From positions 62,001 to 126,000 of the forward strand of contig PLOR01000118.1 of NCBI GenBank assembly GCA_003142185.1: a stretch of DNA of 64,000 nucleotides, given 5' to 3'. This stretch comes from Bryobacterales bacterium (GTDB lineage: Bacteria; Acidobacteriota; Terriglobia; Bryobacterales; Bryobacteraceae). Each line of letters opens with the position of its first letter. Positions within the stretch are counted from its first letter, which is position 1. Positions 1 through 64,000 of the stretch are shown here, piece after piece. The translations under genes were made by a program, and so were the position numbers. The notes under the pieces were generated by a model. That model saw only the letters and a list, made by a program, of their open reading frames with translations, was not told the DNA's origin and did no database searches.

Positions 1-1547
1 CGGAACTGCACCGCGTCACCGGGCTTCAGCGTGGCTTGCACCTTCTTCACATCCTCGATGTTGTTGATATGCTGCCCGGCGATGGCGATGATTACGTCGC
101 CCTTCTGCAGCCTGATGTCCTCGGCAAAGGAATTGGGTTCGACCTCGATCACTCGCACGCCGCCCTTTTCTTTGATGCCCAGCGTCTCGATCTGCCTCTC
201 GGCCAAGGTCTCGATCGTCATGCCGAAGCTCACCGTAGTGCCTTCCTGTTTCTCCGGCGCGGCTTCGTTGCCATTGCCGAACCGGTCGGGGAAGATCTGC
301 GCCAGGTCGGCCACCTGCACTTTGAGGTTCTGCCGCTTGCCTTCCCGCACCACCGTCACGTCGAGGGAATTGCCGACGGGCGTCGAGGTCACCATGCCAG
401 TCAGTTGATTGCCGTCGCGAACCGGCTTTCCGTTGATCGCCACCACCACGTCGCCATCCCTGATGCCGGCCTTGTCCGACGGCCCGCCGGGCGCCACGGC
501 CAACACGAACACTCCCTCGTTGACACCGCTGGCCTTCAGATTCGCCGTGGTTGTGGGATCGTCCGACTGGCCGAAAGAGATGCCGATGCCGCCGCGCGTA
601 ACTTTGCCGTCCTTGATGATGGCGTTGTACACCATCGCCGCGGTGTTGATGGGCAGTGCGAAGCCGATGCCTTCATACCCGCCGGACTCCGATGCGATAG
701 CCGTGTTAATGCCGACCACCTCGCCGCGCATGTTCAGCAGCGGGCCGCCGCTATTGCCCGGGTTGATGGCGGCGTCAGTCTGCAGAAAATGCTGGAACTG
801 CTTGTTGCCATCCACTTCGCGGTCCTTGGCGCTGATGATGCCGGCGGTCACCGTCTCCTGGTAAGCGAACGGGGAGCCGATCGCCACCGCCCAGTCACCC
901 ACCTGCACCGCGTCGGAGTTGCCGATCCGCGCCGGTTCCAGGCCGCTCTTGCCGGTCACCTTGATCACCGCCAGGTCGGTCACCGGATCCGCGCCCACCA
1001 GCTTGGCTTCGTATTCGGCCACGTCGCCGTGAAACTTCACCTGGATGCGGTCAGCCTTGTCGACCACGTGATTGTTGGTCAGAATGTAGCCGGCCCTGTC
1101 CACCACCACGCCGGAGCCCAACGCCTCGCTGCGATGCGATCTCGCGTTCGGGCCGCCTTCGCCGAACGGGTTGCCGAAGAAGCGGTATAGAAACTCGTCC
1201 ATCCCGCCGTTGCCATTGCCATTGCCCTCGCCCTGCTCCCCTTCGTCCGGCTGCATCTGGCGCCGCCGCGGGTGGGGGTTCTGCGTCATCTTCGGCAGGT
1301 AACTGGTCGAAATGCTGACTACCGAGGGCGCCACCTGCTTGGCGATCTGGGTGAACTGGGAGGGCAACTCAACCGCATTCGGAATCGTCAGCGGCGTCGC
1401 GTCCGGCGCGAAATTGCCCGTGTTGGGCCGGGCAGCCTTCACTCCCGTGCTGATCAGCGTGCCGATCACCACGCCGATTGCCAGTGTGAACACAATCAGG
1501 GTGAACGAAAGCAGCTTCTCGGTTCGTAACCTGTCGAAGAATTTCAT
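1..1547 (-). CDS. Periplasmic serine protease, HtrA/DegP family (3' end outside window)
   Basis: Envelope quality-control protease of the Do family. About 515 residues are visible, starting with ATG at 1547, and the gene runs off the window start. An N-terminal membrane anchor or signal segment covers about residues 13-35. It is followed by a Gly/Asn-rich linker (about 105-115) and a trypsin-like domain with the full triad: His about 160 in TNNHVV, Asp about 191 in TDLAV, Ser about 266 in GNSGGP. A PDZ domain follows (about 330-410) and a second PDZ begins before the sequence ends. It is the last visible gene of a minus-strand run, 67 bp after the EamA transporter gene. Whether it is DegP-, DegQ- or DegS-like in role cannot be told. 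Confidence 0.95.
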   Translation of the reverse strand, partial: MKFFDRLRTEKLLSFTLIVFTLAIGVVIGTLISTGVKAARPNTGNFAPDATPLTIPNAVELPSQFTQIAKQVAPSVVSISTSYLPKMTQNPHPRRRQMQPDEGEQGEGNGNGNGGMDEFLYRFFGNPFGEGGPNARSHRSEALGSGVVVDRAGYILTNNHVVDKADRIQVKFHGDVAEYEAKLVGADPVTDLAVIKVTGKSGLEPARIGNSDAVQVGDWAVAIGSPFAYQETVTAGIISAKDREVDGNKQFQHFLQTDAAINPGNSGGPLLNMRGEVVGINTAIASESGGYEGIGFALPINTAAMVYNAIIKDGKVTRGGIGISFGQSDDPTTTANLKASGVNEGVFVLAVAPGGPSDKAGIRDGDVVVAINGKPVRDGNQLTGMVTSTPVGNSLDVTVVREGKRQNLKVQVADLAQIFPDRFGNGNEAAPEKQEGTTVSFGMTIETLAERQIETLGIKEKGGVRVIEVEPNSFAEDIRLQKGDVIIAIAGQHINNIEDVKKVQATLKPGDAVQF

Positions 1548-1614
1548 GGGATATCTTACTCCTGCGCTACACGCCACCCGGCCTCAAAACGCACCGGACA
1601 GCCGGTCACTCTAA

Positions 1615-2538
1615 TTAAGATGGATGTGGCCGCGAAGCCCATGGTTTCACCTCCACCAGCACCACTCCTCCCAGAATCAGGCCAGCGCCCGCGGCGGCTC
1701 GTCCGGAAAGGCCCTCCCCGGTCAAGAAGTACGAAGTCAGCCAAGCCGTTACCGGCTCCAGCATGTAAATCAGTGCCGTACGAGTAGAAGTAGTATACCG
1801 CTGAGCCCACGCCTGGATGGTGAATGCCAGTGCCGTGGCCAACAACCCTGTCACCAGTATCGCGCAGACCACGGACGGGCGCCACTGGACGCGCGGCTTC
1901 TCCATCCACCACAACAGCGACCAGGACCACACGGCCGACGTCGCGATTTGCGTCACCGACAGCAGCTCGAAGCTCACCGTGCCCGAATAGTGACCCAGCG
2001 TGACGATGTGCGCCGCGAAGGCGAAGGCGCACGCGAGCGTCAGCAGGTCGCCCCGGCTGATGGCTCCGATGCTGCCATTGAGCGTCATCAATGCCATCCC
2101 CACGGTGGCTACCAGCAACCCGGCGACCTCCGCCACCTGTGGTCTGATCCGATAAGCCACCGCCGCCAGCACCGGCACCAGGACCGAGCACAGCCCCGTG
2201 ATGAACGCCGACTTGGGCGCGCTGGTGAGCCGCAGGCCGAGCGTCTGCGTCAGGTAGCCGGCAAACAGCAAGCTGCCGATCAGCACCCCCGCGCCCACCG
2301 ATTTCCAGTCGCGCGCGCTTTTGCCCACCCCGCGGAACAGCACCAGTAGCGCGACCGTCGCCAGGGAAAACCGCAGCGCCAGAAAATAGAGCGGAGAGAT
2401 GCCCGCCAGCGCCGATCTCACCACTACGAAGGTGGCGCCCCAAATCAGCGCGTTCCAGACCAGCAGCGCTTCCGCGGCGCGCTCCCGGCTCACTTGGGGG
2501 ATTGGCAGGCGGAAGCGCCTGCCCCACTCGAGGCTCAC
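1615..2538 (-). CDS. EamA/DMT-superfamily exporter
   Basis: About 307-residue integral membrane protein of the drug/metabolite transporter superfamily, with the two EamA repeats (roughly 20-150 and 160-290) and about ten hydrophobic helices. The likely role is export of a small metabolite; the substrate is unknown. I place the start at the GTG at 2538 because it forms a GTGA overlap with the stop of the upstream peptidase gene, which suggests translational coupling. A second GTG at 2493 also fits, because the first EamA helix begins just after it. The roughly 15 residues between the two starts are encoded largely by a PAL-A palindrome and are probably not part of the ancestral protein. Confidence 0.85.
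   Translation of the reverse strand: MSLEWGRRFRLPIPQVSRERAAEALLVWNALIWGATFVVVRSALAGISPLYFLALRFSLATVALLVLFRGVGKSARDWKSVGAGVLIGSLLFAGYLTQTLGLRLTSAPKSAFITGLCSVLVPVLAAVAYRIRPQVAEVAGLLVATVGMALMTLNGSIGAISRGDLLTLACAFAFAAHIVTLGHYSGTVSFELLSVTQIATSAVWSWSLLWWMEKPRVQWRPSVVCAILVTGLLATALAFTIQAWAQRYTTSTRTALIYMLEPVTAWLTSYFLTGEGLSGRAAAGAGLILGGVVLVEVKPWASRPHPS
2504..2527. repeat. PAL-A palindrome at the start of the EamA gene
   Basis: Near-perfect palindrome with core ggcaggcggaagcgcctgcc followed by ccac. Copies with the same core occur at 26498, 37933 and as an inverted pair at 42462-42549. This copy lies between two possible GTG starts of the transporter gene. Confidence 0.85.
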
Positions 2539-3770
2539 CGGCCATCGCTCCCCGGCTCGGGCAGTTGGGGCCCGAGCAACAGCAACATCAGCAGGAAGAT
2601 GCGTTTCAGTCCCAGGTCGCGCCCTTCCGGCCGGAACCATTCCTGCAACGTGTGCGCCCCGCCGCCCACGCCGCCCGCGCCGATGGCGATGGCCGGCGTG
2701 CCCAGCGACAGGGGAATATTGGCGTCGGTCGAGGCGCAATCGAGACGCGACCGAATGCCCAAGTGCGCGTCCACTGCCCGGATATATTTGAGGATGGGCG
2801 CATCGTCGGCCAGCGCCGCCGCCGGCCGCGAGCCGATCTCTTTGAGACGCGAGGTAACCTGGCCGCCCGAAGCGCGCTGGTTCTCGGTTTCCCGCGCGCG
2901 CTCCACGGCCTGCTCCAGCGCGCCAACCAGCTCGTCCATCTTCTGGTTGCTTTCCGAGCGGATGTCGATTTTGGCGCGCGCCGCCTGTGCGATCGCGTTC
3001 ACGCCCGCGCCACCTTCGATCAGCCCCACGTTGATGGCCGACTTGGGCGAGCCAGCGACCGCCGTATCCGCGAACAGAGCTACCGCCCGGCACAGCGCAT
3101 GCACCGGATTGCCAACGCCAAAATCGCTCCAGCTATGGCCGCCCGGGCCGTTGAACACGGCCTCGAAGCGCCGGCTGCCCAATGCCCGGCAGGTGATGTG
3201 ATCGGTGTTGGCGCCATCTGCCACCACGAACGCCGCGATGCGCCGCGCCAGCCCCGATTGCTTGCACAGATAGCGCATGCCGAGCAGATTGCCTTCGCCT
3301 TCCTCGCCCACGTTGGCCACCAGCAGCGGGCTCAGCGCGAATTCGGGCAGGCGCGGCCCCGACTTCCAGGCACGGGCGAAGCCGAGCAGCGCGGCCAGGC
3401 CGGCGCCGTTGTCGCATACGCCGGGGCCTCGAAAGCGTCCGTCGGCATCCACCTCGATTTCGTCTTTTGACCGCGCCGGAATTACCGTGTCGAGATGCGC
3501 CGTCAGCGCCACGTACGGCCCATCGCCGGAGGCTGCGATCGCATTGCCCACGCGGTCGATCGAAGCCTCCCAACCGAGCGCGCGGAACTGCTCCAGAAAC
3601 CACGCCGCCCGGTCGGCCTCCTGAAACGTCGGCGCCGGAATGCGGCACAGCTCCAGGTGCTTTTCGCTGATCCACTGCTTCTCGCGCGTGAACCATTGCA
3701 GGCACTCCTTCACCCCGCGATGATCCGCCAATTGGTTGAGGTTCACCCCGTCCGCCGCGCCGACAGCCAT
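2535..3770 (-). CDS. M20-family metallopeptidase (PepT/carboxypeptidase-like)
   Basis: Zinc aminopeptidase or carboxypeptidase of the M20/M25/M40 clan, 411 residues. The metal and catalytic positions are visible in order: His-x-Asp in TAHLDT, Asp in the CDNGAG motif, a Glu pair in GEEGEGN, Asp in VVADG, and a late His in AHTLQEW. A dimerisation insert lies around 190-300 (GPGGHSW and following). It ends in a GTGA overlap with the EamA exporter gene, so the two may be co-expressed, for example peptide breakdown followed by export of a product; that link is inference. The start is ATG 3770. No signal peptide is seen, so it is probably cytoplasmic. Confidence 0.9.
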   Translation of the reverse strand: MAVGAADGVNLNQLADHRGVKECLQWFTREKQWISEKHLELCRIPAPTFQEADRAAWFLEQFRALGWEASIDRVGNAIAASGDGPYVALTAHLDTVIPARSKDEIEVDADGRFRGPGVCDNGAGLAALLGFARAWKSGPRLPEFALSPLLVANVGEEGEGNLLGMRYLCKQSGLARRIAAFVVADGANTDHITCRALGSRRFEAVFNGPGGHSWSDFGVGNPVHALCRAVALFADTAVAGSPKSAINVGLIEGGAGVNAIAQAARAKIDIRSESNQKMDELVGALEQAVERARETENQRASGGQVTSRLKEIGSRPAAALADDAPILKYIRAVDAHLGIRSRLDCASTDANIPLSLGTPAIAIGAGGVGGGAHTLQEWFRPEGRDLGLKRIFLLMLLLLGPQLPEPGSDGR

Positions 3771-3852
3771 CTGTTCGAGTGTAGCAGCCGTGAAGCGGGG
3801 ACTGTCCTCGCGTTGCGCCGCCGCGCTATCATCAATCGAAGGTTGTCATAGC

Positions 3853-4107
3853 ATGACTCGGATCAAGGCCAGCGGCGAGGAACACGAGCGCTCTTCGGCG
3901 AAAACGAAAACCGCAACCCAGGCGGACTGCCGCAAAGCGGGGACTGGCACGAATTTCGCCGCCTTTGCGAAACTTCGTGCCTGTACTCGCTTTGCCCCGC
4001 GTGGCGAGGGGCGCTGGATGCGATTTGCCGGGCTGGTGGAAACCGGCGACCCGCGTTCTTCGCGGTCCATCGACGACATCGTTTATAGCAAAGGCCCGGC
4101 GCGCTGA
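3853..4107 (+). CDS. Small ORF, possible antitoxin remnant carrying a repeat
   Basis: An 84-residue ORF in the 377-bp gap between the peptidase gene and the next minus-strand gene. Its last 29 residues (from MRFAGLVETGDP) resemble, by eye, the C-terminal tails of small antitoxins found next to PIN-domain toxins. The middle is encoded by a hairpin repeat, and no toxin gene is adjacent. It may be a broken gene rather than an expressed one. No clear ribosome binding site precedes ATG 3853. Confidence 0.3.
   Translation: MTRIKASGEEHERSSAKTKTATQADCRKAGTGTNFAAFAKLRACTRFAPRGEGRWMRFAGLVETGDPRSSRSIDDIVYSKGPAR
3946..3981. repeat. Hairpin repeat inside the small ORF
   Basis: Inverted arms ggcacgaatttcg and cgaaacttcgtgcc around a short loop, preceded by gcggggact. 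This looks like a dispersed palindromic element. A partial match (agcggggactg) occurs about 150 bp upstream near 3793. Confidence 0.6.
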
Positions 4108-4147
4108 TCGCTAATCCGCTTGCCGCGCCACGCTTGGCCGCGCGCGC

Positions 4148-4573
4148 CTATTTCTTCGGCTCTGGCGGCGGGCGGCGGTAGATGGTTTGAAAGTCTGGCT
4201 GGGAGTTGAACACGTAGTTGGTGCTCGAGCTGGTAGTCTCACCCGGCACGTTGTTCGGCGACTCGGCAGCCGTCTTCGCATCCGCGGTTTCGACCGTCGA
4301 TCGTGTTTCCTTGGTGACCCGGCCGCCGGTCTTCAAAGGCCGGTAGTCGATGCGGTCGATCTGGTCTTTGGGAATCGCCAGCTCTTCGTTCTTGAGCACA
4401 ATGATGAGCGAATCCGGGTTGGCCTCTTCCATCTTGGCCAGGATCGGATGCATGCCGCCCTTCTTGAAGATCCGCAGTTCGGTTCCGCTTTTCAGGTCCC
4501 GAACCTTCGTCCAGGGTTCGTCAGCCGCAAATGCCGTCACGGCGGCGAGAAGCACGATCACAAGCCCACGCAT
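4148..4573 (-). CDS. Small secreted protein of unknown function
   Basis: 141 residues from ATG 4573, which has an AGAGG ribosome binding site 9-13 bp upstream. The longer in-frame start at 4657 lacks one and would bury the signal peptide. The signal peptide is about 1-17 (hydrophobic, ending TAFAA). A basic, mixed alpha/beta region follows (about 20-90) and then a low-complexity Ser/Thr/Asn and Pro-rich tail. The middle section (resistance to hydrophobic collapse, DSLIIVLKNEELAIP) suggests a small beta-domain, but I do not recognise the family. It is probably exported to the periplasm. Confidence 0.7.
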   Translation of the reverse strand: MRGLVIVLLAAVTAFAADEPWTKVRDLKSGTELRIFKKGGMHPILAKMEEANPDSLIIVLKNEELAIPKDQIDRIDYRPLKTGGRVTKETRSTVETADAKTAAESPNNVPGETTSSSTNYVFNSQPDFQTIYRRPPPEPKK

Positions 4574-4674
4574 TGCTTCGATTACCTCTCTGATCCGGAG
4601 TCTAGCAGGAATCGCCGACGATCTCGTGACCAAAAAGGGCCAATTCACGATCCGCAAACGCGGGCCACGTTTCG

Positions 4675-4705
4675 GTAGGCCGGGCCGGGTGTGCCCGGCC
4701 CCTAC
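4675..4705. repeat. GC-rich palindrome with gtag/ctac ends
   Basis: Hairpin gtaggccgggccggg, short loop, cccggcccctac. It lies in the intergenic space 4574-4869, which also holds a second small repeat (gtagtggcgagcgatgcctc) near 4725. It could act as a terminator stem for either flank, but has no T-run. Confidence 0.6.
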
Positions 4706-4869
4706 GGACGGCGGTCGGGCGCTGTAGTGGCGAGCGATGCCTCGCCCGCGTGTCGCGCGACAAATCGCTATCGTAATTGCGGAATGGCGAACTTAGCGTA
4801 GGCTCAGAGAGCGCCGACTGCTTCGACTCCCCACGGATTGCGCCCTAACTCGGCTCCCGCCCCAAATCC

Positions 4870-6216
4870 CTACTCCGGCAGCGGCTGGCCTTTGGTTTCC
4901 GGCGCGAAGGGCAGCGCACACAATCCGACCAGGAAGACCGAGCACATCGCGACACCGGCGTAGCGCATCGCATCGGGGCCGTGAAACACGCTGCTGGTGA
5001 GCAGGCCCAGCGTCAGCGGACCCCCGGCCGCCACGATGCGGCCGACGTTATAGCAGAAGCTGGTGCCCGTGCTGCGCAAACGCGTGGGGAATAGTTCCGG
5101 CAGATAAATCGCATAGCCGCCGAACAGCGCGAGCTGCGTGAAGCCCATCGCCGGCACCATCCAGAACATCTGGCCGATGGTGTTGAGTTTCCAAAACGTG
5201 AAGGCCGTCATGCCGAGGGCGGCCAGGAAGCTGATGGCAAACGCGGTGCGCCGGTTGGTCCGCTGGGTCAGCCAAGTGAAGGCGTGAACGCCGAAAAAGG
5301 AGCCGGCGTTTTGCAACAGCGAAGTCACGCCCAGCCACATGGTGGTCTTGCCGGCCAGCGCGGCGCCGGCGATGCCCTGCGCGCGGAAAGTTCGTTCGAG
5401 AATTGGGCGGAACAGGTCATAGCTGAAGAAGCCGATGCCCCACAATCCCACCACGCCGGAGAACGCCAGCAACAACCCGACGATCGAGTTGCGCCGCCAG
5501 CGCGGGTTGCCCAGCAGCTCCGCGAACGAGCCCATGCGCTTTTTTTCGGCCTTTGCCTTCAGCCACTGGTCCGGCTCGCGTAGCTTCTTGAACACGATCA
5601 GCGCCAGAGGCGCCGGCGCCGCGCCGGCCAGAAATTCCCATCGCCAGGCGTGGGCGATGAGCCCGGCCTGCTGCACTTGCCCCAAAACGATCACGGTGGT
5701 GGCGGCGACCATGTTGCCCACCGCGGAAAACGCCTGCACCATACCCAGCGCGTAGGGGCGTGCGCGCTCGGGAACCACCTCCGCCACCAACGCCACGCCC
5801 ACTGCGAATTGCCCGCCCACCCCCAGGCCGCACAGGAAGCGGTAAACGTTGAAATCCCAGACGCCGGTGGAAAGCAGGCTCATGCCGGTGAATATGGTGT
5901 AGGCGAGGATGGTCAGCATCATGGTCTTGGCGCGGCCGAGCCGGTCGCCCAGGATGCCAAATACCACGCCGCCGAGTCCCCAGCCGATCATGAAGACCAT
6001 GGTCGAGATGCCGGCCTGCTGCGCCACCGCTCCCGGCGCGGCCGAGCCGCCCATCAGGTCGCGCAGCGCAGGCACCCGCGCCAGGTTGAAAAGCTGCTGC
6101 GCCATGGTGTCGAACATCCAGCCGATCGCGGCCACCCCGACCACGAACCACTGATAGCGGTTGAGATCCCGATACCAGGCATAGGCGGGCGTCTTCGACG
6201 GACTGGGATTTGCCAT
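4870..6216 (-). CDS. Major facilitator superfamily transporter
   Basis: Secondary carrier of about 448 residues with twelve predicted helices. The MFS loop 2-3 signature is seen as LGDRLGRAKT, with a related motif in the second half. Overall layout resembles the sugar/metabolite-H+ symporter groups (SP, AAHS, MHS). The substrate cannot be deduced. I choose ATG 6216 (MANPSPSK) rather than the upstream in-frame ATG 6240 because the homologous part begins there. It is the only gene between two repeat-filled gaps, so it is probably monocistronic. Confidence 0.9.
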   Translation of the reverse strand: MANPSPSKTPAYAWYRDLNRYQWFVVGVAAIGWMFDTMAQQLFNLARVPALRDLMGGSAAPGAVAQQAGISTMVFMIGWGLGGVVFGILGDRLGRAKTMMLTILAYTIFTGMSLLSTGVWDFNVYRFLCGLGVGGQFAVGVALVAEVVPERARPYALGMVQAFSAVGNMVAATTVIVLGQVQQAGLIAHAWRWEFLAGAAPAPLALIVFKKLREPDQWLKAKAEKKRMGSFAELLGNPRWRRNSIVGLLLAFSGVVGLWGIGFFSYDLFRPILERTFRAQGIAGAALAGKTTMWLGVTSLLQNAGSFFGVHAFTWLTQRTNRRTAFAISFLAALGMTAFTFWKLNTIGQMFWMVPAMGFTQLALFGGYAIYLPELFPTRLRSTGTSFCYNVGRIVAAGGPLTLGLLTSSVFHGPDAMRYAGVAMCSVFLVGLCALPFAPETKGQPLPE

Positions 6217-6249
6217 GCAGCAGCTATTGTAGTGCGGCACGCGGAAGCC

Positions 6250-6372
6250 GTAGCGCCGGCGGTCTCGGCCGCCGGTGTTTTTCGGAGCGGTCTGGCGGCG
6301 TGCCCCGAACCGTGGCCGTGGTCAAGCGCGCAAAATGCGGGCACCGGCGGCAAAGACCGCCGGCGCTACCGA
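6250..6372. repeat. PAL-C inverted pair
   Basis: Two PAL-C copies in opposite orientation: gtagcgccggcggtct at the left and agaccgccggcgctac at the right, about 90 bp apart. Each copy also carries a caccggcgg-type arm. A compact version of the same pair is at 52291-52350. The pair fills the gap between the MFS gene and a truncated gene. Confidence 0.75.
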
Positions 6373-6385
6373 AAAAGGAGTCCGT

Positions 6386-7009
6386 CTACTTGGCGAAGGT
6401 GATGTCCGACTCGGCCTCGAACCTGCGGTAGTTTCGGAAATCGATCTCGTTCTTCATGCAGGTCGAACCGCCGCTCATGCAGGCCAGGTTCGCGCTCTTG
6501 ATGGGCAGTAGGTAGTTTTCCTTGCCGATGCGAACGAAATCGTAATCGAGCGTGGATTCGGCTTTGTCGTAAGTGAAGCCGGCCGGCAGCGAACTGGTCC
6601 GCATCTCCAGGCGCAGAACGCGGTGGCGTTCCTTGTCGATCCACAGGGTGCCGTTGTAAGCGGGCGATTCGGAGCGGCCGTCGGGGTTGACGATGACCCA
6701 GCGCGAGTTGGCTTGGCGCACACTAAAATCGTATCGGTACGCGTCCCTCCCCACGATCCTGTCATCGCCGCGGCGGACAAAAGCCGCGTCGGTTTGGGGC
6801 GAAAGGAGAGTCCTGAGCGTGGTCACAAACTCGCCGGTCGACCAGGCGCCGGTCTTCTCCACCGGTTTGGGGGCTGGTTTTCCATCGACGAGGATGTTGC
6901 GATATTCCTCCTCGTCATTCACGCAGACCACATCGGCGGTCACCGCGCCATCGGGCCGCCACGTCGCCCCGTTGGAGAAGCTGCGGTAGCGCCGCCCCCT
7001 AAGCGCGCG
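6386..7009 (-). pseudogene. 5'-truncated gene of a secreted acidobacterial family
   Basis: The reading frame is open from directly after the stop codon of the upstream DUF2911 gene (TAG at 7012-7010) to 6386. It reads like the C-terminal two thirds of a secreted outer-membrane-lipoprotein-like family common in Acidobacteria: GAWSTGEF, then a hydrophobic beta-rich section (YDFSVRQ, WIDKERHRVLRLEM) and a final IDFRNYRRF motif. Family-like sequence continues upstream of the only plausible start (GTG 6943), and no signal peptide or ATG is present. I therefore read it as a gene that lost its 5' end. A 185-residue product from GTG 6943 is possible. Confidence 0.6.
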
Positions 7010-8146
7010 CTAATTGATCGAAGTGCTGCCTTTAGTCAAGGCCTCGATCATGGCTTCCAAGGTCTTCCGATTCAGATCGTCCGGAGCTTGCGGCAATGCC
7101 TTTTTGGCGTGCTCCAAGGCCTGCTTAGCGTCACCGGTGGCGGCATAGCCCCGCGCCAGCCCCACGTGTACCGGCCAGGCATCGCCATTGCGCTCGGCGT
7201 TGTATTGGAAGACCTTCATGGCCTCGTCGAATTTCTTTTCACTGAGAAGTTGGCGTCCGTACTGGTGGATGTCGAACGGCGTGGCGGTGGGGGAGTGCAG
7301 GGCCGCCTCCATGATGGGCTTCGCTTCCGCCTCGCGGCCCAATTTGGTTAGGATTTGAGCCTTCACGCTGAGGGTACCGAAATTCTGCTCGCCAACGAAC
7401 GGCATGCTGATGGCTGCATCGGCCCATTGCAGAGCCTGGTCGAGGCTCTTATTCACCTTCAGGCAATACTGCGCGGCGGCTATGTAGGCCTGGTAGCTGA
7501 ACCCCGGCACCGTCGTCAGTTCCTCGCGGAGGTGTGAGATGTAGATGTCGGCTATATTCGGGACCTTGATGTTCCACGGCACGGCGAGGTCTTCCCACTG
7601 CAACTCAACGGTGGCCTCCTCGGGATGCCGGGCTGTGAAGTCATAGGTCAGCCATTCGCGGTAGTCGCTCTTGTGTGGCTTCACCGTGACACGGAGCGCG
7701 TCGTGGCTGGCATCGTAGAAAAAGCTGCCCCAAGCTCCGGCATCCTTGGAGAAGATCACGGTCCAGGTCTCTTCCCCGGGTATCATGTGCAATCCATAGC
7801 GGCCGGCTGGCAAAGGCTGCCCTTCAATGGTCACATCGTGGGAGACCGCGAACACCGTGTTTTCGTTGGCGCCGGCCCGCCAGGGATCGGGTTTTCCGTT
7901 GCCGAAACTGGTGGTCGAAAGCCCATACGGCACGAGTTTGCCCCAGATCTGGCCGTGCCGGTCCTTGCCATCGGGCCCATGGACGGCCGGGCTCGAGTAA
8001 TCGATCGTGACCTGAACCGGGCCTATATATTGGGTCACCACGCCTTTCTGGTTGTTTCCGCTGGGCGGGAGCGTCAATCCGGCAAATTGCGCGGACAGAG
8101 CCCCAGCCATGACAAAAGGCAGCATTGTGCGAGAAATTAGCGACAT
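7010..8146 (-). CDS. DUF2911 domain and TPR protein, secreted
   Basis: 378 residues. The signal peptide is about 1-19 (ends GALSAQ). A DUF2911 domain follows at about 40-190, recognised by the order SPAVHGPDGKDRHGQIWG, VPYG, WRAGANENTVF, LPAGRYGLHMIP, WTVIFSKD. The rest is helical with about three tetratricopeptide-type repeats (210-375), ending ALEHAKKALPQAPDD. DUF2911 proteins are periplasmic or outer-membrane-associated and of unknown function; TPRs suggest protein binding. The start ATG 8146 follows a gap with a tandem ttaagggttgttaag. The truncated gene begins right after its stop. Confidence 0.9.
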   Translation of the reverse strand: MSLISRTMLPFVMAGALSAQFAGLTLPPSGNNQKGVVTQYIGPVQVTIDYSSPAVHGPDGKDRHGQIWGKLVPYGLSTTSFGNGKPDPWRAGANENTVFAVSHDVTIEGQPLPAGRYGLHMIPGEETWTVIFSKDAGAWGSFFYDASHDALRVTVKPHKSDYREWLTYDFTARHPEEATVELQWEDLAVPWNIKVPNIADIYISHLREELTTVPGFSYQAYIAAAQYCLKVNKSLDQALQWADAAISMPFVGEQNFGTLSVKAQILTKLGREAEAKPIMEAALHSPTATPFDIHQYGRQLLSEKKFDEAMKVFQYNAERNGDAWPVHVGLARGYAATGDAKQALEHAKKALPQAPDDLNRKTLEAMIEALTKGSTSIN

Positions 8147-8250
8147 AGTGCAGGTTGGACGCGGGAGGGCGCTGGAAGGTAACGCCAGAAGTCGGGACAG
8201 TCTTGTGTCTTAACAACCCTTAACAATCTGGTTCGTCATCCCGGCGAAGG

Positions 8251-8484
8251 TCAAGCGCGCTCGCGATCGCTCCCTATACTTTGCTCGGGAGTCTGGTCCG
8301 AAGCCGGCTTTTGCGGCGGCATCAGTTCCCCGGCCGCGTTTTGCAGCCGCCGCTCGCAGGTCTTCCACTCGCCAACATTGCAGTCGGGCTTCCGGCAGTC
8401 GAATTCACAGAGGGCATCTTCTGCCGGAACATCTTCAACGATTTGCCGCCGTAGCCATTCCCATGCGGACCGAACCAGATTCAT
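8251..8484 (-). CDS. Small cysteine-containing conserved protein
   Basis: 77 residues from ATG 8484. The N-terminal half is amphipathic and acidic (WEWLRRQIVEDVPAEDALCE). The middle contains four cysteines in the pattern C-x3-C-x4-C-x7-C (from about residue 26), and the C-terminus is low complexity. I believe similar small proteins occur in other Bryobacterales, but this is from memory. No function is known. The longer frame from 8697 overlaps a structured region and has no coding look. Confidence 0.55.
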   Translation of the reverse strand: MNLVRSAWEWLRRQIVEDVPAEDALCEFDCRKPDCNVGEWKTCERRLQNAAGELMPPQKPASDQTPEQSIGSDRERA

Positions 8485-8656
8485 AGGCCCCCACAGACTT
8501 GCATCCCCTATGTGCATTCTAGCACTGACGGTGGCTCGTCGAATTACCGCACGCAGAATTTGCACGCGAGCGCAGTTTTTGTTGTGCTGCCTTTGATTCC
8601 CGATTGGGTCAGGCTTGTGGGGGCACATGCCTAGCCCGCGTCCGCAATCGGAACAT

Positions 8657-8717
8657 TGGGCACAGCCACACGGAGTGTCCCCGGAGGGGCCCCGCAAAAC
8701 GGTACCCCACGTGCCCA
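8657..8717 (+). other. Possible structured RNA leader before the PEP-CTERM gene
   Basis: In the 324-bp gap 8485-8808, the arms tgggcac (8657) and gtgccca (8711) could pair. They enclose two small hairpins, acac-gga-gtgt and cccc-gga-gggg, and a gcaaaacgg single strand. Another weak hairpin (catc...gatg) follows at 8721-8736. The layout is reminiscent of a riboswitch but matches no consensus I can confirm. Confidence 0.2.
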
Positions 8718-8808
8718 GACCATCGGTTAGCGGATGCTCTCGATCTGGAAAGTGACGAAACAGACTATCTTCGACGTGGCGCGAATCTCGCGCAGTCTTC
8801 GGGCTCCC

Positions 8809-9438
8809 ATGAGCAGCAGAGCGGGAAAACTGCTGACGGCAATCGCGTTCTGGACTTTTGTCGCCGCCGTGCCGGCCGTAGCCGACACATTCACGCTCGA
8901 TTGGGCCGGCGGTTACTGGAATGACGGCGGCGGCCTCGCTGGGACATTTACGATCGAGTACGATGACAGCACCGGGGCGCCCACGAGTCTGCTATCCGCT
9001 GACGTCACCACAGGCAACGGAACAAGCGACGGCTTCCTCGGGCAGTCTTACGTTTACGATGTTTCCGGTCTCACATCCACTGTCGATTCCGTCAGTTTCG
9101 ATGCCACTCAGTATGGGGGGGCCCCGGCGAACGAGCTGGTGATGACGGAGGCTAGCGGATACCGTGTCTTTCTGGACTGGCAGGGCGTTAATCCGACTGC
9201 ACTCTGGGTCGGTAATCCCGGCAGCCAATATAGTTCCGAGAACAACCCCAGCTACAGCATCGTCCGCTATTTGAACACCACAGCAGGATCAGCGGGCAGC
9301 GAAGTCCCCGAGCCGGCCAGCTTTGTTCTCGCGGGTCTGGGTCTGGCGGGAGCCTACTGGTTCGGCGCCGCAAAGCTTAGTCGAAGCTTGGCTGCGCGGC
9401 GTCCCAGGTCCGAAGCGGATCACATCGCTGTTGTATGA
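8809..9438 (+). CDS. PEP-CTERM sorted extracellular protein
   Basis: 209 residues from ATG 8809. Signal peptide about 1-25 (ends AVPAVA). The mature domain is beta-rich, acidic and low in Lys. The C-terminus has the complete sorting signal: VPEPASF, a hydrophobic helix (VLAGLGLAGAYWFGA), and a basic tail with RR. Such proteins are exported, then cut and anchored by an exosortase in organisms with exopolysaccharide. No exosortase gene lies in the window. The upstream in-frame start 8734 would place extra residues before the signal peptide. Confidence 0.85.
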   Translation: MSSRAGKLLTAIAFWTFVAAVPAVADTFTLDWAGGYWNDGGGLAGTFTIEYDDSTGAPTSLLSADVTTGNGTSDGFLGQSYVYDVSGLTSTVDSVSFDATQYGGAPANELVMTEASGYRVFLDWQGVNPTALWVGNPGSQYSSENNPSYSIVRYLNTTAGSAGSEVPEPASFVLAGLGLAGAYWFGAAKLSRSLAARRPRSEADHIAVV

Positions 9439-9457
9439 TCGTGGCAGGAGGGCTGCC

Positions 9458-9625
9458 GTGTCTGATCGCCCCGTTCACCGCCGCATCCGCGACACGTGGA
9501 CCGCTGCGAAGCGCTGGTTCCAGCGCGCGGAACCCGAGGCGCCGGAGGACCCCTACGCTTATGTCGGCGCTCCCAAAAAGCCACGCACGCCGCGTCGCAG
9601 CGCCGCAGCGAAGGCTGAGCCGTAA
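9458..9625 (+). CDS. Small basic protein, unknown function
   Basis: 55 residues from GTG 9458, preceded by a strong ribosome binding site (gcaggaggg at 9445). Rich in Arg, Pro and Lys with a central acidic DPYAYVGAPKKPRTP segment; no hydrophobic region. It starts 19 bp after the PEP-CTERM gene and ends 31 bp before the SDR gene. The DPYAYV-PKKP pattern seems familiar from other Acidobacteria, which I could not check. Confidence 0.55.
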   Translation: MSDRPVHRRIRDTWTAAKRWFQRAEPEAPEDPYAYVGAPKKPRTPRRSAAAKAEP

Positions 9626-9656
9626 GCTCGAATCCCGCGTGTCCGGTTAAAGACCC

Positions 9657-10469
9657 ATGACTAACTCCCTGGCAGCCATTACCGGCGCTTCAGCCGGCAT
9701 CGGATCGGTGTTCGCGCGCAAGCTGGCCGCGCAAGGCTACGATCTTCTGCTCATCGCGCGCCGCGGCGACCGGCTCGAGCAGCTTGCGGCGGAGTTGGAA
9801 CGCGCCCATCAGATCCACGTGGAAGCCTGCACCGCGGATCTGTCGGCGGTCGAAGGTGTGGACCGCGTCGCCGCGCGCCTCGCCGCCGAGCCGCGCCTTG
9901 ATCTGCTGGTCAACAACGCCGGGTTCGGTGTCAAGGGCCGCTTCTGGGAAGCGCCGCTCGACAAGCAGATCGAAATGCATCGCCTGAACATCGGCGCCAT
10001 CCTGCGGCTCACGCATGCCGCGCTGGGGCCGATGGTGGCGCGCGGTCGCGGCGCCATTATAAACGTAGCATCCGTGGCCGGCTTCACGCGCAGCCCCGGC
10101 AGCGTCAGTTACTGCGCTACCAAGGCATGGGTGAACGCATTCACCGAAGGGATTTACCTGGACTTGAAATCCGCGCGCTCGCCGGTGGTGGTGCAGGCGC
10201 TGTGCCCCGGCTTCACTTACAGCGAGTTTCACGACGTGGCAGGCGTTGACCGCGCCTCCATCCCCAAATCATTCTGGATGACCGCCGAAGACGTGGTCGA
10301 GGCATCGCTCTCCGGCCTGCGCCGGCGCAAGCTGTTCGTCGTGCCCGGCTGGAGATACAAGTTAGTCGTGGCGCTGGTCAACCGCATCCCGGTGCGGTTG
10401 CGGCTGGCGCTCGAAGCCGGCGCTCCTCACAACCGCGCCCGCCTGCCGGGGCGGGGAAACCCGGATTAG
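9657..10469 (+). CDS. Short-chain dehydrogenase/reductase
   Basis: Classical SDR of 270 residues. NAD(P)-binding motif TGASAGIG at 9-16, NNAG at about 89, catalytic Ser about 139 in the VASVAG context and the Y-x3-K pair in SYCATKAW. An Arg-Arg (IARRGDR) after beta-2 favours NADP(H). The C-terminus is extended and basic with two hydrophobic stretches (KLVVALVNRIPVRLR), suggesting membrane association. The substrate is unknown; relatives act on ketones or long-chain acyl groups. It is co-directional with the two upstream genes. Confidence 0.9.
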   Translation: MTNSLAAITGASAGIGSVFARKLAAQGYDLLLIARRGDRLEQLAAELERAHQIHVEACTADLSAVEGVDRVAARLAAEPRLDLLVNNAGFGVKGRFWEAPLDKQIEMHRLNIGAILRLTHAALGPMVARGRGAIINVASVAGFTRSPGSVSYCATKAWVNAFTEGIYLDLKSARSPVVVQALCPGFTYSEFHDVAGVDRASIPKSFWMTAEDVVEASLSGLRRRKLFVVPGWRYKLVVALVNRIPVRLRLALEAGAPHNRARLPGRGNPD

Positions 10470-10482
10470 CGCCAATAAGTTC

Positions 10483-10541
10483 GTGGCGCGGGCTGTCAGG
10501 CCCGCTGAGTCGAGAGTCATCTCGACTCTTCTTGGCCACTA
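10483..10541. repeat. PAL-B half element
   Basis: Contains the left end cgtggcgcgggctgtcagg and the gtcgaga hairpin as gagtcgaga-gtca-tctcgactc, a perfect 9-bp stem. It lacks the second hairpin and the right terminus of the full PAL-B at 22829. Located between convergent genes, where it may also serve as a terminator stem. Confidence 0.7.
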
Positions 10542-10562
10542 TTTAAGTCGACAGCGTCTGGT

Positions 10563-11177
10563 TTAGTGCATGATCTCGAGGAATGTGCCCGAAGACGCAT
10601 CCACGAAGACCGAAAAGCCCGAGGTGCTCACCGATTCTCCCCAGATCACGCGCCACGCCGGATTGGCGAACCTGCTGGATTTTTCCAGCAGGTAGATGAC
10701 CGGCTGGCCGGGGTTCTTCTTCTCGAAGGCTTCCTCTTTGCCTTTGGCCGTGGCCAGTGCGGCATCGGTGTCGATTTTGACGTCCGCAATCAGGAAAGGC
10801 GTGGTTGCGCCGTGCGCGCCTGAGTAACTCTCTTCGCTGCCGCCAAAAACTCCCTTGTGGATGGTGGGCTCCTGGTCGACGGCGTACCAGGTGAACGCAT
10901 GGGACGAGGCCCGCTGCTCGGAGGTGAACACGGCCTCCCATCCGGCGGACTTGCCGGGCTGGTCGGCAACGCCCTCCACGCGCACGCTATCCATTTTCAG
11001 TACTGCCGCATCGGGCGCCCAGGCGCGGGCCACCTGGTACATCTTGAACAGAGCGCTCTGGCCGGTGGCGGGCTCGGGCTTGGCTTCTTCTTTCTTGGCC
11101 GCGGCGGGCGGCGCGGGTTGTTCTGAGCAGCCGGCCAGAAGGAGGCCGGCGGCGATTATGGTTAGGAAAGGTTTCAT
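10563..11177 (-). CDS. Putative lipoprotein
   Basis: 204 residues with a lipoprotein signal: hydrophobic core followed by lipobox LLAGC at 14-18. After a Pro/Ala/Lys linker comes a globular domain (about 40-204) with no motif I recognise. The segment VRVEGVADQPGKSAGWEAVF and the ending SVFVDASSGTFLEI suggest beta structure. Probably anchored in the inner or outer membrane. Convergent with the SDR gene. Function unknown. Confidence 0.8.
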   Translation of the reverse strand: MKPFLTIIAAGLLLAGCSEQPAPPAAAKKEEAKPEPATGQSALFKMYQVARAWAPDAAVLKMDSVRVEGVADQPGKSAGWEAVFTSEQRASSHAFTWYAVDQEPTIHKGVFGGSEESYSGAHGATTPFLIADVKIDTDAALATAKGKEEAFEKKNPGQPVIYLLEKSSRFANPAWRVIWGESVSTSGFSVFVDASSGTFLEIMH

Positions 11178-11296
11178 GTGAAACAGCTATTTTACCCAAT
11201 CGACAGCTCTCGTTGCTTCCATTAGGGCCTGTCATGAAATATTCGGTTCAACCGCCGGCAACCGCAACCCCTCGTCGCGGCTCCGAAAGTAGCAAC

Positions 11297-11329
11297 TGAC
11301 CGCTCCCTATGGTCGCGGCTCCGATGCGT
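11297..11329. repeat. PAL-D repeat
   Basis: Sequence gaccgctccctatggtcgcg and following ctccgatgcg, the same as at 43643 and 51960 and, reversed, at 57628. It sits inside the wider inverted arms ggctccgaaag (11279) and ctttcggagcc (11348). Confidence 0.8.
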
Positions 11330-11404
11330 CGATCACAGCCCCGTTTCTTTCGGAGCCGCGGCCAAAAGGACCGGTCAATTGGGACTGTCGTTACGCCACA
11401 GCCC

Positions 11405-13903
11405 TCATTCGTATTTCAAGGCCACCACAGGGTCGATGCGGGCGGCGCGCCAGGCGGGAACGCCGGCGGCGATCAGCGCCACCAGGGCGAGCAACAGGGC
11501 CGCGCCAGCGTAGATGACGGGGTCGGCGGCCGCAATGCCGAACAGTTGCGATTCGATCAGCCTGCCGGCCGCCAGCGCGGCGGCCAGGCCAATCACAATG
11601 CCGATCGCGGCCAGGCGAACGGCGCCGAACAAGACTAGACGGAGCACGTCCGCCGGCACCGCGCCCAGCGCCATTCTCACGCCGATTTCGCCGGTGCGCC
11701 GTGCCACCGAGTAAGCGATCACGCCGTAGAGCCCGATGGCCGCCAGCAACGTCGCCAGAATTCCGAACGCCGCCGATAGAATCGCGATCAGGCGCTCCGT
11801 GTACAGCGATTCGCGAATCCGCACCTCGACGGTCTTGATCTTGACCGCCGGCAGGTTGGGATCGGCCTCGCGCACTGCCTGGCGCAGCGCGCCGATGTTG
11901 CGCCCGGGATCGCCCGCCGTGCGCACGTAAAACACCATGCGGGAAGGATTGTCCCACTGCGCATAAGGCGAGTAGATGGTTTCCCGGCCGGGATCGCGGA
12001 CATCGTCGCGGCTGTCGGCCACCACGCCGACGATTTCGCGATCCAGTTTGGGCGGCGTGGTGGCGCCGAATTGCAGGCGGCGACCGATGGGGTTCGCGTT
12101 GCCGAAATAACGTTTGACGAATGTCTCGTTGACGACAACCGCCTTGGGCGCCGCGGCGTCGTCGCGGTCGGTGAATTCACGGCCGGCGCGCAGCGGGATG
12201 GCCAGCGCGGCGAAATACGCGGGACTGACGGCGACGCGTCGCGCGTGGGTCTCTTCATCCTGCCCGGCCCGGTAGCCTTCCACGGTGATATTGCTGGTGG
12301 AATCGTTGCCCGAAAAAGGTCCGCAGTCGGCCGCGGCCACGCCCACGACGCCGGGCATGGAAGACAGGCGGGACTGGAGATCGCGATAGAAAGCCGCGGC
12401 GGCCGCGGCCTGTGGCCGGTCGAGCGTGGCGCTGACGCCGAACGACAGAAGCTGGCTGGTGCGGAATCCCAGGTGGGCATTCAAGAGGTTGGCTGCGCTC
12501 GAGCTGAACAGACCGGCGCCCACCACAAGCAACAGGGAAAGCGCGAGCTGCGCGGATACCAGGGCCTGCCGCAAGCGCGCGGGCCGGCCGCCGGAAGTGA
12601 CATTGAGCGCCCGGTCTTTCAAAGTCGGCGCCAGGTCGGGGCGGGTCGCCTGCAAGGCAGGAAGCAGCGCGAAGAGCAGGCCGCAGGCAAGCGAAATGGC
12701 GAACGCGTAAACCAGCAAATGAAGATCCAGGCTGGCGGTGAGCCAGCCGCCGGCCTCATCGCGCGGCAGCACCCTGAGCAGGGCCGCGGTGCTCCAGTAT
12801 TCCACCATCAAGCCGGCCACGCCGCCCGCCAGCGCCAGGATGAGGCCCTCGATCAGAAGCTGCCGCACCAGCGTCGAGCGGCGCGCGCCCATCGCCAACC
12901 GGATGGCGATTTCGCGTTGCCTGCCGGTGGAGCGCGCCACCATCAGGCCGGCTACGTTGGCGCAGGCGATCAGCAGGACCAGCCCCACCATGGCGATCAG
13001 CACGCGCAGCGGTTTCTCCCATTTCTCGCGCAGCTCGGCGATGCCCTGCGCGGCGGGGCGCAACGCGGCGCGGTGGTTGAGGAAGCGCTGGCGGTCGCGC
13101 TCATCGTGCGGGGGGTCTCGCATCTCCGCCAGCTCGTTAACCAGAATGGCATGGTAAGCCACGTCGCTCGAGGCCTGCGCGCGCGACAGGCTTTCACCCG
13201 GCTTCAGACGTGCGAAGAGATCGAGCCAACGCATCCTACGGTCGGACAGCACGTCGAAATTGGGGATCAGCGACTGTTCCATGGTGAGCGGCACGAATAG
13301 GTCCGGTGAATTGCCCTGCGTCAACCCGTGAAATTTAGCCTCAACCACGCCCACCACCACGAACGGATGGCCGTTCAAAGCGACCGTCCGGTTCAGGATC
13401 GCCGGGTCGGCACCGAAGTGACTCGACCAGTAGGCGTGGCTCAGCATCACCACCGGATTCGCGCCCGGCGCGCCTTCGTCTGATGGCGCCAGGGTGCGCC
13501 CCAGGGCAGCGCCTACGCCGAGCGTTTGGAAGTAATTGCCCGAAACCAAATCGGCGCTGGCCGATTCGGTGTTTCCGCTCCAGGCGAGCCGCAAGCCGGC
13601 CCCGCCGCGCGCCAGGATGCCGGAGAACGCAGGGTCGGTGGCGCGCAGATCGCGATAAAGAGGATAGGAGAAGACCGACTCGTAGTTATCGCTGTTGGCC
13701 CCGCCGGGCGCGTTGTAATCGGTGTGCAGGACCACCAGGGATTGCGGGTCGCGCACCGGGAGCGAGCGCAGCACCACCTGATCGAGCAGCGAGAATATGG
13801 CGGTGTTGGCGCCGATGCCGAGCGCGAGCGATGCCACTGCCGCCGCGGTGAACAGCGGGCTGCGCCGCAGGGAACGGAGCGAGTAAACGAAGTCCTTCCA
13901 CAT
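11405..13903 (-). CDS. ADOP-type ABC transporter permease (MacB/FtsX-like)
   Basis: 832-residue protein of the acidobacterial duplicated orphan permease group. It starts with the typical MWKDFVYSLRSLRRSP and a first helix, then a periplasmic MacB-type domain (about 60-270). An FtsX domain with three helices (about 290-440) follows, then a second periplasmic domain (about 480-690) and a second FtsX domain (710-820), ending PVVALKYE. No ATPase gene is adjacent, as is usual for these orphans. The cargo is unknown; relatives export peptides, lipids or macrolides. Monocistronic, flanked by repeat-containing gaps. Confidence 0.95.
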   Translation of the reverse strand: MWKDFVYSLRSLRRSPLFTAAAVASLALGIGANTAIFSLLDQVVLRSLPVRDPQSLVVLHTDYNAPGGANSDNYESVFSYPLYRDLRATDPAFSGILARGGAGLRLAWSGNTESASADLVSGNYFQTLGVGAALGRTLAPSDEGAPGANPVVMLSHAYWSSHFGADPAILNRTVALNGHPFVVVGVVEAKFHGLTQGNSPDLFVPLTMEQSLIPNFDVLSDRRMRWLDLFARLKPGESLSRAQASSDVAYHAILVNELAEMRDPPHDERDRQRFLNHRAALRPAAQGIAELREKWEKPLRVLIAMVGLVLLIACANVAGLMVARSTGRQREIAIRLAMGARRSTLVRQLLIEGLILALAGGVAGLMVEYWSTAALLRVLPRDEAGGWLTASLDLHLLVYAFAISLACGLLFALLPALQATRPDLAPTLKDRALNVTSGGRPARLRQALVSAQLALSLLLVVGAGLFSSSAANLLNAHLGFRTSQLLSFGVSATLDRPQAAAAAAFYRDLQSRLSSMPGVVGVAAADCGPFSGNDSTSNITVEGYRAGQDEETHARRVAVSPAYFAALAIPLRAGREFTDRDDAAAPKAVVVNETFVKRYFGNANPIGRRLQFGATTPPKLDREIVGVVADSRDDVRDPGRETIYSPYAQWDNPSRMVFYVRTAGDPGRNIGALRQAVREADPNLPAVKIKTVEVRIRESLYTERLIAILSAAFGILATLLAAIGLYGVIAYSVARRTGEIGVRMALGAVPADVLRLVLFGAVRLAAIGIVIGLAAALAAGRLIESQLFGIAAADPVIYAGAALLLALVALIAAGVPAWRAARIDPVVALKYE

Positions 13904-13940
13904 AGATGATATTCTGACGCACGTCGCGTCAAAACGTTTA

Positions 13941-13965
13941 GGTGGGGCATGCTTTAGCTTGCCCG
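13941..13965. repeat. PAL-E palindrome
   Basis: ggtg followed by gggcatgctttagcttgccc. Same element as at 39915, 40001 (inverted) and 48420. Located just upstream of the ADOP gene start, in the gap before the aldo/keto reductase. Confidence 0.85.
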
Positions 13966-14022
13966 GAAAGTCTTCTAATAGACGTTACGAGCGCGACGGG
14001 ATGGCGTGTGGATCGCGCGGGC

Positions 14023-14856
14023 CTACTTGCCCGATACCGCGCGGCCGACGCGACGCATCCACTCGATTTCGTCCTCGCTCATAGGGCCCAGCCGTAGCGC
14101 TTCGAGCGCGTGCTCCATTTGCGCAGCGTCCTTGGGACCCGTCATGCACACATCCACTTCCGGCCGGGTCAGGACATAGCGATAGCAGTCGGCGGCGGTG
14201 GGGATGCGCTCGCCTTTGGGCAGCGAACGCGAACCGGCAATGCCTTGCAGCGTCGCCTTGCCGAGCAATTGCCCCCAACTTGTAGCGGTGAATGCCACCA
14301 GGCCCGGCCGGCCGGCATCGGGCAGATGCGGGAAAATGTCGGTTTCGGCGCCGGGATGCGCGGCGTTGTAGCGGAAGTGGACGATGTCGAAGTCGCGTCC
14401 GGCCGCGGTCGCGGGCACCAAGGCGCGAGTGTGGGTGGAGACCGCCAGATATCGCACCAGGCCGCGCGCCTTGAGCCGCTGGGCAGCGTCGAGAATCCGC
14501 GGCGCCACGGGCCGGTTCCACATGCCGAGCAGCAGCACATCGGTGTAATCGAAGCGCAAGGCACGCAGCGCGCGCTCCAGGCTCCAGCCCATCAGGGACG
14601 CGGCCCGCGTATAAGACTGGATCACCAGCGCGAACTGATCGCGCCGCGAGCTGAGGCGGCGCAACGCGGCGCCGAACGAATCGCGCCGCATGCTGCCCCA
14701 ATAGAGATAATTCACTCCCTGCTCGAAGGCGCGCTCGACGGCTTCGCCCGGCACCCCGTAACTGGCGGACACTCCCAGCCGCGCCACCTCCCGCCCCGTC
14801 CTGCCCAGAAAGACGCGTGAGAAAGTACCCGTGCTTGTTTCGGTCACTATGGCCAT
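14023..14856 (-). CDS. Aldo/keto reductase
   Basis: TIM-barrel oxidoreductase of the AKR superfamily, 277 residues from ATG 14856. Visible family features are LGVSASYGVP, the DVLLLGMWN strand, the pattern HFRYNAAHPGAETD and the late VDVCMTGP strand that usually binds NADPH. The AKR catalytic Tyr appears in VNYLYWGS (about residue 52). The usual GTA start of the first strand is modified, so it may be a divergent subgroup. It begins 38 bp before the PPK2 cluster stop with a palindrome between. Substrate unknown. Confidence 0.85.
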   Translation of the reverse strand: MAIVTETSTGTFSRVFLGRTGREVARLGVSASYGVPGEAVERAFEQGVNYLYWGSMRRDSFGAALRRLSSRRDQFALVIQSYTRAASLMGWSLERALRALRFDYTDVLLLGMWNRPVAPRILDAAQRLKARGLVRYLAVSTHTRALVPATAAGRDFDIVHFRYNAAHPGAETDIFPHLPDAGRPGLVAFTATSWGQLLGKATLQGIAGSRSLPKGERIPTAADCYRYVLTRPEVDVCMTGPKDAAQMEHALEALRLGPMSEDEIEWMRRVGRAVSGK

Positions 14857-14871
14857 GATACTGCCAGGTGA

Positions 14872-14890
14872 GGCAGGTCCCCGACCTGCC
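14872..14890. repeat. Short hairpin ggcaggtc-ccc-gacctgcc
   Basis: Perfect 8-bp stem with a 3-nt loop between the second PPK2 gene and the aldo/keto reductase gene. Looks like another dispersed palindrome, or a terminator stem without a T-run. Confidence 0.55.
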
Positions 14891-14894
14891 AGCT

Positions 14895-15662
14895 TCACTT
14901 CGCCGCTTTGACGCTCTTCTTGCCCGAGCCGCGCTTCAGCGGGTTGGTGGGAGTATAGCCGAGTTCCTTGGAGAGAATTTCGACCATGCGGGAGAGCACC
15001 CTGGTGCGCGCCCAGTATTTGTCGTTGCCCTCCACCAGGCTCCAGGGAGCGCTGCGGGTGCTGGTTTTCACCAGCATCTCTTCGACGGCTTCCTCGTAGA
15101 CGCTCCACTTCTTGCGGTTGCGCCAGTCCTCGTCGGTGAGCTTCCAGGCTTTGTAGCCGATGCCCTTGCGCTCTTCGAAGCGGCGGAGCTGCTCTTCGCG
15201 GGAAATGTGGATCCAGAATTTGGCGAGGATGGTCCCGAAGTCTCTCACCTGGCGCTCGAACGAGTTGATCTCTTTGTAGGCCCGCTTCCAGGCGTCTTCG
15301 GGAGCGAAACCTTCCACGCGCTCCACCAGCACGCGGCCGTACCAGGAGCGGTCGAAGATAGCGATCTGGCCGCGCTCGGGAAGGCGGCGCCAGAAACGGT
15401 ACAGGTAATGGCGGGTTTTGTCCTCGCCCTGCGGCGCGGCGATGGGATAGACCACATACCCGCGCGGGTCCAGCTTCTCGGTGATGCGCTTGATGGCGCC
15501 GCCCTTGCCGGCAGCGTCCCAGCCCTCGAACAAAATCATCACCGGACGTTTTTGCAGGTAGACCTGGTAGCCCAATTCGCGGAGTTGAATCTGGCGCCGC
15601 GTCACTTCGCGGACGTAGGCTTCGCGCGTGAGGGTGCGGGTGAGATCGAGCGTTTCGAGCAT
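14895..15662 (-). CDS. Polyphosphate kinase 2 family protein (second of tandem pair)
   Basis: 255 residues from ATG 15662. P-loop kinase using polyphosphate as phosphoryl donor to nucleotides. Walker A GWDAAGKG at 47-54 and the canonical Walker B/lid region IFDRSWYGRVLVERVEG at about 102-118 are both intact. The ATG overlaps the stop of the preceding PPK2 gene by 1 nt (TGATG), so the two are probably co-translated. Together they match the two domains of class II PPK2 enzymes (polyphosphate:AMP phosphotransferase), which are usually one fused chain. A basic Lys-rich C-terminus follows (KRGSGKKSVKAAK). Confidence 0.92.
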   Translation of the reverse strand: MLETLDLTRTLTREAYVREVTRRQIQLRELGYQVYLQKRPVMILFEGWDAAGKGGAIKRITEKLDPRGYVVYPIAAPQGEDKTRHYLYRFWRRLPERGQIAIFDRSWYGRVLVERVEGFAPEDAWKRAYKEINSFERQVRDFGTILAKFWIHISREEQLRRFEERKGIGYKAWKLTDEDWRNRKKWSVYEEAVEEMLVKTSTRSAPWSLVEGNDKYWARTRVLSRMVEILSKELGYTPTNPLKRGSGKKSVKAAK

Positions 15663-16465
15663 CAGCGCCTCCCCTCCGCGAGCGAATCCATGGCTTCGCG
15701 CAATTCCGCATCCTTGGCCGCCACGGCCGGGACTTCCGCTTCGAGCGGCGGCGCGTTGGCGCCCAAGCGCTTTTCGAGGGCCGCCACGATGGTCTCGAAG
15801 ATGCGCTTGCGCGCGTACCATTTCGAAGTGGCTTCGACGATGGTCCACGGCGCGAATTCGGATTCGGTCAGCTCCAGCATCTCCTCGATCGCGGCCAGGT
15901 ACTCGTCGTATTTCTTCTGGCGCGCCCAGTCGGCATCGCTGACGCGCCAGGCTTCCAGCGGATCGGCCTTGATGGCGCGGAACCGCTCGCGCTGCTCCTT
16001 CTTCGAGATATGGAGGAAGAACTTGAGGATGACGGCGCCATCGTCGGCCAGCACGCGCTCAAATTCGACGATGTCGCGGTAGGCCTGGCGCCATGCCTTC
16101 TCGGGGATGGTGCGGTCCACGCGCTCGTCCAGCACGCGAAAGTACCAGCTTCGATCGAAGATCACCATCTCGCCGCGGTTCGGCACCTTCAGCCAGAAGC
16201 GCCACAGCCAGGGACGCTGCTGCTCGTAGGTGCGGGGCGCGGTGATGGGATAGAGCTTGAACCCGCGCGGGTCCAGGCGCTGGGTGAGAGCGGCGATTGC
16301 CGTGCCCTTGCCGGAAGCGTCCCAGCCTTCGAAGACAATCACCGCCGGCACGCCGTGGTCCCAGCACGCCTTTTCCAGATCGTAGAGACGATGCTGCACC
16401 GCAGGCAGCGCCCGCTTGTACTCCTCCCGCGAGAGTTTCCTCTTGAGGTTGATGTTTTCGAGCAT
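15662..16465 (-). CDS. Polyphosphate kinase 2 family protein (first of tandem pair)
   Basis: 267 residues. Walker A GWDASGKG at 47-54 and Walker B region IFDRSWYFRVLDERVD at about 102-117. The usual Gly after SWY is Phe and the invariant-looking VERV is DERV, so this copy deviates where the partner is canonical. The first 30 residues are alignable with the partner (MLENINLKRKLSREEY against MLETLDLTRTLTREAY), indicating duplication. Ribosome binding site ggagcaggag precedes ATG 16465. In class II PPK2 enzymes the two fused domains have unequal roles, and this copy may be the structural one. Confidence 0.9.
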   Translation of the reverse strand: MLENINLKRKLSREEYKRALPAVQHRLYDLEKACWDHGVPAVIVFEGWDASGKGTAIAALTQRLDPRGFKLYPITAPRTYEQQRPWLWRFWLKVPNRGEMVIFDRSWYFRVLDERVDRTIPEKAWRQAYRDIVEFERVLADDGAVILKFFLHISKKEQRERFRAIKADPLEAWRVSDADWARQKKYDEYLAAIEEMLELTESEFAPWTIVEATSKWYARKRIFETIVAALEKRLGANAPPLEAEVPAVAAKDAELREAMDSLAEGRR

Positions 16466-16632
16466 GGCTCCTGCTCCATATTAGTGCATAGCAGCGGGGG
16501 TTACTCGCGGAATAATCGGAGGGGATCGGAGCACCCTTGCCGGGTGACCATAGTCCGGTGCAACGGGTTCGCCCCATAAACAATCCGGGCGAAGGAGTCC
16601 GGCAAAACGGAACAAGCAGGACGAGCGGGCAC

Positions 16633-16923
16633 TCAATATCCGGCATCGCGTCCGTGGCGGACTGCAAGAATGACAACCTCGTTCCCGTCGTAATGATACA
16701 GGGCGATGTAGGCCGCGGGGCCGAATTCAATCACCCACTCGCGGAACTCTGGCGACATCTCTTCGACAGGACGGCCAATTTCCGGATGCTTGCCGAGCGC
16801 TTTCACGCACTGACGGATCGTCTTGACGGCCCGCTGCGCGGCATCCCGGCTCTTGGGAGTCAGGAACTTATGGAGACGGGCTACATCAAGCAGGGCTGGC
16901 TGGGACCACACTAGACGTGGCAT
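16633..16923 (-). CDS. ParE/RelE-family toxin
   Basis: 96 residues with the compact ParE/RelE fold order: RLVWSQPALLDVARLHKFL helix, an AAQRAVKTIRQCVKALGKHPEIGRPV segment, then beta strands FREWVIEFGPAAYIALYHYD and a final VVILAVRHGRDAGY. The conserved RHGR near the end is typical of ParE. ParE toxins poison gyrase, whereas RelE members cut mRNA; which applies is not decided here. The gene overlaps its antitoxin by 13 bp. Confidence 0.88.
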   Translation of the reverse strand: MPRLVWSQPALLDVARLHKFLTPKSRDAAQRAVKTIRQCVKALGKHPEIGRPVEEMSPEFREWVIEFGPAAYIALYHYDGNEVVILAVRHGRDAGY

Positions 16924-17195
16924 TTAGGGATTGCGGCGTGCTTGCCGGCTTCAAGCTTGGCCAGCCAAGCGTCGGCCTCCTTGGCTGTGACGTGCAGGCC
17001 GGTGGTCTGATACTCGGCCCACGCAGCCAGCGCCTCCTGCCGGAGTTGCTCGAGCCTCTCCTCGCGTTCCACATACTGCTCGACGGCTTCGCGCATTACC
17101 CAGTGCGGCGAGCGGCGACGTGCCGAGGCGAGCCGATGCACACGTTCCTTTATTGCGGTATCGAGCTTCAGACTGGTCGTCGAGAGTGTCGCCAT
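16911..17195 (-). CDS. Ribbon-helix-helix antitoxin (ParD/CopG-like)
   Basis: 94 residues. N-terminal ribbon-helix-helix domain (TTSLKLDTAIKERVHRLA, SPHWVMREAVEQYVE), which dimerises and binds the operator. A charged Glu/Arg helix and a C-terminal segment that would wrap the toxin follow. ATG 17195 is downstream of a promoter with an imperfect palindrome (17211-17240), suggesting autoregulation. Overlaps parE by 13 bp, as expected for a toxin-antitoxin operon with the antitoxin first. Confidence 0.88.
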   Translation of the reverse strand: MATLSTTSLKLDTAIKERVHRLASARRRSPHWVMREAVEQYVEREERLEQLRQEALAAWAEYQTTGLHVTAKEADAWLAKLEAGKHAAIPKCHV

Positions 17196-17210
17196 CGCGG
17201 GTGCTCCAAG

Positions 17211-17240
17211 GTATTACCTGATAACACTTTAGCACGGCAA
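17211..17240 (-). promoter_or_regulatory. Sigma-70-like promoter of the ParDE operon with operator-like palindrome
   Basis: On the minus strand, -35 ttgccg (17240-17235) and -10 taatac (17216-17211) with an 18-bp spacer, ending 15 bp upstream of the antitoxin ATG. The -10 lies in ggtattacc/ggtaatacc, an almost perfect palindrome that could be the antitoxin operator. Confidence 0.5.
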
Positions 17241-17322
17241 CGTATGGACGGCTCGGTGTCACTTCGCTACGGGCCAGGCTTACGCGCTCGCGCAATAATG
17301 GGAACTCGAAGGGGAAAGGTAA

Positions 17323-17541
17323 ATGGACCAGGGAGACGCACTCTCGCGCCTGAACGCTTCCGAAGATTTGGAGTCACTGGCGAAGTTGTGGCCGCATCGG
17401 ACGCACGAATCAAATTGGTTAAAGCAGGCGTTCTGTGCTCTCGGCTTGCATCGTTGGTATCGGGTGGACGTGAACGGCTCACAGTCGACTATCGAGACTA
17501 GCTTTTGCCGCTGGTGTCCGAAAGTGAAGGTGGATCGCTAA
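17323..17541 (+). CDS. Small zinc-ribbon-like protein
   Basis: 72 residues. Strong ribosome binding site (ggggaaagg) just upstream of ATG 17323. The C-terminal half has Cys-x4-His (CALGLH) and Cys-x2-Cys (CRWC), spaced as in small zinc ribbons such as phage-type DUF1660 proteins. The N-terminal half is an acidic helical segment. It sits between two toxin-antitoxin-like modules, pointing into the nucleotidyltransferase gene. Function unknown. Confidence 0.5.
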   Translation: MDQGDALSRLNASEDLESLAKLWPHRTHESNWLKQAFCALGLHRWYRVDVNGSQSTIETSFCRWCPKVKVDR

Positions 17542-17606
17542 GGCGTTGCGTCAACCGGCATTTTCGGCTACTGACCAGGGCCGCCCGGTTTCGTTTCCGG
17601 TGTACC

Positions 17607-18083
17607 TTACTTACTCTGCTGCCCTTCGCTCCCTGTCGCTTCCCGGATTTCCTCGACGTCGGCAAGATCGCGCAGCCGGCCCGCCGCAAGCTTCGATGCA
17701 ATCAAGTCATCCTTGGAAATGAAGCATGCCTTAAGACCACTTGCCGTGTCGATGACTGCCTCAATACGCCTCTCCCATGCCGCGTCAAACTCAACCCCGT
17801 CAATGCCGGGGAGAATATCGACCGCGACTGGCTCACGTCCGAACCGGAGGAACTGGCGCGGGTCGGCGAGGTCGTCCACGCTTATGTCCGCGAGCGGGGC
17901 GCCGAAGGCGATCAGCGCAGCGTAGGCCGCTCTCGCATTCGCGGGATCGGCCTTGATGAATAAGTCGATGTCCTTGGTCGCACGAGGCTGGGCGTGGAAC
18001 GAAACCGCGTACCAGCCGACGATCAGGTACTTAACGCCGTGGGCGTGGAAGGCGGATAACAGGTCCTTGAAGTCTTGGTACAT
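17607..18083 (-). CDS. Nucleotidyltransferase-fold protein (MNT/AbiEii-like)
   Basis: 158 residues with a nucleotidyltransferase superfamily core. The helix-strand HGVKYLIVGWYAVSFHAQ is followed by TKDIDLFI, which carries the two metal-binding Asp residues. The usual GG/GS after the first strand appears as GW. Further conserved strand VAVDIL provides the third carboxylate. Such proteins are minimal nucleotidyltransferases or AbiEii/toxin-antitoxin members. Its start overlaps the upstream small gene by 53 bp, and the two are therefore likely one functional pair. Confidence 0.75.
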   Translation of the reverse strand: MYQDFKDLLSAFHAHGVKYLIVGWYAVSFHAQPRATKDIDLFIKADPANARAAYAALIAFGAPLADISVDDLADPRQFLRFGREPVAVDILPGIDGVEFDAAWERRIEAVIDTASGLKACFISKDDLIASKLAAGRLRDLADVEEIREATGSEGQQSK

Positions 18084-18231
18084 CCGGGGCCATGCCTTTC
18101 AGCGCGTATGCAGCGGTGGTAAGTTCGGAAACCGCGTCCATCCGTTCGTGCACCGGGCGGCTCTGCCAGTACCGATATTCGTCGGCCTTCATTTCCTTGT
18201 AACTGGTGTATTTGCGGATGGACTTGTCCAT
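18031..18231 (-). CDS. Small partner of the nucleotidyltransferase
   Basis: 66 residues from ATG 18231, carrying KYTSYKEMKADEYRYWQSRP and a helix ERMDAVSELTTAAYALKG. Proteins of this form (from memory: KYTDFKEMKADEYRYWQSRPVHERM) recur directly upstream of a nucleotidyltransferase gene in many bacteria. The C-terminus is basic and Pro-rich. It overlaps the downstream gene by 53 bp in another frame. Probably a chaperone or antitoxin-like component; no experimental role is known to me. Confidence 0.6.
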   Translation of the reverse strand: MDKSIRKYTSYKEMKADEYRYWQSRPVHERMDAVSELTTAAYALKGMAPDVPRLQGPVIRLPRPRR

Positions 18232-18325
18232 ACGCTTTGTTTGTAGCACGCCCCGCCTTACTGTTCAACGTGCCGGCCGCCTCACCAGGCGCCCCGGACT
18301 AGCTTACTTGTGCTGTAATACCACT

Positions 18326-19435
18326 GTGAAAACCATTCTTTCGATGCTGCTTCTAGCGGCGGCTGCGGCGCAGGGCGCGGAGCTGCTGGCCTTTTCGGGA
18401 TCGAATCCGGGCGGCGGCGCCAAGGGCATTTACGCTTACCGGTTCGACACCACCTCTGGCGAGCTGACGCCGGAAGGGCTGGCGGTGGAAACCACCAATC
18501 CCTCGTTCCTGGCGGTGGATGCGAGCGGCCACTTCGTGTACGCGGTCAACGAGGTCGGGGGGAAAGGAATGGTCAGCGCCTTTTCGATCGACCGCGCGGC
18601 GGCTCGGCTGACGCTGATTAACCAGGTTTCTTCCCAGGGCGGAGGCCCGTGCCACCTGGCGCTCGATGCCACGGGCCGCTGGCTGGCGGTGGCCAATTAC
18701 GGAACCGGCAGCGTGGCTGTGCTGCCGGTGGGCGCCGACGGCAAGCTCGGTGAGGCCGCCGCGTTCGACCAGCACCATGGATCCGGTGTCAACCGCGCGC
18801 GGCAGGAAGGGCCGCACGCGCACGAAGCGGTCTTCTCGCCCGACAACCGGTATTTGCTGGTGCCGGACCTCGGCCTCGACCAGATACTGATCTATCGTTT
18901 CGACGCCGGCAAGGGGACCATCGCTCCGAACGATCCGCCATTCGCGGTGGTGGCTCCAGGGTCGGGTCCGCGGCACCTGGTCTTTCATCCGAACGGGAAA
19001 GTGGTGTACGTGCTGAATGAGATAGCCTCCACCGTCACCGCGTTTCACTATGACGCGGCGAAGGGCGCGCTCCAGGATTTCGAGACCGTGAGCACACTGC
19101 CCGCCCATTTCATGCAGGCGAACGGCGCCGCGGAAATCGTGATCAACGCCGCGGGCAGCGCTGTATATGCCTCCAACCGCGGGCACGACAGCATCGCGCT
19201 GTTCGATGTCCAACCTGAGCTGTTCAAGCTGGCGGAGCCGGAGCACACGCCCACGCTGGGCAAAACGCCGCGCCAGTTCACGCTGGACCCGGATGGCAGA
19301 TTCCTGCTGGTGTCGAATCAGGATTCGGACAACATCGTGGTCTTCCGCGTCCATCAGCGGAGCGGAGAGTTGACGCCGACCCGGTTTCGGCCGGCGGAAC
19401 AGCCGCGCCCGGTGTGCCTGGTTTTTGTAAAGTAA
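18326..19435 (+). CDS. Lactonase, seven-bladed beta-propeller (6-phosphogluconolactonase-type)
   Basis: 369 residues from GTG 18326, which precedes a signal peptide of about 18 residues (LSMLLLAAAAAQGAE). Seven-blade propeller with repeated motifs such as PSFLAVDASGHFVYAVNE, PCHLALDATGRWLAVANY, PHAHEAVFSPDNRYLLVPDLG and GPRHLVFHPNGKVVYVLNE, as in the lactonase family (Pgl/YbhE). The Pgl reaction hydrolyses 6-phosphogluconolactone, but the signal peptide argues for a periplasmic sugar-lactone substrate. It is divergent from the upstream pair and followed by the convergent PilZ gene. Confidence 0.85.
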   Translation: MKTILSMLLLAAAAAQGAELLAFSGSNPGGGAKGIYAYRFDTTSGELTPEGLAVETTNPSFLAVDASGHFVYAVNEVGGKGMVSAFSIDRAAARLTLINQVSSQGGGPCHLALDATGRWLAVANYGTGSVAVLPVGADGKLGEAAAFDQHHGSGVNRARQEGPHAHEAVFSPDNRYLLVPDLGLDQILIYRFDAGKGTIAPNDPPFAVVAPGSGPRHLVFHPNGKVVYVLNEIASTVTAFHYDAAKGALQDFETVSTLPAHFMQANGAAEIVINAAGSAVYASNRGHDSIALFDVQPELFKLAEPEHTPTLGKTPRQFTLDPDGRFLLVSNQDSDNIVVFRVHQRSGELTPTRFRPAEQPRPVCLVFVK

Positions 19436-19504
19436 GCTGGTGCGGGTCCCCTGATCCGCGACGTGATCCCGCGCTCTCGTCGTCACCTCGCGCGGACTGC
19501 GACC

Positions 19505-19828
19505 CTACTGGGCGCGCACGAATTCGTAGCGCTCCAAGGTGGCGGCCACATGGTAAGCCTGTGCACCTCCGTGGCGGCCGTTGGCTGCGCGCTCCAACCG
19601 TACGACCTTGCCCAGGCAACGCAGGTTGACGGGCCGCGTCTCATCCTGGTTCAGGCTGATGACGTACTCAATCGAACCGGTCACCGGCGGCTCGTTCTCA
19701 GTGGTGAACAGCACACCAGTCGAACTGATGTTCCTGGTATGGCCAGCCAAGCTGGTTTGCTCAACGCCGGAGCGCACGACCGACAGCGGAAGATGGAGCG
19801 TGAATCGCCTGGTTCTTCTGTGTTCCAT
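19505..19828 (-). CDS. PilZ-domain protein (c-di-GMP receptor candidate)
   Basis: 107 residues, a single PilZ domain. The N-terminal R-x-x-x-R switch motif (EHRRTRRF) and the downstream ISSTGVLF pattern, a variant of the D/N-x-S-x-x-G motif, are both present, so c-di-GMP binding is plausible although the first position is not Asp. No other domain. It lies 174 bp before the F0 gene cluster start and is on the same strand. Predicted cytoplasmic. Confidence 0.8.
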   Translation of the reverse strand: MEHRRTRRFTLHLPLSVVRSGVEQTSLAGHTRNISSTGVLFTTENEPPVTGSIEYVISLNQDETRPVNLRCLGKVVRLERAANGRHGGAQAYHVAATLERYEFVRAQ

Positions 19829-20002
19829 GGGAGGGTCGTCTTAAATGCTACTGGGGTCCAGGCCCACAAATCAATAGACCGCAGCTCGAACCGCCCGCCA
19901 TAGGTACTAGCATTCTGGGTTTAGTAGTACAGTTTGGGGTTCATCAGTACAGGGGGGAGAGACCAGTGCCCGCTCCAGTGCCCGCTCCCCCCATTTGGGG
20001 AG

Positions 20003-20314
20003 CTATTTCACGAAGACAAATACGATCAACAACGTGTACAGCGCCAATGACTCGATAAATGCCAGGCCAATCAGCATCGCCAACTGAATCGCTCCGGCAG
20101 CTCCCGGATTGCGTCCCATGCCTTCCACGGCGCTGGCAATGGCCTTACCCTGCCCCAGCCCGCAAAGGCCGGAAGCAATCGCCATCGACAGTCCGGCGGC
20201 CAGCGGGTTCCACTGTCCGGCCTCGGCTGCGGCCGCATTGCCCGGCGTCTGCGCGCACAGCACGCAACTGGCAAGCAACATCAGAGCCAGCACGAAAAAC
20301 AACCTCTTCGTCAT
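20003..20314 (-). CDS. atpE: ATP synthase F0 subunit c
   Basis: 103 residues from ATG 20314 with an AAGGAG ribosome binding site. It has a signal-peptide-like N-terminal hydrophobic stretch (about 6-20, ending CAQ) before the two helices of the c-ring hairpin. Polar loop GQGKA and the ion-binding Glu88 (FIESLALY) are clear. Gln55 is exactly 33 residues before Glu88 and Ser89 follows Glu88, as in Na+-dependent c-rings. It is the last gene of the F0 cluster and no F1 gene follows. Confidence 0.95.
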   Translation of the reverse strand: MTKRLFFVLALMLLASCVLCAQTPGNAAAAEAGQWNPLAAGLSMAIASGLCGLGQGKAIASAVEGMGRNPGAAGAIQLAMLIGLAFIESLALYTLLIVFVFVK

Positions 20315-20409
20315 TTGTTTTCTCCTTGATGAAATCGCCCCGAGGAGGTGGTTTCCGCCGTGCCTGGGGAGACCGGCGGACTCACGCTCGAAGCGGCATA
20401 AAGCCGGAA

Positions 20410-21138
20410 TTAATGTTCGTGCGCGACCGATGCGCCCACATAAGACATCGTGAGCAGCATAAAAATGTAAGCCTGCACAACGCCCACGAATACGTGCAGA
20501 CCCATGAAAATCACCGGCACCGCCAGGTAGGTCATGCTCAGAAACACCATCGTCACCTGCTCGCCGGCGAACATGTTGGCATAGAGACGAATGGTGAGCG
20601 AAAGGGGACGCGCCAGATGGCTGACGATTTCGATCGGGAACATCAGAAAGGCCAGCCACCACTTTGGACCCATGAATTGCAGGATGTATTTGAATCCGTT
20701 TGCCGACACGCCCATCAGGTGGTAGTAAAAAAAGGTCGCCATGGCGCAGCCGAGGGTGACCGGCGCATTCATGGTGGGGGACTCGAAGACCGGGATCAGC
20801 CCGATCAGGTTCGAAACCAGAATGAAGATGAAGATGGTTCCGAAAAAAGTAAGATAACGTGACGCCGCGTGCCCCATCTGGTTTTCCGCCTGGGCGCGCA
20901 CGAACCCGTAGAACAGTTCGAAGGTCTGCTGCAGCTTGCCCGGATTGGTCGCCGAAAGGCGCGCGCGCAAGACGGCGAAGACGACCAGCAGCAGCGCGAA
21001 CACCAGGAACTGCATCAGGATGTAGTTGGCCCAGGGCCGCGCCTGGGCGTGTATCCCGACTAGTTGCAGCGCGGCGTTTCCCAAGTCGCTGAATCGGTCG
21101 TTAAAGATCCTGGTGATCCAGAGTTCGCTTTCTTGCAT
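20410..21138 (-). CDS. atpB: ATP synthase F0 subunit a
   Basis: 242 residues from ATG 21138 (the longer frame to 21198 reads into the previous gene). Typical five or six helices with the essential Arg184 in SLTIRLYANM, and the conserved NLIGLIPV and NMFAGE segments. Forms the stator half channel next to the c-ring. Its start overlaps the upstream AtpI-like gene by 38 bp. The ribosome binding site is weak, which fits translational coupling. Confidence 0.95.
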   Translation of the reverse strand: MQESELWITRIFNDRFSDLGNAALQLVGIHAQARPWANYILMQFLVFALLLVVFAVLRARLSATNPGKLQQTFELFYGFVRAQAENQMGHAASRYLTFFGTIFIFILVSNLIGLIPVFESPTMNAPVTLGCAMATFFYYHLMGVSANGFKYILQFMGPKWWLAFLMFPIEIVSHLARPLSLTIRLYANMFAGEQVTMVFLSMTYLAVPVIFMGLHVFVGVVQAYIFMLLTMSYVGASVAHEH

Positions 21139-21493
21139 ACACCAACTCGAAGAGAATTTCGATGAAGATTGCCGCGATCGGAACGAACAAACCGGCAATC
21201 ACAGCCAGCGCCGGTATCCAAGAAAACCGTACTATAACATAGGCGCAGCCGCCTAAAAGGAAGTAGCGCAGCGCCAGTCGGAACGAAGAATGCGCGGGCC
21301 CGCCGCCGAGCGCGCGCACCAGCCGTTTCAGCCAGCGGAAGTTGAACCACGCAGCCGCCGCGCCAAGCAGGAAACCGACCGCCCATTTCCAGCCGCCCAT
21401 CGCCCCGGCCATCGCCGTGCCCGCCACGGCCACCGAGACCAGGATGCGCTCAATGCGGCGGCTGGCGCGGTCGAAGTCGAGCTCGTCAGCCAT
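21101..21493 (-). CDS. atpI: ATP synthase I-like membrane protein
   Basis: About 130 residues with four hydrophobic helices: VAVAGTAMAGAMGG, WKWAVGFLLGAAAAWFNF, YFLLGGCAYVIV and ALAVIAGLFVPIAAIFIEIL. It resembles the ATP synthase I family (Pfam PF03899) that assists c-ring assembly. Start taken as ATG 21493 (MADELDFD), though 21502 is in frame. Overlaps both neighbours (8 bp with the upstream gene, 38 bp with atpB), consistent with one operon. Confidence 0.75.
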   Translation of the reverse strand: MADELDFDRASRRIERILVSVAVAGTAMAGAMGGWKWAVGFLLGAAAAWFNFRWLKRLVRALGGGPAHSSFRLALRYFLLGGCAYVIVRFSWIPALAVIAGLFVPIAAIFIEILFELVYARKRTLDHQDL

Positions 21494-21791
21494 CGTTGTC
21501 ATGGGTGTCCCGCATCACCTGCCGGATGAGCTGGACGAAGCCGGCCACGCTTCCCAGCAGCAGGCCCACGATGTTGAGGTAATCGGTGCCTAGGCCTTTG
21601 TCGAGCAGGTGGCCCAGCAACCAGCCGACGAAGGTCGCAACCGGCAGAACCAGCGCCAGCGTGCTGTATTCGGCCGCCTGTTCGGTGAAGGACTTTTTGC
21701 GCGCCACCAGGTTCAGTTTAACCGCATTGCGGTTTCGTCGATTGGCCGGATTCATAACGCGGGAGCTGCCGTGCAAATCAATTCCACTCAT
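21486..21791 (-). CDS. AtpZ-type small ATP synthase accessory protein
   Basis: About 101 residues from ATG 21791 (an in-frame ATG at 21755 would give 89 and is equally possible). Basic N-terminus, then two helices separated by a GHLLDKGLGTDYLN loop, the hallmark of the AtpZ/AtpI (DUF1451-like) family found at the head of atp operons, often linked to Mg2+/Ca2+ handling or c-ring assembly. It is the first gene of the F0 cluster; the promoter must lie in the 424-bp gap 21792-22215, where I see no obvious -35/-10 pair. Confidence 0.7.
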   Translation of the reverse strand: MSGIDLHGSSRVMNPANRRNRNAVKLNLVARKKSFTEQAAEYSTLALVLPVATFVGWLLGHLLDKGLGTDYLNIVGLLLGSVAGFVQLIRQVMRDTHDNDG

Positions 21792-22145
21792 GAAACTTGG
21801 GTAACAGCCGATATGTTCTGTGAAACCCATGGTTAGTGAGCTTTTAACCTGGCGCAGGCTGCTAACCCGGCGCATGCTGCTGGCGCCCCCGGCAGCGGAC
21901 CTAATTCTTGGCGGCGGGCGGGATAGTTCCTCTGCCGTTTCCATGCGCTCCATGCCCGAGTTGCGGATGGAGATGCAGGTTGGCATATTCGCACCGGCGA
22001 CGGCATACCGGCAACCGGGAGGATTCGCGCGGGGAACATTATCTCCTTCTCGCCCCCGTGACTTCCTGGTTTGTGTGGGAGTGGCGCCGGATGTGATTTC
22101 CGCCAGGGTTTTCCGCCTCCACGGGCCGGAGGCTGTGGCGGCGCT

Positions 22146-22174
22146 GGCCGCGGCGGTGATTTGCCGCCGCGGCC
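22146..22174. other. Strong GC hairpin in the gap 21792-22215
   Basis: Perfect 11-bp stem ggccgcggcgg / ccgccgcggcc with a 7-nt loop (tgatttg). A second weaker hairpin (cctcc...ggagg) lies directly before it at about 22113-22132. Neither is followed by a T-run. The rest of this 424-bp gap has no gene I can support. Confidence 0.6.
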
Positions 22175-22215
22175 GTCTTAACTCTCTACGAACTGAATCG
22201 GGAGGTTCACATAGC

Positions 22216-22377
22216 ATGCATTGGGACCGCCGCTTCGCAATCGGAGTTAGCCTGATCTGGGCGGTGCTGGTTTCCGGCGCCTTCTACTTGCTGGCGGGAA
22301 TCGAACGCCCACCATCACCCGCGGCCGTATTGGCGGACAACTCACGCATGGATGGGATCGGACAAATCGCGCACTAG
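22216..22377 (+). CDS. Small single-helix protein, possible CpaB N-terminal fragment
   Basis: 53 residues from ATG 22216, ribosome binding site gggagg about 11 bp upstream. One transmembrane helix (FAIGVSLIWAVLVSGAFYLL) after a basic start. The beginning (DRRFAIGVSL..VVSGAFY) recalls the N-terminus of Flp-pilus CpaB proteins, but nothing homologous follows. Either a genuine small membrane protein or a remnant. Confidence 0.35.
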   Translation: MHWDRRFAIGVSLIWAVLVSGAFYLLAGIERPPSPAAVLADNSRMDGIGQIAH

Positions 22378-22492
22378 CGAGGCCGGTGGCGACGTCCGAT
22401 TGAGACGTCCGGTTGCGGACGGGTGCGGATTTCGCCATAATACGGCCAGATCCACTTTACATTTATGTCCGGTCACCGAGAGGAGATCCGCC

Positions 22493-22825
22493 TTGCGAAG
22501 CACGCTGGTTTCGGCCTTGGCAGCCTGCGCTGATCCATCGCGTCGTTTCGGTGCCCGCCGCTTCCTGGCGGGACTTTCCACCGACGAAATGCGGTTCATC
22601 GCCGAGTTCCTGGGAGCCTCGGTTATCGAGGCTGGCCCGCAATCCGGTTGCTCGCGGGCCGAACTGGGAGCGCGGATCGCCGAATTCCAGATTTCGCGTG
22701 CTGATTCGCGCCGTTCGGGCCCCGACCTCGAACACAAAATGATCGTCCTTCTCGAATTCCTTTGCCACTCGCATATCCGCCAGGCCCCTATGGCCATGCG
22801 CGCCGGCCAAGCCCAGTTGTCGTGA
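22493..22825 (+). CDS. Small conserved-looking protein of unknown function
   Basis: 110 residues from TTG 22493, chosen because a good ribosome binding site (gagaggag at 22478) lies 7 bp upstream. The N-terminal segment is Arg/Ala-rich and includes ARRFLAGLSTDEMRFIAEFLGASVIE, a helical stretch that looks conserved; the C-terminal half has Cys and His residues (LEFLCHSH) but no motif I know. Ends just before a PAL-B element at 22829. No function can be assigned. Confidence 0.45.
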   Translation: MRSTLVSALAACADPSRRFGARRFLAGLSTDEMRFIAEFLGASVIEAGPQSGCSRAELGARIAEFQISRADSRRSGPDLEHKMIVLLEFLCHSHIRQAPMAMRAGQAQLS

Positions 22826-22828
22826 ACC

Positions 22829-22942
22829 GTGGCGCACGCACTCGTGCGTGCCGTGTCGAGACTCGTCTCGACATGTCTTTCGCTTTACCTCGCCCCGCGT
22901 CGGCATGAGTGCCGACGCGGCACGCACGAGTGCGTGCGCCAC
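22829..22942. repeat. PAL-B complete element
   Basis: Perfect 25-bp inverted termini, left beginning gtggcgcacgcactcgtgcg and right its complement ending gcgtgcgccac. Between them are two hairpins: gtcgagactcgtctcgac and gtcggcatgagtgccgac. Total about 114 bp, with no ORF inside. The same architecture recurs at 29192, 59823 and, in half form, at 10483. Confidence 0.9.
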
Positions 22943-22966
22943 GTCGGCCGAGGTGCCCACGGCGCC

Positions 22967-25900
22967 CTACTCGATCTCGATCAGCAGGTCCTTGGCTTCC
23001 ACATGCTGCCCCGGCTGCACCAGAACCTGCGTCACCCGGCCGCCCACCGGCGCATAAACCGTGCTCTGCATTTTCATCGCTTCCATCACCAGCAGTTGGT
23101 CGCCTTTTTGAATCACCTGGTTCATCTGCACCGCGACGGTCGATGCCACGCCGGGAATCGGCGCGCCGATCTGGCCGGGCTGATTCGGATCGGCTTTGGG
23201 CACGGCCCGCTGCTTCACGTCCAGGCTGCGGTCGCGGACGGTGACTTCGCGGGGCTGGCCGTTGAGATCGAAGAAGACCGTGCGCGTGCCATCGGGGTGC
23301 GGTTCGCCCACGGTGAGAAACTTCACCACCAGGGTGTTGCCGGGCTCGAGTTCGACGGCAACATCGGTAGACCGCTCCATGCCGTAGTAAAACTGCGGCG
23401 TCGGGAGCACGTCCACGTCGCCCCACGCCTGTCGATTGTGCGCGCACTTGACGAAGACCTCCGGGTACATCAGGTAGCTCAGCACCTCGTCACGGGCCGG
23501 CCGGCGGCCGATCTTCCTTTCGAGCGCAGCCGCTGTGTCCTCCAGGTCCACCTTCGGCAAGTGCGCGCCGGGGCGCCCTTTGTGCGGCTTGGCGCCGCGC
23601 AGAACGATGGTTTGCAGCTTCTTCGGCCAGCCGCCCTCCGGCTCGCCCAGTCCACCCATGAACATGTCGATGACCGACGTGGGAAGCGTGAAGTTATGCT
23701 CCGGCGTGAGGAAGCCGAATTGTTCCATGGTCATGTTGTGGGTGGCCAGGAAGATCGCCATGTCGCCCACCACTTTGCTGGAAGGCGTCACCTTGACGAT
23801 GTCGCCGAAGGCCATGTTGACGTCGGCATAAGCGCGCGCGAGTTCGTGCCAGCGAGCGCCCAGGCCCATCGATTCGGCCTGTTCCTTGAGGTTGGTGTAC
23901 TGCCCGCCCGGCATCTCATGAAGGTAGACCTCGGCGCTGCCGGACTTGGGGCCGGTATCGAACGGCGCGTAGAATTCGCGCACCACTTCCCAGTAATCCG
24001 CGCACTGGTTGAGCGCGTCCAGATCGAGCCCGGTCGCGCGCCGCGTGTGATCGAGCGCGGCCACGATCGAATTGAGATTGGGCTGGCTGGTCTGCCCGCT
24101 CATGGAAGCGATGGCGGCATCGGCGATGTCGACGCCCGCGTCGGCGGCCTTCAGGATCGAGGCTGCGTTGACGCCGCTGGTATCGTGCGTATGAAAGTGG
24201 ATCGGGATGCCGACTTCCTGGCGCAGCGCCTTCACCAGCTTTTCCGCCGCATAGGGACGGCACAGCCCCGCCATGTCCTTGATGGCGAGCACGTGCGCGC
24301 CCATGCGCTCCAGCTCTTTGGCCATGCGGACGTAGTAGGCGAGCGAATACTTGTCGCGCGCCGGGTCCAGAATGTCGCCGGTGTAGCAGATGGCGGCCTC
24401 GCACACCGAGCGCGTCTTGCGCACCGCTTCCATCGACGCCTTCATGTTGGGCAGCCAGTTGAGCGAATCGAAAATGCGGAAGATGTCGATGCCTTGCGCC
24501 GAGGCTTCGTAAATGAACTCGGCCACCACGTTATCCGGATAAGCCGTGTAGCCGACCGCGTTGGAGGCGCGCAGCAACATCTGAAAACAGATATTGGGGA
24601 TGGCTTCGCGCAGGCGGCGCAGGCGGACGAACGGATCCTCGTGGAGGAATCGCATGGCGACATCGAAGGTGGCGCCGCCCCACATCTCCAGGCTGAAAAG
24701 ACGGTGCAGCCGGTGCGCCACGAAGTTGGCGATGCGCAGCATGTCGTAGGTGCGGACGCGGGTGGCGAGCAGCGACTGGTGGGCGTCGCGGAAAGTGGTA
24801 TCGGTGATCAGCAGGCGCCGCTCGGCAGCCGCCCAGGCGGCGAATCCCTGCGGCCCCAGCTTGTCGAGCAACTGGCGCGTGCCGTCGGGCGGCGCGGCGG
24901 CCACGTGCCGCGGCACCGGCGCGGCATCGAGGCGCGTGGGACGCGGCTTGCCGGCCACGGCCGGATTGCCGTTGACGATCACGTCCGCCAGGTAGCTGAG
25001 CAGTTTGGTGGCGCGGTCGCGGCGTGGTGCGAAGCGAAACAGCGCCGCGTTTTCCTCCAGCCATCGCGTGGTCGCGCCGCCCGCCTGAAACTCCCGGTCG
25101 TTGACCACGTTCTCCAGAAACTGGATGTTGGTTTTGACGCCGCGCACGCGAAACTCGCGCAGGCAGCGGTCCATGCGCTGGCAGGCCTGCCGAAAATCGC
25201 GTCCCCAGGCCGTGACCTTCACCAGCAGGGAATCGTAATACGGCGTGATCACCGCGCCCGAATATGCCGACCCTCCGTCGAGCCGGATGCCGAATCCTGC
25301 CGGCGAACGGTAGGTGGAGAGCTTGCCGTAATCCGGCACGAAGCCGTTGGCCGGATCCTCGGTGGTGATGCGGCACTGCATGGCGTAGCCGTACAGCGGA
25401 ATCTTCTCCTGCGGCGGCAGGTCCATCTCCGCGCCATGCAATTCCAGGCCCTGCGCGACCTGGATCTGCGCTCGTACCAGGTCGATTCCAGTCACCATTT
25501 CGGTGACGGTGTGTTCCACCTGGATGCGCGGGTTGACCTCGATGAAGTACCACTCGCCCGAATCGGCATCCACCAGAAACTCGACCGTGCCCGCGTTGTA
25601 ATAGCCGGCCGCGCGCGCCAGGCGCACGGCGGCATCGGCCAAAGCGGCGCGCAGGGCCGGATCGAGCGAAACCGCCGGCGCCACTTCCACCACTTTTTGA
25701 TGGCGGCGCTGCACCGAGCAGTCGCGTTCATAGAGGTGCAGAATGTTGCCGCGGCGGTCGCCCAGAATCTGTACTTCGATGTGGCGGGCGCGGCGCACGA
25801 AGCGTTCCAGGAAGACTGCGTCGTTGCCGAAAGCCGCTCCGGCTTCGCGGCGGGCCTCCTCGAGGCGCCCCGCGAAATCGGCTGGCCGGTCCACCACCCG

Positions 25901-26404
25901 CATACCGCGCCCGCCGCCGCCGAAAGCCGCCTTGATGATGAGCGGGAAACCGATCTCGCCGGCGATCTTCTCCGCCTGCTTGGGATTGCGCACCGGCTGC
26001 TCGGTGCCGGGCACCACCGGAATGCCGGCCATTTCCGCCAGGCGCCGCGCCGCAGTCTTGTCGCCGAGCAGTTCCAGCAGTTCCGCGCCGGGGCCTATAA
26101 AAGTGATGCCGGCATGATCGCAGGCGCGCGCCAGCGCCGGGTTCTCGGAAAGAAAGCCATAGCCGGGATGGATGGCATCGACGCCCTTTTCCTTCGCCAG
26201 TTCCACGATGCCTTCGACATCCAGGTAGGCCTCCACCGGGCCCTTGCCCTGGCCGATGAGATACGCTTCGTCGGCCTTGAATCGATGCAAGGCCAGGCTG
26301 TCTTCCTGCGAGTAGACAGCCACCGTGCGCAGCCCCAGCTCGTTGGCTGCGCGCAGAATGCGAATCGCGATTTCGCTGCGATTGAGAGCAAGAAGCTTGT
26401 ACAT
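22967..26404 (-). CDS. pyc: Pyruvate carboxylase
   Basis: 1145-residue biotin-dependent enzyme making oxaloacetate from pyruvate, bicarbonate and ATP, an anaplerotic step. Domains in order: biotin carboxylase (about 1-450; HPGYGFLSEN, GGGGRGMRV, EVNPRIQVEHTVTE), carboxyltransferase (about 520-900; RDAHQSLLATRVRT, HTHDTSG), allosteric linker and biotinyl carrier domain with MEAMKM near the C-terminus. I begin at ATG 26404 (MYKLLALNRSEIAIR); the earlier ATG at 26443 adds a Pro-rich stretch not seen in the family. Monocistronic, flanked by PAL-B and PAL-A elements. Confidence 0.97.
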   Translation of the reverse strand: MYKLLALNRSEIAIRILRAANELGLRTVAVYSQEDSLALHRFKADEAYLIGQGKGPVEAYLDVEGIVELAKEKGVDAIHPGYGFLSENPALARACDHAGITFIGPGAELLELLGDKTAARRLAEMAGIPVVPGTEQPVRNPKQAEKIAGEIGFPLIIKAAFGGGGRGMRVVDRPADFAGRLEEARREAGAAFGNDAVFLERFVRRARHIEVQILGDRRGNILHLYERDCSVQRRHQKVVEVAPAVSLDPALRAALADAAVRLARAAGYYNAGTVEFLVDADSGEWYFIEVNPRIQVEHTVTEMVTGIDLVRAQIQVAQGLELHGAEMDLPPQEKIPLYGYAMQCRITTEDPANGFVPDYGKLSTYRSPAGFGIRLDGGSAYSGAVITPYYDSLLVKVTAWGRDFRQACQRMDRCLREFRVRGVKTNIQFLENVVNDREFQAGGATTRWLEENAALFRFAPRRDRATKLLSYLADVIVNGNPAVAGKPRPTRLDAAPVPRHVAAAPPDGTRQLLDKLGPQGFAAWAAAERRLLITDTTFRDAHQSLLATRVRTYDMLRIANFVAHRLHRLFSLEMWGGATFDVAMRFLHEDPFVRLRRLREAIPNICFQMLLRASNAVGYTAYPDNVVAEFIYEASAQGIDIFRIFDSLNWLPNMKASMEAVRKTRSVCEAAICYTGDILDPARDKYSLAYYVRMAKELERMGAHVLAIKDMAGLCRPYAAEKLVKALRQEVGIPIHFHTHDTSGVNAASILKAADAGVDIADAAIASMSGQTSQPNLNSIVAALDHTRRATGLDLDALNQCADYWEVVREFYAPFDTGPKSGSAEVYLHEMPGGQYTNLKEQAESMGLGARWHELARAYADVNMAFGDIVKVTPSSKVVGDMAIFLATHNMTMEQFGFLTPEHNFTLPTSVIDMFMGGLGEPEGGWPKKLQTIVLRGAKPHKGRPGAHLPKVDLEDTAAALERKIGRRPARDEVLSYLMYPEVFVKCAHNRQAWGDVDVLPTPQFYYGMERSTDVAVELEPGNTLVVKFLTVGEPHPDGTRTVFFDLNGQPREVTVRDRSLDVKQRAVPKADPNQPGQIGAPIPGVASTVAVQMNQVIQKGDQLLVMEAMKMQSTVYAPVGGRVTQVLVQPGQHVEAKDLLIEIE

Positions 26405-26497
26405 ATGGTGGGGCCGCGGCGGCAATCCCGGTCCGCCGGTCAATTTACGAGGATAGCAAAGGCGAAACTGCCTACCAAGATGCTGGCTTCGTGGCTT

Positions 26498-26522
26498 TGG
26501 CAGGCGGAAGCGCCTGCGCCAC
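26498..26522. repeat. PAL-A palindrome
   Basis: tggcaggcggaagcgcctgc followed by gccac, same core as 2504. Lies between the pyc start and the stop of the PLP enzyme gene. Confidence 0.85.
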
Positions 26523-26532
26523 TTTCAGCCTG

Positions 26533-27711
26533 CTACGCAAATGCCTGCTCGATGTCGGCGATGATGTCTTCGACGGCTTCGATACCTACCGAGAGCCGCA
26601 CCAGGTTATCGCGGATGCCGACGCGCTCGCGGTGCTTCGGGGCCAGATCGCGGTGCGAACTCATGGCCGGGTAGAGGATCATGCTGTGCACGTCGCCGAG
26701 CGAAGTGGCGCGCACCACCAGTTGCAGCCGGTCGAGGAAGCGGAAAATCTCAGGCCGGCCGGCATCGCGAATTTCGAAGCTGACCATGGCGCCATAGAGG
26801 CCGGCGGCAAACAAGCGGCGGATGGCGGGAGCGTCGGGATGCGCCGGGTCGGCGGGGAAATGCACCCGCTCCACTCTCGGGTGGCTGCCCAACCAGGAGG
26901 CCACGCGGCAGGCATTGGCGCACTGGCGCTCCATGCGCAGCGGAAAGGTCTTAATGCCGCGCATGGAAAGGTAGCTCTCAAACGGCCCGAGCACGGGGCC
27001 GACGATGCGCGCCAGCGTGCGCAGAGCATCGAAGTGGGCCGCGTCCGTGACTACCGCGCCGCCCAGCACATCGCCGTGACCGGCCAGGTACTTGGTGAGG
27101 CTGTGCACGGAAAAGCTCGCGCCCAGATCAAGCGGCCGCACGATCAGGGGCGTGGCGAATGTATTATCGACCACCAGGGCGGCGCCGGCGGCGCGCGCGA
27201 TTTCGGCGATCTTGTCGATCTCGCCCACGCGCAGCAGCGGATTCGAGATGGTCTCCATCAGGATGCACCCGGGCTTGGCGTGGCTGACCGCTGCGCTCAG
27301 TGCGTCCAGGTTGCAGATATCGACGAAACGCACCTCCACGCCGCGAGGCTCCAGCACATTCAGCAGCAGCTTGGTGGACGCACCGTAGAGCGCGTCGGCC
27401 GCCACGATGGACGCGCGCCGGTCGGTGAGCGCGGTCTCGACCGCCATCTGCACCGCCGTCATTCCCGAGGCGCAGGCCAGCGCGCCGTGGCCGCCTTCGA
27501 GCGCCGTCACCAGTTCTTCCAGCGCCGCCGCCGTGGGATTGTCGTAGCGGGCGTAAGAGTAGCCGGCCTGCTCCATGCCGATTACGCGGTCCAGTTCGTC
27601 GGTGGTGTCATAGAAGAAGCTCGACGCGGCATAAATGGGCGTCGTCACCGGAACCGCGCCGGTCGGCTTGCGCCGGTCGCCCGCGTGAACAGCTTGGGTG
27701 TGGATCTTCAC
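26533..27711 (-). CDS. Cys/Met metabolism PLP-dependent enzyme (trans-sulfuration type)
   Basis: 392 residues, fold type I. The PLP-binding Lys207 lies in SVHSLTKYLAGH, with YSYARYDNPT, ACASGM and the Asp in VVDNTF as other cofactor contacts. It fits cystathionine gamma-synthase, gamma-lyase or O-acyl-homoserine sulfhydrylase; the sequence alone does not separate them. The start is 2 bp from the cysS stop, so the two genes are probably co-transcribed, with cysS upstream, which suits a link between cysteine use and methionine synthesis. Confidence 0.92.
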   Translation of the reverse strand: MKIHTQAVHAGDRRKPTGAVPVTTPIYAASSFFYDTTDELDRVIGMEQAGYSYARYDNPTAAALEELVTALEGGHGALACASGMTAVQMAVETALTDRRASIVAADALYGASTKLLLNVLEPRGVEVRFVDICNLDALSAAVSHAKPGCILMETISNPLLRVGEIDKIAEIARAAGAALVVDNTFATPLIVRPLDLGASFSVHSLTKYLAGHGDVLGGAVVTDAAHFDALRTLARIVGPVLGPFESYLSMRGIKTFPLRMERQCANACRVASWLGSHPRVERVHFPADPAHPDAPAIRRLFAAGLYGAMVSFEIRDAGRPEIFRFLDRLQLVVRATSLGDVHSMILYPAMSSHRDLAPKHRERVGIRDNLVRLSVGIEAVEDIIADIEQAFA

Positions 27712-27713
27712 GG

Positions 27714-29114
27714 CTATTTCCTTTTCCAGCGGACGCCGGATTTGGTGTCTTCGAGAATGATGCCCATGGCCAGCAACTCGTCACGGATTTGGTCGGCCCG
27801 CGCGAAGTTGCGCGCTTTCTTGGCGGCGTTTCGTTCGGCGATCCGCGCCTCGATTTTGGAATCGTCATCACCGGCGTCGGCGCCACTCGGCTTCAGCACG
27901 TCGAAAACGGCATCGAATTGCTCGAAGAACCGCACCGCCGCGGCCCGGTTGTCGGCGCCGAACTGGCCCGCATCCATGGCGCTGTTGGCGTCGCGCGCGT
28001 ATTCGAATGCGGCCGCCAGCGCCTCGGCGGTGTTCAGGTCGTCGTCCAGGCTGTTGACAAAGGCCTGCGCGGCGGCCTCGGTGCGCGCTGCCATCTTGTC
28101 GTCGCCGCCTTCCGGGAGTTTCTCCGTGTCCAGCCGCAGCTTGAAGTTGCGCAGCCTTTCGATGGCCATCTGCGCCGCCTGCAAGCCGTCGAAAGTGAAG
28201 TTCAACGACTTGCGGTAGGGCACCGAGGCCAGCAGGTAGCGAATCGCTTCCGGCTTGTAGCCGCGCCCGATGAGATCGCGCAGCGTGAAATAATTGCCGA
28301 GCGACTTGGCCATCTTCTGCCCTTCCACCATCAGAAACTCGGCATGCAGCCAGAAGCGCGAGAATTGTTTGCCGGTCAGCGACTCGGACTGGGCAATCTC
28401 GTTTTCATGATGCGGAAAAATCAGGTCGACCCCGCCGGCGTGTATGTCCAGCGTTTCGCCCAGGTACTTGATGGCCATCACGGAGCACTCGATGTGCCAG
28501 CCTGGCCGCCCCGGGCCGATTTTGGTATCCCAACTGGTCTCGCCTTCCTTAGGCGCCTTCCACAGCGCGAAGTCGCGTGCGTCGGCCTTTTCGTATTCAT
28601 CCACGTCGACGCGCGCGCCGGCCAGGTTGCCGCTGAAATCGTTGTGCGAGAGCTTGCCGTAGCCTGGAAACGTGGCGATCCGGAAGTAAACTGAGCCGTC
28701 GCTTGTGTACGTGTGCTGGCCGGCCGTGAGACGCGCGATCGCATCCGCCATGTCGCCGATGTGGTCGGTGGCTTTTACCAGATGTTCGGCCACCTCGAGG
28801 CGCAGCGTGGCGCAATCCTCCAGGAACGCTTGCGTGTATACGGCGGTGTATTCGCCCAGGGTCTTTTTTTCGGCCGCCGCGTTGCGGATGATTTTGTCAT
28901 CCACGTCGGTGATGTTCATCACGTGATCCAGGCCGTAACCGCTGGCTCGCAGCCACCGCCGCAGAATGTCGACGAAGGTGAAGGTGCGGAAGTTGCCAAT
29001 GTGGGCGTAGCTGTAGACGGTGGGACCGCAGGTGTACAAGCGCACCGTGTTATCGCGCGCCGGGTGAAACTCCTCGACGCGTTGCGAGAGGGTGTTATAA
29101 AAACGCAGCGACAT
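27714..29114 (-). CDS. cysS: Cysteinyl-tRNA synthetase
   Basis: 466-residue class I aminoacyl-tRNA synthetase charging tRNA-Cys. Zinc-binding Cys29 (TCGPTVY), the HIGN signature at about 38-41 and KMAKSLGN at about 267-274 are complete. Further zinc ligands are in HIECSVMA and HHENEIAQSE, and the DALR/anticodon region fills the C-terminus. ATG 29114 starts 2 bp from nothing upstream but a 77-bp gap to PAL-B. Followed at 2 bp by the PLP enzyme gene. Confidence 0.98.
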   Translation of the reverse strand: MSLRFYNTLSQRVEEFHPARDNTVRLYTCGPTVYSYAHIGNFRTFTFVDILRRWLRASGYGLDHVMNITDVDDKIIRNAAAEKKTLGEYTAVYTQAFLEDCATLRLEVAEHLVKATDHIGDMADAIARLTAGQHTYTSDGSVYFRIATFPGYGKLSHNDFSGNLAGARVDVDEYEKADARDFALWKAPKEGETSWDTKIGPGRPGWHIECSVMAIKYLGETLDIHAGGVDLIFPHHENEIAQSESLTGKQFSRFWLHAEFLMVEGQKMAKSLGNYFTLRDLIGRGYKPEAIRYLLASVPYRKSLNFTFDGLQAAQMAIERLRNFKLRLDTEKLPEGGDDKMAARTEAAAQAFVNSLDDDLNTAEALAAAFEYARDANSAMDAGQFGADNRAAAVRFFEQFDAVFDVLKPSGADAGDDDSKIEARIAERNAAKKARNFARADQIRDELLAMGIILEDTKSGVRWKRK

Positions 29115-29191
29115 AATTGCAGGGAAATTTCATCGTAGCAGAAGGTCCGCTGTCCCTTAGGCTTCGTCACGACATAACTATGCCAAGTCCC

Positions 29192-29303
29192 GGTGGCGCA
29201 CGCACTCGCACGTGCCGTGTCGAGACTCTTCTCGACACCTGCGCGTGAGACGCCGGGCGTCGGCAAGAGTGCCGACGCGGCACGCACGAGTGCGTGCGCT
29301 ACC
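29192..29303. repeat. PAL-B complete element overlapping a stop codon
   Basis: Left end ggtggcgcacgcactcgcac, right end cacgagtgcgtgcgctacc, with hairpins gtcgagactcttctcgac and gtcggcaagagtgccgac. The right terminus runs into the GH28 gene: bases 29299-29301 (cta) supply its TAG stop. Confidence 0.88.
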
Positions 29304-30657
29304 GGAAAGCGAAGTCGACGAACTTGCCGGTGCAGGCGTTTTTCACGCTCTTTCCGGCACTCCCGGTGACTGTCACGTCCGTGCCCGTCACCTTGAGATT
29401 GAAGGCGCCCGGCCCGGTATCAACCTCTGCATGCTTGGCCGACACCTGGATATTCGCCGGATCGTCGAACAGGACGCCGTCGAACCGAATCCCCAGGCGA
29501 TGCGCCGCATCCAGACCCTCCAGCGTCACCTTGCCGCCGCCTTCCACGCGCACATTGCGGACGACGATGTTGCGGAAGACCGGCGGCTTGCTATATTCCT
29601 TGCTGACGTGCGCGCTGTAGTTGGTGTCCATCAGAATCGGGTTGGCCGTGTCGCGGATGCAGACGTCCTCGAACACGACGTCGTCGACCAGCCCGCCGCG
29701 CGTGATGTTCGACTTGATGCGCAGGCCGTTATCGGCGCCGTCGATGGAGAGGTCCGCGACGCGAATGGCGCTGGCGCCGCCATCCGTCGGGCTGCCGATC
29801 GACATGCCGTGCCCCGTATAGAAGTGGTTATGCACGATGCTCATGTGGGTGGTTGGCGCGCCCGCCGGCGCCTTGATCGCCACCTGGTCGTCGCCGGTGT
29901 GGATGTAGCAATGGGTAATGGTCACGTTGGTCGAATTGCCGGGATCGATGCCGTCGGTGTTGCGCGCCCGCTCCGGCGACCAGATCCTGACGCCCCACGC
30001 CGTGAATCCATTGCCAACGTTGTAACCCACGTGAAAATTTGGCGAATTCATCAGCGTGATGCGGTAGAGGGTGAAGTTGTCGCAGCGGCGCAGCGCGATC
30101 AGCCGCGGGTTGTTCTGGCTGCCGCCCGCGCGAGCCACGTCCGCCAGGTTCCACCAACTGATGTTTTGCCCGAGAATCGTCTCCCCGCCGCGCCCGTCGA
30201 TCACGCCGTCGCCCATGACGCCCGCGTCAGCCACGCCGTCGCCATCGATCAGCGCCTTGCAGCCGTGGCCTTCCTCGGTGATCGTGCCGCAGACGCCCGG
30301 CTTCAGATCGTAGTCGCGCGGGTTCCGCGAGGCGAACAGATACGCGCCGCGCGCCACCACCAGCACGACGCCGCGCCGCAATTCGAGCGGGCCGGAGAGA
30401 AACACGTCGGTCCGCTCCGATGTCCGATCGAGCACCACCGCCCGGCCGGCCGGGCACGCGTCCAGCGCCGCCTGGATGCGCGTCGTGTCCAGCTTGCCTT
30501 CGTCCTCTGGTGCGATCGACGCCGCGGCGCGCCCGATCCTCGCTTTGAGGGTCTCGCAAGCGGGCGGAATCGAAGGTTCGACGACTTTCCGTGTATCCTG
30601 GGCAGCGGCCAGGACGACGAAACAAATCCCCGCAAACGCGGTAGCAAGTACCTTCAT
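29299..30657 (-). CDS. Glycoside hydrolase family 28 (polygalacturonase-like), secreted
   Basis: 452 residues, signal peptide about 1-19 (ends VLAAAQ). Right-handed parallel beta-helix of the GH28 type. Catalytic Asp motifs NTDGID and GDDQVAIK, the GHGMSIGS His and the RIKS Lys region are in order at about 215-310. It would cleave galacturonan in pectin or a related plant polymer. Its stop codon comes from a PAL-B element, and the C-terminus has a poorly conserved tail. A second GH28 lies 1.7 kb upstream on the same strand. Confidence 0.93.
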   Translation of the reverse strand: MKVLATAFAGICFVVLAAAQDTRKVVEPSIPPACETLKARIGRAAASIAPEDEGKLDTTRIQAALDACPAGRAVVLDRTSERTDVFLSGPLELRRGVVLVVARGAYLFASRNPRDYDLKPGVCGTITEEGHGCKALIDGDGVADAGVMGDGVIDGRGGETILGQNISWWNLADVARAGGSQNNPRLIALRRCDNFTLYRITLMNSPNFHVGYNVGNGFTAWGVRIWSPERARNTDGIDPGNSTNVTITHCYIHTGDDQVAIKAPAGAPTTHMSIVHNHFYTGHGMSIGSPTDGGASAIRVADLSIDGADNGLRIKSNITRGGLVDDVVFEDVCIRDTANPILMDTNYSAHVSKEYSKPPVFRNIVVRNVRVEGGGKVTLEGLDAAHRLGIRFDGVLFDDPANIQVSAKHAEVDTGPGAFNLKVTGTDVTVTGSAGKSVKNACTGKFVDFAFR

Positions 30658-30736
30658 GTCGATTTACCGATTATCGTCTAACAAAGCCTCCCCATTGAGC
30701 GGGCTTCGCAGGGAGGGTTCGCAGAGCGGCTTCTTT

Positions 30737-30765
30737 TTGACTTTTCGGCCGCCGCCGGGTATACT
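30737..30765 (+). promoter_or_regulatory. Sigma-70-like promoter of the dksA-like pair
   Basis: -35 ttgact (30737-30742), 17-bp spacer, -10 tatact (30760-30765). It lies about 100 bp upstream of the DksA-like ATG, leaving a 5' leader of about 95 nt whose role is unknown. Confidence 0.65.
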
Positions 30766-30867
30766 ACGGAATCCGCGCCGGTCTGCCTTCCCCCCGAGCA
30801 TGTGCAACTTTTGGGATTGGATGTGCGTCTTATTGTGTATCCGGCCAGCCGGGTGAGTGAAAGCGAG

Positions 30868-31275
30868 ATGAATACCAACAACAAAAACGGGCCGAAACTA
30901 AAGCTTTCGACTTACCGCCAACTCCTGGAGCGGAAAGCCGAAGAGGTCCGCGGCAGCATGTCCGCGCAAAAGGCAGCCCAGGTGGTGGCGCGTCTGGATG
31001 TTCCGTCGGATGAAGGGGACTTGAGCCAGCAGCACCACGAGGAGTGGATCTTCCTCAATCGCAATACCCTCGACATGAAATTGTTACGCGAGATTTCCGA
31101 TGCGCTCCGCCGTCTCGAAAACAGAACCTACGGTGTCTGCCCGGAATGCGAAGCTCCGATTTCCACCAAGCGGCTGGATGCGGTGCCTTGGGCGCGCTAT
31201 TGCGTAACCTGCCAGGAGCGGATTTCCGACCGACTGGCCCACGGCGAAGAAGTCGACGAATACCAGGAAGCTTGA
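30868..31275 (+). CDS. DksA/TraR-type zinc-finger protein
   Basis: 135 residues from ATG 30868. Coiled-coil N-terminal half (STYRQLLERKAEEVRGSM) and a C4 zinc finger near the C-terminus: CPEC and CVTC flanking APISTKRLDAVPWARY. This is the DksA/TraR layout, in which the coiled coil enters the RNA polymerase secondary channel and modifies ppGpp responses. The acidic tip of the coiled coil (DEGDLSQQHHEE) holds candidate Asp residues. Coupled to the next gene by TGATG overlap. Confidence 0.85.
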   Translation: MNTNNKNGPKLKLSTYRQLLERKAEEVRGSMSAQKAAQVVARLDVPSDEGDLSQQHHEEWIFLNRNTLDMKLLREISDALRRLENRTYGVCPECEAPISTKRLDAVPWARYCVTCQERISDRLAHGEEVDEYQEA

Positions 31276-31577
31276 TGAAGCTGGCCGATCTGCGCAAGCT
31301 TTCCATCAAACAAAAAACCCGGATCCATTTTGCGCTGGCCGGTGGTCTGGAGTGCGTTATTACAGAGCACGGCATCGCGCAGGTGCCCGGGTTGCGCGGC
31401 GCTCCCGAATTCAATCTGGAGAGCGACCTTGCCGCGGCACGCGAGTTTCGCTTCGAACCGGCCGGCGAGCCTGACCGCAAGCATCCGGCCCCCATCCGCT
31501 CGCTCACGCGCGACGAAGTGGCCCGCCTGCTCGGCCCCGCTTCGGCCACCGCCGCCGCAGAGCACGAAGACGAGTAA
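31275..31577 (+). CDS. Small conserved protein downstream of the DksA-like gene
   Basis: 100 residues. The ATG shares one base with the stop of the DksA-like gene (TGATG), implying coupled translation. Basic N-terminus (KLADLRKLSIKQKTRIHFAL), then ECVITEHGIAQVPGLRG, then a charged section that ends in acidic residues. I do not recognise a family; the coupling suggests a shared regulatory role with the zinc-finger protein. Confidence 0.7.
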   Translation: MKLADLRKLSIKQKTRIHFALAGGLECVITEHGIAQVPGLRGAPEFNLESDLAAAREFRFEPAGEPDRKHPAPIRSLTRDEVARLLGPASATAAAEHEDE

Positions 31578-31623
31578 TCATCGTCATGGCCCCCAGAGGG
31601 TTTAGCTCGATTCTCGAACGGGG

Positions 31624-32010
31624 TCAGTCCCGAGGCTTGTATCGAGTGGCGTGCCGGCGCAGCCACTTCTCGAGTTCGGCGCATCGCATCCGGCCGCTCT
31701 CATAAAGGCCGATCAGGAATGAGAGGGCCGCGAGATCATCGAACTCCAGCCGGTACCCGTTTACCTTCAAGAACGCCGCCGTCACAGTTACCGCGACACG
31801 CTTGTTGCCGTCCACAAACGGATGGTTCTGTGAGAGGCTCTCCCAAAGCGCAGCCGCTTCCTGAATGATGTCGCCGTAGTAGCCGGACTGGGGCCGCGCC
31901 AGAGCCGACTCAAGCCCGCCACGGTCCCGGATCCCAAGGGAGCCCCCGAATCTGGCGATCAGTTCGGCGTGAATCGCGATCACCTGATCGATTGTTGGAT
32001 AGAAGGTCAC
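31624..32010 (-). CDS. doc: Doc-type toxin, Fic fold
   Basis: 128 residues, death-on-curing family. Fic motif HPFVDGNKR at 63-71 is complete (His, Asp, Gly, Asn, Lys/Arg positions), so the fold should catalyse phosphate or nucleotide transfer; Doc phosphorylates EF-Tu. The start is GTG 32010, part of a 24-bp sequence that is repeated 75 bp upstream at the end of the antitoxin gene. The ribosome binding site (gggaga) lies inside the 51-bp sequence between the repeats. Confidence 0.92.
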   Translation of the reverse strand: MTFYPTIDQVIAIHAELIARFGGSLGIRDRGGLESALARPQSGYYGDIIQEAAALWESLSQNHPFVDGNKRVAVTVTAAFLKVNGYRLEFDDLAALSFLIGLYESGRMRCAELEKWLRRHATRYKPRD

Positions 32011-32092
32011 TGAGCCATTCTCCCGTCTAGTTGATTAAACGGGAAACGATCTCGGCAACTCATTCATGGTTGGATAGAAGGTCACTGAGCCA
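31994..32092. repeat. 24-bp direct repeat flanking a 51-bp hairpin insert
   Basis: Copies at 31994-32017 and 32069-32092 contain ggatagaaggtcactgagcc. The insert between them has the stem cccgtttaatcaactagacg continuing to gg, that is, arms cccgt / acggg with a tta/taa-rich loop. Read on the minus strand, each copy contains the antitoxin end plus the toxin start. Confidence 0.9.
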
Positions 32093-32261
32093 GACGGCGC
32101 AGCAGTTCGGGATGCTGCTGCACAAACTCGTCAACAGCCGCGAGAAACGTGGACGACGGAGCCGGGCCTTTTCGCTTAAGGAACTCAACGAACAGTCTGA
32201 CGGACTCCTGCTCTGCCGGGGTCAATGAGCGGATTGCGTCCGCAAGGTTCTCGACGGCCAT
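32082..32261 (-). CDS. Antitoxin paired with Doc
   Basis: 59 residues from ATG 32261, ribosome binding site ggaagg 6 bp upstream. A helical N-terminus (ENLADAIRSLTPAEQESVRLFVEFLKRK) resembles the small antitoxins with a DNA-binding N-terminal half. The C-terminus ends LLRRLAQ, with its TGA inside the second copy of the 24-bp repeat. It is not of the classic Phd sequence type. It lies 71 bp upstream of the toxin start. Confidence 0.7.
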   Translation of the reverse strand: MAVENLADAIRSLTPAEQESVRLFVEFLKRKGPAPSSTFLAAVDEFVQQHPELLRRLAQ

Positions 32262-32353
32262 GGCTGCCTTCCATTCGCAGTATACCCCGGCGAGAGTCTC
32301 CGGCAAATCTGGCACACTCTTCGCGCCGCGAGCGCATCACCACCTGATCGCCG

Positions 32354-33700
32354 TCAGTCCGTCAATCCCGTTACGCCCCGGCTGTCTTTTACGGTCACAT
32401 GGCTGCCATCGGCCGCTTGAATTCGCGTGTTCGTAAATTTCCAGTCTTCCGCGTTCTGAATGCTGCCCGCAACCTTGGCCGCAATGTCCAGATCCCGGAA
32501 CGTGAAATTCTGCAACGGCGAGTCCGCGTAAGCCCTCACCGCGAACGCGCGCCCGGCGCCGGCCGCATGGATGCCGGAGATCTGCACGTTGCGGATATGC
32601 GGCAGCCCCAACTCCGGCGGCACCGGCGTGAGCAGCACGCGCCAATAGTCGGGGACGTTGGTTGTGCCTTCCGGCAGCTTCGCGTAGCTGAAACTGGGGT
32701 TCCAGTTCAGCTCGACGCCGATTGCCACATGGACGTCCTGGATATCCATGTCGTGGATGACGATGTTCTCCACCGTGCCCCCGCGCGTGCTGGCGGACTT
32801 GAATAGAATCCCGTTCGACACCGATCCCAACACGTATAAGCGGCGAACCTCCACGTCGTGGATGCCGCCTGAGGTTTCGCTGCCGAAGGTCACGCCCGCC
32901 GCGCCCGCGCGAACCGTGTTGTCCCGGATCGTCACATGCTCGGTCGGCCGGTTGACGCGCAACCCGTCGGAGTCGCGTCCCGCCTTCAGGCAGATGGCGT
33001 CGTCGTTGCACTCGATGTCGCAATGCTCGACCAGCACATCCGACGATGAATCCACGTCGATGCCATCCGTGCTCGGGCCCTTACCGCCGATGTTGTTGCG
33101 AATCGTCACGCCGTCCACGGTGACTTTCCGCGAATAGCAGATGTGTACCGTCCAGAAGCCGGAGCGCTCCAGGCGAAGTCCCTGCAAATCGACGTTCGAG
33201 GAGTTGTAGATCTGGATCAGCCGGGGCCGCTGGCAATCGTAGTCGGAGGCCCAGCGGAGGCCCCTGGGCTCATAATCTTCGCGCCGCATCTTCCAATACT
33301 TGTCCCACCAGATCTTGCCGTCGCCATCGATGGTGCCCTGGCCGGAAATCTTGACTCCCGATTGCCCGTACACGTTGAGGAGCGCCGCCGGCCATTTCAT
33401 CTCGATGCCCGCCACGCGCGTCTGCATGATAGGGTATCCCGCCAGGCTCTGGACGCCGCGGATCACGACGCCTTCATCCAGCCGCAGATGGGTGCCCGAT
33501 TTCAGAAACAGCGCGCCGCTCAGGTACACGCCCGGCTTGAGGACGATGATTCCGCCGGATGCCGCCGCGGCGTCGATGGTCTTCTGGATGGCCGCGGTGT
33601 CGTCCGCCTTGCCGTCGCCTTTGGCGCCATAATCGGCGACCCGAAAGTCGGCACACCATCCCACGGCCGCAATCGCCACCAAGCAAGAAACAACGCGCAT
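32354..33700 (-). CDS. Glycoside hydrolase family 28, secreted (second copy)
   Basis: 448 residues from ATG 33700 with a gggaga ribosome binding site. Signal peptide about 1-18 (ends WCADF). Starts with a pectate-lyase-like FRVADYGAKGDGKADDT domain, then the beta-helix with STDGIDVD and ECNDDAICLKAG catalytic motifs, GSETSGGI and FKSASTRGG. A family 28 hydrolase of the exo-type is likely. It is one of the two pectinase-like enzymes in this stretch and is 29 bp downstream of the first TIGR03437-like protein gene. Confidence 0.93.
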   Translation of the reverse strand: MRVVSCLVAIAAVGWCADFRVADYGAKGDGKADDTAAIQKTIDAAAASGGIIVLKPGVYLSGALFLKSGTHLRLDEGVVIRGVQSLAGYPIMQTRVAGIEMKWPAALLNVYGQSGVKISGQGTIDGDGKIWWDKYWKMRREDYEPRGLRWASDYDCQRPRLIQIYNSSNVDLQGLRLERSGFWTVHICYSRKVTVDGVTIRNNIGGKGPSTDGIDVDSSSDVLVEHCDIECNDDAICLKAGRDSDGLRVNRPTEHVTIRDNTVRAGAAGVTFGSETSGGIHDVEVRRLYVLGSVSNGILFKSASTRGGTVENIVIHDMDIQDVHVAIGVELNWNPSFSYAKLPEGTTNVPDYWRVLLTPVPPELGLPHIRNVQISGIHAAGAGRAFAVRAYADSPLQNFTFRDLDIAAKVAGSIQNAEDWKFTNTRIQAADGSHVTVKDSRGVTGLTD

Positions 33701-33729
33701 CAGTTCTCTCCCAACGCAGTTCAGTGGAT

Positions 33730-35379
33730 TTAATCGACCGCGATCGTAATGCCGCTCTGGCTCTGCTCGGAGCCGATCCCAATCACCAACAGCAGCGCGG
33801 CTCCCGGCGTCACACTGTCTGGCACCACGGCATTGATCTGCGTCAACCCGGCCACGGCGCCCGGCGCGCCGCCGGCGTAATTGATCTGCGGCGAGGCAAC
33901 CCCGCCAATTGTCACCGTCACGGGCTGCGCCGTCAGCAGCGGCCACTGGCCACCGACCAGTGTTGTAATCCAGCCATCCGTGCTGGCCGGGTTGGTCACG
34001 CCTCCTCCGGTGAGGAAGATCTGCACCACCGAACCGCGCGCCGCCGGCCTGGATTTGCCGTTGAGCGAATTGTCCTGGTTGAGAATGGCGCCGTTGCCCT
34101 GGCCCGTGAAATCCAGCGAAAAGACCGCCGGCGTCGCTGCCTGCACGTTGAGGGTCACCGGTGCGGAGATGGATCCCTGGTATTCGACCGTCATCTGGGT
34201 GGACGGATTGCCCGCTACCTCGTAAGGCACAATCGCGTTTACTTGCCCCGCGCCGGCATACGTGAGCGCAGCGGCAACGTCATCGAAGAATACCTGGGTA
34301 CTACCCAGGCTGGTGGTGAGAGCGGTACCGGCGGAGTTGAGCTGCATTCCCACGCCGGGCGCGGCGGGTCCGAGATTGCTGCCGAAAACGGAGACGATAT
34401 CGCCGGGCGAAACCGGTCCCACGGTGAAACTCGCGCCGCTGGTTACGCCCGTCACCTGCGGCACTGGCAGCGGCGCGGCCTGCTGCGTCACGATGATCGT
34501 CTGCGGGCCAATTTGCAGCATGCCGGTGCGCGCCGCCAATGTGTTGGCCAATACCTGGTACGCCACAAATCCGTTGCCGGACGCGACCGAGATGTTGGTG
34601 ATCTTCATCCAGCTCACGTTGCTGGTTGCGATCCAGGAGCACGTCCCCGCGGTGGTCACCTGAACTGTGCCGGTCCCACCCGCCGAGGTGAGTGTGAGGC
34701 TGGTCGGGCTCACCGTCAGATTGCTATCGGATCCGGACTGGGTGACGGTATACTGCTGCGATCCCGCTACAGCCCCTTGGGGCGTGGCCCAGCCGGCTTC
34801 CACCGTGACGCCGGCGGTACGAGACGAATAGCATGAGTTCGCCGCGATGCTAAAGCTGAACGAGCCATTGCCGGTGCCGGTGGCATAACCCAGGGTGGGG
34901 TCCCCAACCGTAATCCAACTCACGCCGCTGAAGGCGTTCCACACGCAACCCGTTTGCAGCGCCAGGCTCGCTGTGGCGGCCGCGATGCCTGTCGTCATGC
35001 CGGTTCCGCCCAGAGAGAGCGAGCAGACGGCCCCGGCTTCGGTGATCGGCTCGTAATACGTGGTGTAGCCGTCGAGGATCACGATATTGCCGGTGCGGGG
35101 CGCCGCGGTCAGGTTCGCCGCCGCGGCCCAGTTCACGCTGCCGCCGCCGTATCCAGTTCCCGCCGGCCCAGCCGATACAGTGATCCAGGAGGGAGAATCC
35201 GTGCCAAAAACGAACCCACATATAAACGGACTTGGCGTCAGCGTGAGTGTACCGCTGCCACCGGCGGCCGGAACCGTGGGGATCGGATTCGGCGAAAAGG
35301 CCCAGGCGCATTGCTGCGCGGCCAGCGGGTCGGCCAGCGCCGCCAATAGCAATGCCGCAAACGGCAATAAAGGCCTCAT
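33730..35379 (-). CDS. Secreted Ig-like (BACON-type) protein with Solibacter-type C-terminal module
   Basis: 549 residues from ATG 35379; signal peptide about 1-22 (ends PLAAQ). Three beta-sandwich BACON-like modules with the repeated pattern SWITVS, VSWITVGDPTL and VSWMKITNIS (about 60-330). A C-terminal module of TIGR03437 type follows (from GVTSGASF, GDIVSVFGSNLGP to the end): FFDDVAAALTYAG, QVNAIVPYEV, and the final VTIGGV..INYAG..GLTQINAVVP. This module marks Solibacter-type extracellular proteins. Probably binds carbohydrate or cell surfaces. Confidence 0.9.
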   Translation of the reverse strand: MRPLLPFAALLLAALADPLAAQQCAWAFSPNPIPTVPAAGGSGTLTLTPSPFICGFVFGTDSPSWITVSAGPAGTGYGGGSVNWAAAANLTAAPRTGNIVILDGYTTYYEPITEAGAVCSLSLGGTGMTTGIAAATASLALQTGCVWNAFSGVSWITVGDPTLGYATGTGNGSFSFSIAANSCYSSRTAGVTVEAGWATPQGAVAGSQQYTVTQSGSDSNLTVSPTSLTLTSAGGTGTVQVTTAGTCSWIATSNVSWMKITNISVASGNGFVAYQVLANTLAARTGMLQIGPQTIIVTQQAAPLPVPQVTGVTSGASFTVGPVSPGDIVSVFGSNLGPAAPGVGMQLNSAGTALTTSLGSTQVFFDDVAAALTYAGAGQVNAIVPYEVAGNPSTQMTVEYQGSISAPVTLNVQAATPAVFSLDFTGQGNGAILNQDNSLNGKSRPAARGSVVQIFLTGGGVTNPASTDGWITTLVGGQWPLLTAQPVTVTIGGVASPQINYAGGAPGAVAGLTQINAVVPDSVTPGAALLLVIGIGSEQSQSGITIAVD

Positions 35380-35449
35380 CCACACGATTGTAGCGCCCGG
35401 CGGCAGGACTGCTGAACCACCATCGTGATCGAAGGCGCGCACGGGAGAT

Positions 35450-37582
35450 TCACTGCACCGCGATGGTCGCCCCGGGAAAGCTGGAGTAACCGGATAGTTC
35501 ACTGCCGAACGTGACCAGTGGGTACAGGTAAGTCGAGCCATGCGCGGAGGAAGGAACCTGGAAGTTGATCTGCTCCACTCCGCACGCCATGCCCGGCGCG
35601 CTGCCGGCATATTCGGCAGAGACAGTCTCCCCAATTAGCGCCCCGTATGCGCTGATCGTGACGTTTGAGTTGAGGCTTACCGCCGCGAAGGGATTCAAGC
35701 CGCCCGTGGCGCACGGCGGGTCGATCGAGCCGAAGCCTGTGCCCCAAACGCTGACGTACGAACCGGGCGCTGCCGGATTCGATGGACTGTTTACCGTGCC
35801 ATCCTGGTTCGCCGCCGCGGCCTGCGACGAAACTCCTTCCTGCGACCGGAAAATACCGGGAGCTGCGCCGTTCACCGGCACCGTCATCGAACCCACCAGG
35901 GAGCCGTTGTACTGCACCTGGATGGTGGTCGACGCCTTCCCGCTCAGCTCGAACGGCGCCAGAACGTTGACTTGCCGGGACTGCACGTAGAGCAGCGGCG
36001 CGGCCTGGCCGTCGAAGAGGACCACCACCCCTGCCAATTGGAGCGGAGCCTGCCACTGCGCGCCGGCGGGTGTGTACGCCACGCCAGTTTCCGGTCCGAT
36101 GCCGAACCCGGTCAAGCTCAGGAATTCGCCGGGCGCCAGCGAGCCATCCGAGAACATAGTTGCTGCGTGTGTCGGGCTGGGCGACAAACACGCAGGTGCG
36201 GCGAATCCCGAGCCGCCAAACTGAATTTGCGCAACCGTGTCCGCCACGGAGGCGAACGAGCTCGCCTGCAGCAGTATCGACCCGCCGCTCTCCACCGCCA
36301 GAGCCTGCGGAGCCTCCTGATCCCCACCTCCGGCGTAGGTCGCTTCGACCAGCGCTCCCTGCGCATCCAGATGCGCCACGAAAGCGTCCAGCGGTCCGTG
36401 AAAACAAATCTGCGGCGCGGATTGGGTCACCGGGAAGCCGGCCCCGGTGGTCCCGGCCACATATGCCTCGCCCGCGGCGGTTACGGCCAGTGAAGTTGCA
36501 CCCAGGGGGGATCCGTAATTCGGGTTGTCGACGCTCATCACGTAACTCGCGAAGCGGATCGCGCTGGCATCGGGGGCGAGGCTGGCGATGAATCCACCCG
36601 GCGATCCGGTGTTCCAGAGCGGCACGATCGGAGCCATCTGGAAAACGCCCGACGTTGTTGGGAAGTCCAGCGAAGTGGTGATCCCGGCAACGTAAATATT
36701 CCCCGCGGAATCCGTTTGGATGGCGCTGGGTATGTCGAGGCCGCTTCCGCCCAGATAGGTGGAGAACAGGATCCGGCCAATTGGGCTCAGCTTGGTCACG
36801 AATATATTCGGAGCCCCGGCGAGATACGGCTGCACCACGCCGGATGAGACCGGAAAGTCCGGCGACCTGGTCCAGCCGGCCACCAGCAGGTTACCAGCGG
36901 CATCCGGGCGAGCCGCGATGGCCATTTCGCTTTGGCTGCCTGCCAGCGTGACGCTGTAGAGGAAAGCCGATCCTGCGGGGTTGAGTTTGGTGATGTATGC
37001 GTGGCCGGTCTGCGTCTGGCCTGCCACGTAAGCGTTGCCTTGGCTGTCAACCGCGATGCTCAACGCGGTCTGGGCGGTCGAGGGCAAATACGTGACATAA
37101 ATGAAGCGGCTGCCATCGGCGCTGAGCTTCGCCGCGAATGTGGTGCTGGTGGTGCTGGTGGAGATCGCGGCATTCGCGGTGGTTGGAAAAGGCCCTCCGG
37201 TGTTTCCCGCCACAAAAACTTCGCCGGCGGCGTCCACCGCCAGCGCAGTGCCTGCATCGGAGGTGTCCCCTCCCAGCAGGGTCCCGAAAACCAGGTTGCC
37301 ATTAGCGTCGGCTTTGGCGATGTAAGCATCGGGACAAGGAACGGGGACTTCCGGCCCCATGCCAAGGGAGCGCAGACAAGTGCCGCCGCCGGGCTGGGTT
37401 TGAGCCGCTCCGGGAGTCACGCCGTTTCCGTTGCTGGAACCGGTAGCGTATACATTTCCCGCGGCATCGATGAAGGTGGATGAAGCCGAGAACGGCAGCC
37501 CGTGAGTGGTAATGCTGCCGGCGGAGGGTTGGGCGAGGAGACCCGGCGCCAGAAAGAGGACGAGAGCGAGCGGGAAGTACAT
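35450..37582 (-). CDS. Secreted SBBP beta-propeller protein with Solibacter-type C-terminal module
   Basis: 710 residues from ATG 37582, signal peptide about 1-18 (ends GLLAQP). The first 470 residues contain about seven SBBP-type blades (DAAGNVYATGSSN, DAAGEVFVAGNTGG, DSQGNAYVAGQTQ, DSAGNIYVAGITTS, TAAGEAYVAGTTG). The C-terminal TIGR03437-like module includes GEFLSLTGFGIGPETG, VLFDGQAAPLLYVQSRQVNVLAPFE, and a final EQINFQVP. Function unknown; likely extracellular surface protein. Lies 70 bp upstream of the preceding gene, same strand, forming a pair. Confidence 0.9.
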   Translation of the reverse strand: MYFPLALVLFLAPGLLAQPSAGSITTHGLPFSASSTFIDAAGNVYATGSSNGNGVTPGAAQTQPGGGTCLRSLGMGPEVPVPCPDAYIAKADANGNLVFGTLLGGDTSDAGTALAVDAAGEVFVAGNTGGPFPTTANAAISTSTTSTTFAAKLSADGSRFIYVTYLPSTAQTALSIAVDSQGNAYVAGQTQTGHAYITKLNPAGSAFLYSVTLAGSQSEMAIAARPDAAGNLLVAGWTRSPDFPVSSGVVQPYLAGAPNIFVTKLSPIGRILFSTYLGGSGLDIPSAIQTDSAGNIYVAGITTSLDFPTTSGVFQMAPIVPLWNTGSPGGFIASLAPDASAIRFASYVMSVDNPNYGSPLGATSLAVTAAGEAYVAGTTGAGFPVTQSAPQICFHGPLDAFVAHLDAQGALVEATYAGGGDQEAPQALAVESGGSILLQASSFASVADTVAQIQFGGSGFAAPACLSPSPTHAATMFSDGSLAPGEFLSLTGFGIGPETGVAYTPAGAQWQAPLQLAGVVVLFDGQAAPLLYVQSRQVNVLAPFELSGKASTTIQVQYNGSLVGSMTVPVNGAAPGIFRSQEGVSSQAAAANQDGTVNSPSNPAAPGSYVSVWGTGFGSIDPPCATGGLNPFAAVSLNSNVTISAYGALIGETVSAEYAGSAPGMACGVEQINFQVPSSAHGSTYLYPLVTFGSELSGYSSFPGATIAVQ

Positions 37583-37655
37583 CGAACTGATTCCATGGGG
37601 GCCTCCGGTACTCCGAGCAAGGGAAGAGCACGCCGCTTTCCACTTGGGAGCCGAG

Positions 37656-38375
37656 TCAGGCTGATTGCAGCGCCCGGCGACAAGCTTCGAGGATGTTCGC
37701 CGCGCCGGGCGTATCGCCATGCACGCAGATGGTCTCGACCCCGCCTTCGCTGACGAGACGCACGGCCTGCGCCGCCGCCTCGGCCGGATCGGTAATCAGG
37801 GCGTCGGGAAGCTGGCGCGAGCGCAGCGTCCCGTCGGCCTCATAACGCCGGTCCGCGAAACCCTCCGCCGCCACGCGCAATCCCATCCCGCGCCACACCT
37901 CGAGCATGGGCGAGCCGGCCAGCCCGAACAGCGTGGGGCAGGCGCTTCCGCCTGCCAGCCCGTCACTCGCATGCGGATTCCATTGCCGCACCGCCGCGCC
38001 AATCGCGCGCGCCACCGCGTGGTTGCGCACCGCGACGTTATACAGCGCGCCGTGCGGTTTGACGTGGACGATGGTTGCGCCCAGCCCCGCTGCCACCGCC
38101 TCCAGCCGGCCGATCTGCCACGCCACGGTGTCCTCGATCTCGTCTTCGCTCATGGCGATTTCAACGCGGCCGAAGTTGGCGCGGTCGGGATAACCGGGAT
38201 GCGCTCCGATGTTCACCCCGCGCTCGAGCGCCAGCCGAATGGTGCGTTCCATGGTGCCTTCATCGCCGGCGTGGCCGCCGCAAGCGATGTTAGCGGAGGT
38301 GACATGCTCCATCAGGCGCGCTTCGAGCGCCGCGTCATCGAGTTCCCCCAGGTCGCAATTGAGATCGAATGTCAC
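37656..38375 (-). CDS. pxpA: 5-oxoprolinase subunit A (LamB/YcsF family)
   Basis: 239 residues from GTG 38375, which overlaps the pxpC stop as GTGA. PxpA acts with PxpBC in ATP-dependent ring opening of 5-oxoproline to glutamate. Family signatures DLNCDLGE, SANIACGGHAGD, GAHPGYPDR and HVKPHGALYN are present. Between the NP of RQWNPHAS and LFGLAGS, about 11-12 residues (SDGLAGGSACPT) have no match in E. coli PxpA and are encoded by a PAL-A repeat read in frame. Confidence 0.93.
   Translation of the reverse strand: MTFDLNCDLGELDDAALEARLMEHVTSANIACGGHAGDEGTMERTIRLALERGVNIGAHPGYPDRANFGRVEIAMSEDEIEDTVAWQIGRLEAVAAGLGATIVHVKPHGALYNVAVRNHAVARAIGAAVRQWNPHASDGLAGGSACPTLFGLAGSPMLEVWRGMGLRVAAEGFADRRYEADGTLRSRQLPDALITDPAEAAAQAVRLVSEGGVETICVHGDTPGAANILEACRRALQSA
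37933..37957. repeat. PAL-A palindrome inside pxpA
   Basis: gtggg then gcaggcgcttccgcctgcca. Inserted within the coding frame, it contributes roughly LAGGSACPT to the protein and leaves the frame open. Confidence 0.88.
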
Positions 38376-39253
38376 AGGGAATACAACCACTCTTCGACCG
38401 CGCGCAGAGCGGCGAGCGCCTGTTCGATGGTAACGGAATCGAACGCGGTCCGCTCTCGCGGCCGCAACTGGCCGAGGCGCCAGAAATCGGCGGAAATCAC
38501 ATTGGCCGGCTTGGGATAGCCGCCGGTGGTCTGGTGCTCGACGAACAGAATGATGGGCTGGCCGCCAGGTGGAACCTGCACCGCGCCCAACGTCACGCCC
38601 TCGGTAAGCATGTGGCCGGCGGGGCTGGGGATCGCCTCACCGAGCAGCCGCAACCCCATGCGATTGGATTCCTCGCTCACCGTCCAGGCGCGGCGGTAGA
38701 GTTCCTCGCCGAACCACTCCGCCTGCGGCCCGCGCGTGACGCGCAGCGCTCCGCTGCGCGGAAAGGGTGGGGGCCCGGCTGCGCGGCGCGGCTGGCGCAC
38801 TTCCGTGTCGCCAACCGGCAGAACATCGCCCGTGCGCAGGGCGCGCCCACCCACGCCGGTTGCCATATGCGTGGAGGCACTGCCCATCACGCGCGGCACG
38901 GCCAGGCCGCCGCGCACGCAGAGGTAGCAGCGCGCGCCGGAGTGCGTGGGCCCGCAGCGGATCACGCCACCGGCTTTCACTTCGAGCGGCGTCCAGAGCG
39001 GCAGCCCGGCGCCGAAATCCGATCCGGCCAGCGCGATGAGAGCATCGTTTTCGAATTCGAATGCACCGCCGACCAGGGTCATCTCCAGGGCGGCCGCGTT
39101 TTCCGCGTTGCCCACCAGCAGATTGCCGGCGCGCAGCGCCAGCGGATCGGCCGCACCCGATGCCGAAACGCCGAAGTGCGCCCAACCGAAGCGCCCCAGG
39201 TCCTGCACGGTGGTCTGCGCGCCGGCTTCGAGTACGCGGATCCGGTTCAACAT
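38372..39253 (-). CDS. pxpC: 5-oxoprolinase subunit C (biotin-dependent carboxyltransferase-like, AHS2)
   Basis: 293 residues from ATG 39253. Family features are [55 protein letters not shown] and [13 protein letters not shown]. Works as the AHS2 subunit of the 5-oxoprolinase complex, coupled with PxpB. The start overlaps the pxpB stop by 7 bp and the end overlaps pxpA by 4 bp. Confidence 0.93.
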
Positions 39254-39894
39254 TCGCCCTCCTCGATAGGCACGAAGCGGACCTGGTCGCCCATACGCAG
39301 AAGCGGCGGTGGCTCGCCGGCCGGATCGAAAAGACGGAGCGCCGTGCGGCCGATCACCCGCCATCCGCCGGGCGATGCCAGCGGATACACTCCCGCCTGG
39401 CTGCCGGCGATCGCCACGCTGCCCGCCGCGACGTGCCGGCGCGGCGCCGCCAGGCGCGGCGTGGCGAGCTCTGCCGGCAGGCCGGCCAGATACGGGAAAC
39501 AGGTCGAGAAGCCGACGAACGAAACCACGTATTCCGCGCTCGAGTGCAGTTCGACCACGCGGCGCGGCGTGAGATCGTGATGGCGCGCCACGTCGTCGAG
39601 ATCGGGGCCGTCCGCGCCGCCGTAGCGCACCGGAATCTCCACCAGCCGGGAAGCTGGCAATTCCTCCTCCGGCGCATCCAACGACAACCGTACCAGGCTT
39701 TCGATTTCCGCGTGAGAGTGAAGCCGCGGGTCGAATTCCACCAACACCGACGCGAAGGCAGGATGCAAATTCGAGATGCCGCGCGCGCCCTCGAGCGCCG
39801 CAGTCAGCCTCCGCACCGCGCGGTGTGCCTGCGGAGAAATCTCTTCGCCAAAGCCGACCAGCAGAGACCGGTCGCTCGATGCGCGTATCTGCAC
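39247..39894 (-). CDS. pxpB: 5-oxoprolinase subunit B (KipI/AHS1 family)
   Basis: 215 residues from GTG 39894 (an ATG at 39924 lies in the PAL-E element and is less likely). Signatures are [59 protein letters not shown] and the ending [15 protein letters not shown]. Forms the PxpBC complex. First gene of the pxpBCA operon, 134 bp after nadB, with an inverted PAL-E pair between. Confidence 0.93.
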
Positions 39895-39914
39895 GTCAAG
39901 AGGATAGTAACACT

Positions 39915-40023
39915 GGTAGGGCATGCTTTAGCTTGCCCACAACAGGGAGTTGAGCGACGGCACCAGCACGGCCAAGCAACGATGGATTTGGAAAGCAAAA
40001 GGCAAGCTAAAGCATGCCCCACC
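39915..40023. repeat. Inverted pair of PAL-E
   Basis: Left copy 39915-39938 (ggtag then ggcatgctttagcttgccc) and right copy 40001-40023 (ggcaagctaaagcatgcccc then acc) in opposite orientation, enclosing about 62 bp. No ORF inside. Fills the nadB-pxpB gap. Confidence 0.88.
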
Positions 40024-40028
40024 AATCC

Positions 40029-41597
40029 TCAATTGATGCGGTAATGGCAGCCGCGGCTTTCGCGGCATTGTTCAGCGGCTTCGAGGATGAGAAACGCTGT
40101 GAGGATGCCGTTGCGCAGGCCGATGATGGAATCGCTGACCTCGCACTTCTCGTAGAAGCGCGCGATCTCGAGGTCGAGTTCGCGCAAAATCCGCATGGCC
40201 CGGTTCAGACGCCGCTCGCTGCGGATCAGGCCGACATAATTCCACATGGTGTGCTGGATGGTCAGCCAATCCTGGGTGATGAGGGCAGGGTCCGCCGGCT
40301 CGTGTTCGTACCGCCAGTCGGCCACTTTGGGAAAGTAGTAATCGTCGCCGCGCGCGATTGGCTCGGCGGCGTGCGCTCCGGCCCGCGTTCCCCAAACCAG
40401 GCATTCGAGCAGCGACGTGCTGGCCAGGCGATTGGCGCCGTGCAGTCCGGTGCAGGCCACTTCGCCCGCCGCGCGCAGCCGGTGCACCGTGGTTCGGCCG
40501 CAATCGTCGGTGGCAATGCCGCCGCAGCTATAGTGCGCCGCGGGAACCACCGGGATGGGCTCGCGCGTGAGGTCGATGCCGCGCTCGATGCACACCGCGT
40601 AGATTCCGGGAAAACGCTCGCGAAGCTGGTCGGCGGGCTTGTGAGTGATGTCCAGGTAAACGCAAGGCTCGCCCGATTCCAACATGGTCTGGTAAATGGC
40701 GCGCGCGGCGATGTCGCGCGGCGCGAGCGACCCGTCGGGATGGAACTTGTGCATGAATTCCTTCCCGTGACGATCCACCAGCCGACCTCCCTCTCCGCGC
40801 ACCGTTTCGGAAATCAGGAAGCAGCCATCCGGCGCCAGCAACGCGGTCGGGTGGAATTGGACGTACTGCATGTTGATGCAGCGGGCGCCAGCCCGGTAGG
40901 CCATCGCAATGCCATCGCCGCGCGCCCCGGGGGGATTCGTCGTGTGCAGGAAGACGCTGCCCAGACCGCCGGTGGCAAGAATGGTTTCCTTGGCCAGCAG
41001 CGAGAAGATCTTCTCTGTCGTCCGGTCGAGCACGTATGCGCCGATGCAGGTCAGCAGGCGATAGACGTCGGTGGGCTCGAGCGAGTGGTGCGAGACGGTT
41101 AGCAAGTCCACCGCGGTCGCATGCGAAATCACCGTCACGTTCGGGTGCGAGCGGACCCGTTCCAGGAACGCCCGCTCGATCGCGGAGCCGGTTTGATCTT
41201 TGTGGTGAATGATGCGCGATAGAGAGTGGCCCGCCTCGCGGGTCAGGTCAAGGTCTGTGGGATTTTCCGCGGAGGGGTCGAAAGGAACGCCAAGTTCGTC
41301 AATCAGGATCTCCTTCACCAGGCGCGGGCCCTCGCGGCTCAACAGCCGGGCGGCTTCGGGTGAGCTCAGGCCGCCACCCACCGAGAGGATATCGGCCACC
41401 AGTTGTTCCGGGGATTCGCCTGGTGCGCGATAGATGATTCCGCCCTGCGCGCGATCCGTATTGCTTTCGACGGGGTTCGCGGCGCGCGTCAACAGAGCGA
41501 CCTGACAGCCCCGCTTGGCGGCTTCCCAGGCGGCTGCGAGGCCTCCCAGGCCGCTGCCGATGACGAGAACGTCGGTCTGTAACGTGTCCTCGATCAC
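40029..41597 (-). CDS. nadB: L-aspartate oxidase
   Basis: 522 residues. FAD-dependent oxidation of L-aspartate to iminoaspartate, first step of de novo NAD synthesis. FAD motif GSGLGGLAAAWEAAKRG near the start, RHGKEFMHKFHPDGSLAPRDI catalytic region, and AAHYSCGG. The C-terminal helical domain is seen (NYVGLIRSERRLNRA). Start ATG 41597 overlaps nadC by 4 bp. Same operon as nadC. Confidence 0.96.
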   Translation of the reverse strand: MIEDTLQTDVLVIGSGLGGLAAAWEAAKRGCQVALLTRAANPVESNTDRAQGGIIYRAPGESPEQLVADILSVGGGLSSPEAARLLSREGPRLVKEILIDELGVPFDPSAENPTDLDLTREAGHSLSRIIHHKDQTGSAIERAFLERVRSHPNVTVISHATAVDLLTVSHHSLEPTDVYRLLTCIGAYVLDRTTEKIFSLLAKETILATGGLGSVFLHTTNPPGARGDGIAMAYRAGARCINMQYVQFHPTALLAPDGCFLISETVRGEGGRLVDRHGKEFMHKFHPDGSLAPRDIAARAIYQTMLESGEPCVYLDITHKPADQLRERFPGIYAVCIERGIDLTREPIPVVPAAHYSCGGIATDDCGRTTVHRLRAAGEVACTGLHGANRLASTSLLECLVWGTRAGAHAAEPIARGDDYYFPKVADWRYEHEPADPALITQDWLTIQHTMWNYVGLIRSERRLNRAMRILRELDLEIARFYEKCEVSDSIIGLRNGILTAFLILEAAEQCRESRGCHYRIN

Positions 41598-42457
41598 TGG
41601 GGTTCAATCTCGAAGCTCAAGTCCACCGCCGGGGCGGAGTGCGTCAGCGCGCCGACCGAAATCCAGTCCACGCCCGCCTCCGCGAATTCCCTCACATTCC
41701 CTAGCGTAATTCCGCCGGAGGCCTCGATGCGAATTCTGCGCGAGTCTTCCGCGCGTCTCACCCTTTCCACCGCCTGGCGCACCAGCGCGGGACTCATGTT
41801 ATCGAGCAGGATGACATCCGGGCCGTGCTCGAGCGCCTCGTGCAACTCGTCGAAATTCGTCACTTCGATTTCGATCCACGCGGCGCGGTCCTTGGCAGGC
41901 TGCGCCGCGTGTAGCGCCTGGGAAACTCCGCCCGCCAGCCGTATGTGATTCTCCTTAATGAGAACCGCTTCCGCCAGATCCTTGCGGTGATTGCGGCCTC
42001 CGCCGACGCGGACCGCATGTTTTTCCAGCGCGCGAAGTCCCGGCGTGGTCTTCCGTGTGTCCAGGATTTGGGCGCCCGTGCCCGCCACCTCGCGCACAAA
42101 GCGGCGCGTGAGTGTGGCGACACCGGAGAGCCGCTGGAGCAAGTTCAGGGCCACGCGTTCTCCGGAAAGCAACGCGCGCGCCAGGCCGCGCACCCGTGCC
42201 GGACTCTCGCCCGGGCAGAGTTCCTCCCCGTCTTTGCGCGCGATCTCCGCCGTCGCCGAGGGGTCCAGCAGCCGGAAGACCTCGAGGAACGGATCGAGGC
42301 CGGCCAGCACCAGCGGGGCCTTGGCGATCAGTTCCCCGCGGGCGCGCAGCCCGGCGGGCACAACCGTTTCGGTTGTAATATCCCCATCTCCCAAATCTTC
42401 CTTGAGGAATCCGCGCAAGAGCTCGCGGTAACTGGAGGGGTCAAGAGATTCAGACAT
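41594..42457 (-). CDS. nadC: Nicotinate-nucleotide pyrophosphorylase (quinolinate phosphoribosyltransferase)
   Basis: 287 residues. Converts quinolinate and PRPP to nicotinate mononucleotide. Conserved DTRKTTPGLRALEKHAVRVGGG motif with the basic residues that bind the substrates, KENHI and the barrel end EASGGI. Overlaps nadB by 4 bp. The nadA gene lies upstream, separated by an inverted PAL-A pair. Confidence 0.97.
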   Translation of the reverse strand: MSESLDPSSYRELLRGFLKEDLGDGDITTETVVPAGLRARGELIAKAPLVLAGLDPFLEVFRLLDPSATAEIARKDGEELCPGESPARVRGLARALLSGERVALNLLQRLSGVATLTRRFVREVAGTGAQILDTRKTTPGLRALEKHAVRVGGGRNHRKDLAEAVLIKENHIRLAGGVSQALHAAQPAKDRAAWIEIEVTNFDELHEALEHGPDVILLDNMSPALVRQAVERVRRAEDSRRIRIEASGGITLGNVREFAEAGVDWISVGALTHSAPAVDLSFEIEPQ

Positions 42458-42461
42458 GATA

Positions 42462-42549
42462 AGTGGGGCAGGCGCTGCTTTCGCCTGCCAACCCGGCTAT
42501 CGTCGAAGCAACTTGGCAGTTGGCGGGCGAAAGCGCCTACTCCACCACT
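42462..42549. repeat. Inverted pair of PAL-A
   Basis: Left copy 42462-42490 (agtggggcaggcgct, gcgtcgcctgcca-type right half) and right copy about 42520-42549 in opposite orientation (ggcgggcgaaagcgccta then ctccaccact). The outer ends pair and enclose about 29 bp. Separates nadA from nadC. Confidence 0.82.
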
Positions 42550-43530
42550 CTAGCTCATCTCCAACATGCGCTGGATGGGGCGCAGGGCACGCTGACGCAA
42601 GTCTTCGTCCAAGGTGATTTCCGGCGTGCGATCCCTCATCGAACGGTAAAGCTTCTCCATCGAGTTGAGTTTCATGTGCGGGCATTCGCTGCACGCGCCG
42701 CCCTCGCCCCATTGGCAGCCACCCTCGGTGGGAGCCGCAATGAACTTCTTCTCCGGGCAAGCCTTCTCCATCTGATGGAGGATGCCGCTTTCGGTGGCGA
42801 CGATAAACTCGGCCGCCGAACTCTCGCGGGCGGTGGTGAGAATTCCGGTTGTCGAGCCGATGTAATCGGCGTGGCGCAGCACGGCTTCCCGGCACTCGGG
42901 ATGCGCCAGGACTCTTGCCTGCGGGTGCTGCTCCTTCAGTTCCAGCAGCTTGCGCTCGGAAAACTGTTCGTGGACCATGCAGCTCCCCGGCCAAAGCCGC
43001 ATTTCCCGTCCCGTGTTCCTGATGAGGAAGCGGCCCAAATGCTGGTCGGGCGCGAACAGGATAGGCTGCTCCGGCGGAATCTGCCGGATGATTTTCTCCG
43101 CGTTGCTGGACGTGCAGATGATATCGCTAAGCGCCTTGACCTCGGCGCTGCAGTTGATATAGGTGATCGCCACGTGATCGGGATAGCGCGCGCGAAACGT
43201 CCGGAACTCGTCCGCCGGACAGCCATCGGCCAGCGAACAACCCGCCGCCAGGTCGGGGAGCAGGACCAGCTTGCCTGGGTTGAGGATCTTAGCGGTCTCC
43301 GCCATGAACAGCACACCGCAGAAAACGATCGCGTCGGCGGAGGCAGCCGCGGCTTTCTGAGACAGTTGCAGGCTGTCCCCGACAAAATCAGCCACGTCCT
43401 GGATTGCCGGTTCCTGGTAGAAGTGCGCCAGGATGACGGCATTCATTTCGCGCTTGAGCCGCAAGATCTCCGTTGCGAGATCGACGTGCGCCTGGGGCTG
43501 GCGGTTCTCGGTTTGTGGCGTAGCTGTCAC
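42550..43530 (-). CDS. nadA: Quinolinate synthase A
   Basis: 326 residues from GTG 43530. The ATG at 43608 that would lengthen the protein lies in a PAL-F element, so I reject it. Condenses iminoaspartate with DHAP to quinolinate. Three cysteines for the [4Fe-4S] cluster are in [16 protein letters not shown] and [20 protein letters not shown] and the [13 protein letters not shown] region are typical. It makes the substrate for NadC. Confidence 0.95.
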
Positions 43531-43580
43531 AGGCCCATCTACGCATACTTGCGGAGCGAAAAGCAACCTGGGAAAGAAGG

Positions 43581-43613
43581 ATGGCCACGGATGAACAGGG
43601 ATAAACACGAATA
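43581..43613. repeat. PAL-F half element
   Basis: tggccacggatgaacagg then gataaacacga. Corresponds to the left half of the paired PAL-F at 61174-61240. Confidence 0.7.
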
Positions 43614-43642
43614 GGATTCTTGGGTTTTATCGGCGTTCCACC

Positions 43643-43677
43643 ACCGACCGCTCCCTATGGTCGCGGCTCCGATGCGT
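43643..43677. repeat. PAL-D repeat
   Basis: accg then accgctccctatggtcgcgg and ctccgatgcg. Located 16 bp upstream of the end of the DAHP synthase gene. Confidence 0.8.
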
Positions 43678-43693
43678 TCACTTCCCGACGGCG

Positions 43694-44707
43694 CTAAATG
43701 CTTCTTCCCACCGCGGGAGCGATGATCCGCAACTGCGCCATCAGCTCGGTGAATTGTTCCGGCCGCAAGGACTGCGCGCCATCGCTCAAGGCGTGGTCCG
43801 GATCGGGATGGACTTCGATCAGCAGCCCATCGGCGCCGGCGGCCACGGCGGCGCGCGCCATAGGCGCTACCTTGTCGCGGCGGCCGGTGCCGTTCGATGG
43901 GTCGGCCACTATCGGCAAATGCGAGAGTTTCTTGACCACCGGGATGGCGGAGATATCCATCGTGTTCGTGGTGTAGGTTTCAAAGGTGCGAATGCCGCGC
44001 TCACACAGAATCACGTCGTAGTTGCCGCCGGCCAGGATGTGTTCAGCCGAGAGCAGCAGTTCCTCGATGGTGGCAGCGATGCCGCGTTTCAACAGCACCG
44101 GCTTGCGCTGCGCGCCGAGCTCCCGCAGCAGGTTGAAGTTTTGCATATTGCGCGCGCCAATTTGCAGGATGTCGGCGTACCGGCTCACCAGCGGGATCTG
44201 CGTAATATCCATCACTTCGCTCGACACCAGCAGGCCATGGCGATCGGCGGCGGCGCGCAGCAGAGCGAGACCTTCCTCGCCGAGGCCGTGAAAGCCGTAC
44301 GGAGAACTGCGTGGTTTGAAGGCGCCGCCGCGGATAACGGTTGCGCCGGCAGCAGCTACAATCTCGGCCGACCGCTCGATCTGCTCGCGGTTTTCCACGC
44401 TCGATGGCCCGGCCATCACCACCACGCGGCTGCCGCCGAATTCGCAGCCGCCCACTTTGACGACCGTCCCGCCGGGGCGAAAATGGCGGCTCGCGAGTTT
44501 GTATGGCGATGCGATGCGATGCGCTTCCTTCACGCCATCCATCACCTCGAACACACGCAGGTCGAACTCCTGCTTGCCGCCCACGCCGCCGAGCACGGTG
44601 TGGACGTGCCCCGTCGAGCGGTGGACGTTGAACTCCATCTCCACCATGCGGTCAATCACCGCCTGGATGTTTTCTTCGGTGGCGCCTGCCTGCATGACCA
44701 CGATCAT
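43694..44707 (-). CDS. aroF: 3-deoxy-7-phosphoheptulonate (DAHP) synthase, type I beta
   Basis: 337 residues. Makes DAHP from PEP and erythrose-4-phosphate, the entry to the shikimate pathway. N-terminal ferredoxin-like regulatory domain (about 1-70, [18 protein letters not shown]), then the barrel with [29 protein letters not shown] and [12 protein letters not shown]-like regulation by aromatic amino acids is possible. Overlaps chorismate mutase by 4 bp, the last gene of the trp/aro operon. Confidence 0.95.
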
Positions 44708-45009
44708 GGCTTGTCTCCGTCCGATTGCATGCGCTGCCGTTGCACGGTGCGCGCTTCGTCGATAATGCGCTCGAAAACACGGCGCAGGCCATCCGGCGGC
44801 AGCGGGCCGCCGTTGGACGCGATCACATTGGCGAACACTTCGCTCTCGCGCTTGGGCTCGTAGATGGGCAGGCCGGCCAGCCGCTTGATGCGCCCGATGT
44901 CCTCCACCACGCGCATGCGATCGTTGAGCAGTTTCACGATGTCGCGGTCCAGTCCGTCGATCAGCACGCGCAACTCATCCAGTTGGGGCCGCGCTTCGTC
45001 TTCCGTCAT
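44704..45009 (-). CDS. aroQ: Chorismate mutase, AroQ type
   Basis: 101 residues, all helical AroQ fold. Characteristic Arg and Glu positions: [37 protein letters not shown], with the catalytic Arg of the C-terminal helix ([17 protein letters not shown]). Converts chorismate to prephenate, which starts the Phe/Tyr branch. Unusual to be found in a trp operon. Overlaps both neighbours by 4 bp. Confidence 0.93.
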
Positions 45010-45809
45010 GCCTGCGCTCCAAAACCGTGTTTCAACTCGCGGGTGAAACTTTCGAGCTGAATTTCGAGCGACGGGTTGTCGCTATTTCGCTCGATCAAAC
45101 GGACGAACGTGCTGCCCACCACCACGGCGTCCACCTGGCTCGCCAGTTCCGCCACGTGCTCCGGCTTCGAAATACCGAAGCCCACCGCCAGCGGCAAATC
45201 GGTGATGGCGCGCATGGCGCGCACCAACGGCGCGGCCGCGCCGGACAGCGAATCCTGCTCGCCAGTGACGCCGGTGCGCGACACCAGGTAAACGAAGCCG
45301 GTGGAATAGCGCGCCACCAGTTCGAGCCGCCGCGGCGTGGAAGTGGGCGCGGCCAGAAACACCGTGTCGAGGCCCTGCCCGTGCATGGCGCCGATGTATT
45401 CGTGCGCCTCTTCCACCGAGGCGTCGGTGAGCAGGCAGCCATCGATGCCGGCCTGGGCCGCGTCGCGCGCCAAGCGCTCCAGGCCGTAGCGCAGCACCGG
45501 GTTGAGATAGGTGAACAGCAGCAGCGGCGCCTCCGAGCGCTGGCGGATCTCGCACGCGATTTCGAGCACTGATCGCAGCGACGTGCCGGCTTTGAGCGCG
45601 CGCTCACCGGCGCGCTGAATCACCGGGCCATCCGCGATGGGATCGGAAAACGGCACACCCAGCTCGATCAGATCCGCGCCGCCGCGCAGCAGCGCTTCGA
45701 CCAGCGCGGGCGTGCGCTCCGGCGTGGGGTCGCCCGCGGTGAGGTAGGCGATGAGACTCTTGCGCCCGGCGCGTTTTCGCTCTTCGAACATGCGGCCGAT
45801 GCGCGTCAT
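45006..45809 (-). CDS. trpA: Tryptophan synthase alpha chain
   Basis: 267 residues. TIM barrel converting indole-3-glycerol phosphate to indole for TrpB. Catalytic Glu in [19 protein letters not shown], Asp in [12 protein letters not shown], and the late [10 protein letters not shown] phosphate-binding loop. Overlaps trpB upstream and chorismate mutase downstream by 4 bp each. Confidence 0.97.
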
Positions 45810-47002
45810 GGCTGGTCGATCTCCGGGAAGTTTTCGCGGTAGATGTCGATATCCTTGTCGCCGCGGCCGGAGAGGTTGATGAGGAAGATCTTGCCGGCGG
45901 CGGCGGGCGCGCGGCGAATGGCTTCGGCCGCGGCGTGCGCGCTTTCGAGCGCCGGAATGATGCCTTCCACCCGCGAAAGCTGGAGCGCCGCGGCGAGCGC
46001 TTCCGAATCGGAAGCAGCGACGTATTCGGCGCGTCGCTGGTCGTGCAGCAGGGCGTGCTCGGGGCCGATCATGGCATAATCGAGACCCGCCGAGACCGAG
46101 TGAGTGAGCGACACCTGGCCGTTTTCATCCTGCAACAGGTAGCTGTAAGCGCCTTGGAGCACGCCAGGAGCACCGCCGCGAAAGCGCGTCGCATGATCGC
46201 CCAGCGCGCAGCCGCGGCCGCCGGCTTCGACGCCGATCAGCGCGACAGCGGCGTCTGCAAGAAACGCGTTAAAGATGCCGATGGCGTTCGAGCCTCCGCC
46301 GACGCAGGCGAAAACGGCATCGGGTAGATGGCCTTCGGCCGCGAGCATCTGCCGCCGCGCCTCCTCTCCGATCACCTTTTGAAAATCGCGCACCATCATC
46401 GGATAAGGATGCGCGCCCAGCGCCGAGCCCAGCAGGTAATACGTGTCGCCCACATTGCTCACCCAATCGCGCATGGCCTCGCTGATGGCGTCTTTCAAAG
46501 TGCGGCTGCCGGCTTCGACCGGCGCCACCCGCGCGCCGAGCAGCCGCATGCGGAAGACGTTGAGCCGCTGGCGCCGCATGTCCTCGGTGCCCATGTAGAC
46601 CACGCATTCCAGGCCGAGCAGCGCGCACACCGTGGCGGTGGCCACGCCGTGCTGCCCGGCGCCGGTTTCGGCGATGATGCGGCGCTTGCCCATGCGCCGC
46701 GCCAATAGCGCCTGGCCCAGGCTGTTGTTGATCTTGTGCGCGCCGGTGTGCAGCAGGTCCTCGCGCTTCAGCCAGAGGCGTGCGCCGCCCAGCGTTTTGG
46801 AAAGCCGCTCGGCGCAATAGAGCGGCGTGGGCCGGCCGGCATAGGTGCGGAGCAGTTCGCTCAGTTCGGCTTGAAACGCAGGGTCCTGGCGCGCTTCCAG
46901 GTAAGCGCGCTCCAGTTCCTCGATGGGCGCCATCAACACTTCCGGCACAAAGCGGCCGCCGTAGGGTCCGAAGTGGCCGGTCGAATCCGGTTGCGGGCTC
47001 AT
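45806..47002 (-). CDS. trpB: Tryptophan synthase beta chain
   Basis: 398 residues. PLP enzyme joining indole and serine. PLP-Lys in [17 protein letters not shown] phosphate-binding loop, and the N-terminal [12 protein letters not shown]. Catalyses the last step of Trp synthesis. Overlaps trpF and trpA by 4 bp each, so stoichiometric translation with TrpA is expected. Confidence 0.98.
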
Positions 47003-47601
47003 CGGCCGAGCGCCTCCAGGGCCGCTCGCAAAAAGTCGGTCATTTTTCGATTATCCTTTTTTCCCGGCGTGCTCTCTAGGCGGGAGCAGGCATCTACGCC
47101 CCAGGGATGCGCCAACTCCACGGCCAGCGCAACGTTGGAAGCGTCCAGGCCGCCAGCCACGATGATCGGCTTGGGAGCGTCGCGGGCGAGTTTCCAGTCG
47201 AACGTCTCTCCCGCGCCGCCGAACAACTCGCCCGCCGGTCCATCCAACAAGAGCGCCTCGGCGGGACAGTCGTGGAAGCGGGCGAAACCGAAGTCGGGGC
47301 CCACGCGGACGGCTTTCCACACGGGGAGCGATGCCGGATAAGCGTCCGCTGTTTCCGCGCCATGCAGTTGCGCCACGTCGAGCGACGCCATGCGGGCAAT
47401 CTGCTCGATGCGCGCCGGCGCCTCATCGACGAACACGCCGACGCGCCGCACACCCACCGGCGAGGCAATTTCGGCCGCGCGCTCCGGCGCGATGTAGCGC
47501 GGGCTGCGCGGATAAAAATTGAAACCGATGGCGGTAGCGCCACCCTCAATCGCCGCAGTGGCGTCCGCCTGGTTGGTGATGCCGCAGATCTTGACGATCA
47601 T
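46999..47601 (-). CDS. trpF: Phosphoribosylanthranilate isomerase
   Basis: 200 residues. TIM barrel with catalytic Cys in VKICGIT, the [11 protein letters not shown] loop, VGVFVDE strand, QLHGAE and the final PGKKD region. Isomerises phosphoribosylanthranilate. Overlaps trpC upstream and trpB downstream by 4 bp. Confidence 0.96.
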
Positions 47602-48386
47602 GACGCCACCAGCTCGCGCAGCGCGGCGGCGGGATCGCCCGATCGCATGAGGTGTTCACCCACCAGAAACGCGGAGTAACCGGCGTCACGCAGCCGGCCG
47701 ATATCGGCCGCGCTGTGAATGCCGCTTTCGCTGATCAGCAGCGTGCCCGCCGGCATGTGGGGAGCGAGCGATAGCGACGTCTCCAGCGTAACCTCGAAGG
47801 TGGTGAGGTCGCGATTGTTGACGCCGATGATGTCGCTGCCCGCGGCAACCGCCGTGTCGAGCTCGCGCCGGTTGTGTACTTCCACCAGCGCGGCCATTTT
47901 CCAGCGCGCGGCGGCTTCGCGGAAATCGCGCAGCTCGCGCTCGGTCAAAATGGCGGCGATCAGCAGGATGGCATCGGCTCCGTGGGCCGCGGCCTCGAGG
48001 ATGTGCTCTGGCGCGATGGTGAAATCTTTCCGCAGCACCGGCACATTCACCGCGGCTCGTGCCTGCTCCAGGTCGGCCAGGCTGCCTTGAAAGAAGCGCT
48101 GGTCGGTAAGGACCGAAAGCGCCGCAGCACCGCCGGCTTGGTAATCCGCAGCAATTCGCGCCGGCGCGAAATCCACCGCCAGCAGCCCCTTGCTGGGCGA
48201 TGCTTTTTTGATTTCGGCGATGATGGCCGGCGTGCGTGCGCTCAGCCCCAAGCGAAAATCGCGGCGGTCGGGCAGGCGTGTTTCCGCCAGCCGCTCCCAT
48301 TGCGCGACAGGGGACGGCATCGCCGCGAGGTCCGCGCGCTTTTGGGCGACAATTCTCGCCAGTATGCCTGGAACAGTATCAATCAA
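47598..48386 (-). CDS. trpC: Indole-3-glycerol phosphate synthase
   Basis: 262 residues if it begins at TTG 48386. An in-frame TTG at 48425 lies in a PAL-E repeat and is not preferred; neither start has a good ribosome binding site, so the exact start is uncertain. TIM barrel with IAEIKKASPSKG, LRKDFTI, ALVEVHNRRE and GVNNRDL, and SGIHSAADI at the end. Head of the trpCFBA-aro cluster. trpE, trpG and trpD are not in the window. Confidence 0.93.
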   Translation of the reverse strand: MIDTVPGILARIVAQKRADLAAMPSPVAQWERLAETRLPDRRDFRLGLSARTPAIIAEIKKASPSKGLLAVDFAPARIAADYQAGGAAALSVLTDQRFFQGSLADLEQARAAVNVPVLRKDFTIAPEHILEAAAHGADAILLIAAILTERELRDFREAAARWKMAALVEVHNRRELDTAVAAGSDIIGVNNRDLTTFEVTLETSLSLAPHMPAGTLLISESGIHSAADIGRLRDAGYSAFLVGEHLMRSGDPAAALRELVAS

Positions 48387-48419
48387 GGGTGTTTTCTTAT
48401 CGTAGCAGACGGAAATCGG

Positions 48420-48444
48420 GGGCAAGCTAAAGCATGCCCTACCA
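48420..48444. repeat. PAL-E palindrome upstream of trpC
   Basis: gggcaagctaaagcatgccc then tacca, on the plus strand. It lies directly upstream of trpC, where the operon promoter is expected. Confidence 0.8.
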
Positions 48445-48511
48445 ACGCCGTGCGCGCCCCTGGCGAGTTGCCGCGGCCTCCCGCCGGCGCTACGCTTGAA
48501 TCGAGGCGCGA

Positions 48512-48934
48512 ATGCGACACGCGGCCAAGGTGGATTCGAAAATCGGATGGGCGATCGCGTGCGCGATCGTCCTTCCGAGCATTACCGCCTTTTCGAGGTC
48601 GTCGCCGTGGGAGTTTGCCGGAGCGGCTTTTGTGGTACTCCTGATTTTCGGTTTCTGCTTTCCCCAGTGGTACGAAACCACCGCGGATGCTCTCGTGGTC
48701 CGCGCCGGATTAATCACGCGCCGTATCCCTTACGCAACAATTACGGCGGCTCGACCGTCATCGAGTACCAGGAGTTCATTCGCGATGTCCCTGGATCGGG
48801 TCGAGATCGTGTACGGCTCCAGGAAACTGCTGATCGCTCCGAAAAACCAGCAGGCGTTCTTTGCGGACCTCGCCACCAGGGCTCCGCAACTCTACTCGCA
48901 AAGCCAGAACATCTCCTTCGCCTCCATCGAGTAA
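48512..48934 (+). CDS. Membrane-anchored PH-like domain protein
   Basis: 140 residues. Two helices (IGWAIACAIVLPSITAF and FAGAAFVVLLIFGFCF) followed by a bacterial PH-type domain, with ALVVRAGLITRRIPYATITAARPS, SLDRVEIVY and KLLIAPKNQQAFFADLA, the pattern of the bPH_4 family (YdeB/DUF1200-like). Function unknown. Divergent from trpC and upstream of the cysteine operon. Confidence 0.75.
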   Translation: MRHAAKVDSKIGWAIACAIVLPSITAFSRSSPWEFAGAAFVVLLIFGFCFPQWYETTADALVVRAGLITRRIPYATITAARPSSSTRSSFAMSLDRVEIVYGSRKLLIAPKNQQAFFADLATRAPQLYSQSQNISFASIE

Positions 48935-48978
48935 GCGCGCTTAATCATTCACGAGTCTGAAGATCATACCCTATATTC

Positions 48979-49006
48979 TTGACAGAGATTGGGTAGATGG
49001 TACAAT
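48979..49006 (+). promoter_or_regulatory. Sigma-70-like promoter of the cysM-mec-cysO/moeZ operon
   Basis: -35 ttgaca (48979-48984), 16-bp spacer, -10 tacaat (49001-49006), both close to consensus. The ATG of the cysteine synthase gene is 92 bp downstream, so a leader of about 80 nt is predicted, with a weak tggatattgaatcca palindrome in it. Confidence 0.75.
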
Positions 49007-49098
49007 GGATCGACCCAAGGATGCAGTAATTCCTTTGCCAGCAGCCACATGGATATTGAATCCAAAGCGGTTGGCACGGAATCCATTGAAGTACAGGC

Positions 49099-50052
49099 AT
49101 GGCCCAAGCGCTTCCCATTCCGCGTCTGGCACGCACCCAGGCAGAGCCGTTGTTGGCGACCATCGGCAATACGCCGTTGTTGCGCCTGGACCAGATCGTG
49201 CGCGAATTCCCCGACGTCGAGATCTTCGGCAAGGCGGAGTATTTCAATCCGGGCGGTTCGGTGAAGGACCGCGCCGCGCTCAACATGGTGCTCGATGGCG
49301 AGCGGTCTGGCAAGCTGAACCCGCGGCGCATCATTCTCGACGCCACCAGCGGCAACACCGGCATCGCTTACGCCATGATCGGCGCGAACCGCGGTTACCG
49401 CGTGAAGCTGTGCCTGCCGGAGAACGCCTCCGAGGAGCGCAAGCGCATCTTGCAGGCGTACGGCGCGGAGATGGTGTTCAGCGCGGCGGACGAAAGCTCG
49501 GACGGCGCGATCCGGCTGTGCCGCAAGCTATACCTGGCGGATCCGGACGCATATTTCTATCCCGACCAGTACAACAATCCGGCCAACTGGAAGGCGCACT
49601 TTGAAGGCACAGGCCCCGAGATCATCGAGCAGACCGGCGGCACGCTGACGCACTTCGTGGCTTCGATGGGCACCAGCGGGACATTCATGGGCGTCACGCG
49701 GCGGCTGCGGCGCGACCTGCCGGAAGTGAAGTGCTATTCGGCGCAACCCTCCAGCGGCTTCCACGGGCTGGAAGGTCTGAAGCACATGCCCACAGCCATC
49801 GTGCCGGGGATTTACGACGAGAAACTGGCCGACGGAAACGTGTGGATCGAAACCGAGGACGCCTACCGCATGGTGCGGCGACTGGCGCGTGAGGAAGGGC
49901 TGCTGGTGGGGATTTCCTCCGGCGCCAACGTGCACGCCGCCACGGTGCTGGCGCGCGAACTCACGGCGCGCGGCGAAAGCGCGACCATCGTCACGGTGCT
50001 TTGCGACAGCGCCGAAAAATACTTGAGCGAACGGTTCTGGAACGAGGAATGA
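49099..50052 (+). CDS. Cysteine synthase family protein (CysM-like)
   Basis: 317 residues, fold type II PLP enzyme. Lys56 in PGGSVKDRAA binds PLP; SGNTGIA, MGTSGTFMG and GISSGANVHAA are the other cofactor segments. It fits the cysteine synthase/O-phosphoserine sulfhydrylase group. Its operon partners are a JAMM protease and a fused CysO-like protein, as in the mycobacterial CysM system, which uses a protein thiocarboxylate as sulfur donor. The region corresponding to the CysM substrate Arg reads AQPSSGFHG, so the acceptor could be O-acetylserine or O-phosphoserine. 4-bp overlap with the next gene. Confidence 0.92.
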   Translation: MAQALPIPRLARTQAEPLLATIGNTPLLRLDQIVREFPDVEIFGKAEYFNPGGSVKDRAALNMVLDGERSGKLNPRRIILDATSGNTGIAYAMIGANRGYRVKLCLPENASEERKRILQAYGAEMVFSAADESSDGAIRLCRKLYLADPDAYFYPDQYNNPANWKAHFEGTGPEIIEQTGGTLTHFVASMGTSGTFMGVTRRLRRDLPEVKCYSAQPSSGFHGLEGLKHMPTAIVPGIYDEKLADGNVWIETEDAYRMVRRLAREEGLLVGISSGANVHAATVLARELTARGESATIVTVLCDSAEKYLSERFWNEE

Positions 50053-50465
50053 TCCGCATCGATCCCGTCCCCTGGAAGGCTATGCTGGCGCATGCCACGG
50101 AGACTTATCCCAACGAATGCTGCGGGGCGATGCTGGGCGTGACCGATGGCGACCAAAAGACGGTGCGCGAAGCTCTGCGCCTGGACAACGCGTTCGCCGG
50201 CGCGCAGGCCGCGCGCTATGAGCTGCGCCCGGAAGACCTGCTCGCCGCCGACTTGGCCGCGCGTGCGCACGGCATGGACCTGATCGGCATCTACCATTCG
50301 CATCCGGACTGCGATGCGTACTTTTCGAAAACCGATCTGGAGAATTCCTGCCCCTGGTATTCGTTCGTTGTGCTATCGGTGCAAAAGCGGGAGTTCCACC
50401 ACGCCAATAGCTGGCTGCCTAACTTCGACCGGACCGAAGCCGCAAGAGAGGAGTTGCAGTACTGA
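50049..50465 (+). CDS. JAMM/Mov34 metalloprotease (Mec-like)
   Basis: 138 residues from ATG 50049, which overlaps the preceding stop as ATGA. JAMM zinc site is intact: Glu23 (NECCG), His83 and His85 (HSHP), Ser93 and Asp96. Mycobacterial Mec+ with the same site releases cysteine from the CysO-cysteine adduct. The neighbouring gene encodes the CysO-like domain fused to E1, so this enzyme may also cut after its Gly-Gly. The fusion gene starts 1 bp after the stop. Cytoplasmic. Confidence 0.93.
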   Translation: MIRIDPVPWKAMLAHATETYPNECCGAMLGVTDGDQKTVREALRLDNAFAGAQAARYELRPEDLLAADLAARAHGMDLIGIYHSHPDCDAYFSKTDLENSCPWYSFVVLSVQKREFHHANSWLPNFDRTEAAREELQY

Positions 50466-50466
50466 C

Positions 50467-51939
50467 ATGCCGAAGATTCTGATCCCCACGCCGCTGCGGC
50501 AGTTCACCGCCAAAGAGAACGCCGTCACCGTTCCCGGTGGAACCGTGGGTGAAGCGCTGGACGCGCTGACCGGCCGCTTCCCCGACCTGCGCAAGCAGAT
50601 TTTCACCGATGAAGGCAAGCTGCGCAGCTTCATCAACGTGTATCTGAACGACGAAGACATACGCTACCTGGGCAAGGCAGCGACACCGGCGGCGGAAGGC
50701 GATACGATTTCGCTGGTGCCCTCGATTGCCGGCGGAGCGACCCTCGCCGAAACCGTCGCACCGGCGCTTTCCAAAGACGCCGCGCCCGCGCTTTCGAACG
50801 AAGAGATCCTGCGTTACAGCCGCCACCTGATCATTCCCGAAGTGGGCATGGAGGGCCAGCAGAAGTTGAAAGCTGCCAAAGTGCTGTTGGTAGGCGCTGG
50901 CGGTCTGGGCGCGCCGCTCGGGCTGTACCTGGCGGCGGCCGGCGTGGGGCGCATCGGCCTGGTGGATTTCGACGTGGTCGATTTCACGAATCTGCAGCGG
51001 CAGGTGATCCATTCGACCAAGGACGTGGGCCGCAAGAAGCTCGATTCGGCGGCGGAGAAGATGCTGGCCATCAATCCGCATATCTCGATCGACCGGCACG
51101 AAGTCGCGCTCACGAGCGAGAACGCGCTCGAAATCCTGAAGGATTACGACATCGTGGTGGATGGCACCGACAACTTCCCCACGCGCTACCTGGTGAACGA
51201 TGCCTGCGTGCTGCTCGGCAAGCCGAACGTCTACGGCTCGATCTTCCGCTTCGAGGGGCAGGCCACCGTGTTCGCATACCAGGGCGGACCGTGCTACCGC
51301 TGCCTTTATCCCGAGCCGCCGCCTCCGGGCCTGGTGCCGAGTTGCGCCGAAGGCGGCGTGCTGGGCATATTGCCCGGCACCATCGGGCTGATTCAGGCCA
51401 CCGAAACCGTGAAGCTGATTTTGGGCATTGGCGAGCCGCTGGTGGGGCGCCTGCTGCTCTATGATGCGCTGGGCATGCGGTTCCGCGAGCTAAAGCTACG
51501 CAAGAATCCGGAGTGCCCGGTGTGCGGCGCGCATCCCACCATCACGCGGCTGATCGATTATCATCAATTCTGCGGGGTGCCCCGGCAGGAAGCCGCGCCC
51601 GCCCAGGAGGCCAAGGTGAACGACGGCGAAATCGACGTAACGGAGCTGAAGCAGAAGCTGGATCGCGGCGACCAGTTCGTGCTGCTCGATGTGCGCGAAC
51701 CGCACGAGTATAAGATCGCCAGCATTCCCGGCGCCAAGCTGATTCCGCTGGGCGAGTTCTCGAAACACGTGGGCGAGTTCGATAAGGACGCGGACATCGT
51801 GATTCACTGCAAGAGCGGCGGCCGCAGCGCCAGGGCCTGCGGCATCCTACGCCAGGCCGGCTTCGCGCACGTCCGCAACGTGGTGGGCGGCATAACGGCA
51901 TGGTCCGACAAAGTCGACCCGAGCGTGCCGAAGTACTGA
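50467..51939 (+). CDS. Fusion: CysO/MoaD-like sulfur carrier, E1-like MoeB/MoeZ domain, rhodanese
   Basis: 490 residues from ATG 50467. Residues 1-90 are ubiquitin-like and closely resemble mycobacterial CysO (IPTPLR, VNDEDIRYLG then the ending PSIAGG). Residues 110-365 are the adenylating domain (RYSRHLIIPE, GAGGLG at 143-148, DGTDNF, zinc pairs C276/C279 and C350/C353). Residues 388-490 are a rhodanese with active-site Cys448 in HCKSGGRS. It should adenylate and thiocarboxylate the carrier, but the terminal Gly89-Gly90 is followed by a 20-residue Ala-rich linker to E1, so release needs cleavage. Last gene of a tight three-gene operon with cysteine synthase and JAMM protease. Confidence 0.95.
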   Translation: MPKILIPTPLRQFTAKENAVTVPGGTVGEALDALTGRFPDLRKQIFTDEGKLRSFINVYLNDEDIRYLGKAATPAAEGDTISLVPSIAGGATLAETVAPALSKDAAPALSNEEILRYSRHLIIPEVGMEGQQKLKAAKVLLVGAGGLGAPLGLYLAAAGVGRIGLVDFDVVDFTNLQRQVIHSTKDVGRKKLDSAAEKMLAINPHISIDRHEVALTSENALEILKDYDIVVDGTDNFPTRYLVNDACVLLGKPNVYGSIFRFEGQATVFAYQGGPCYRCLYPEPPPPGLVPSCAEGGVLGILPGTIGLIQATETVKLILGIGEPLVGRLLLYDALGMRFRELKLRKNPECPVCGAHPTITRLIDYHQFCGVPRQEAAPAQEAKVNDGEIDVTELKQKLDRGDQFVLLDVREPHEYKIASIPGAKLIPLGEFSKHVGEFDKDADIVIHCKSGGRSARACGILRQAGFAHVRNVVGGITAWSDKVDPSVPKY

Positions 51940-51959
51940 GGGCAGTGGCGTAACGACCC

Positions 51960-51993
51960 TACCGACCGCTCCCTGTGGTCGCGGCTCCGATGC
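51960..51993. repeat. PAL-D repeat
   Basis: accgaccgctccctgtggtc then gcggctccgatgcg, followed by a second short partial copy (gggctccgatgcg) near 52014-52026. Located just after the fusion gene. Confidence 0.78.
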
Positions 51994-52051
51994 GCCCAGA
52001 GCCGAGATCGTAGGGCTCCGATGCGCACCAGCGCGTGCATCACGCCAAAAA

Positions 52052-52264
52052 CTACCGGCGCAGCGCCCACAGCAACAGAGAGAGCGCCACGCTCAGCAGG
52101 ATGCAAGTGGTCAGCGGAAAATAGAAGCTCGAATGCTTGCCCTGGATGAGGATGTCGCCGGGCAAGCGGCCCAACTTGAAGGGCAGCCGTCCGGCGACGC
52201 GGATCAGCACTCCGGCCGCGATCAGCACCACGCCGAGCGCGATCAATACGCGACTGGCTCCCAT
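52052..52264 (-). CDS. DUF2905 family small membrane protein
   Basis: 70 residues from ATG 52264. One helix at each end, with the hallmark RVAGRLPFKLGRLPGDILIQGK between, followed by SFYFPLTTCILLSVALSLLL. Function unknown but widely conserved. Convergent with the cysteine operon. A PAL-C element lies directly before its start. Confidence 0.88.
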   Translation of the reverse strand: MGASRVLIALGVVLIAAGVLIRVAGRLPFKLGRLPGDILIQGKHSSFYFPLTTCILLSVALSLLLWALRR

Positions 52265-52290
52265 GCTCTCCAGTGTAGTTCCCTCGTATT

Positions 52291-52350
52291 CGGTAGCGCC
52301 GCCGGCGTATTGTGTCACGAACACCGGCGGCGAGACCGCCGGCGCTACCG
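52291..52350. repeat. PAL-C inverted pair
   Basis: Left copy ggtagcgccgccggcg and right copy gaccgccggcgctacc, with the loop region tattgtgtcacgaacaccgg between. A compact form of the element at 6250-6372. Confidence 0.82.
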
Positions 52351-52356
52351 GACACC

Positions 52357-54147
52357 TTATTCGTAGCGGTAGAGCAGCACTCGCAGAACGGTATTCGGGC
52401 GCAGGGTCAGGATCTCGCCTTGCCCTATGTCGTCGCCGCCCAGTTGCCGGATGATCGTCCACTTACCGTCCACGAATTTGCCTTCCTGCACGATCCCGAG
52501 CCCAACCGTCGCCGGCCCGGGCGTGTTGGCGGTGAATTCGAAGCGGATGCCGCCGCCTCCCAGGTAAAACTCGTCCGCTCCGGATTCGACCACGATCGCG
52601 GCTGCCTCCATGGGCGGTGGAGTGCCGTCTGGCCGCCTGCCCACAGCCTGCGCCGGCGCGGCTGGCTGCGCTGGAGTGCCGGGTTGAGCCGGCTGCTTCG
52701 GCTGAGGTGCAATCGGAACGCGGCCCCTCCCTATGTACGCCGCCGTCAGCGTGTAATTCCCCAGCTTGAATTGCGCGGGCGCATCGCCCTGGTTCAGCCG
52801 CACGGCCGTAATCGAGTCTTTCCCCTGGTGCGCCGAGACTACCGGCGCCATGCGGGTAATCAGCCCGTAGGTGGCGGCCAGCTCGCTATCCGCGCTCACG
52901 CTCCTCTCGATGAAGAAGGGCGAGAAGCCGATCGCACCGTACTTGCCGAAGGCCACCAGAGCGTTGGCGGGGTTGTCGCTGGTTTCCGGAATGAAGAACG
53001 GGTTGCCGTTGCGCGTGAACCGGTCAGCCACCTGGTCGAAATACTCCAAGTAGAGATCGGGCGCCAGGATGTCGATGGCGGGCGCCGCGGCACGCCAGAT
53101 ATCGGCCACCTGCGGCAGCGGGCCGCCGCACGGATACGTCCCCGGCCACGCCATGTTCGGCTGCTGGAGCCACGCGTTCACGTACATCGGAATGTCGTAC
53201 TCCGCCTTGCCCTCGGCGGTCACCTTGCCGACATACAGGGCGTAGTTCCACGCCATGAAGATCTCGTCGACGGGCCAGTGGAGCTTGCGCCAGCCGGTCT
53301 CGTACTCTTCCTTGCTCAGCGGCGGGCTGGTGGTCTGGATGGGCATCTCGACGCTATCCGGCTTTCCCGGCCCGAATACTTCCTCCCACGTGCCGGCGGT
53401 TTTGAATCCGTTGGCCGCCCACACCTCGCGCAGTTCCGGGGCGAGTGTGTCGCGGTGCATCTGTAGATAATCCATCAGTGCCTTGGGGACCGGGCCGGCA
53501 AACGCCTGGTTCGCTGCCGCGGAGCGGTCGCGGGAATCGCGCAGCACGCCCACTTCGTTTTCCACCTGCATCATGACCACGGTGTGCTCGCGGCCATCCA
53601 CTTCCTTGATGTGCCGCATCAGGGCACGATAGGCGCGCGCGTCGGCGTCGCGGCTGGCGTCGCCGAAGGTGCTGAGCAGTTCGATGCTCCTGCCCCCTTG
53701 GATGCGGATGCGCGGGAACCGTTGGTAGTCCTTCTTCACCCAATAGGGAGCGTAGCTCGAAAGCCCGTTCTTCCAGCTTCCGAACCACAGGAAAACCAGC
53801 TTCAGACGATTGCGCCTGGCTTCCTGAATGAGACCATCGACCAGAGTGAACTCGTATTTGCCTTCCTCGGGTTCCACTTGCGCCCACGATACGGCCGCCA
53901 GCACGCAGTTGAGGTTGCCGGCCACCAGCCGCTGCCAGATGGGTTGCATATTCTCCAGGCTGGTAGCGGTGTTGTTGCCGAGTTCTCCGGCAAGCGCGAG
54001 GAACGGCTTTCCATCCACGATCAACTGCGTTGCGGTTCCCTGTTTCCGGAGGTGGGGAATGTCCGAAGCGGTCTGCGCGTAAGCCACGGCCGCGGTCGCG
54101 GTGGCGTAACAGGCCGCCGCGAAACCTGCAATCGTTGTCAGTTTCAT
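52357..54147 (-). CDS. DUF5597-type glycoside hydrolase (beta-galactosidase-like), secreted
   Basis: 596 residues from ATG 54147; signal peptide about 1-24 (ends VAYAQT). GH42/GH35-like TIM barrel with DUF5597 at the end. The probable acid/base Glu is in VENEVG (about residue 197), and the nucleophile in FIPETSDN. An inserted Pro/Ala/Gln-rich linker (about 510-540) precedes a C-terminal beta-domain (FYLGGGGIRFEFTAN). Probably acts on side-chain galactose in plant or bacterial polysaccharide in the periplasm. Confidence 0.9.
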   Translation of the reverse strand: MKLTTIAGFAAACYATATAAVAYAQTASDIPHLRKQGTATQLIVDGKPFLALAGELGNNTATSLENMQPIWQRLVAGNLNCVLAAVSWAQVEPEEGKYEFTLVDGLIQEARRNRLKLVFLWFGSWKNGLSSYAPYWVKKDYQRFPRIRIQGGRSIELLSTFGDASRDADARAYRALMRHIKEVDGREHTVVMMQVENEVGVLRDSRDRSAAANQAFAGPVPKALMDYLQMHRDTLAPELREVWAANGFKTAGTWEEVFGPGKPDSVEMPIQTTSPPLSKEEYETGWRKLHWPVDEIFMAWNYALYVGKVTAEGKAEYDIPMYVNAWLQQPNMAWPGTYPCGGPLPQVADIWRAAAPAIDILAPDLYLEYFDQVADRFTRNGNPFFIPETSDNPANALVAFGKYGAIGFSPFFIERSVSADSELAATYGLITRMAPVVSAHQGKDSITAVRLNQGDAPAQFKLGNYTLTAAYIGRGRVPIAPQPKQPAQPGTPAQPAAPAQAVGRRPDGTPPPMEAAAIVVESGADEFYLGGGGIRFEFTANTPGPATVGLGIVQEGKFVDGKWTIIRQLGGDDIGQGEILTLRPNTVLRVLLYRYE

Positions 54148-54354
54148 TGTTCGCTCTGGTCCCGGCGTCATCCATCCCAACGTGGACCGGAAGACGCAAT
54201 CGACACCAACTGGAATTGTCGCGCATTTCCCGGCAAGCTGGCGCACGGCCAACCGGGGGAGTCCGGGGATCAACGGGATGACCGTGGATGAATTAACTGT
54301 GAATTCGAGGGTGCCAGCGCCACGTTGGCAGGGTGAACTGTGAGAAATGCGGTG

Positions 54355-54744
54355 TTAGATAATGCTGGAATGCCGCTTGAAAATCAACGGCAGATTCTGC
54401 GAGAACGCCGACCGCGCCAGCACCATGTCGCAGCCCGCTTCCTGCGCCTGCTGCTTGAGCTCGGCCTGCACGTGCGACAGGTAGCCGATCAGGCTGATGC
54501 CTTTGGTTTCCGCCTTCCCCTTCAGTTTGCCGATCAGCTTCAACGGCTGCAGCGCCTCGAAGTTCAAGTCGAAAATGATCAGCGATGGCTTCTGCGCCGA
54601 CACCGCTTTTTCCAGCAACTCCTTGGGTTCTTTGACGAACTCCAGCGCGAGGCCCGCGCGCTTGGCTGCCTCGGTGAGTTTTACCGAGAAAAACAGATCG
54701 CTGACAGCGGCCAGGACTCTGTTCGGTTCCTGCTTCTGCATCAT
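54355..54744 (-). CDS. Response-regulator receiver-like protein (degenerate)
   Basis: 129 residues from ATG 54744 (ATG 54741 equally possible). CheY-like alternation: RVLAAVSDLFFSVKLTEAAKR, LALEFVK, PSLIIFDLN (the phosphoacceptor Asp position may be the D of FDLN), GISLIGYLSHV, and the Lys position replaced by RSAFSQ. The acidic pocket at the N-terminus is not clear. Probably a divergent, stand-alone receiver. The gene is divergent from the kinase. Confidence 0.65.
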   Translation of the reverse strand: MMQKQEPNRVLAAVSDLFFSVKLTEAAKRAGLALEFVKEPKELLEKAVSAQKPSLIIFDLNFEALQPLKLIGKLKGKAETKGISLIGYLSHVQAELKQQAQEAGCDMVLARSAFSQNLPLIFKRHSSII

Positions 54745-54873
54745 GATTGTACTTTTTCTTAATTTGCTCGCTAATACAGAACAACTTGGTGGGAATCCCA
54801 ATTCTAACACGACTCGGCTCGCCCTCCCGCTCTCGTGTGGCCGCGGCTCCCGGCTGTTACAATTCTGTCTGAC

Positions 54874-55788
54874 ATGTCACTCGTCGTAGTTGGTTCGGTT
54901 GCGTATGATGGCGTGGAAACGCCGCACGGAAAGGTGGACCGGATGCTGGGCGGCGCGGCCACCTATATTGCGCTCGCGGCGGCTTACTTCACGCCGGTGA
55001 AGCTGGTAGCGGTGGTCGGCGACGATTTCGCGCCGGAGGATGGCGCGCTGCTGGCCTCCCGAGATATCGACCTGGCCGGTCTCGAGCGCGTTGCCGGGGG
55101 CAAGACGTTTTTCTGGGCCGGCGTGTATTCCGCCGACATGAATGACCGCACCACCCTGCGCACCGATCTCAACGTGTTCGCCGATTTCGATCCCAAGCTG
55201 CCGGAATCGTATCGCGGCGAACCGTACCTCCTGCTCGGCAACATCCAGCCCGCCTTGCAGCGCGGCGTTCTTTCGCAGATGAACCAACTCAAGCTGGCGG
55301 GCGGCGACACGATGAATTATTGGATCCAGGACTTTCGCCAGGAACTGCTGGCGACCATCGCCCAGTGGGACTTTCTGCTGATCAACGACAGCGAAGCCCA
55401 AATGCTTTCGGGCTGGCGTAATCTGCGCCGCGCGGCGGCTGCCATTCAGGCGATGGGCCCGCGCACGTTGGTGATCAAGCGTGGTGAGTATGGCGCCGTG
55501 CTCTTCCACGGCGACGATCACTTTATCGCCCCCGGCTATCTGCTGGAGGAAGTTTTCGATCCCACCGGGGCGGGGGACAGCTTCGCGGGAGGCTTCATCG
55601 GCTATCTGGCGGGCCAGGGCGTCGCGGCCAAGGACGCGGACGTAGCCACGCTGCGCCGCGCCGTGATCTACGGTTCCGTGATGGGCAGCTTTTGCTGCGA
55701 GAAGTTTGGCGTCGATCGCTTCCGCTCTCTGACGCGGGAAGAAATCGACGCCCGCTTCCGGGAGTTCCAGTCCTGCACCCAGTTCTGA
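54874..55788 (+). CDS. PfkB-family sugar kinase
   Basis: 304 residues from ATG 54874. Ribokinase fold with PfkB signatures: MLGGAATYIALAAAYF near the N-terminus and DPTGAGDSFAGGF at about 230-242 with the catalytic base Asp. ATP-dependent phosphorylation of a sugar or nucleoside; the substrate is not determinable. The end overlaps the start of the next gene. Confidence 0.9.
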   Translation: MSLVVVGSVAYDGVETPHGKVDRMLGGAATYIALAAAYFTPVKLVAVVGDDFAPEDGALLASRDIDLAGLERVAGGKTFFWAGVYSADMNDRTTLRTDLNVFADFDPKLPESYRGEPYLLLGNIQPALQRGVLSQMNQLKLAGGDTMNYWIQDFRQELLATIAQWDFLLINDSEAQMLSGWRNLRRAAAAIQAMGPRTLVIKRGEYGAVLFHGDDHFIAPGYLLEEVFDPTGAGDSFAGGFIGYLAGQGVAAKDADVATLRRAVIYGSVMGSFCCEKFGVDRFRSLTREEIDARFREFQSCTQF

Positions 55789-57299
55789 AATCGGGAACGT
55801 GGAAGGGCGCGCTGGCCGCCATCGCGCTCGCGGCGCTGGCCAGCGCCGTTGCCATCGCATTCTTCTATTCACATGGCTGGCTGCTTTACTATGGCGATGC
55901 CGAATCGCACCTGAACATCGCTCGCCGGATATTGGATTCCCAAACGCCCGGCTACGACCAACTGGGCACGCCGTGGCTGCCGGTGCCGCATGTTTTGATG
56001 CTGCCCTTCGTGACGCATGACGCCCTGTGGCGCAACGGTCTGGCCGGCGCGATTCCATCGGGCATTTGCTTCGTAATGGCGGGCGTGTTTCTGTTCCTGG
56101 CGGCGCGGCGTGTGTTTGGCGGAGATGCGCCGGCCTTCGCTGCCGCGGCGGCGTTCGCGTTGAATCCGAACGTGCTCTACCTCGGGTCGATTCCCATGTC
56201 GGAGCCGGCCTTCTGGGCCGCCTGGATGGCGCTGCTCTACGCGACCGTCCGCTATCGCGATACCAGTGGCTGGGGCGCCGTGGTGGGCGCGGGCGTGGCG
56301 GCGTCGATGGCCGCACTCAGCCGGTATGAAGGATGGTTTTTGATTCCGTTCGTCGCCATCTATTTCGCGCGGCGCAAATTCAGCGCGGGCGTGGTCTTCG
56401 GCGTCCTCGCCAGTCTCGGCCCGCTGTACTGGTTGGGGCACAACTGGTGGCTGCAAGGCGACGCGCTCTACTTCTTGCGCGGCCCGGGTTCGGCTTTCGC
56501 CACACAGGGGGATGCGCCCTATCCCGGCAAGGGCGATTGGTGGGCTGCGCTCTTCTATTTCCGGCAGGCGGCGGAGCTTGGCGCCGGACCCGTGCTGGCG
56601 CTGGCCGGGTTGGCGGGCGTGGTGGCTGCGCTGGCCAGACGCGTCTTCTGGCCGTTGCTGCTCCTCGCGCTGCCCAGCGTGTTTTACGTCTGGAGCATGC
56701 ACAGTTCGCGCACGCCCATCTTCATTCCCACGCTGTGGCCGCATTCTTATTACAACTCGCGTTACGGCTTGGTCGCCATGCCGATGCTGGCATTTGCCGT
56801 GGCCGCGCTGGTGGCCGTAGCTCCGCGCGGCCTGCGCGCCTGGTGCGCGGCTGCGTTGGCGCTGGCGTGTGCCGCGCCGTGGCTGCTCCAGCCACAGCCG
56901 AAGAACTGGGTGACCTGGCAGGAGTCGCTGGTCAACTCCGAGGCGCGGCGCGGTTGGACGCACCAGGCCGCCGAATTCATGGCCTCGCATTACGTCCACG
57001 GATCGGGTATTATCACAACGTCCGGGGATATTACTGGAATTTATCGCGAGGCCGGAATACCGCTGCGCGAAACCCTCACCGGCGATAATGGCCTGCCCTG
57101 GCTGGCCGCGGTGAAACGCCCCGACTTGTTCTTGTGGCAGGAGTGGGCCGTGGCGATGGCCGGAGACGACGTCGAAAACTCGATTCAGACCGCCTCGCGT
57201 TATGGCATCCGCTACCGGCTGGAAAAAACCGTTCTTGTGAAGGGTGCGCCGGCCATCGAAATCTATCGGCGCACGGGAGGCAATCATGGTACCTCATGA
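55785..57299 (+). CDS. Membrane glycosyltransferase, GT39/ArnT-like
   Basis: About 504 residues with about eleven hydrophobic helices. The first loop after helix 1 carries [19 protein letters not shown], with acidic residues that match the DxD/DE motif of lipid-linked sugar transferases of the ArnT/PMT fold. A second loop has YNSRYG. No ATG lies near; a CTG at 55785 gives a 4-bp overlap with the kinase stop and begins just before helix 1, while TTG 55692 is also in frame. Likely transfers a sugar from a polyprenyl carrier to an outside acceptor. Confidence 0.8.
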
Positions 57300-57621
57300 A
57301 AGAGTAACGACGGCTTTTGAATTGCCGGGCTTCCGCATCAAGCGGAACCTCGGCGTGGTGCGCGGAATCATCGTCCGCTCGCGCTCCATCTTCGGCACCA
57401 TCGGCGCGGGCCTGCAAACCATCGTCGGCGGCAACATCTCGATATTCAGCAATCTCTGCGAGCAGACCCGCAACCAGGCTTTCGACCTGATGCTGGAGCA
57501 CGCCGGCCAGTTGGGCGCCAACGCCGTGATCGGCGCTCGCTACGATGCCACCGAGGTGATGCAGGGCGTCACCGAAGTGCTGGCGTACGGCACCGCGGTT
57601 GAGGTCGAGCCGCTGCCGTAA
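57286..57621 (+). CDS. YbjQ/UPF0145 family protein
   Basis: 111 residues from ATG 57286 with a gggagg ribosome binding site. Family features: [40 protein letters not shown], and [15 protein letters not shown]. Function unknown; homopentameric heavy-metal-binding-like fold. Overlaps the preceding gene by 14 bp. Confidence 0.93.
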
Positions 57622-57627
57622 TGAACC

Positions 57628-57660
57628 GCGCATCGGAGCCGCGACGATAGGGAGCGGTCA
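57628..57660. repeat. PAL-D repeat, reverse orientation
   Basis: cgcgcatcggagccgcgacg then atagggagcggtca, the reverse complement of the copies at 11297 and 43643. It separates ybjQ from the DapF-like gene. Confidence 0.8.
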
Positions 57661-57673
57661 CGGAACTGCCACA

Positions 57674-58471
57674 ATGACCATACCCTTCACCAAGGCGCAC
57701 GGCGCGCAGAACGATTTCCTGCTTACCTGGCGGCGCGATGCGCCCGGCGGCGGCTTTCCGGCCATCGCGCGCGCCATCTGCGACCGGCACACTGGCATCG
57801 GTGCCGATGGCTGGATGCTGATCGATCCGCCGCAGGACGCGCAGGCGGACGGCGGGATCGAGCTGTATAACTCCGATGGCAGCGCTCCCGAGATTTCCGG
57901 CAACGGCACGCGGTGCGCCGCCGCTTTCCTGATTCATCACGGCCACGCCACCGACTTGGTCCGCATTCGAACCGGCGCGGGTGTCAAGACGCTCCGGTTA
58001 TTGGAGCGCGCGGGCCCGGAATTCATGTTCGAAATGGATATGGGCCGCCCGGCGATCCTGGCCGAACGCTTCGCCCTGCCGCTTGCGGGCGGTCTGCGGG
58101 ACGTTACCCTGATTGACGCCGGCAATCCGCAATGCGCCGTCCCGGTGGGCGATTTCGATTTCGATTGGCGCGCCATGGGAGCCGAGATCGAGCGCCATCC
58201 GCACTTCCCCAACCGCACCAATGTCTCGTTCGTCAAACCGGTGGATGCGCATTCGATCGACGTTCGCTTCTGGGAGCGCGGCGCGGGCGAGACGATGAGC
58301 TCGGGAACCGGGTCGACTGGCGCCGCGGTGGCCGCTGTCGAGCGCGGCATGGCGCAATCGCCGTTGCGCGTCCTTACCCCGGCGGGGCCGCTCGACATCC
58401 GCATCGAAGAAAGCGTCTTCCTGCGCGGCCCGGCGGTGCTGGTGGCGGAGGGTTTCTTCTTTGCCGTGTGA
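57674..58471 (+). CDS. DapF-like protein lacking both catalytic cysteines
   Basis: 265 residues with the diaminopimelate epimerase fold: KAHGAQNDF, RHTGIGADG, NSDGSAPEISGNGTRC, GNPQCAV and ERGAGETMSSGTGSTG. The positions of the two catalytic Cys (73 and 217 in the Haemophilus enzyme) are occupied by Ser75 and Ser210. Other active-site residues (Asn, Glu and Arg of RTNVSF and ERGAGE) remain. It may be a lineage-specific enzyme with altered chemistry, or a family-wide variant in Acidobacteria. Start ATG 57674; 52 bp after ybjQ. Confidence 0.8.
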   Translation: MTIPFTKAHGAQNDFLLTWRRDAPGGGFPAIARAICDRHTGIGADGWMLIDPPQDAQADGGIELYNSDGSAPEISGNGTRCAAAFLIHHGHATDLVRIRTGAGVKTLRLLERAGPEFMFEMDMGRPAILAERFALPLAGGLRDVTLIDAGNPQCAVPVGDFDFDWRAMGAEIERHPHFPNRTNVSFVKPVDAHSIDVRFWERGAGETMSSGTGSTGAAVAAVERGMAQSPLRVLTPAGPLDIRIEESVFLRGPAVLVAEGFFFAV

Positions 58472-58486
58472 GAGAATAGCGGTTGG

Positions 58487-59812
58487 ATGCCCGAAACTCT
58501 GCTAGCCGATCACCCAACTGCTCAAATCCTGCAGCATAAGATTTTGGAGAAGCGCGCCCGCGTGGGAATCGTGGGACTCGGATACGTCGGATTGCCGCTG
58601 GCGGTGGAGTTCGCCAAGGCCGGCTTTTCCGTAACCGGAATCGACATCAGCCAGGAGAAAACCAAAAAGGTCAACGCCGGCGATTCCTACGTGGGCGATA
58701 TCCCCAGCGCCACGCTCAAGCCGCTGGTCGAAACCGGCAAGCTGCGCGCCACCACCGATTTCTCCGCCGTGCTCGAGCTCGACACCATCAACATTTGCGT
58801 TCCGACGCCGCTCAGGAAAACCAAGGACCCGGACATGAGCTTCATCGTGAGCTCGTGCCAGGAAATTGCCCGCCACTTTCATGCGGGCCAATTGGTGATT
58901 CTCGAATCCACAACTTATCCCGGCACGACGGACGAGGTCGTGTTGCCCATCCTGTCGAAGTCCGGCCTCGAAGTGGGCCGCGATTTTTTCCTCTGCTTTT
59001 CGCCCGAGCGCGTCGATCCCGGCAACCTGAAATTCCAAACCGTCAATATTCCCAAAGTGGTGGGAGGCTGCACTCCTGCCTGCACCGAAATGGGCCGCCT
59101 GTTATATGCGCAGGCCCTGGAACAGGTAGTGCCGGTGAGTTCCACGCAGGTGGCCGAGATGGTCAAGCTGCTCGAGAACACTTTCCGCATGATCAACATC
59201 GGCCTAGCGAATGAAATCGCGCTGATGTGCGACCGCATGGGCATCAACGTGTGGGAAGTGATCGATGCCGCGGCCACCAAGCCTTTCGGCTTCATGCCGT
59301 TCTATCCCGGTCCCGGCCTGGGCGGCCACTGCATCCCCATCGACCCGTTCTATCTTTCCTGGAAGACCAAACAGGCCGGCATTGAGGCGCGCTTCATCGA
59401 GCTGGCCGGATACATCAACGGCCAGATGCCGCATTTCGCGGCCGACAAAGTGCAGAATGCGCTGAACGATGCAGGCAAGCCGGTCAAGGGATCGCGCATC
59501 CACGTAATGGGCGTGGCCTACAAGCGTAACATCGACGACATGCGCGAATCGCCCGCGCTCGACGTGATCCTGCTGCTGGATCGCCGCGGCGCGATCGTCA
59601 GCTACAGCGACCCGTACGTTCCCAAACTGCGCCTGGATGGCTTGCAGCTCGATGCTCAACCCGAATCCGCCGCCGCCGACGCCGATTGCGTGGTCATTAT
59701 CACCGACCACACTGGTTTCGATTACCGGGCACTGGTCGAGCGCGCGCCGCTGATCGTGGACACGCGCAACGCACTCAAAGGGTTCACCTCGCCGAAAATT
59801 GTGCGGCTATAG
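58487..59812 (+). CDS. Nucleotide sugar dehydrogenase (UDP-GlcNAc or UDP-Glc 6-dehydrogenase type)
   Basis: 441 residues. NAD-binding VGIVGLGYVGLPLAVEFAKAG at about 26-46, the STTYPGTTDE segment, FSPERVDPGN, and the catalytic Cys282 in GLGGHCIPIDP. Oxidises a UDP-sugar to the uronic acid; the layout (WbpA-like) favours UDP-GlcNAc. It provides building blocks for surface polysaccharide and fits with the membrane glycosyltransferase upstream. 15 bp after the DapF-like gene. Confidence 0.95.
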   Translation: MPETLLADHPTAQILQHKILEKRARVGIVGLGYVGLPLAVEFAKAGFSVTGIDISQEKTKKVNAGDSYVGDIPSATLKPLVETGKLRATTDFSAVLELDTINICVPTPLRKTKDPDMSFIVSSCQEIARHFHAGQLVILESTTYPGTTDEVVLPILSKSGLEVGRDFFLCFSPERVDPGNLKFQTVNIPKVVGGCTPACTEMGRLLYAQALEQVVPVSSTQVAEMVKLLENTFRMINIGLANEIALMCDRMGINVWEVIDAAATKPFGFMPFYPGPGLGGHCIPIDPFYLSWKTKQAGIEARFIELAGYINGQMPHFAADKVQNALNDAGKPVKGSRIHVMGVAYKRNIDDMRESPALDVILLLDRRGAIVSYSDPYVPKLRLDGLQLDAQPESAAADADCVVIITDHTGFDYRALVERAPLIVDTRNALKGFTSPKIVRL

Positions 59813-59822
59813 AGCGTGACGC

Positions 59823-59950
59823 CGTGGCGCGGGCTGTCAAGCCTGCAGCGTCGAGATTCGTCTCGACGTTGCTTGGCGGCGGGGCAGCGAACGTCACAAA
59901 GAAATGTCGGCACGACTGCCGACACAGCACGCAAGACTGCGCGCGCGACG
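59823..59950. repeat. PAL-B element, divergent copy
   Basis: Left cgtggcgcgggctgtcaagc, hairpins gtcgagattcgtctcgac and gtcggcacgactgccgac, and a right end that is only partly complementary to the left. A decayed version of the element at 22829. Lies between convergent genes. Confidence 0.75.
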
Positions 59951-59952
59951 AT

Positions 59953-61158
59953 TCACGCGCGTTCCAGTTTGTAAACCGTGATCTCCGGCGGCGCACCGAT
60001 GCGGATGGGCACGCCGATGGTCCCGATGCCGCGATTCACGTACAATTGCCCGCCCGGCCTCCGGAAGAGACCGGCCACGTAGGGCGTCGCCAGGCGGCTG
60101 GGAGCGATCTCCGGGCTGATGAATTCGAGAGCCGCCTGCCCGCCGTGCGTGTGCCCCGCCATGCTGAGGTCGATGCCCAGCGCGGCCGCGCGGTCGAACG
60201 TGTCCGGGTTATGGCTGAGCAGGATGTTCACCTTCCCGCGCGCGATCAGGGGCTCGATATTTCCGAGGATGTGGCTCACCGGCGCGGAAGGGCCAAAGCG
60301 GTGGCGGCTCTGGAAGTCGACGCCGATCAGGTTGAACCAATCTCCCCCCATGGTGATGGCGACGTTTGCGCCGCGCAGCATGCGGACGCCCCTCGCGGTG
60401 AACAAGCTGCTGATTGAATCTTCGACTCGCGCCCACGCGTCATGGTTGCCCAGGCAGGCATAGACGCCGAAGGGCGCGCGCAGCCCGGCCAGCGCATCCA
60501 CCACCGCATACTGCGTTCCCGCGTCGAAGGTGACGTAGTCGCCGGTCAGCACGATCAGGTCCGGCTTCTGGTCATTGGCGATGGCGGCGAACTTGCGAAT
60601 TTGTTCTTCGGGCATGAACGGCCCGATGTGGATATCGGAGAGCTGCGCGATCCGAAAGCCGTGAAACGCGGGCGGCAGGTTGGCCAGGCGGATAGGCCGT
60701 TCCACCGTCTCCAGATTCAGGCGACCGTAGAGCAGGCCGTAAGCGCCGCCCAGGAACGGAGCGGCGGTCACCACGCGGGTGGTCTGCGCGAGGAAATCGC
60801 GCCGCGCCGGCGATGCGATTTCGGCGCTGCCGCGCAACCGCCGGATCACCGCGCGCACGCCGGCCAGAATCGCAAACGGAATCGCCAGCAGGAATCCGAC
60901 CAGCGAACTAGCGATCCACCAGGCGAACGGTGCGGTCAGCAGCGCATCGCGCAGGGTCAGGTGCACCGGGTCCGGCCGGCGCCCGACCTCGCGCACAGTA
61001 TACGCGAGCATCGCCACCAGAATCGTGGGAATGGCCGCGCACGCGAGGCCGCGAAGCGTGGGGGAAGAGATCTTCCGCCGCGCCAGCCGCACTCCCCGCC
61101 ATCCCCAATACAACTGGGAAGAGCCGAGGACGAGAAAAATGATCGCGAAAAAGGACAT
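59953..61158 (-). CDS. Metallophosphoesterase, membrane-anchored
   Basis: 401 residues. About four hydrophobic helices in the first 150 residues, then a calcineurin-like phosphoesterase domain with the metal ligands in order: SDIHIG, TGDYV, LGNHDAW, SHNPD and AGHTHGG. It resembles YkuE/UDP-2,3-diacylglucosamine-type proteins; substrate unknown. The catalytic side is probably cytoplasmic or periplasmic depending on the membrane topology. Convergent with the sugar dehydrogenase. Confidence 0.92.
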   Translation of the reverse strand: MSFFAIIFLVLGSSQLYWGWRGVRLARRKISSPTLRGLACAAIPTILVAMLAYTVREVGRRPDPVHLTLRDALLTAPFAWWIASSLVGFLLAIPFAILAGVRAVIRRLRGSAEIASPARRDFLAQTTRVVTAAPFLGGAYGLLYGRLNLETVERPIRLANLPPAFHGFRIAQLSDIHIGPFMPEEQIRKFAAIANDQKPDLIVLTGDYVTFDAGTQYAVVDALAGLRAPFGVYACLGNHDAWARVEDSISSLFTARGVRMLRGANVAITMGGDWFNLIGVDFQSRHRFGPSAPVSHILGNIEPLIARGKVNILLSHNPDTFDRAAALGIDLSMAGHTHGGQAALEFISPEIAPSRLATPYVAGLFRRPGGQLYVNRGIGTIGVPIRIGAPPEITVYKLERA

Positions 61159-61173
61159 CGGAAAAGAGAACTA

Positions 61174-61240
61174 TGGCCACGGATGAACACCGCTAAACAC
61201 AGATCGAAGACAAAGAGTCTTATCTGTGTTCATCCGCGGC
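61174..61240. repeat. PAL-F inverted pair
   Basis: Arms tggccacggatgaacac and gtgttcatccgcggc (one mismatch) with an inner agat/atct pair, around a loop of about 19 bp. Related half copy at 43581. Situated between the phosphoesterase and the polyprenyl synthase. Confidence 0.85.
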
Positions 61241-61254
61241 TCGAAATCGTTTAA

Positions 61255-62262
61255 CTAGTGGTCGCGCTCCGTCACCAGGTCGGTCACCGCCATCAGGGCC
61301 CGCTGGTAAGCGGATTCCGGAAACTCACTCATCACCTGCCGCGCCCGTTCGGTGAACGTCTGGGCGCGCTCGCGAACCCGGTCGATGCCGTCGTAGCGCT
61401 CCACCAATGCCAGGATCTGCGCGAACGGCACGCGCTGGTAATTCCGTTGTTCCAGCACCGTTTCCACCAGCCGGCGTTCGGCGGGTGTAGCGCTCTCGAG
61501 CGCGTAAACCAGCGGCAGGGTGACTTTGCCCTCGCGTAAATCGCCACCCACCGGCTTGCCCAGCACATTCTCGCGGGCGGTGAAATCCAGCACGTCGTCG
61601 ATCAACTGGAACGCCATCCCCAGGTTCCAGGCGAATTCGCCCAGTTTTTCCTGGGCCTGGGCATCACTGTGCGCCGACACCGCGCCCAGCCGAGCGCACA
61701 CCGAAAACAGGCGCGCCGTCTTGCGGTCCACCAGCTCCATGCAATCGGCTTCGGTGATATCGATGCGGCCGATGCGTTCGAGCTGCAGCAGTTCGCCCTC
61801 CACCATCATTTGCGTGAGGCCGATCAGCAAATCGAGAATCAGGAAATTGCGTTCCCGCAGCGCGATCTGGAAGGCCTGCATGTACAGCCAGTCGCCTGCC
61901 AGCACGCAGGTGTGATTGCCCCACTTGACGTTGCTGGAAGGGCGGCCGCGGCGCGTTTCGGCTGCGTCGATGACGTCGTCATGCACCAGGGTTGCGGCGT
62001 GGAGCAACTCGACCACCGCCGCCATCTGAATCGCGCTGGGTCCTGCATTGCCGTGTCCCACCAGCTTGGCCGACATCAGCAGCAAGGCCGGGCGCAGCCG
62101 CTTGCCGCCGGCCGATTGCAGATAGCGCCCGATGGCGGTGACCGCGTCCACGGAAGCCACCGACTCGGCGGAAATCTTCTTCTCCACCTGTTCCAGGTCG
62201 TTCTGGACCAGATCGAAAATCCCCCGCGCTGCCTGGGCCTGCCCCAGCTTGCCTAAATTCAT
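61255..62262 (-). CDS. Polyprenyl diphosphate synthase (octaprenyl/heptaprenyl type)
   Basis: 335 residues. The two Asp-rich motifs LVHDDVIDAAETRRGR (first, about 96-111) and QLIDDVLDFTA (second, about 225) and the GGKRLRP start are intact. Makes long-chain prenyl diphosphate for quinones. Start ATG 62262 is 15 bp after the tatD stop, so it follows metG-tatD in one operon. Confidence 0.95.
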   Translation of the reverse strand: MNLGKLGQAQAARGIFDLVQNDLEQVEKKISAESVASVDAVTAIGRYLQSAGGKRLRPALLLMSAKLVGHGNAGPSAIQMAAVVELLHAATLVHDDVIDAAETRRGRPSSNVKWGNHTCVLAGDWLYMQAFQIALRERNFLILDLLIGLTQMMVEGELLQLERIGRIDITEADCMELVDRKTARLFSVCARLGAVSAHSDAQAQEKLGEFAWNLGMAFQLIDDVLDFTARENVLGKPVGGDLREGKVTLPLVYALESATPAERRLVETVLEQRNYQRVPFAQILALVERYDGIDRVRERAQTFTERARQVMSEFPESAYQRALMAVTDLVTERDH

Positions 62263-62277
62263 GTTTGGTTCCCCAGT

Positions 62278-63063
62278 TTAACCGTTTGGAGTCCCGCCCC
62301 GCAAACAGAGCCGCTCGAAATTGGCCTTCGTCCGCGCCGCGATCTCCTCAACCGGCTGGCCCCGGACTTGGGCCAGCCGGCGCGCGGTCTCCACCACAAA
62401 GGCCGGCTCGTTGCGTTTGCCGCGATGCGGCACAGGCGCTAGGTAGGGGCAATCGGTCTCGAGCAGCAGCCGGTCGGACGGTGTGGTGCGCGCCGCCTCG
62501 CGCACCGGTTCCGCTTTCGGAAACGTCAGCACGCCGCCAAACGCCAGGTGGAAGCCGGCGTCCAGCGCCTGCCGCGCCTGCACGGCATCGCCCGTGAAAC
62601 AATGCAGGATGCCTTCGCCGCGCCACTCGCCACGGAGAATTTCGAAGGTATCGTCCCAGGCCTCTCGCGTGTGGATGACAATCGGCAGCCGCGCCTCGGC
62701 TGCTATTGCCAACTGCCGCGAAAACACCGCGCGCTGCACATCGCGCGGCGAAAAATCGTAATGATAATCGAGACCGATTTCGCCGATCGCCACAACCTTT
62801 GGATGCGCCGCCAGCTCGCGGAGACGCTCGAAAGTTGCCTCAGTCGCTTTCGAGGCATCGTGCGGATGCACACCCACCGTGGCCAGCACGAACGGATACT
62901 CGCCAGCCAGCCGCACACCGGCCTCCAGGTCGGGCGGCCCGCCGCCGGTGCCGATCGCGAGCATGCGTTCCACGCCGGCGGCGCGGGCGCGTTCGATCAC
63001 CGCCGCGCGGTCTTCATTGAATTGGGCGTCGTCCAGATGGGTATGCGAATCGATCAGCCTCAC
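62278..63063 (-). CDS. tatD: TatD-family hydrolase
   Basis: 261 residues. Metal-dependent TIM-barrel nuclease-like enzyme: DSHTHLDDAQF, GVHPHDA, GEIGLDYHYDF, HTREAWDD, HCFTGD and LLLETDCPYLAP, each with its metal ligands. TatD acts in DNA repair/degradation; the exact role here is not known. Overlaps the metG stop by 4 bp. Confidence 0.95.
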   Translation of the reverse strand: MRLIDSHTHLDDAQFNEDRAAVIERARAAGVERMLAIGTGGGPPDLEAGVRLAGEYPFVLATVGVHPHDASKATEATFERLRELAAHPKVVAIGEIGLDYHYDFSPRDVQRAVFSRQLAIAAEARLPIVIHTREAWDDTFEILRGEWRGEGILHCFTGDAVQARQALDAGFHLAFGGVLTFPKAEPVREAARTTPSDRLLLETDCPYLAPVPHRGKRNEPAFVVETARRLAQVRGQPVEEIAARTKANFERLCLRGGTPNG

Positions 63064-64000
63064 TTGAGGCGCGCCCCCACCGGGATGTCCTCGTGGAAGC
63101 CCGCCAGCACCGGCTTGCCGCCTTCCACCGACGCCGCCACGATCATCCCATTCGACACTACCCCGCGCAGTTTCCGCGGCTCCAGATTGGCGACGATCAC
63201 CACCTTGCGGTTCACCAATTGTTCTGGCGTGTAGGCCTCGGCGATGCCGGCGACGATGGTGCGCGGCTCGGCTTCGCCGATGTCGACTTTCATGTGCATT
63301 AGCTTGTCAGCGCCCTTGACGCGCTCGGCGGAAAGGACTACGCCCACGCGGAGATCCACTTTGCTGAAATCGTCGATGGGGATCTTCGGCGACGCGGGCG
63401 CGGCGGGGGCGGCTGGCGCTGGCGTTTTGCCCATCATCACGGCTTGCTCGGCTGTGACTTTCTCTTCGAGCGCGCGCATCTGCTCGATGGCGGGCTTGGC
63501 CTCGATGCGTGGGAACACGGGCGAGACTTCGCCGATCTGCTGGCCGGGCGGCAGGCCGCCCCATGCGAGCGAATAGATACGGACGTCTTCGATCGGCTCC
63601 TTCATGCCGAGTTGCGCCCAGATCTTCCGTGCGGACTCGGGTAGGACTGGGGAGACTAACGCCGTGATGATGCGCAGAGCTTCCGCTGCGGTGTAGAGAA
63701 CGCAGTCGAGATTCGTTTGCGACTCCTGGTCCTGCTGCCGAGCAAGTTTCCAGGGCTGCTGGGTGACGATGTACCTGTCAATAGTCGAAATCAGCGCCCA
63801 GATTGCTTCCAGACCCTTGGAGAACTCAAAGCGGTTGAAGGTCTGCTGCACAGCTACCATGGCGTGGACCGCTTGCGGCTTGAACCCTGTATCGGCCCCG
63901 GCTGGCACCACGCCCTTCCGGTACTGATGAATCATCGTCAGCGTCCTGCTGGCGAGATTCCCGAGGCCGTTGGCGAGATCCGAATTGTAGCGGCCGATCA
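63060..64000 (-). CDS. metG: Methionyl-tRNA synthetase, C-terminal part (5' end outside window)
   Basis: 313 residues are visible, continuing past the window end. The anticodon-binding helical domain contains RYNSDLANGLGNLASRT near the top. It is followed by the EMAPII-like C-terminal tRNA-binding domain (about 190-310: VDLRVGVVLSAERVKGADKLM, RTIVAGIAEAYTPEQLVNRKV). The presence of this C-terminal domain predicts a homodimeric enzyme. It heads the operon with tatD and the polyprenyl synthase. Confidence 0.96.
   Translation of the reverse strand, partial: IGRYNSDLANGLGNLASRTLTMIHQYRKGVVPAGADTGFKPQAVHAMVAVQQTFNRFEFSKGLEAIWALISTIDRYIVTQQPWKLARQQDQESQTNLDCVLYTAAEALRIITALVSPVLPESARKIWAQLGMKEPIEDVRIYSLAWGGLPPGQQIGEVSPVFPRIEAKPAIEQMRALEEKVTAEQAVMMGKTPAPAAPAAPASPKIPIDDFSKVDLRVGVVLSAERVKGADKLMHMKVDIGEAEPRTIVAGIAEAYTPEQLVNRKVVIVANLEPRKLRGVVSNGMIVAASVEGGKPVLAGFHEDIPVGARLK

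Follow-up and report, generated by a model that had tools for sequence, protein, structure and literature searches.

The 114-bp element in the window (the whole 64,000-nucleotide stretch of DNA that was analyzed) is, with high confidence, a REPIN, namely a non-autonomous unit of two inverted REPs, most likely moved by P0001, a RAYT that is encoded once in the same genome (G000) between the same ends. This identification as a REPIN with a cognate RAYT follows from its copies, the matching ends, the fold of the enzyme, a deletion intermediate and copy positions that differ between species. The first-pass annotation had not recognized a named element here, which the REPIN (inverted REP doublet) now provides; it had suggested a non-autonomous element mobilized by a REP-associated transposase, and this suggestion is supported by the copies, the empty sites and a Y1/HUH gene inside the same ends.

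The anatomy of the element was observed directly by comparison of its arms (Table 1). The inverted ends are perfect over 25 bp, as had been annotated, the first 25 nt being identical at both ends. Each arm is approximately 45 nt long (about 22828–22872 and 22899–22943) and consists of the foot GTGGC, a hairpin GCACGCA-CTCN-TGCGTGC and a second hairpin of approximately 20 nt, with CTCN loops in the tandem hairpins. Because the 25-bp end is itself a hairpin (GCACGCA-CTCG-TGCGTGC) and two inner hairpins are added to these, the element contains four hairpins and not the two originally described, although both of the inner stem types described are present (GTCGAGA on the left, GTCGGCA on the right). 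The 23-nt end pattern had four matches in the window (≤3 mismatches) against a mean of 0.00 in 100 shuffles, and folding of the whole element as single-stranded DNA gave z = −10.9 on either strand, which 0 of 200 shuffles equalled. The GTRG tetranucleotide (GTAG or GTGG) is present at the 5′ foot of the hairpin, and AC or CC was favored before the foot (106 of 155 feet). The idea that the foot is a guide sequence, where GTGG versus GTAG predicts the adjacent base, was rejected because no association was found (Fisher p 0.50). A scan of the window at Rfam gathering thresholds returned 0 matches, and nothing was matched in a plasmid collection by distant blastn.

Table 1. Coordinates of the REPIN, its parts and the related elements in the window
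Feature	Positions	Strand	Basis
REPIN, 114 bp: two inverted two-hairpin REPs with a spacer between	22829..22942	.	
Left foot GTGGC (the REP's GTRG tetranucleotide)	22829..22833	+	
Left outer hairpin GCACGCA-CTCG-TGCGTGC	22834..22851	+	
Left inner hairpin TGTCGAGA-CTCG-TCTCGACA	22854..22873	+	
Variable spacer	22874..22897	.	comparison of 30 copies
Right inner hairpin CGTCGGCA-CTCA-TGCCGACG, read on the minus strand	22898..22917	-	
Right outer hairpin GCACGCA-CTCG-TGCGTGC, read on the minus strand	22920..22937	-	
Right foot, GTGGC read on the minus strand	22938..22942	-	
Second copy, same family as 22829-22942	29193..29302	.	end-pattern and copy search
Related REPIN, second family; GTCN loops in three of four hairpins, the fourth TTCG; right foot decayed to GTCG	59824..59949	.	
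Single two-hairpin REP unit, second family	10483..10530	+	

Similar architecture had been reported at three other places in the window. The copy placed at 29192 is real and belongs to the same family, with the span given in Table 1. The one placed at 59823 is indeed a related REPIN; it begins at 59824, however, and is a member of a second family with mostly GTCN loops, and its right arm has family-1-like stems, yet GTCN loops in both hairpins. At 10483, the supposed half form proved to be a lone second-family unit and not half of the 114-bp element. All four window copies or units are extragenic, one of them overlapping a stop codon: the right foot GTAG of the second copy (29299–29302) provides the TAG stop of a GH28 gene (29299–30657, minus strand).

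Counting in this and related genomes, as first proposed, revealed many dispersed copies. In G000 (5.79 Mb, 119 contigs), the 23-nt motif of the outer hairpin had 206 matches genome-wide (≤3 mismatches), against 0 for the backwards control. An element search of G000 yielded 159 candidates, of which 40 were scored and 40 matched; these 40 copies gave 80 rows because the element also matches its own reverse. An arm profile (E ≤ 0.05), applied to 836,894 bases of G000 selected for their proximity to known copies, detected 120 arm units in these 837 kb, 102 of them in 51 inverted, foot-outward pairs and 18 as singles. Fifty of the pairs, which include the second-family element at window 59824, were short (matched span 89–117 bp), and one measured 675 bp. 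In G001, a genome of the same genus, 63 units were found in 1,282,537 bases that were partly chosen round copies (19 pairs and 25 singles). Element matches (E ≤ 0.001) occurred in 12 of 61 relatives including G000: in 10 of 37 genomes of its own family (f1), in 2 of 2 of f2, in 0 of 18 of f3 and in 0 of 4 others.

The 675-bp pair (L036:1215–1889) encloses the Y1/HUH transposase gene P0001, between arms of 54 nt that are 85% complementary and lie 569 nt apart; a transposase with matching ends, the search for which had been recommended, is therefore present. G000 contains seven matches to PF01797, and only that at L036 has the outer-hairpin motif on both sides (1 and 2 mismatches, with up to 6 allowed). 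The gene is uninterrupted and encodes 201 residues, of which approximately 180–195 are encoded by the right REP. P0001 scored 28.2 bits against Pfam Y1_Tnp PF01797 (cut-off 23) and 73.3 bits against NCBIfam REP_Tyr_transpos NF047646, the latter under a cut-off of 80 that is a naming threshold and not a biological definition. Its Y1/HUH domain has the catalytic His-x-His and Tyr, and across an alignment of 15 relatives there is no variation at H94-V-H96, F131-W132, E135, D138, R142 and Y153. The best solved structure by sequence was 4er8 (TnpArep; E 0.041). A moderately confident structure model (pLDDT 74.9) had its best Foldseek match in the same entry (E 1.6e-7), the complex of the E. coli RAYT with a REP hairpin, with a loose fit (TM 0.50, rmsd 6.2); the ISDra2 and IS608 enzymes came next by fold. 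Relatives of P0001 were encoded at 23 loci, 20 of them acidobacterial (many Bryobacteraceae or Bryobacterales), one assigned to “bacterium” and two planctomycete. A 325-bp derivative, L271:724–1048, retains the left end and a truncated right end, and of the transposase it keeps residues 1–41 and those from 156 on. It is an internal deletion on the way to a gene-less element and links the P0001 gene to the short elements. In G031, the inner stem of the REPs that flank the transposase (L279) recurs in one arm of the REPIN at L041. G001 matched P0001 only in one 25-residue piece, which overlaps a REP; with many copies and only this match in a genome that is 91% complete, the element may no longer move there, or the assembly may lack the gene. 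The transposase of the second family is a 62%-identical paralog on contig C51 of G000, with the same ends on either side (L033). A third REP family (GGTAGGACAG..CTGTC; L269:891–940) adjoins a family-1 REPIN, and its transposase is likely to be that at G000:C109:185452 (RAYT locus L035). Among 30 transposase loci, flanking inverted repeats exceeded the best of 10 shuffles at 23 and did not at 7.

The nature of this enzyme bears on whether the element is instead an ordinary MITE, i.e. a deleted DDE insertion sequence whose perfect 25-bp ends are terminal inverted repeats and whose mover is a DDE transposase. Its size, perfect ends and dispersal fit a MITE, but the gene enclosed by such ends at L036 encodes a Y1/HUH enzyme, and a DDE enzyme, which binds double-stranded DNA, has no need of hairpin ends with conserved loops. 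Moreover, target duplication was not above the shuffled level. Among 57 copies whose two feet are intact, direct repeats at the feet were not conspicuous (2-mers, 3 vs 1.68; 3-mers, 0), 6-mer repeats numbered 1 vs 0.04 with a shuffle maximum of 2, and none was longer. We consider a MITE of this kind extremely improbable.

As suggested at first annotation, we looked for empty sites, and found them by comparing G000 with the sibling species G001, the matched flanks being mostly 74–92% identical. Both flanks of 7 of the 51 G000 pairs were present in the sampled part of G001, where this family was found at two of the seven sites (as a single unit at that of L229:7157 and as a pair at that of L233:406) and not at the other five. 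The site of L231:5282 holds a second-family unit in G001 (L193:8606), and the remaining four (L227:9624, L236:9799, L224:13778 and L215:19577) have no arm-profile unit. Two of these are clean empty sites, at L227:9624 (gap of 63 vs 44 expected) and L236:9799 (57 vs 46). The L224:13778 site contains, from L155:4313 on, a different two-hairpin GTGG-footed REP with loops CCCA and CCCT that match within the end, and the L215:19577 site contains other DNA. In the reverse comparison, 3 of 19 G001 pairs could be tested, and two of the three are without this family in G000: the site of L137:9725 is clean and empty, that of L191:1353 is occupied by an L034-type GTAG REP (L213:14291–14577), and L142 is the shared L233 site. 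Clean empty sites thus total three, two in G001 and one in G000. Three of the testable intergenic sites hold different REP families in the two species. Insertion boundaries cannot be placed to the base because the empty sites are too diverged between the genes. For the 114-bp element itself, only the left gene has a G001 counterpart (L125:4324–4742, 81%), with no REP unit after it; for the copy at 29193, the left flank was matched over 1446 nt and the right flank by eye only, and no REP is there. Since the copies are dispersed and their positions differ between G000 and G001, the element is neither confined to this region nor fixed.

Gene order also differs around the window element. When G001 L125:1483–4742 was compared with window 22405–29140, the block corresponding to window 26528–29140 (cysS) was followed directly by the counterpart of the element's left gene, the pyruvate carboxylase gene not lying between them in G001. 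On the same G001 sequence, a direct repeat of approximately 29 bp that includes a gene's stop codon brackets a stretch with a G001 REPIN (L125:17472–17688).

The differing positions also weigh on the reading that these sequences are now fixed regulatory hairpins, acting as a 3′ mRNA barrier or a bidirectional terminator, with their mobility in the past. Each of the four window copies or units is at the 3′ end of one or more ORFs, and three of them are between convergent ORFs, although two of those ORFs (157 aa and 204 aa) have no Pfam match; such roles have been credited to REPs elsewhere (PMC8266576), and the 25-residue piece is all that matches P0001 in G001. Against this, copy positions differ between the sister species and an uninterrupted transposase gene persists in G000. 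A fixed regulatory role is compatible with a REPIN, and we judge it unlikely, although a possibility to be kept in view.

Under the REPIN reading, and on the model of E. coli and S. maltophilia, a TnpAREP-like enzyme would recognize the folded single strand via foot and loop and would cut the REP strand with its catalytic tyrosine. The doublet would then be carried or copied to a new intergenic site without target duplication. Single-strand binding, cleavage, action in trans and a replication-linked mechanism are taken from other REP systems, and the case for mobility is a comparison of two species in which no movement itself was seen. The pair forms a well-defined REPIN/RAYT system in a genome close to Bryobacteraceae: its enzyme gene is uninterrupted, one deletion intermediate is preserved, and some of its sites are empty in the sibling species.

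The arms also carry a record of selection on structure. In a set of 28 arms, 25 of them distinct, that was hand-picked for diversity from eight genomes and locus L064 (nine sources), the two stems were paired in 99.7% of cells and both sides changed in 9 of 15 pairs. Stem covariation was 0.352, compared with 0.100 ± 0.015 in shuffles, none of 500 being as high, and slid registers reached at most 0.066. The loops are nearly fixed while the stems vary. In family 1, CTC was found in loop 1 of 82 and loop 2 of 62 of 84 in-register units of G000 (20 of 104 out-of-register units dropped) and in 35 and 29 of 39 in G001 (16 of 55 dropped), and in the second family GTC was found in 21 and 19 of 22 in G000 (10 of 32 dropped) and in 7 and 8 of 12 in G001 (4 of 16 dropped), counts that are partly circular because the family assignment used whole-unit profiles including the loops.

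A similar regularity was found between the two hairpins of an end. From 49 locus rows, 20 loci with two-hairpin ends were retained after four repeat rows and the rows without such an end were dropped; these include related, non-independent loci, although no fewer than four distinct loop words come up repeatedly. On average, the loop cores of the two hairpins had 3.85 consecutive nt in common, vs 2.58 with the loci shuffled (0 of 5000), and sharing of the outer stems at the same loci was not beyond shuffling (0.365 vs 0.415). Loop matching between the hairpins was poor at L065, L070, L075, L076 and L277. Loops correlated with RAYT similarity in a Mantel test (r 0.32, 0 of 5000), which is weak support for the loops because the outer stems correlate too (r 0.26, 0 of 5000); the partial protein L084 inflates the nearest-neighbor list of this comparison. 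In the S. maltophilia REP, the loop is critical and a change of its first base from G to C abolishes cutting, as reported in PMC8266576. We tentatively propose, from sequence comparison and at somewhat less than even odds, that each REP end may be a double binding site read by one RAYT via its loops, with the same loop word in both hairpins and different stems. The word would vary by RAYT (CTCN, GTCN, TTCA, CCCN, TGGCA), and the first loop base, C vs G, may be what separates the two RAYT/REPIN systems in this genome. Families that differ at this base would be expected where two enzymes have to keep their substrates separate. In the literature searched, subscription papers and figures being outside its reach, we found in print neither the shared-loop rule, nor the first-base difference between the two families of this genome, nor this family itself. 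RAYTs with two-hairpin ends and matching loops form a natural set that makes REP recognition directly testable.

A subset of copies has further symmetry outside the feet, with a single junction inside a larger palindrome (TTAGGGCCTGTCANGAAATAACC...CGAC / REPIN / GTCG...); as judged by eye, the REPIN can face either way with respect to the long and the short outer arm. One possible reading is that the REPIN is cargo in a larger mobile unit, namely an outer palindrome (TTAGGGCCTGTCANGAAATAACC...) served by a transposase of its own. Outer-arm matches numbered 25 genome-wide against 1 for the control, and at least one outer arm was found beside 17 of 51 G000 pairs and 7 of 19 G001 pairs, with 0 at control positions, of which only the G001 count is independent, the G000 flanks having served to train the model. 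Elsewhere, outer arms adjoin a different core, and three near-identical REPINs of G021 (L038, L049 and L057), whose flanks of approximately 35 bp are common to all three, have a different outer palindrome in common (CTAGCCGGCATTTCTCACAGACG). However, outer arms are lacking at 34 of the 51 G000 pairs, among them the window copy; of 17 transposase loci, only L072 (p 0.02) has an outer inverted repeat at p < 0.03, the other 16 being negative, that of P0001 among them (L033 and L074 are borderline at p 0.035 and 0.045); and the end of the outer palindrome is absent (≤5 mismatches) from all five PF01609/PF13358 (DDE) loci. Furthermore, REPs inside larger palindromes have already been published: PMC3733652 reports REP dimers in palindromes of A. 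variabilis, T. roseum and H. neapolitanus, and states that core-less palindromes were not found in A. variabilis and H. neapolitanus. We therefore regard a larger mobile unit as very unlikely, and retain the REPIN. Outer arms with TTAGGGCCTGTCANGAAATAACC also occur without a REPIN, at G000:C113:26860–26930 (L257:1501 on), window 11222 (L254), L258, L264, L267 and, in G001, L124:12554–12658; they hold no core (L257), a different hairpin core (CCGCTCCCT..GGTCGCGGCTCCGA) or a 28-bp single-hairpin core.

The kind of element described here is already known, since REPINs, RAYTs, GTGG feet, acidobacterial tyrosine transposases, double-palindromic ends and REPs in palindromes have all been published. 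In the parts of these papers available for comparison, REPINs (PMC3116915) share with our element the inverted REP pair, conserved outer ends, less conserved spacer, intergenic dispersal and RAYT partner; one REP per end is described there, whereas tandem two-hairpin REPs give four hairpins per element here. RAYTs and REPtrons (PMC2817692, PMC6006769 and PMC8266576) are likewise described with a Y1/HUH gene between inverted REPs and a GTRG foot, and residues W, Q, D, H and R of P0001 align with E. coli RAYT residues listed as contacting GTAG, D replacing E; P0001 differs in falling below the NCBIfam RAYT cut-off. The TIRYTs and TIRtrons of Acidobacteria (PMC3733652), compared by description only, are also acidobacterial tyrosine transposases with inverted ends, which the legend to Figure 9 calls “double palindromic TIRs”, but most TIRs are described as unrelated to GTAG REPs, in contrast to the GTGG/GTAG foot found here. 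Finally, the Class 3 TnpA(Y1) of Solibacter usitatus, as outlined in PMC6006769, is similarly acidobacterial and associated with hairpins in high copy number (about 600), but its foot is CnGA, whereas that of the present system is GTRG.

Follow-up and report, generated by a model that had tools for sequence, protein, structure and literature searches.

Here we describe a homologue of diaminopimelate (DAP) epimerase, DapF, encoded in a 64,000-nucleotide window of a Bryobacterales genome, in which serine occupies both positions of the catalytic cysteine pair and which, judging from its sequence and predicted structure, is probably a working, thiol-free DAP epimerase. DapF provides a unit from which both the cell wall and lysine are built; it is the textbook example of a thiolate base that removes a proton of pKa about 29, as well as a Cys-directed antibacterial target. 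The serine pair is found in most of the sampled Acidobacteriota, a phylum of abundant soil bacteria, and we favor the reading that the Ser/Ser form would be the physiological LL- to meso-DAP epimerase both here and in most of the Acidobacteriota examined. The broader proposition, that a cofactor-free, thiol-free, two-base Ser/Ser epimerase arose at least three times in one phylum and supplies most of its members with meso-DAP, seems to us evenly balanced. Either the serines can perform DAP epimerisation, or the Ser/Ser Acidobacteriota use another enzyme.

The preliminary description of this gene read both catalytic cysteines as serine, and translation, the two codons (Table 1) and alignment to solved DapFs all bear this out: the translated coding sequence contains NSDGSAPEISGNGTRC and ERGAGETMSSGTGS, in which Ser75 and Ser210 align on the cysteines of the MCGNG and ACGTG motifs. 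By descent and fold the protein is a member of the DapF family. It scores 139.1 bits against PF01678 (cut-off 34.7) and 199.9 bits against the DapF equivalog model TIGR00652 (cut-off 114.65), although the latter score is not discriminating and is no proof of function, since Cys/Ser paralogues whose binding residues are changed clear the same cut-off; its 17 matches among solved structures are DapFs and O-ureidoserine racemase. Nevertheless, the Cys pair that characterizes DapF is absent, and NSDGSAPEISGNGTR has Ser where Cys is required by the PROSITE DapF signature, N-x-(DN)-(GS)-(SENGFT)-x(4)-C-(GI)-N-(GA)-x-R in the form quoted in PMC8225329; we therefore do not file the protein as a classic DapF. 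It likewise falls outside the proline racemase superfamily (PF05544, 13.7 bits against a cut-off of 27) and outside the Chlamydia-type bifunctional DapF/glutamate racemases (NF038284, 65.8 bits against a cut-off of 350), which are DapF homologues that keep Cys72/Cys207 and differ in an altered binding pocket. Current models thus label these proteins "diaminopimelate epimerase" despite the loss of both catalytic residues, and the annotation should be read with caution.

Table 1. Features of the DapF homologue and its neighbors (positions counted from the first nucleotide of the window).
Feature	Position	Strand	Remarks
DapF homologue coding sequence, Ser at both catalytic positions, 265 aa	57674..58471	+	ATG start, TGA stop; PF01678, TIGR00652
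Ser75 codon TCC	57896..57898	+	aligns with first catalytic Cys (Cys73 Haemophilus, Cys75 Anabaena)
Ser210 codon TCG	58301..58303	+	aligns with second catalytic Cys (Cys217 Haemophilus, Cys224 Anabaena)
Gln153 codon CAA	58130..58132	+	replaces His of GNPH (here GNPQC)
Phe199 codon	58268..58270	+	two residues before substrate-binding Glu201; candidate compensating residue
Ser214 codon	58313..58315	+	first turn of the helix after Ser210
Upstream neighbor, YbjQ family (PF01906)	57244..57621	+	context only; not a lysine gene
Downstream neighbor, nucleotide-sugar dehydrogenase	58487..59812	+	context only; not a lysine gene

The remainder of the active-site frame had been described as intact, which holds for the DAP-binding residues that were compared and fails at Gln153. 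Asn13, Gly43, Asn66, Gly76, Asn77, Asn151, Asn183, Glu201, Arg202, Gly203 and Thr207 are invariant in 82 of 82 representatives of the main Ser/Ser clade, and the DAP-binding set, in Haemophilus numbering Asn11, Asn64, Asn75, Asn157, Asn190, Glu208 and Arg209, is likewise present in all 82. Position 153 is Gln in 43 of these Ser/Ser representatives, His in 36 and Asn in three; as many Ser/Ser relatives retain His, this change is separate from the serine pair. In an AlphaFold2 model (pLDDT 96.5, pTM 0.92), Ser75 and Ser210 directly precede helices 76-88 and 211-223. Among solved structures this model comes closest to ligand-bound Anabaena DapF, 9mro (Z 36.9, rmsd 1.6 Å, 41% identity); the ligand-bound DapFs 3ejx and 5m47 are also among the best matches, and the top VIA-align rows are mostly DapF (Z 29-37). 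Compared with DapF (TIGR00652, PF01678; 9mro, 3ejx, 5m47, 1gqz), the window protein thus shares fold, length, closed-cleft architecture and the compared DAP-binding residues, and differs in both Cys-to-Ser changes, in the His-to-Gln change of GNPH, in Met8 of the KMHG motif (here Ala) and at position 199 (Phe for Val). PhzF, an isomerase that has a DapF-like fold without the Cys pair and uses Glu as its acid/base, is more distant (Z about 26, ~15% identity) and lacks the DAP-binding set.

Further positions vary together with Ser210. Of 95 rows with Ser210, 91 have F, I, L, M or W at residue 199, which lies on the same strand as Glu201, as against none of 54 Cys rows; the main clade, family f28 and both Cys/Ser lineages show this bulky residue, with the Val of family f9 as the exception. 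Position 214 tends to Ser in the Ser210 rows, all 12 of the comparators drawn from other phyla having Ala there; none of the Ser210 rows retains Met8. Because the rows are not independent and include only two starred independent pairs, we treat the link between 199 and 210 as a pattern and claim no significance for it. It is possible that a bulkier residue 199 pushes the shorter Ser side chain toward the substrate. In the mechanism that we propose, DAP would be held by Asn13, Asn66, Gly76-Asn77, Asn151, Asn183, Glu201-Arg202 and Gly211-Thr212 in a cleft that closes and shuts out water. Ser75 and Ser210, at the N-termini of two helices and on opposite faces of the alpha-carbon, would then serve as the acid/base pair, one of them (as an alkoxide or a strongly hydrogen-bonded hydroxyl) taking the alpha proton and the other donating one, while the bulkier second-shell packing at position 199 and Ser214 may place and polarise Ser210.

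Cys/Ser DapF-like paralogues that pass TIGR00652 also occur on plasmids of Burkholderia/Sphingomonas (L324, L329, L331). These lack the equivalents of Asn13 and Asn77 (Asn11 and Asn75 in Haemophilus), which might be how a change of substrate or chemistry looks in this family, and they are probably a different enzyme annotated dapF.

The serine pair is not peculiar to this genome. In the genome of origin (Bryobacterales, 5.79 Mb, completeness 100%), the window gene is the sole DAP_epimerase match, and a search for a second, Cys-type DapF found none. Close relatives, as identified by a named-record scan, are Bryobacterales/Solibacter MAGs of the class Terriglobia, and essentially every readable DapF of 60 relatives has Ser at both sites, the exception being an extra Cys/Cys copy in one MAG (G026). 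A phylum-wide draw of 149 genomes, pooled with the relatives, yielded a readable full-length DapF from 193 Acidobacteriota genomes, most of which, on alignment of the two positions, have the Ser pair: 133 genomes have only Ser/Ser, 55 only Cys/Cys, three only Cys/Ser and two both types. Grouped by family code, 35 of the 63 families are exclusively Ser/Ser and 21 exclusively Cys/Cys. That the Ser and Cys types so rarely share a genome suggests functional replacement. Our search of the open-access literature found no work on the DapF of Acidobacteriota or on natural Ser-bearing DapFs.

Two cases of coexistence deserve description. The Bryobacterales MAG G026 carries its Ser/Ser DapF (L003/L280, G026:C50) and its Cys/Cys DapF (L033/L281, G026:C35) on different contigs; the Cys/Cys gene is directly followed by a strong DapL, and this extra copy may reflect contamination or transfer (GC 0.66 versus 0.68). 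In family f28 genomes (L179, L204, L206; L270, L271), an independent Ser/Ser DapF is accompanied by a highly divergent Cys-type DapF (FCSNG) whose score stays under the family cut-off.

The phylogeny points to repeated origin. In a careful tree of 68 rows, from which positions 8, 75, 199, 210 and 214 were excluded, the main Ser/Ser group forms one clade (support 99/93) that joins ordinary GNPH-type DapFs of other phyla; a larger quick tree concurs on this clade. The Ser/Ser proteins of f28 fall apart from it, among proteobacterial Cys DapFs (99/92), and the Ser/Ser proteins of f9, along with the Cys/Ser proteins L184/L225 and L255, are nested in a second, GVPH type of Acidobacteriota DapF. About three changes at position 75 and about five at position 210 are needed on this tree. 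On this phylogenetic reading, besides the main clade there are at least two more Ser/Ser origins and two Cys/Ser lineages that arose separately, and the existence of natural Cys/Ser proteins indicates that the second Cys can be lost first.

Sequencing error, contamination or a decaying gene might also be invoked for so unusual a pair, as some of the genomes are MAGs and the extra Cys copy of G026 is itself of uncertain origin. This reading is refuted by the recurrence of the same pair in 133 genomes and by the constraint on the gene, and we give it practically no weight. The dN/dS of the window gene against four relatives is 0.165-0.176, and both serines are invariant in 82 of 82 main-clade representatives, with Cys at position 75 in 56 of 56 Cys-type comparators. 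Across 184 rows, the Ser codons at the two sites are TCN in 96% and 95%, with AGY in scattered rows (the background AGY share for Ser in these genes is 33%), such that Ser has been held even where the codon family switched.

The gene content of the genome of origin is consistent with a need for the product. DapB is present, LysA scores 496 bits, and MurE scores 539 bits against the 2,6-DAP ligase model (cut-off 373) and carries the DNPR motif, which was also found in the MurE loci of ten relatives examined. No DAP dehydrogenase scored over the cut-off in this genome or in the 61 relatives searched, and a bypass through that enzyme was rejected on these grounds. With DapB, LysA, a DAP-type MurE and no DAP dehydrogenase, this looks like a meso-DAP-requiring cell in which the window protein is the sole recognised epimerase. 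The MurI of the same genome (TIGR00067; L334:349-1191, G000:C63) retains both Cys, so that a general avoidance of thiol racemases does not apply; with PF01177 this MurI reaches only 32.6 bits, and the Pfam model can give false MurI absences in this group. The neighborhood of the window gene, which lies outside any lysine operon, is conserved in Bryobacterales, with the nucleotide-sugar dehydrogenase downstream, yet is uninformative on function.

Elsewhere in the phylum the pathway is less regular. DapB went undetected (TIGR00036 or PF05173) in about 40-47% of DapF-bearing genomes with either DapF type, possibly because it has been replaced or is very divergent; a loss of the DAP pathway tied to the Ser/Ser form was rejected, as DapB was undetected in 30 of 73 Ser/Ser and 21 of 45 Cys/Cys genomes (Fisher p 0.57). 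DapL was also set aside as context, since TIGR03540 exceeded its cut-off in G026 only and the aminotransferases found in most of the remaining genomes, at ~415 bits, give an ambiguous signal. Two genomes of the same class, G058 (100% complete) and G060 (98%), have LysA and MurE with neither DapF nor DAP dehydrogenase over the cut-off, and thus another route to meso-DAP may exist in the class; together with the many genomes in which DapB was undetected, they indicate that the pathway of this phylum is incompletely understood. G058 also encodes a proline-racemase-like protein (L298, G058:C305) whose first catalytic position is Ser (MSGTNT) and whose second is Cys (SPCGTG). Two further genomes, possibly Chloracidobacterium (G145, G169; 3.7 Mb, 2 contigs), have a Ser/Ser DapF and LysA over the cut-off and no detectable DapB; cultured Chloracidobacterium require lysine (PMC4376005, PMC12816986).

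A working Ser/Ser epimerase must be weighed against the chemistry of its relatives. With a pKa of ~16, a hydroxyl suits the base role far less well than a thiol, and E. coli dapF mutants are reported to be viable, which also counts against this reading. The accepted DapF mechanism relies on a thiolate of pKa about 8.5 (PMC12039745). PddB (a 2,4-diaminobutyrate racemase) and HisR (a histidine racemase) share with the window protein the DapF fold and, as we propose for it, cofactor-independent 1,1-proton transfer, but retain the Cys pair, and in both a single Cys-to-Ser change almost abolishes activity: such mutants of PddB keep <0.1% (PMC8225329), the same paper cites an equal loss for M. tuberculosis DapF, and C67S and C209S greatly reduce the activity of HisR (PMC11602996). 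Precedent on one face comes from the 4-hydroxyproline 2-epimerase B9JQV3, a natural epimerase of the same fold that works with Ser93/Cys236 (PMC4113996), although Ser is one of its two bases only and both its family (PF05544) and its substrate are different. Among the structures found, all DapFs have Cys, with Ser only as an engineered single mutant, and hence a proven epimerase with the Ser-Ser pair was not among them. The near-dead mutants, the retention of LysA and MurE without DapF in G058 and G060, the position of the gene in no lysine operon and a family-model score that does not prove function all weigh against a working Ser/Ser epimerase. The first two would instead suit a DAP-binding protein that is not an epimerase (a regulator, scaffold or pseudoenzyme, for instance a partner of another protein), with meso-DAP coming from another epimerase, and E. 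coli DapF in complex with RppH (6d13) demonstrates that a binding role exists in the family. We consider this main rival unlikely, if still worth serious attention: the per-genome mutual exclusion with the Cys type speaks for replacement in function, pure binding needs no Ser at exactly both catalytic positions, reached independently several times, and neither a spare DapF (in the genome of origin) nor a DAP dehydrogenase (in the 61 relatives) was found that could take over.

The preliminary description left two readings side by side, a different reaction on an amino-acid substrate and a lineage-specific DapF, of which we favor the second, as the DAP-binding residues are invariant and the gene set is that of a meso-DAP-requiring cell. 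A different reaction, on DAP or on another amino acid (another racemisation, or an elimination or dehydration), has analogies: among proline racemase superfamily proteins, alterations to the pair accompany altered chemistry, one of them with Ser/Thr being a dehydratase (PMC4113996), and several DapF-like proteins, such as HisR, PddB and O-ureidoserine racemase, act on other substrates. With all compared DAP-contacting residues invariant, no consistent gene neighborhood that would indicate another pathway, and a gene that is universal and single-copy in the manner of housekeeping genes, we find such a reaction quite improbable. A DapF-like function, by comparison, is favored by the way in which the protein, single-copy and under strong constraint, takes the place of the Cys enzyme throughout the phylum, the two types being mutually exclusive.

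Should the Ser/Ser form prove inactive, most Acidobacteriota must make meso-DAP by a route still to be discovered. Should this natural form instead work as an epimerase, the usual explanation for the Cys pair does not tell the whole story, and alpha-proton transfer on an unactivated amino acid could proceed without that pair. Thiol-directed inhibitors would then be predicted to spare an entire phylum. In C. glutamicum DapF, oxidation inactivates the Cys pair through a reversible disulfide (PMC5296763), and the Ser/Ser form might resist this oxidative inactivation.
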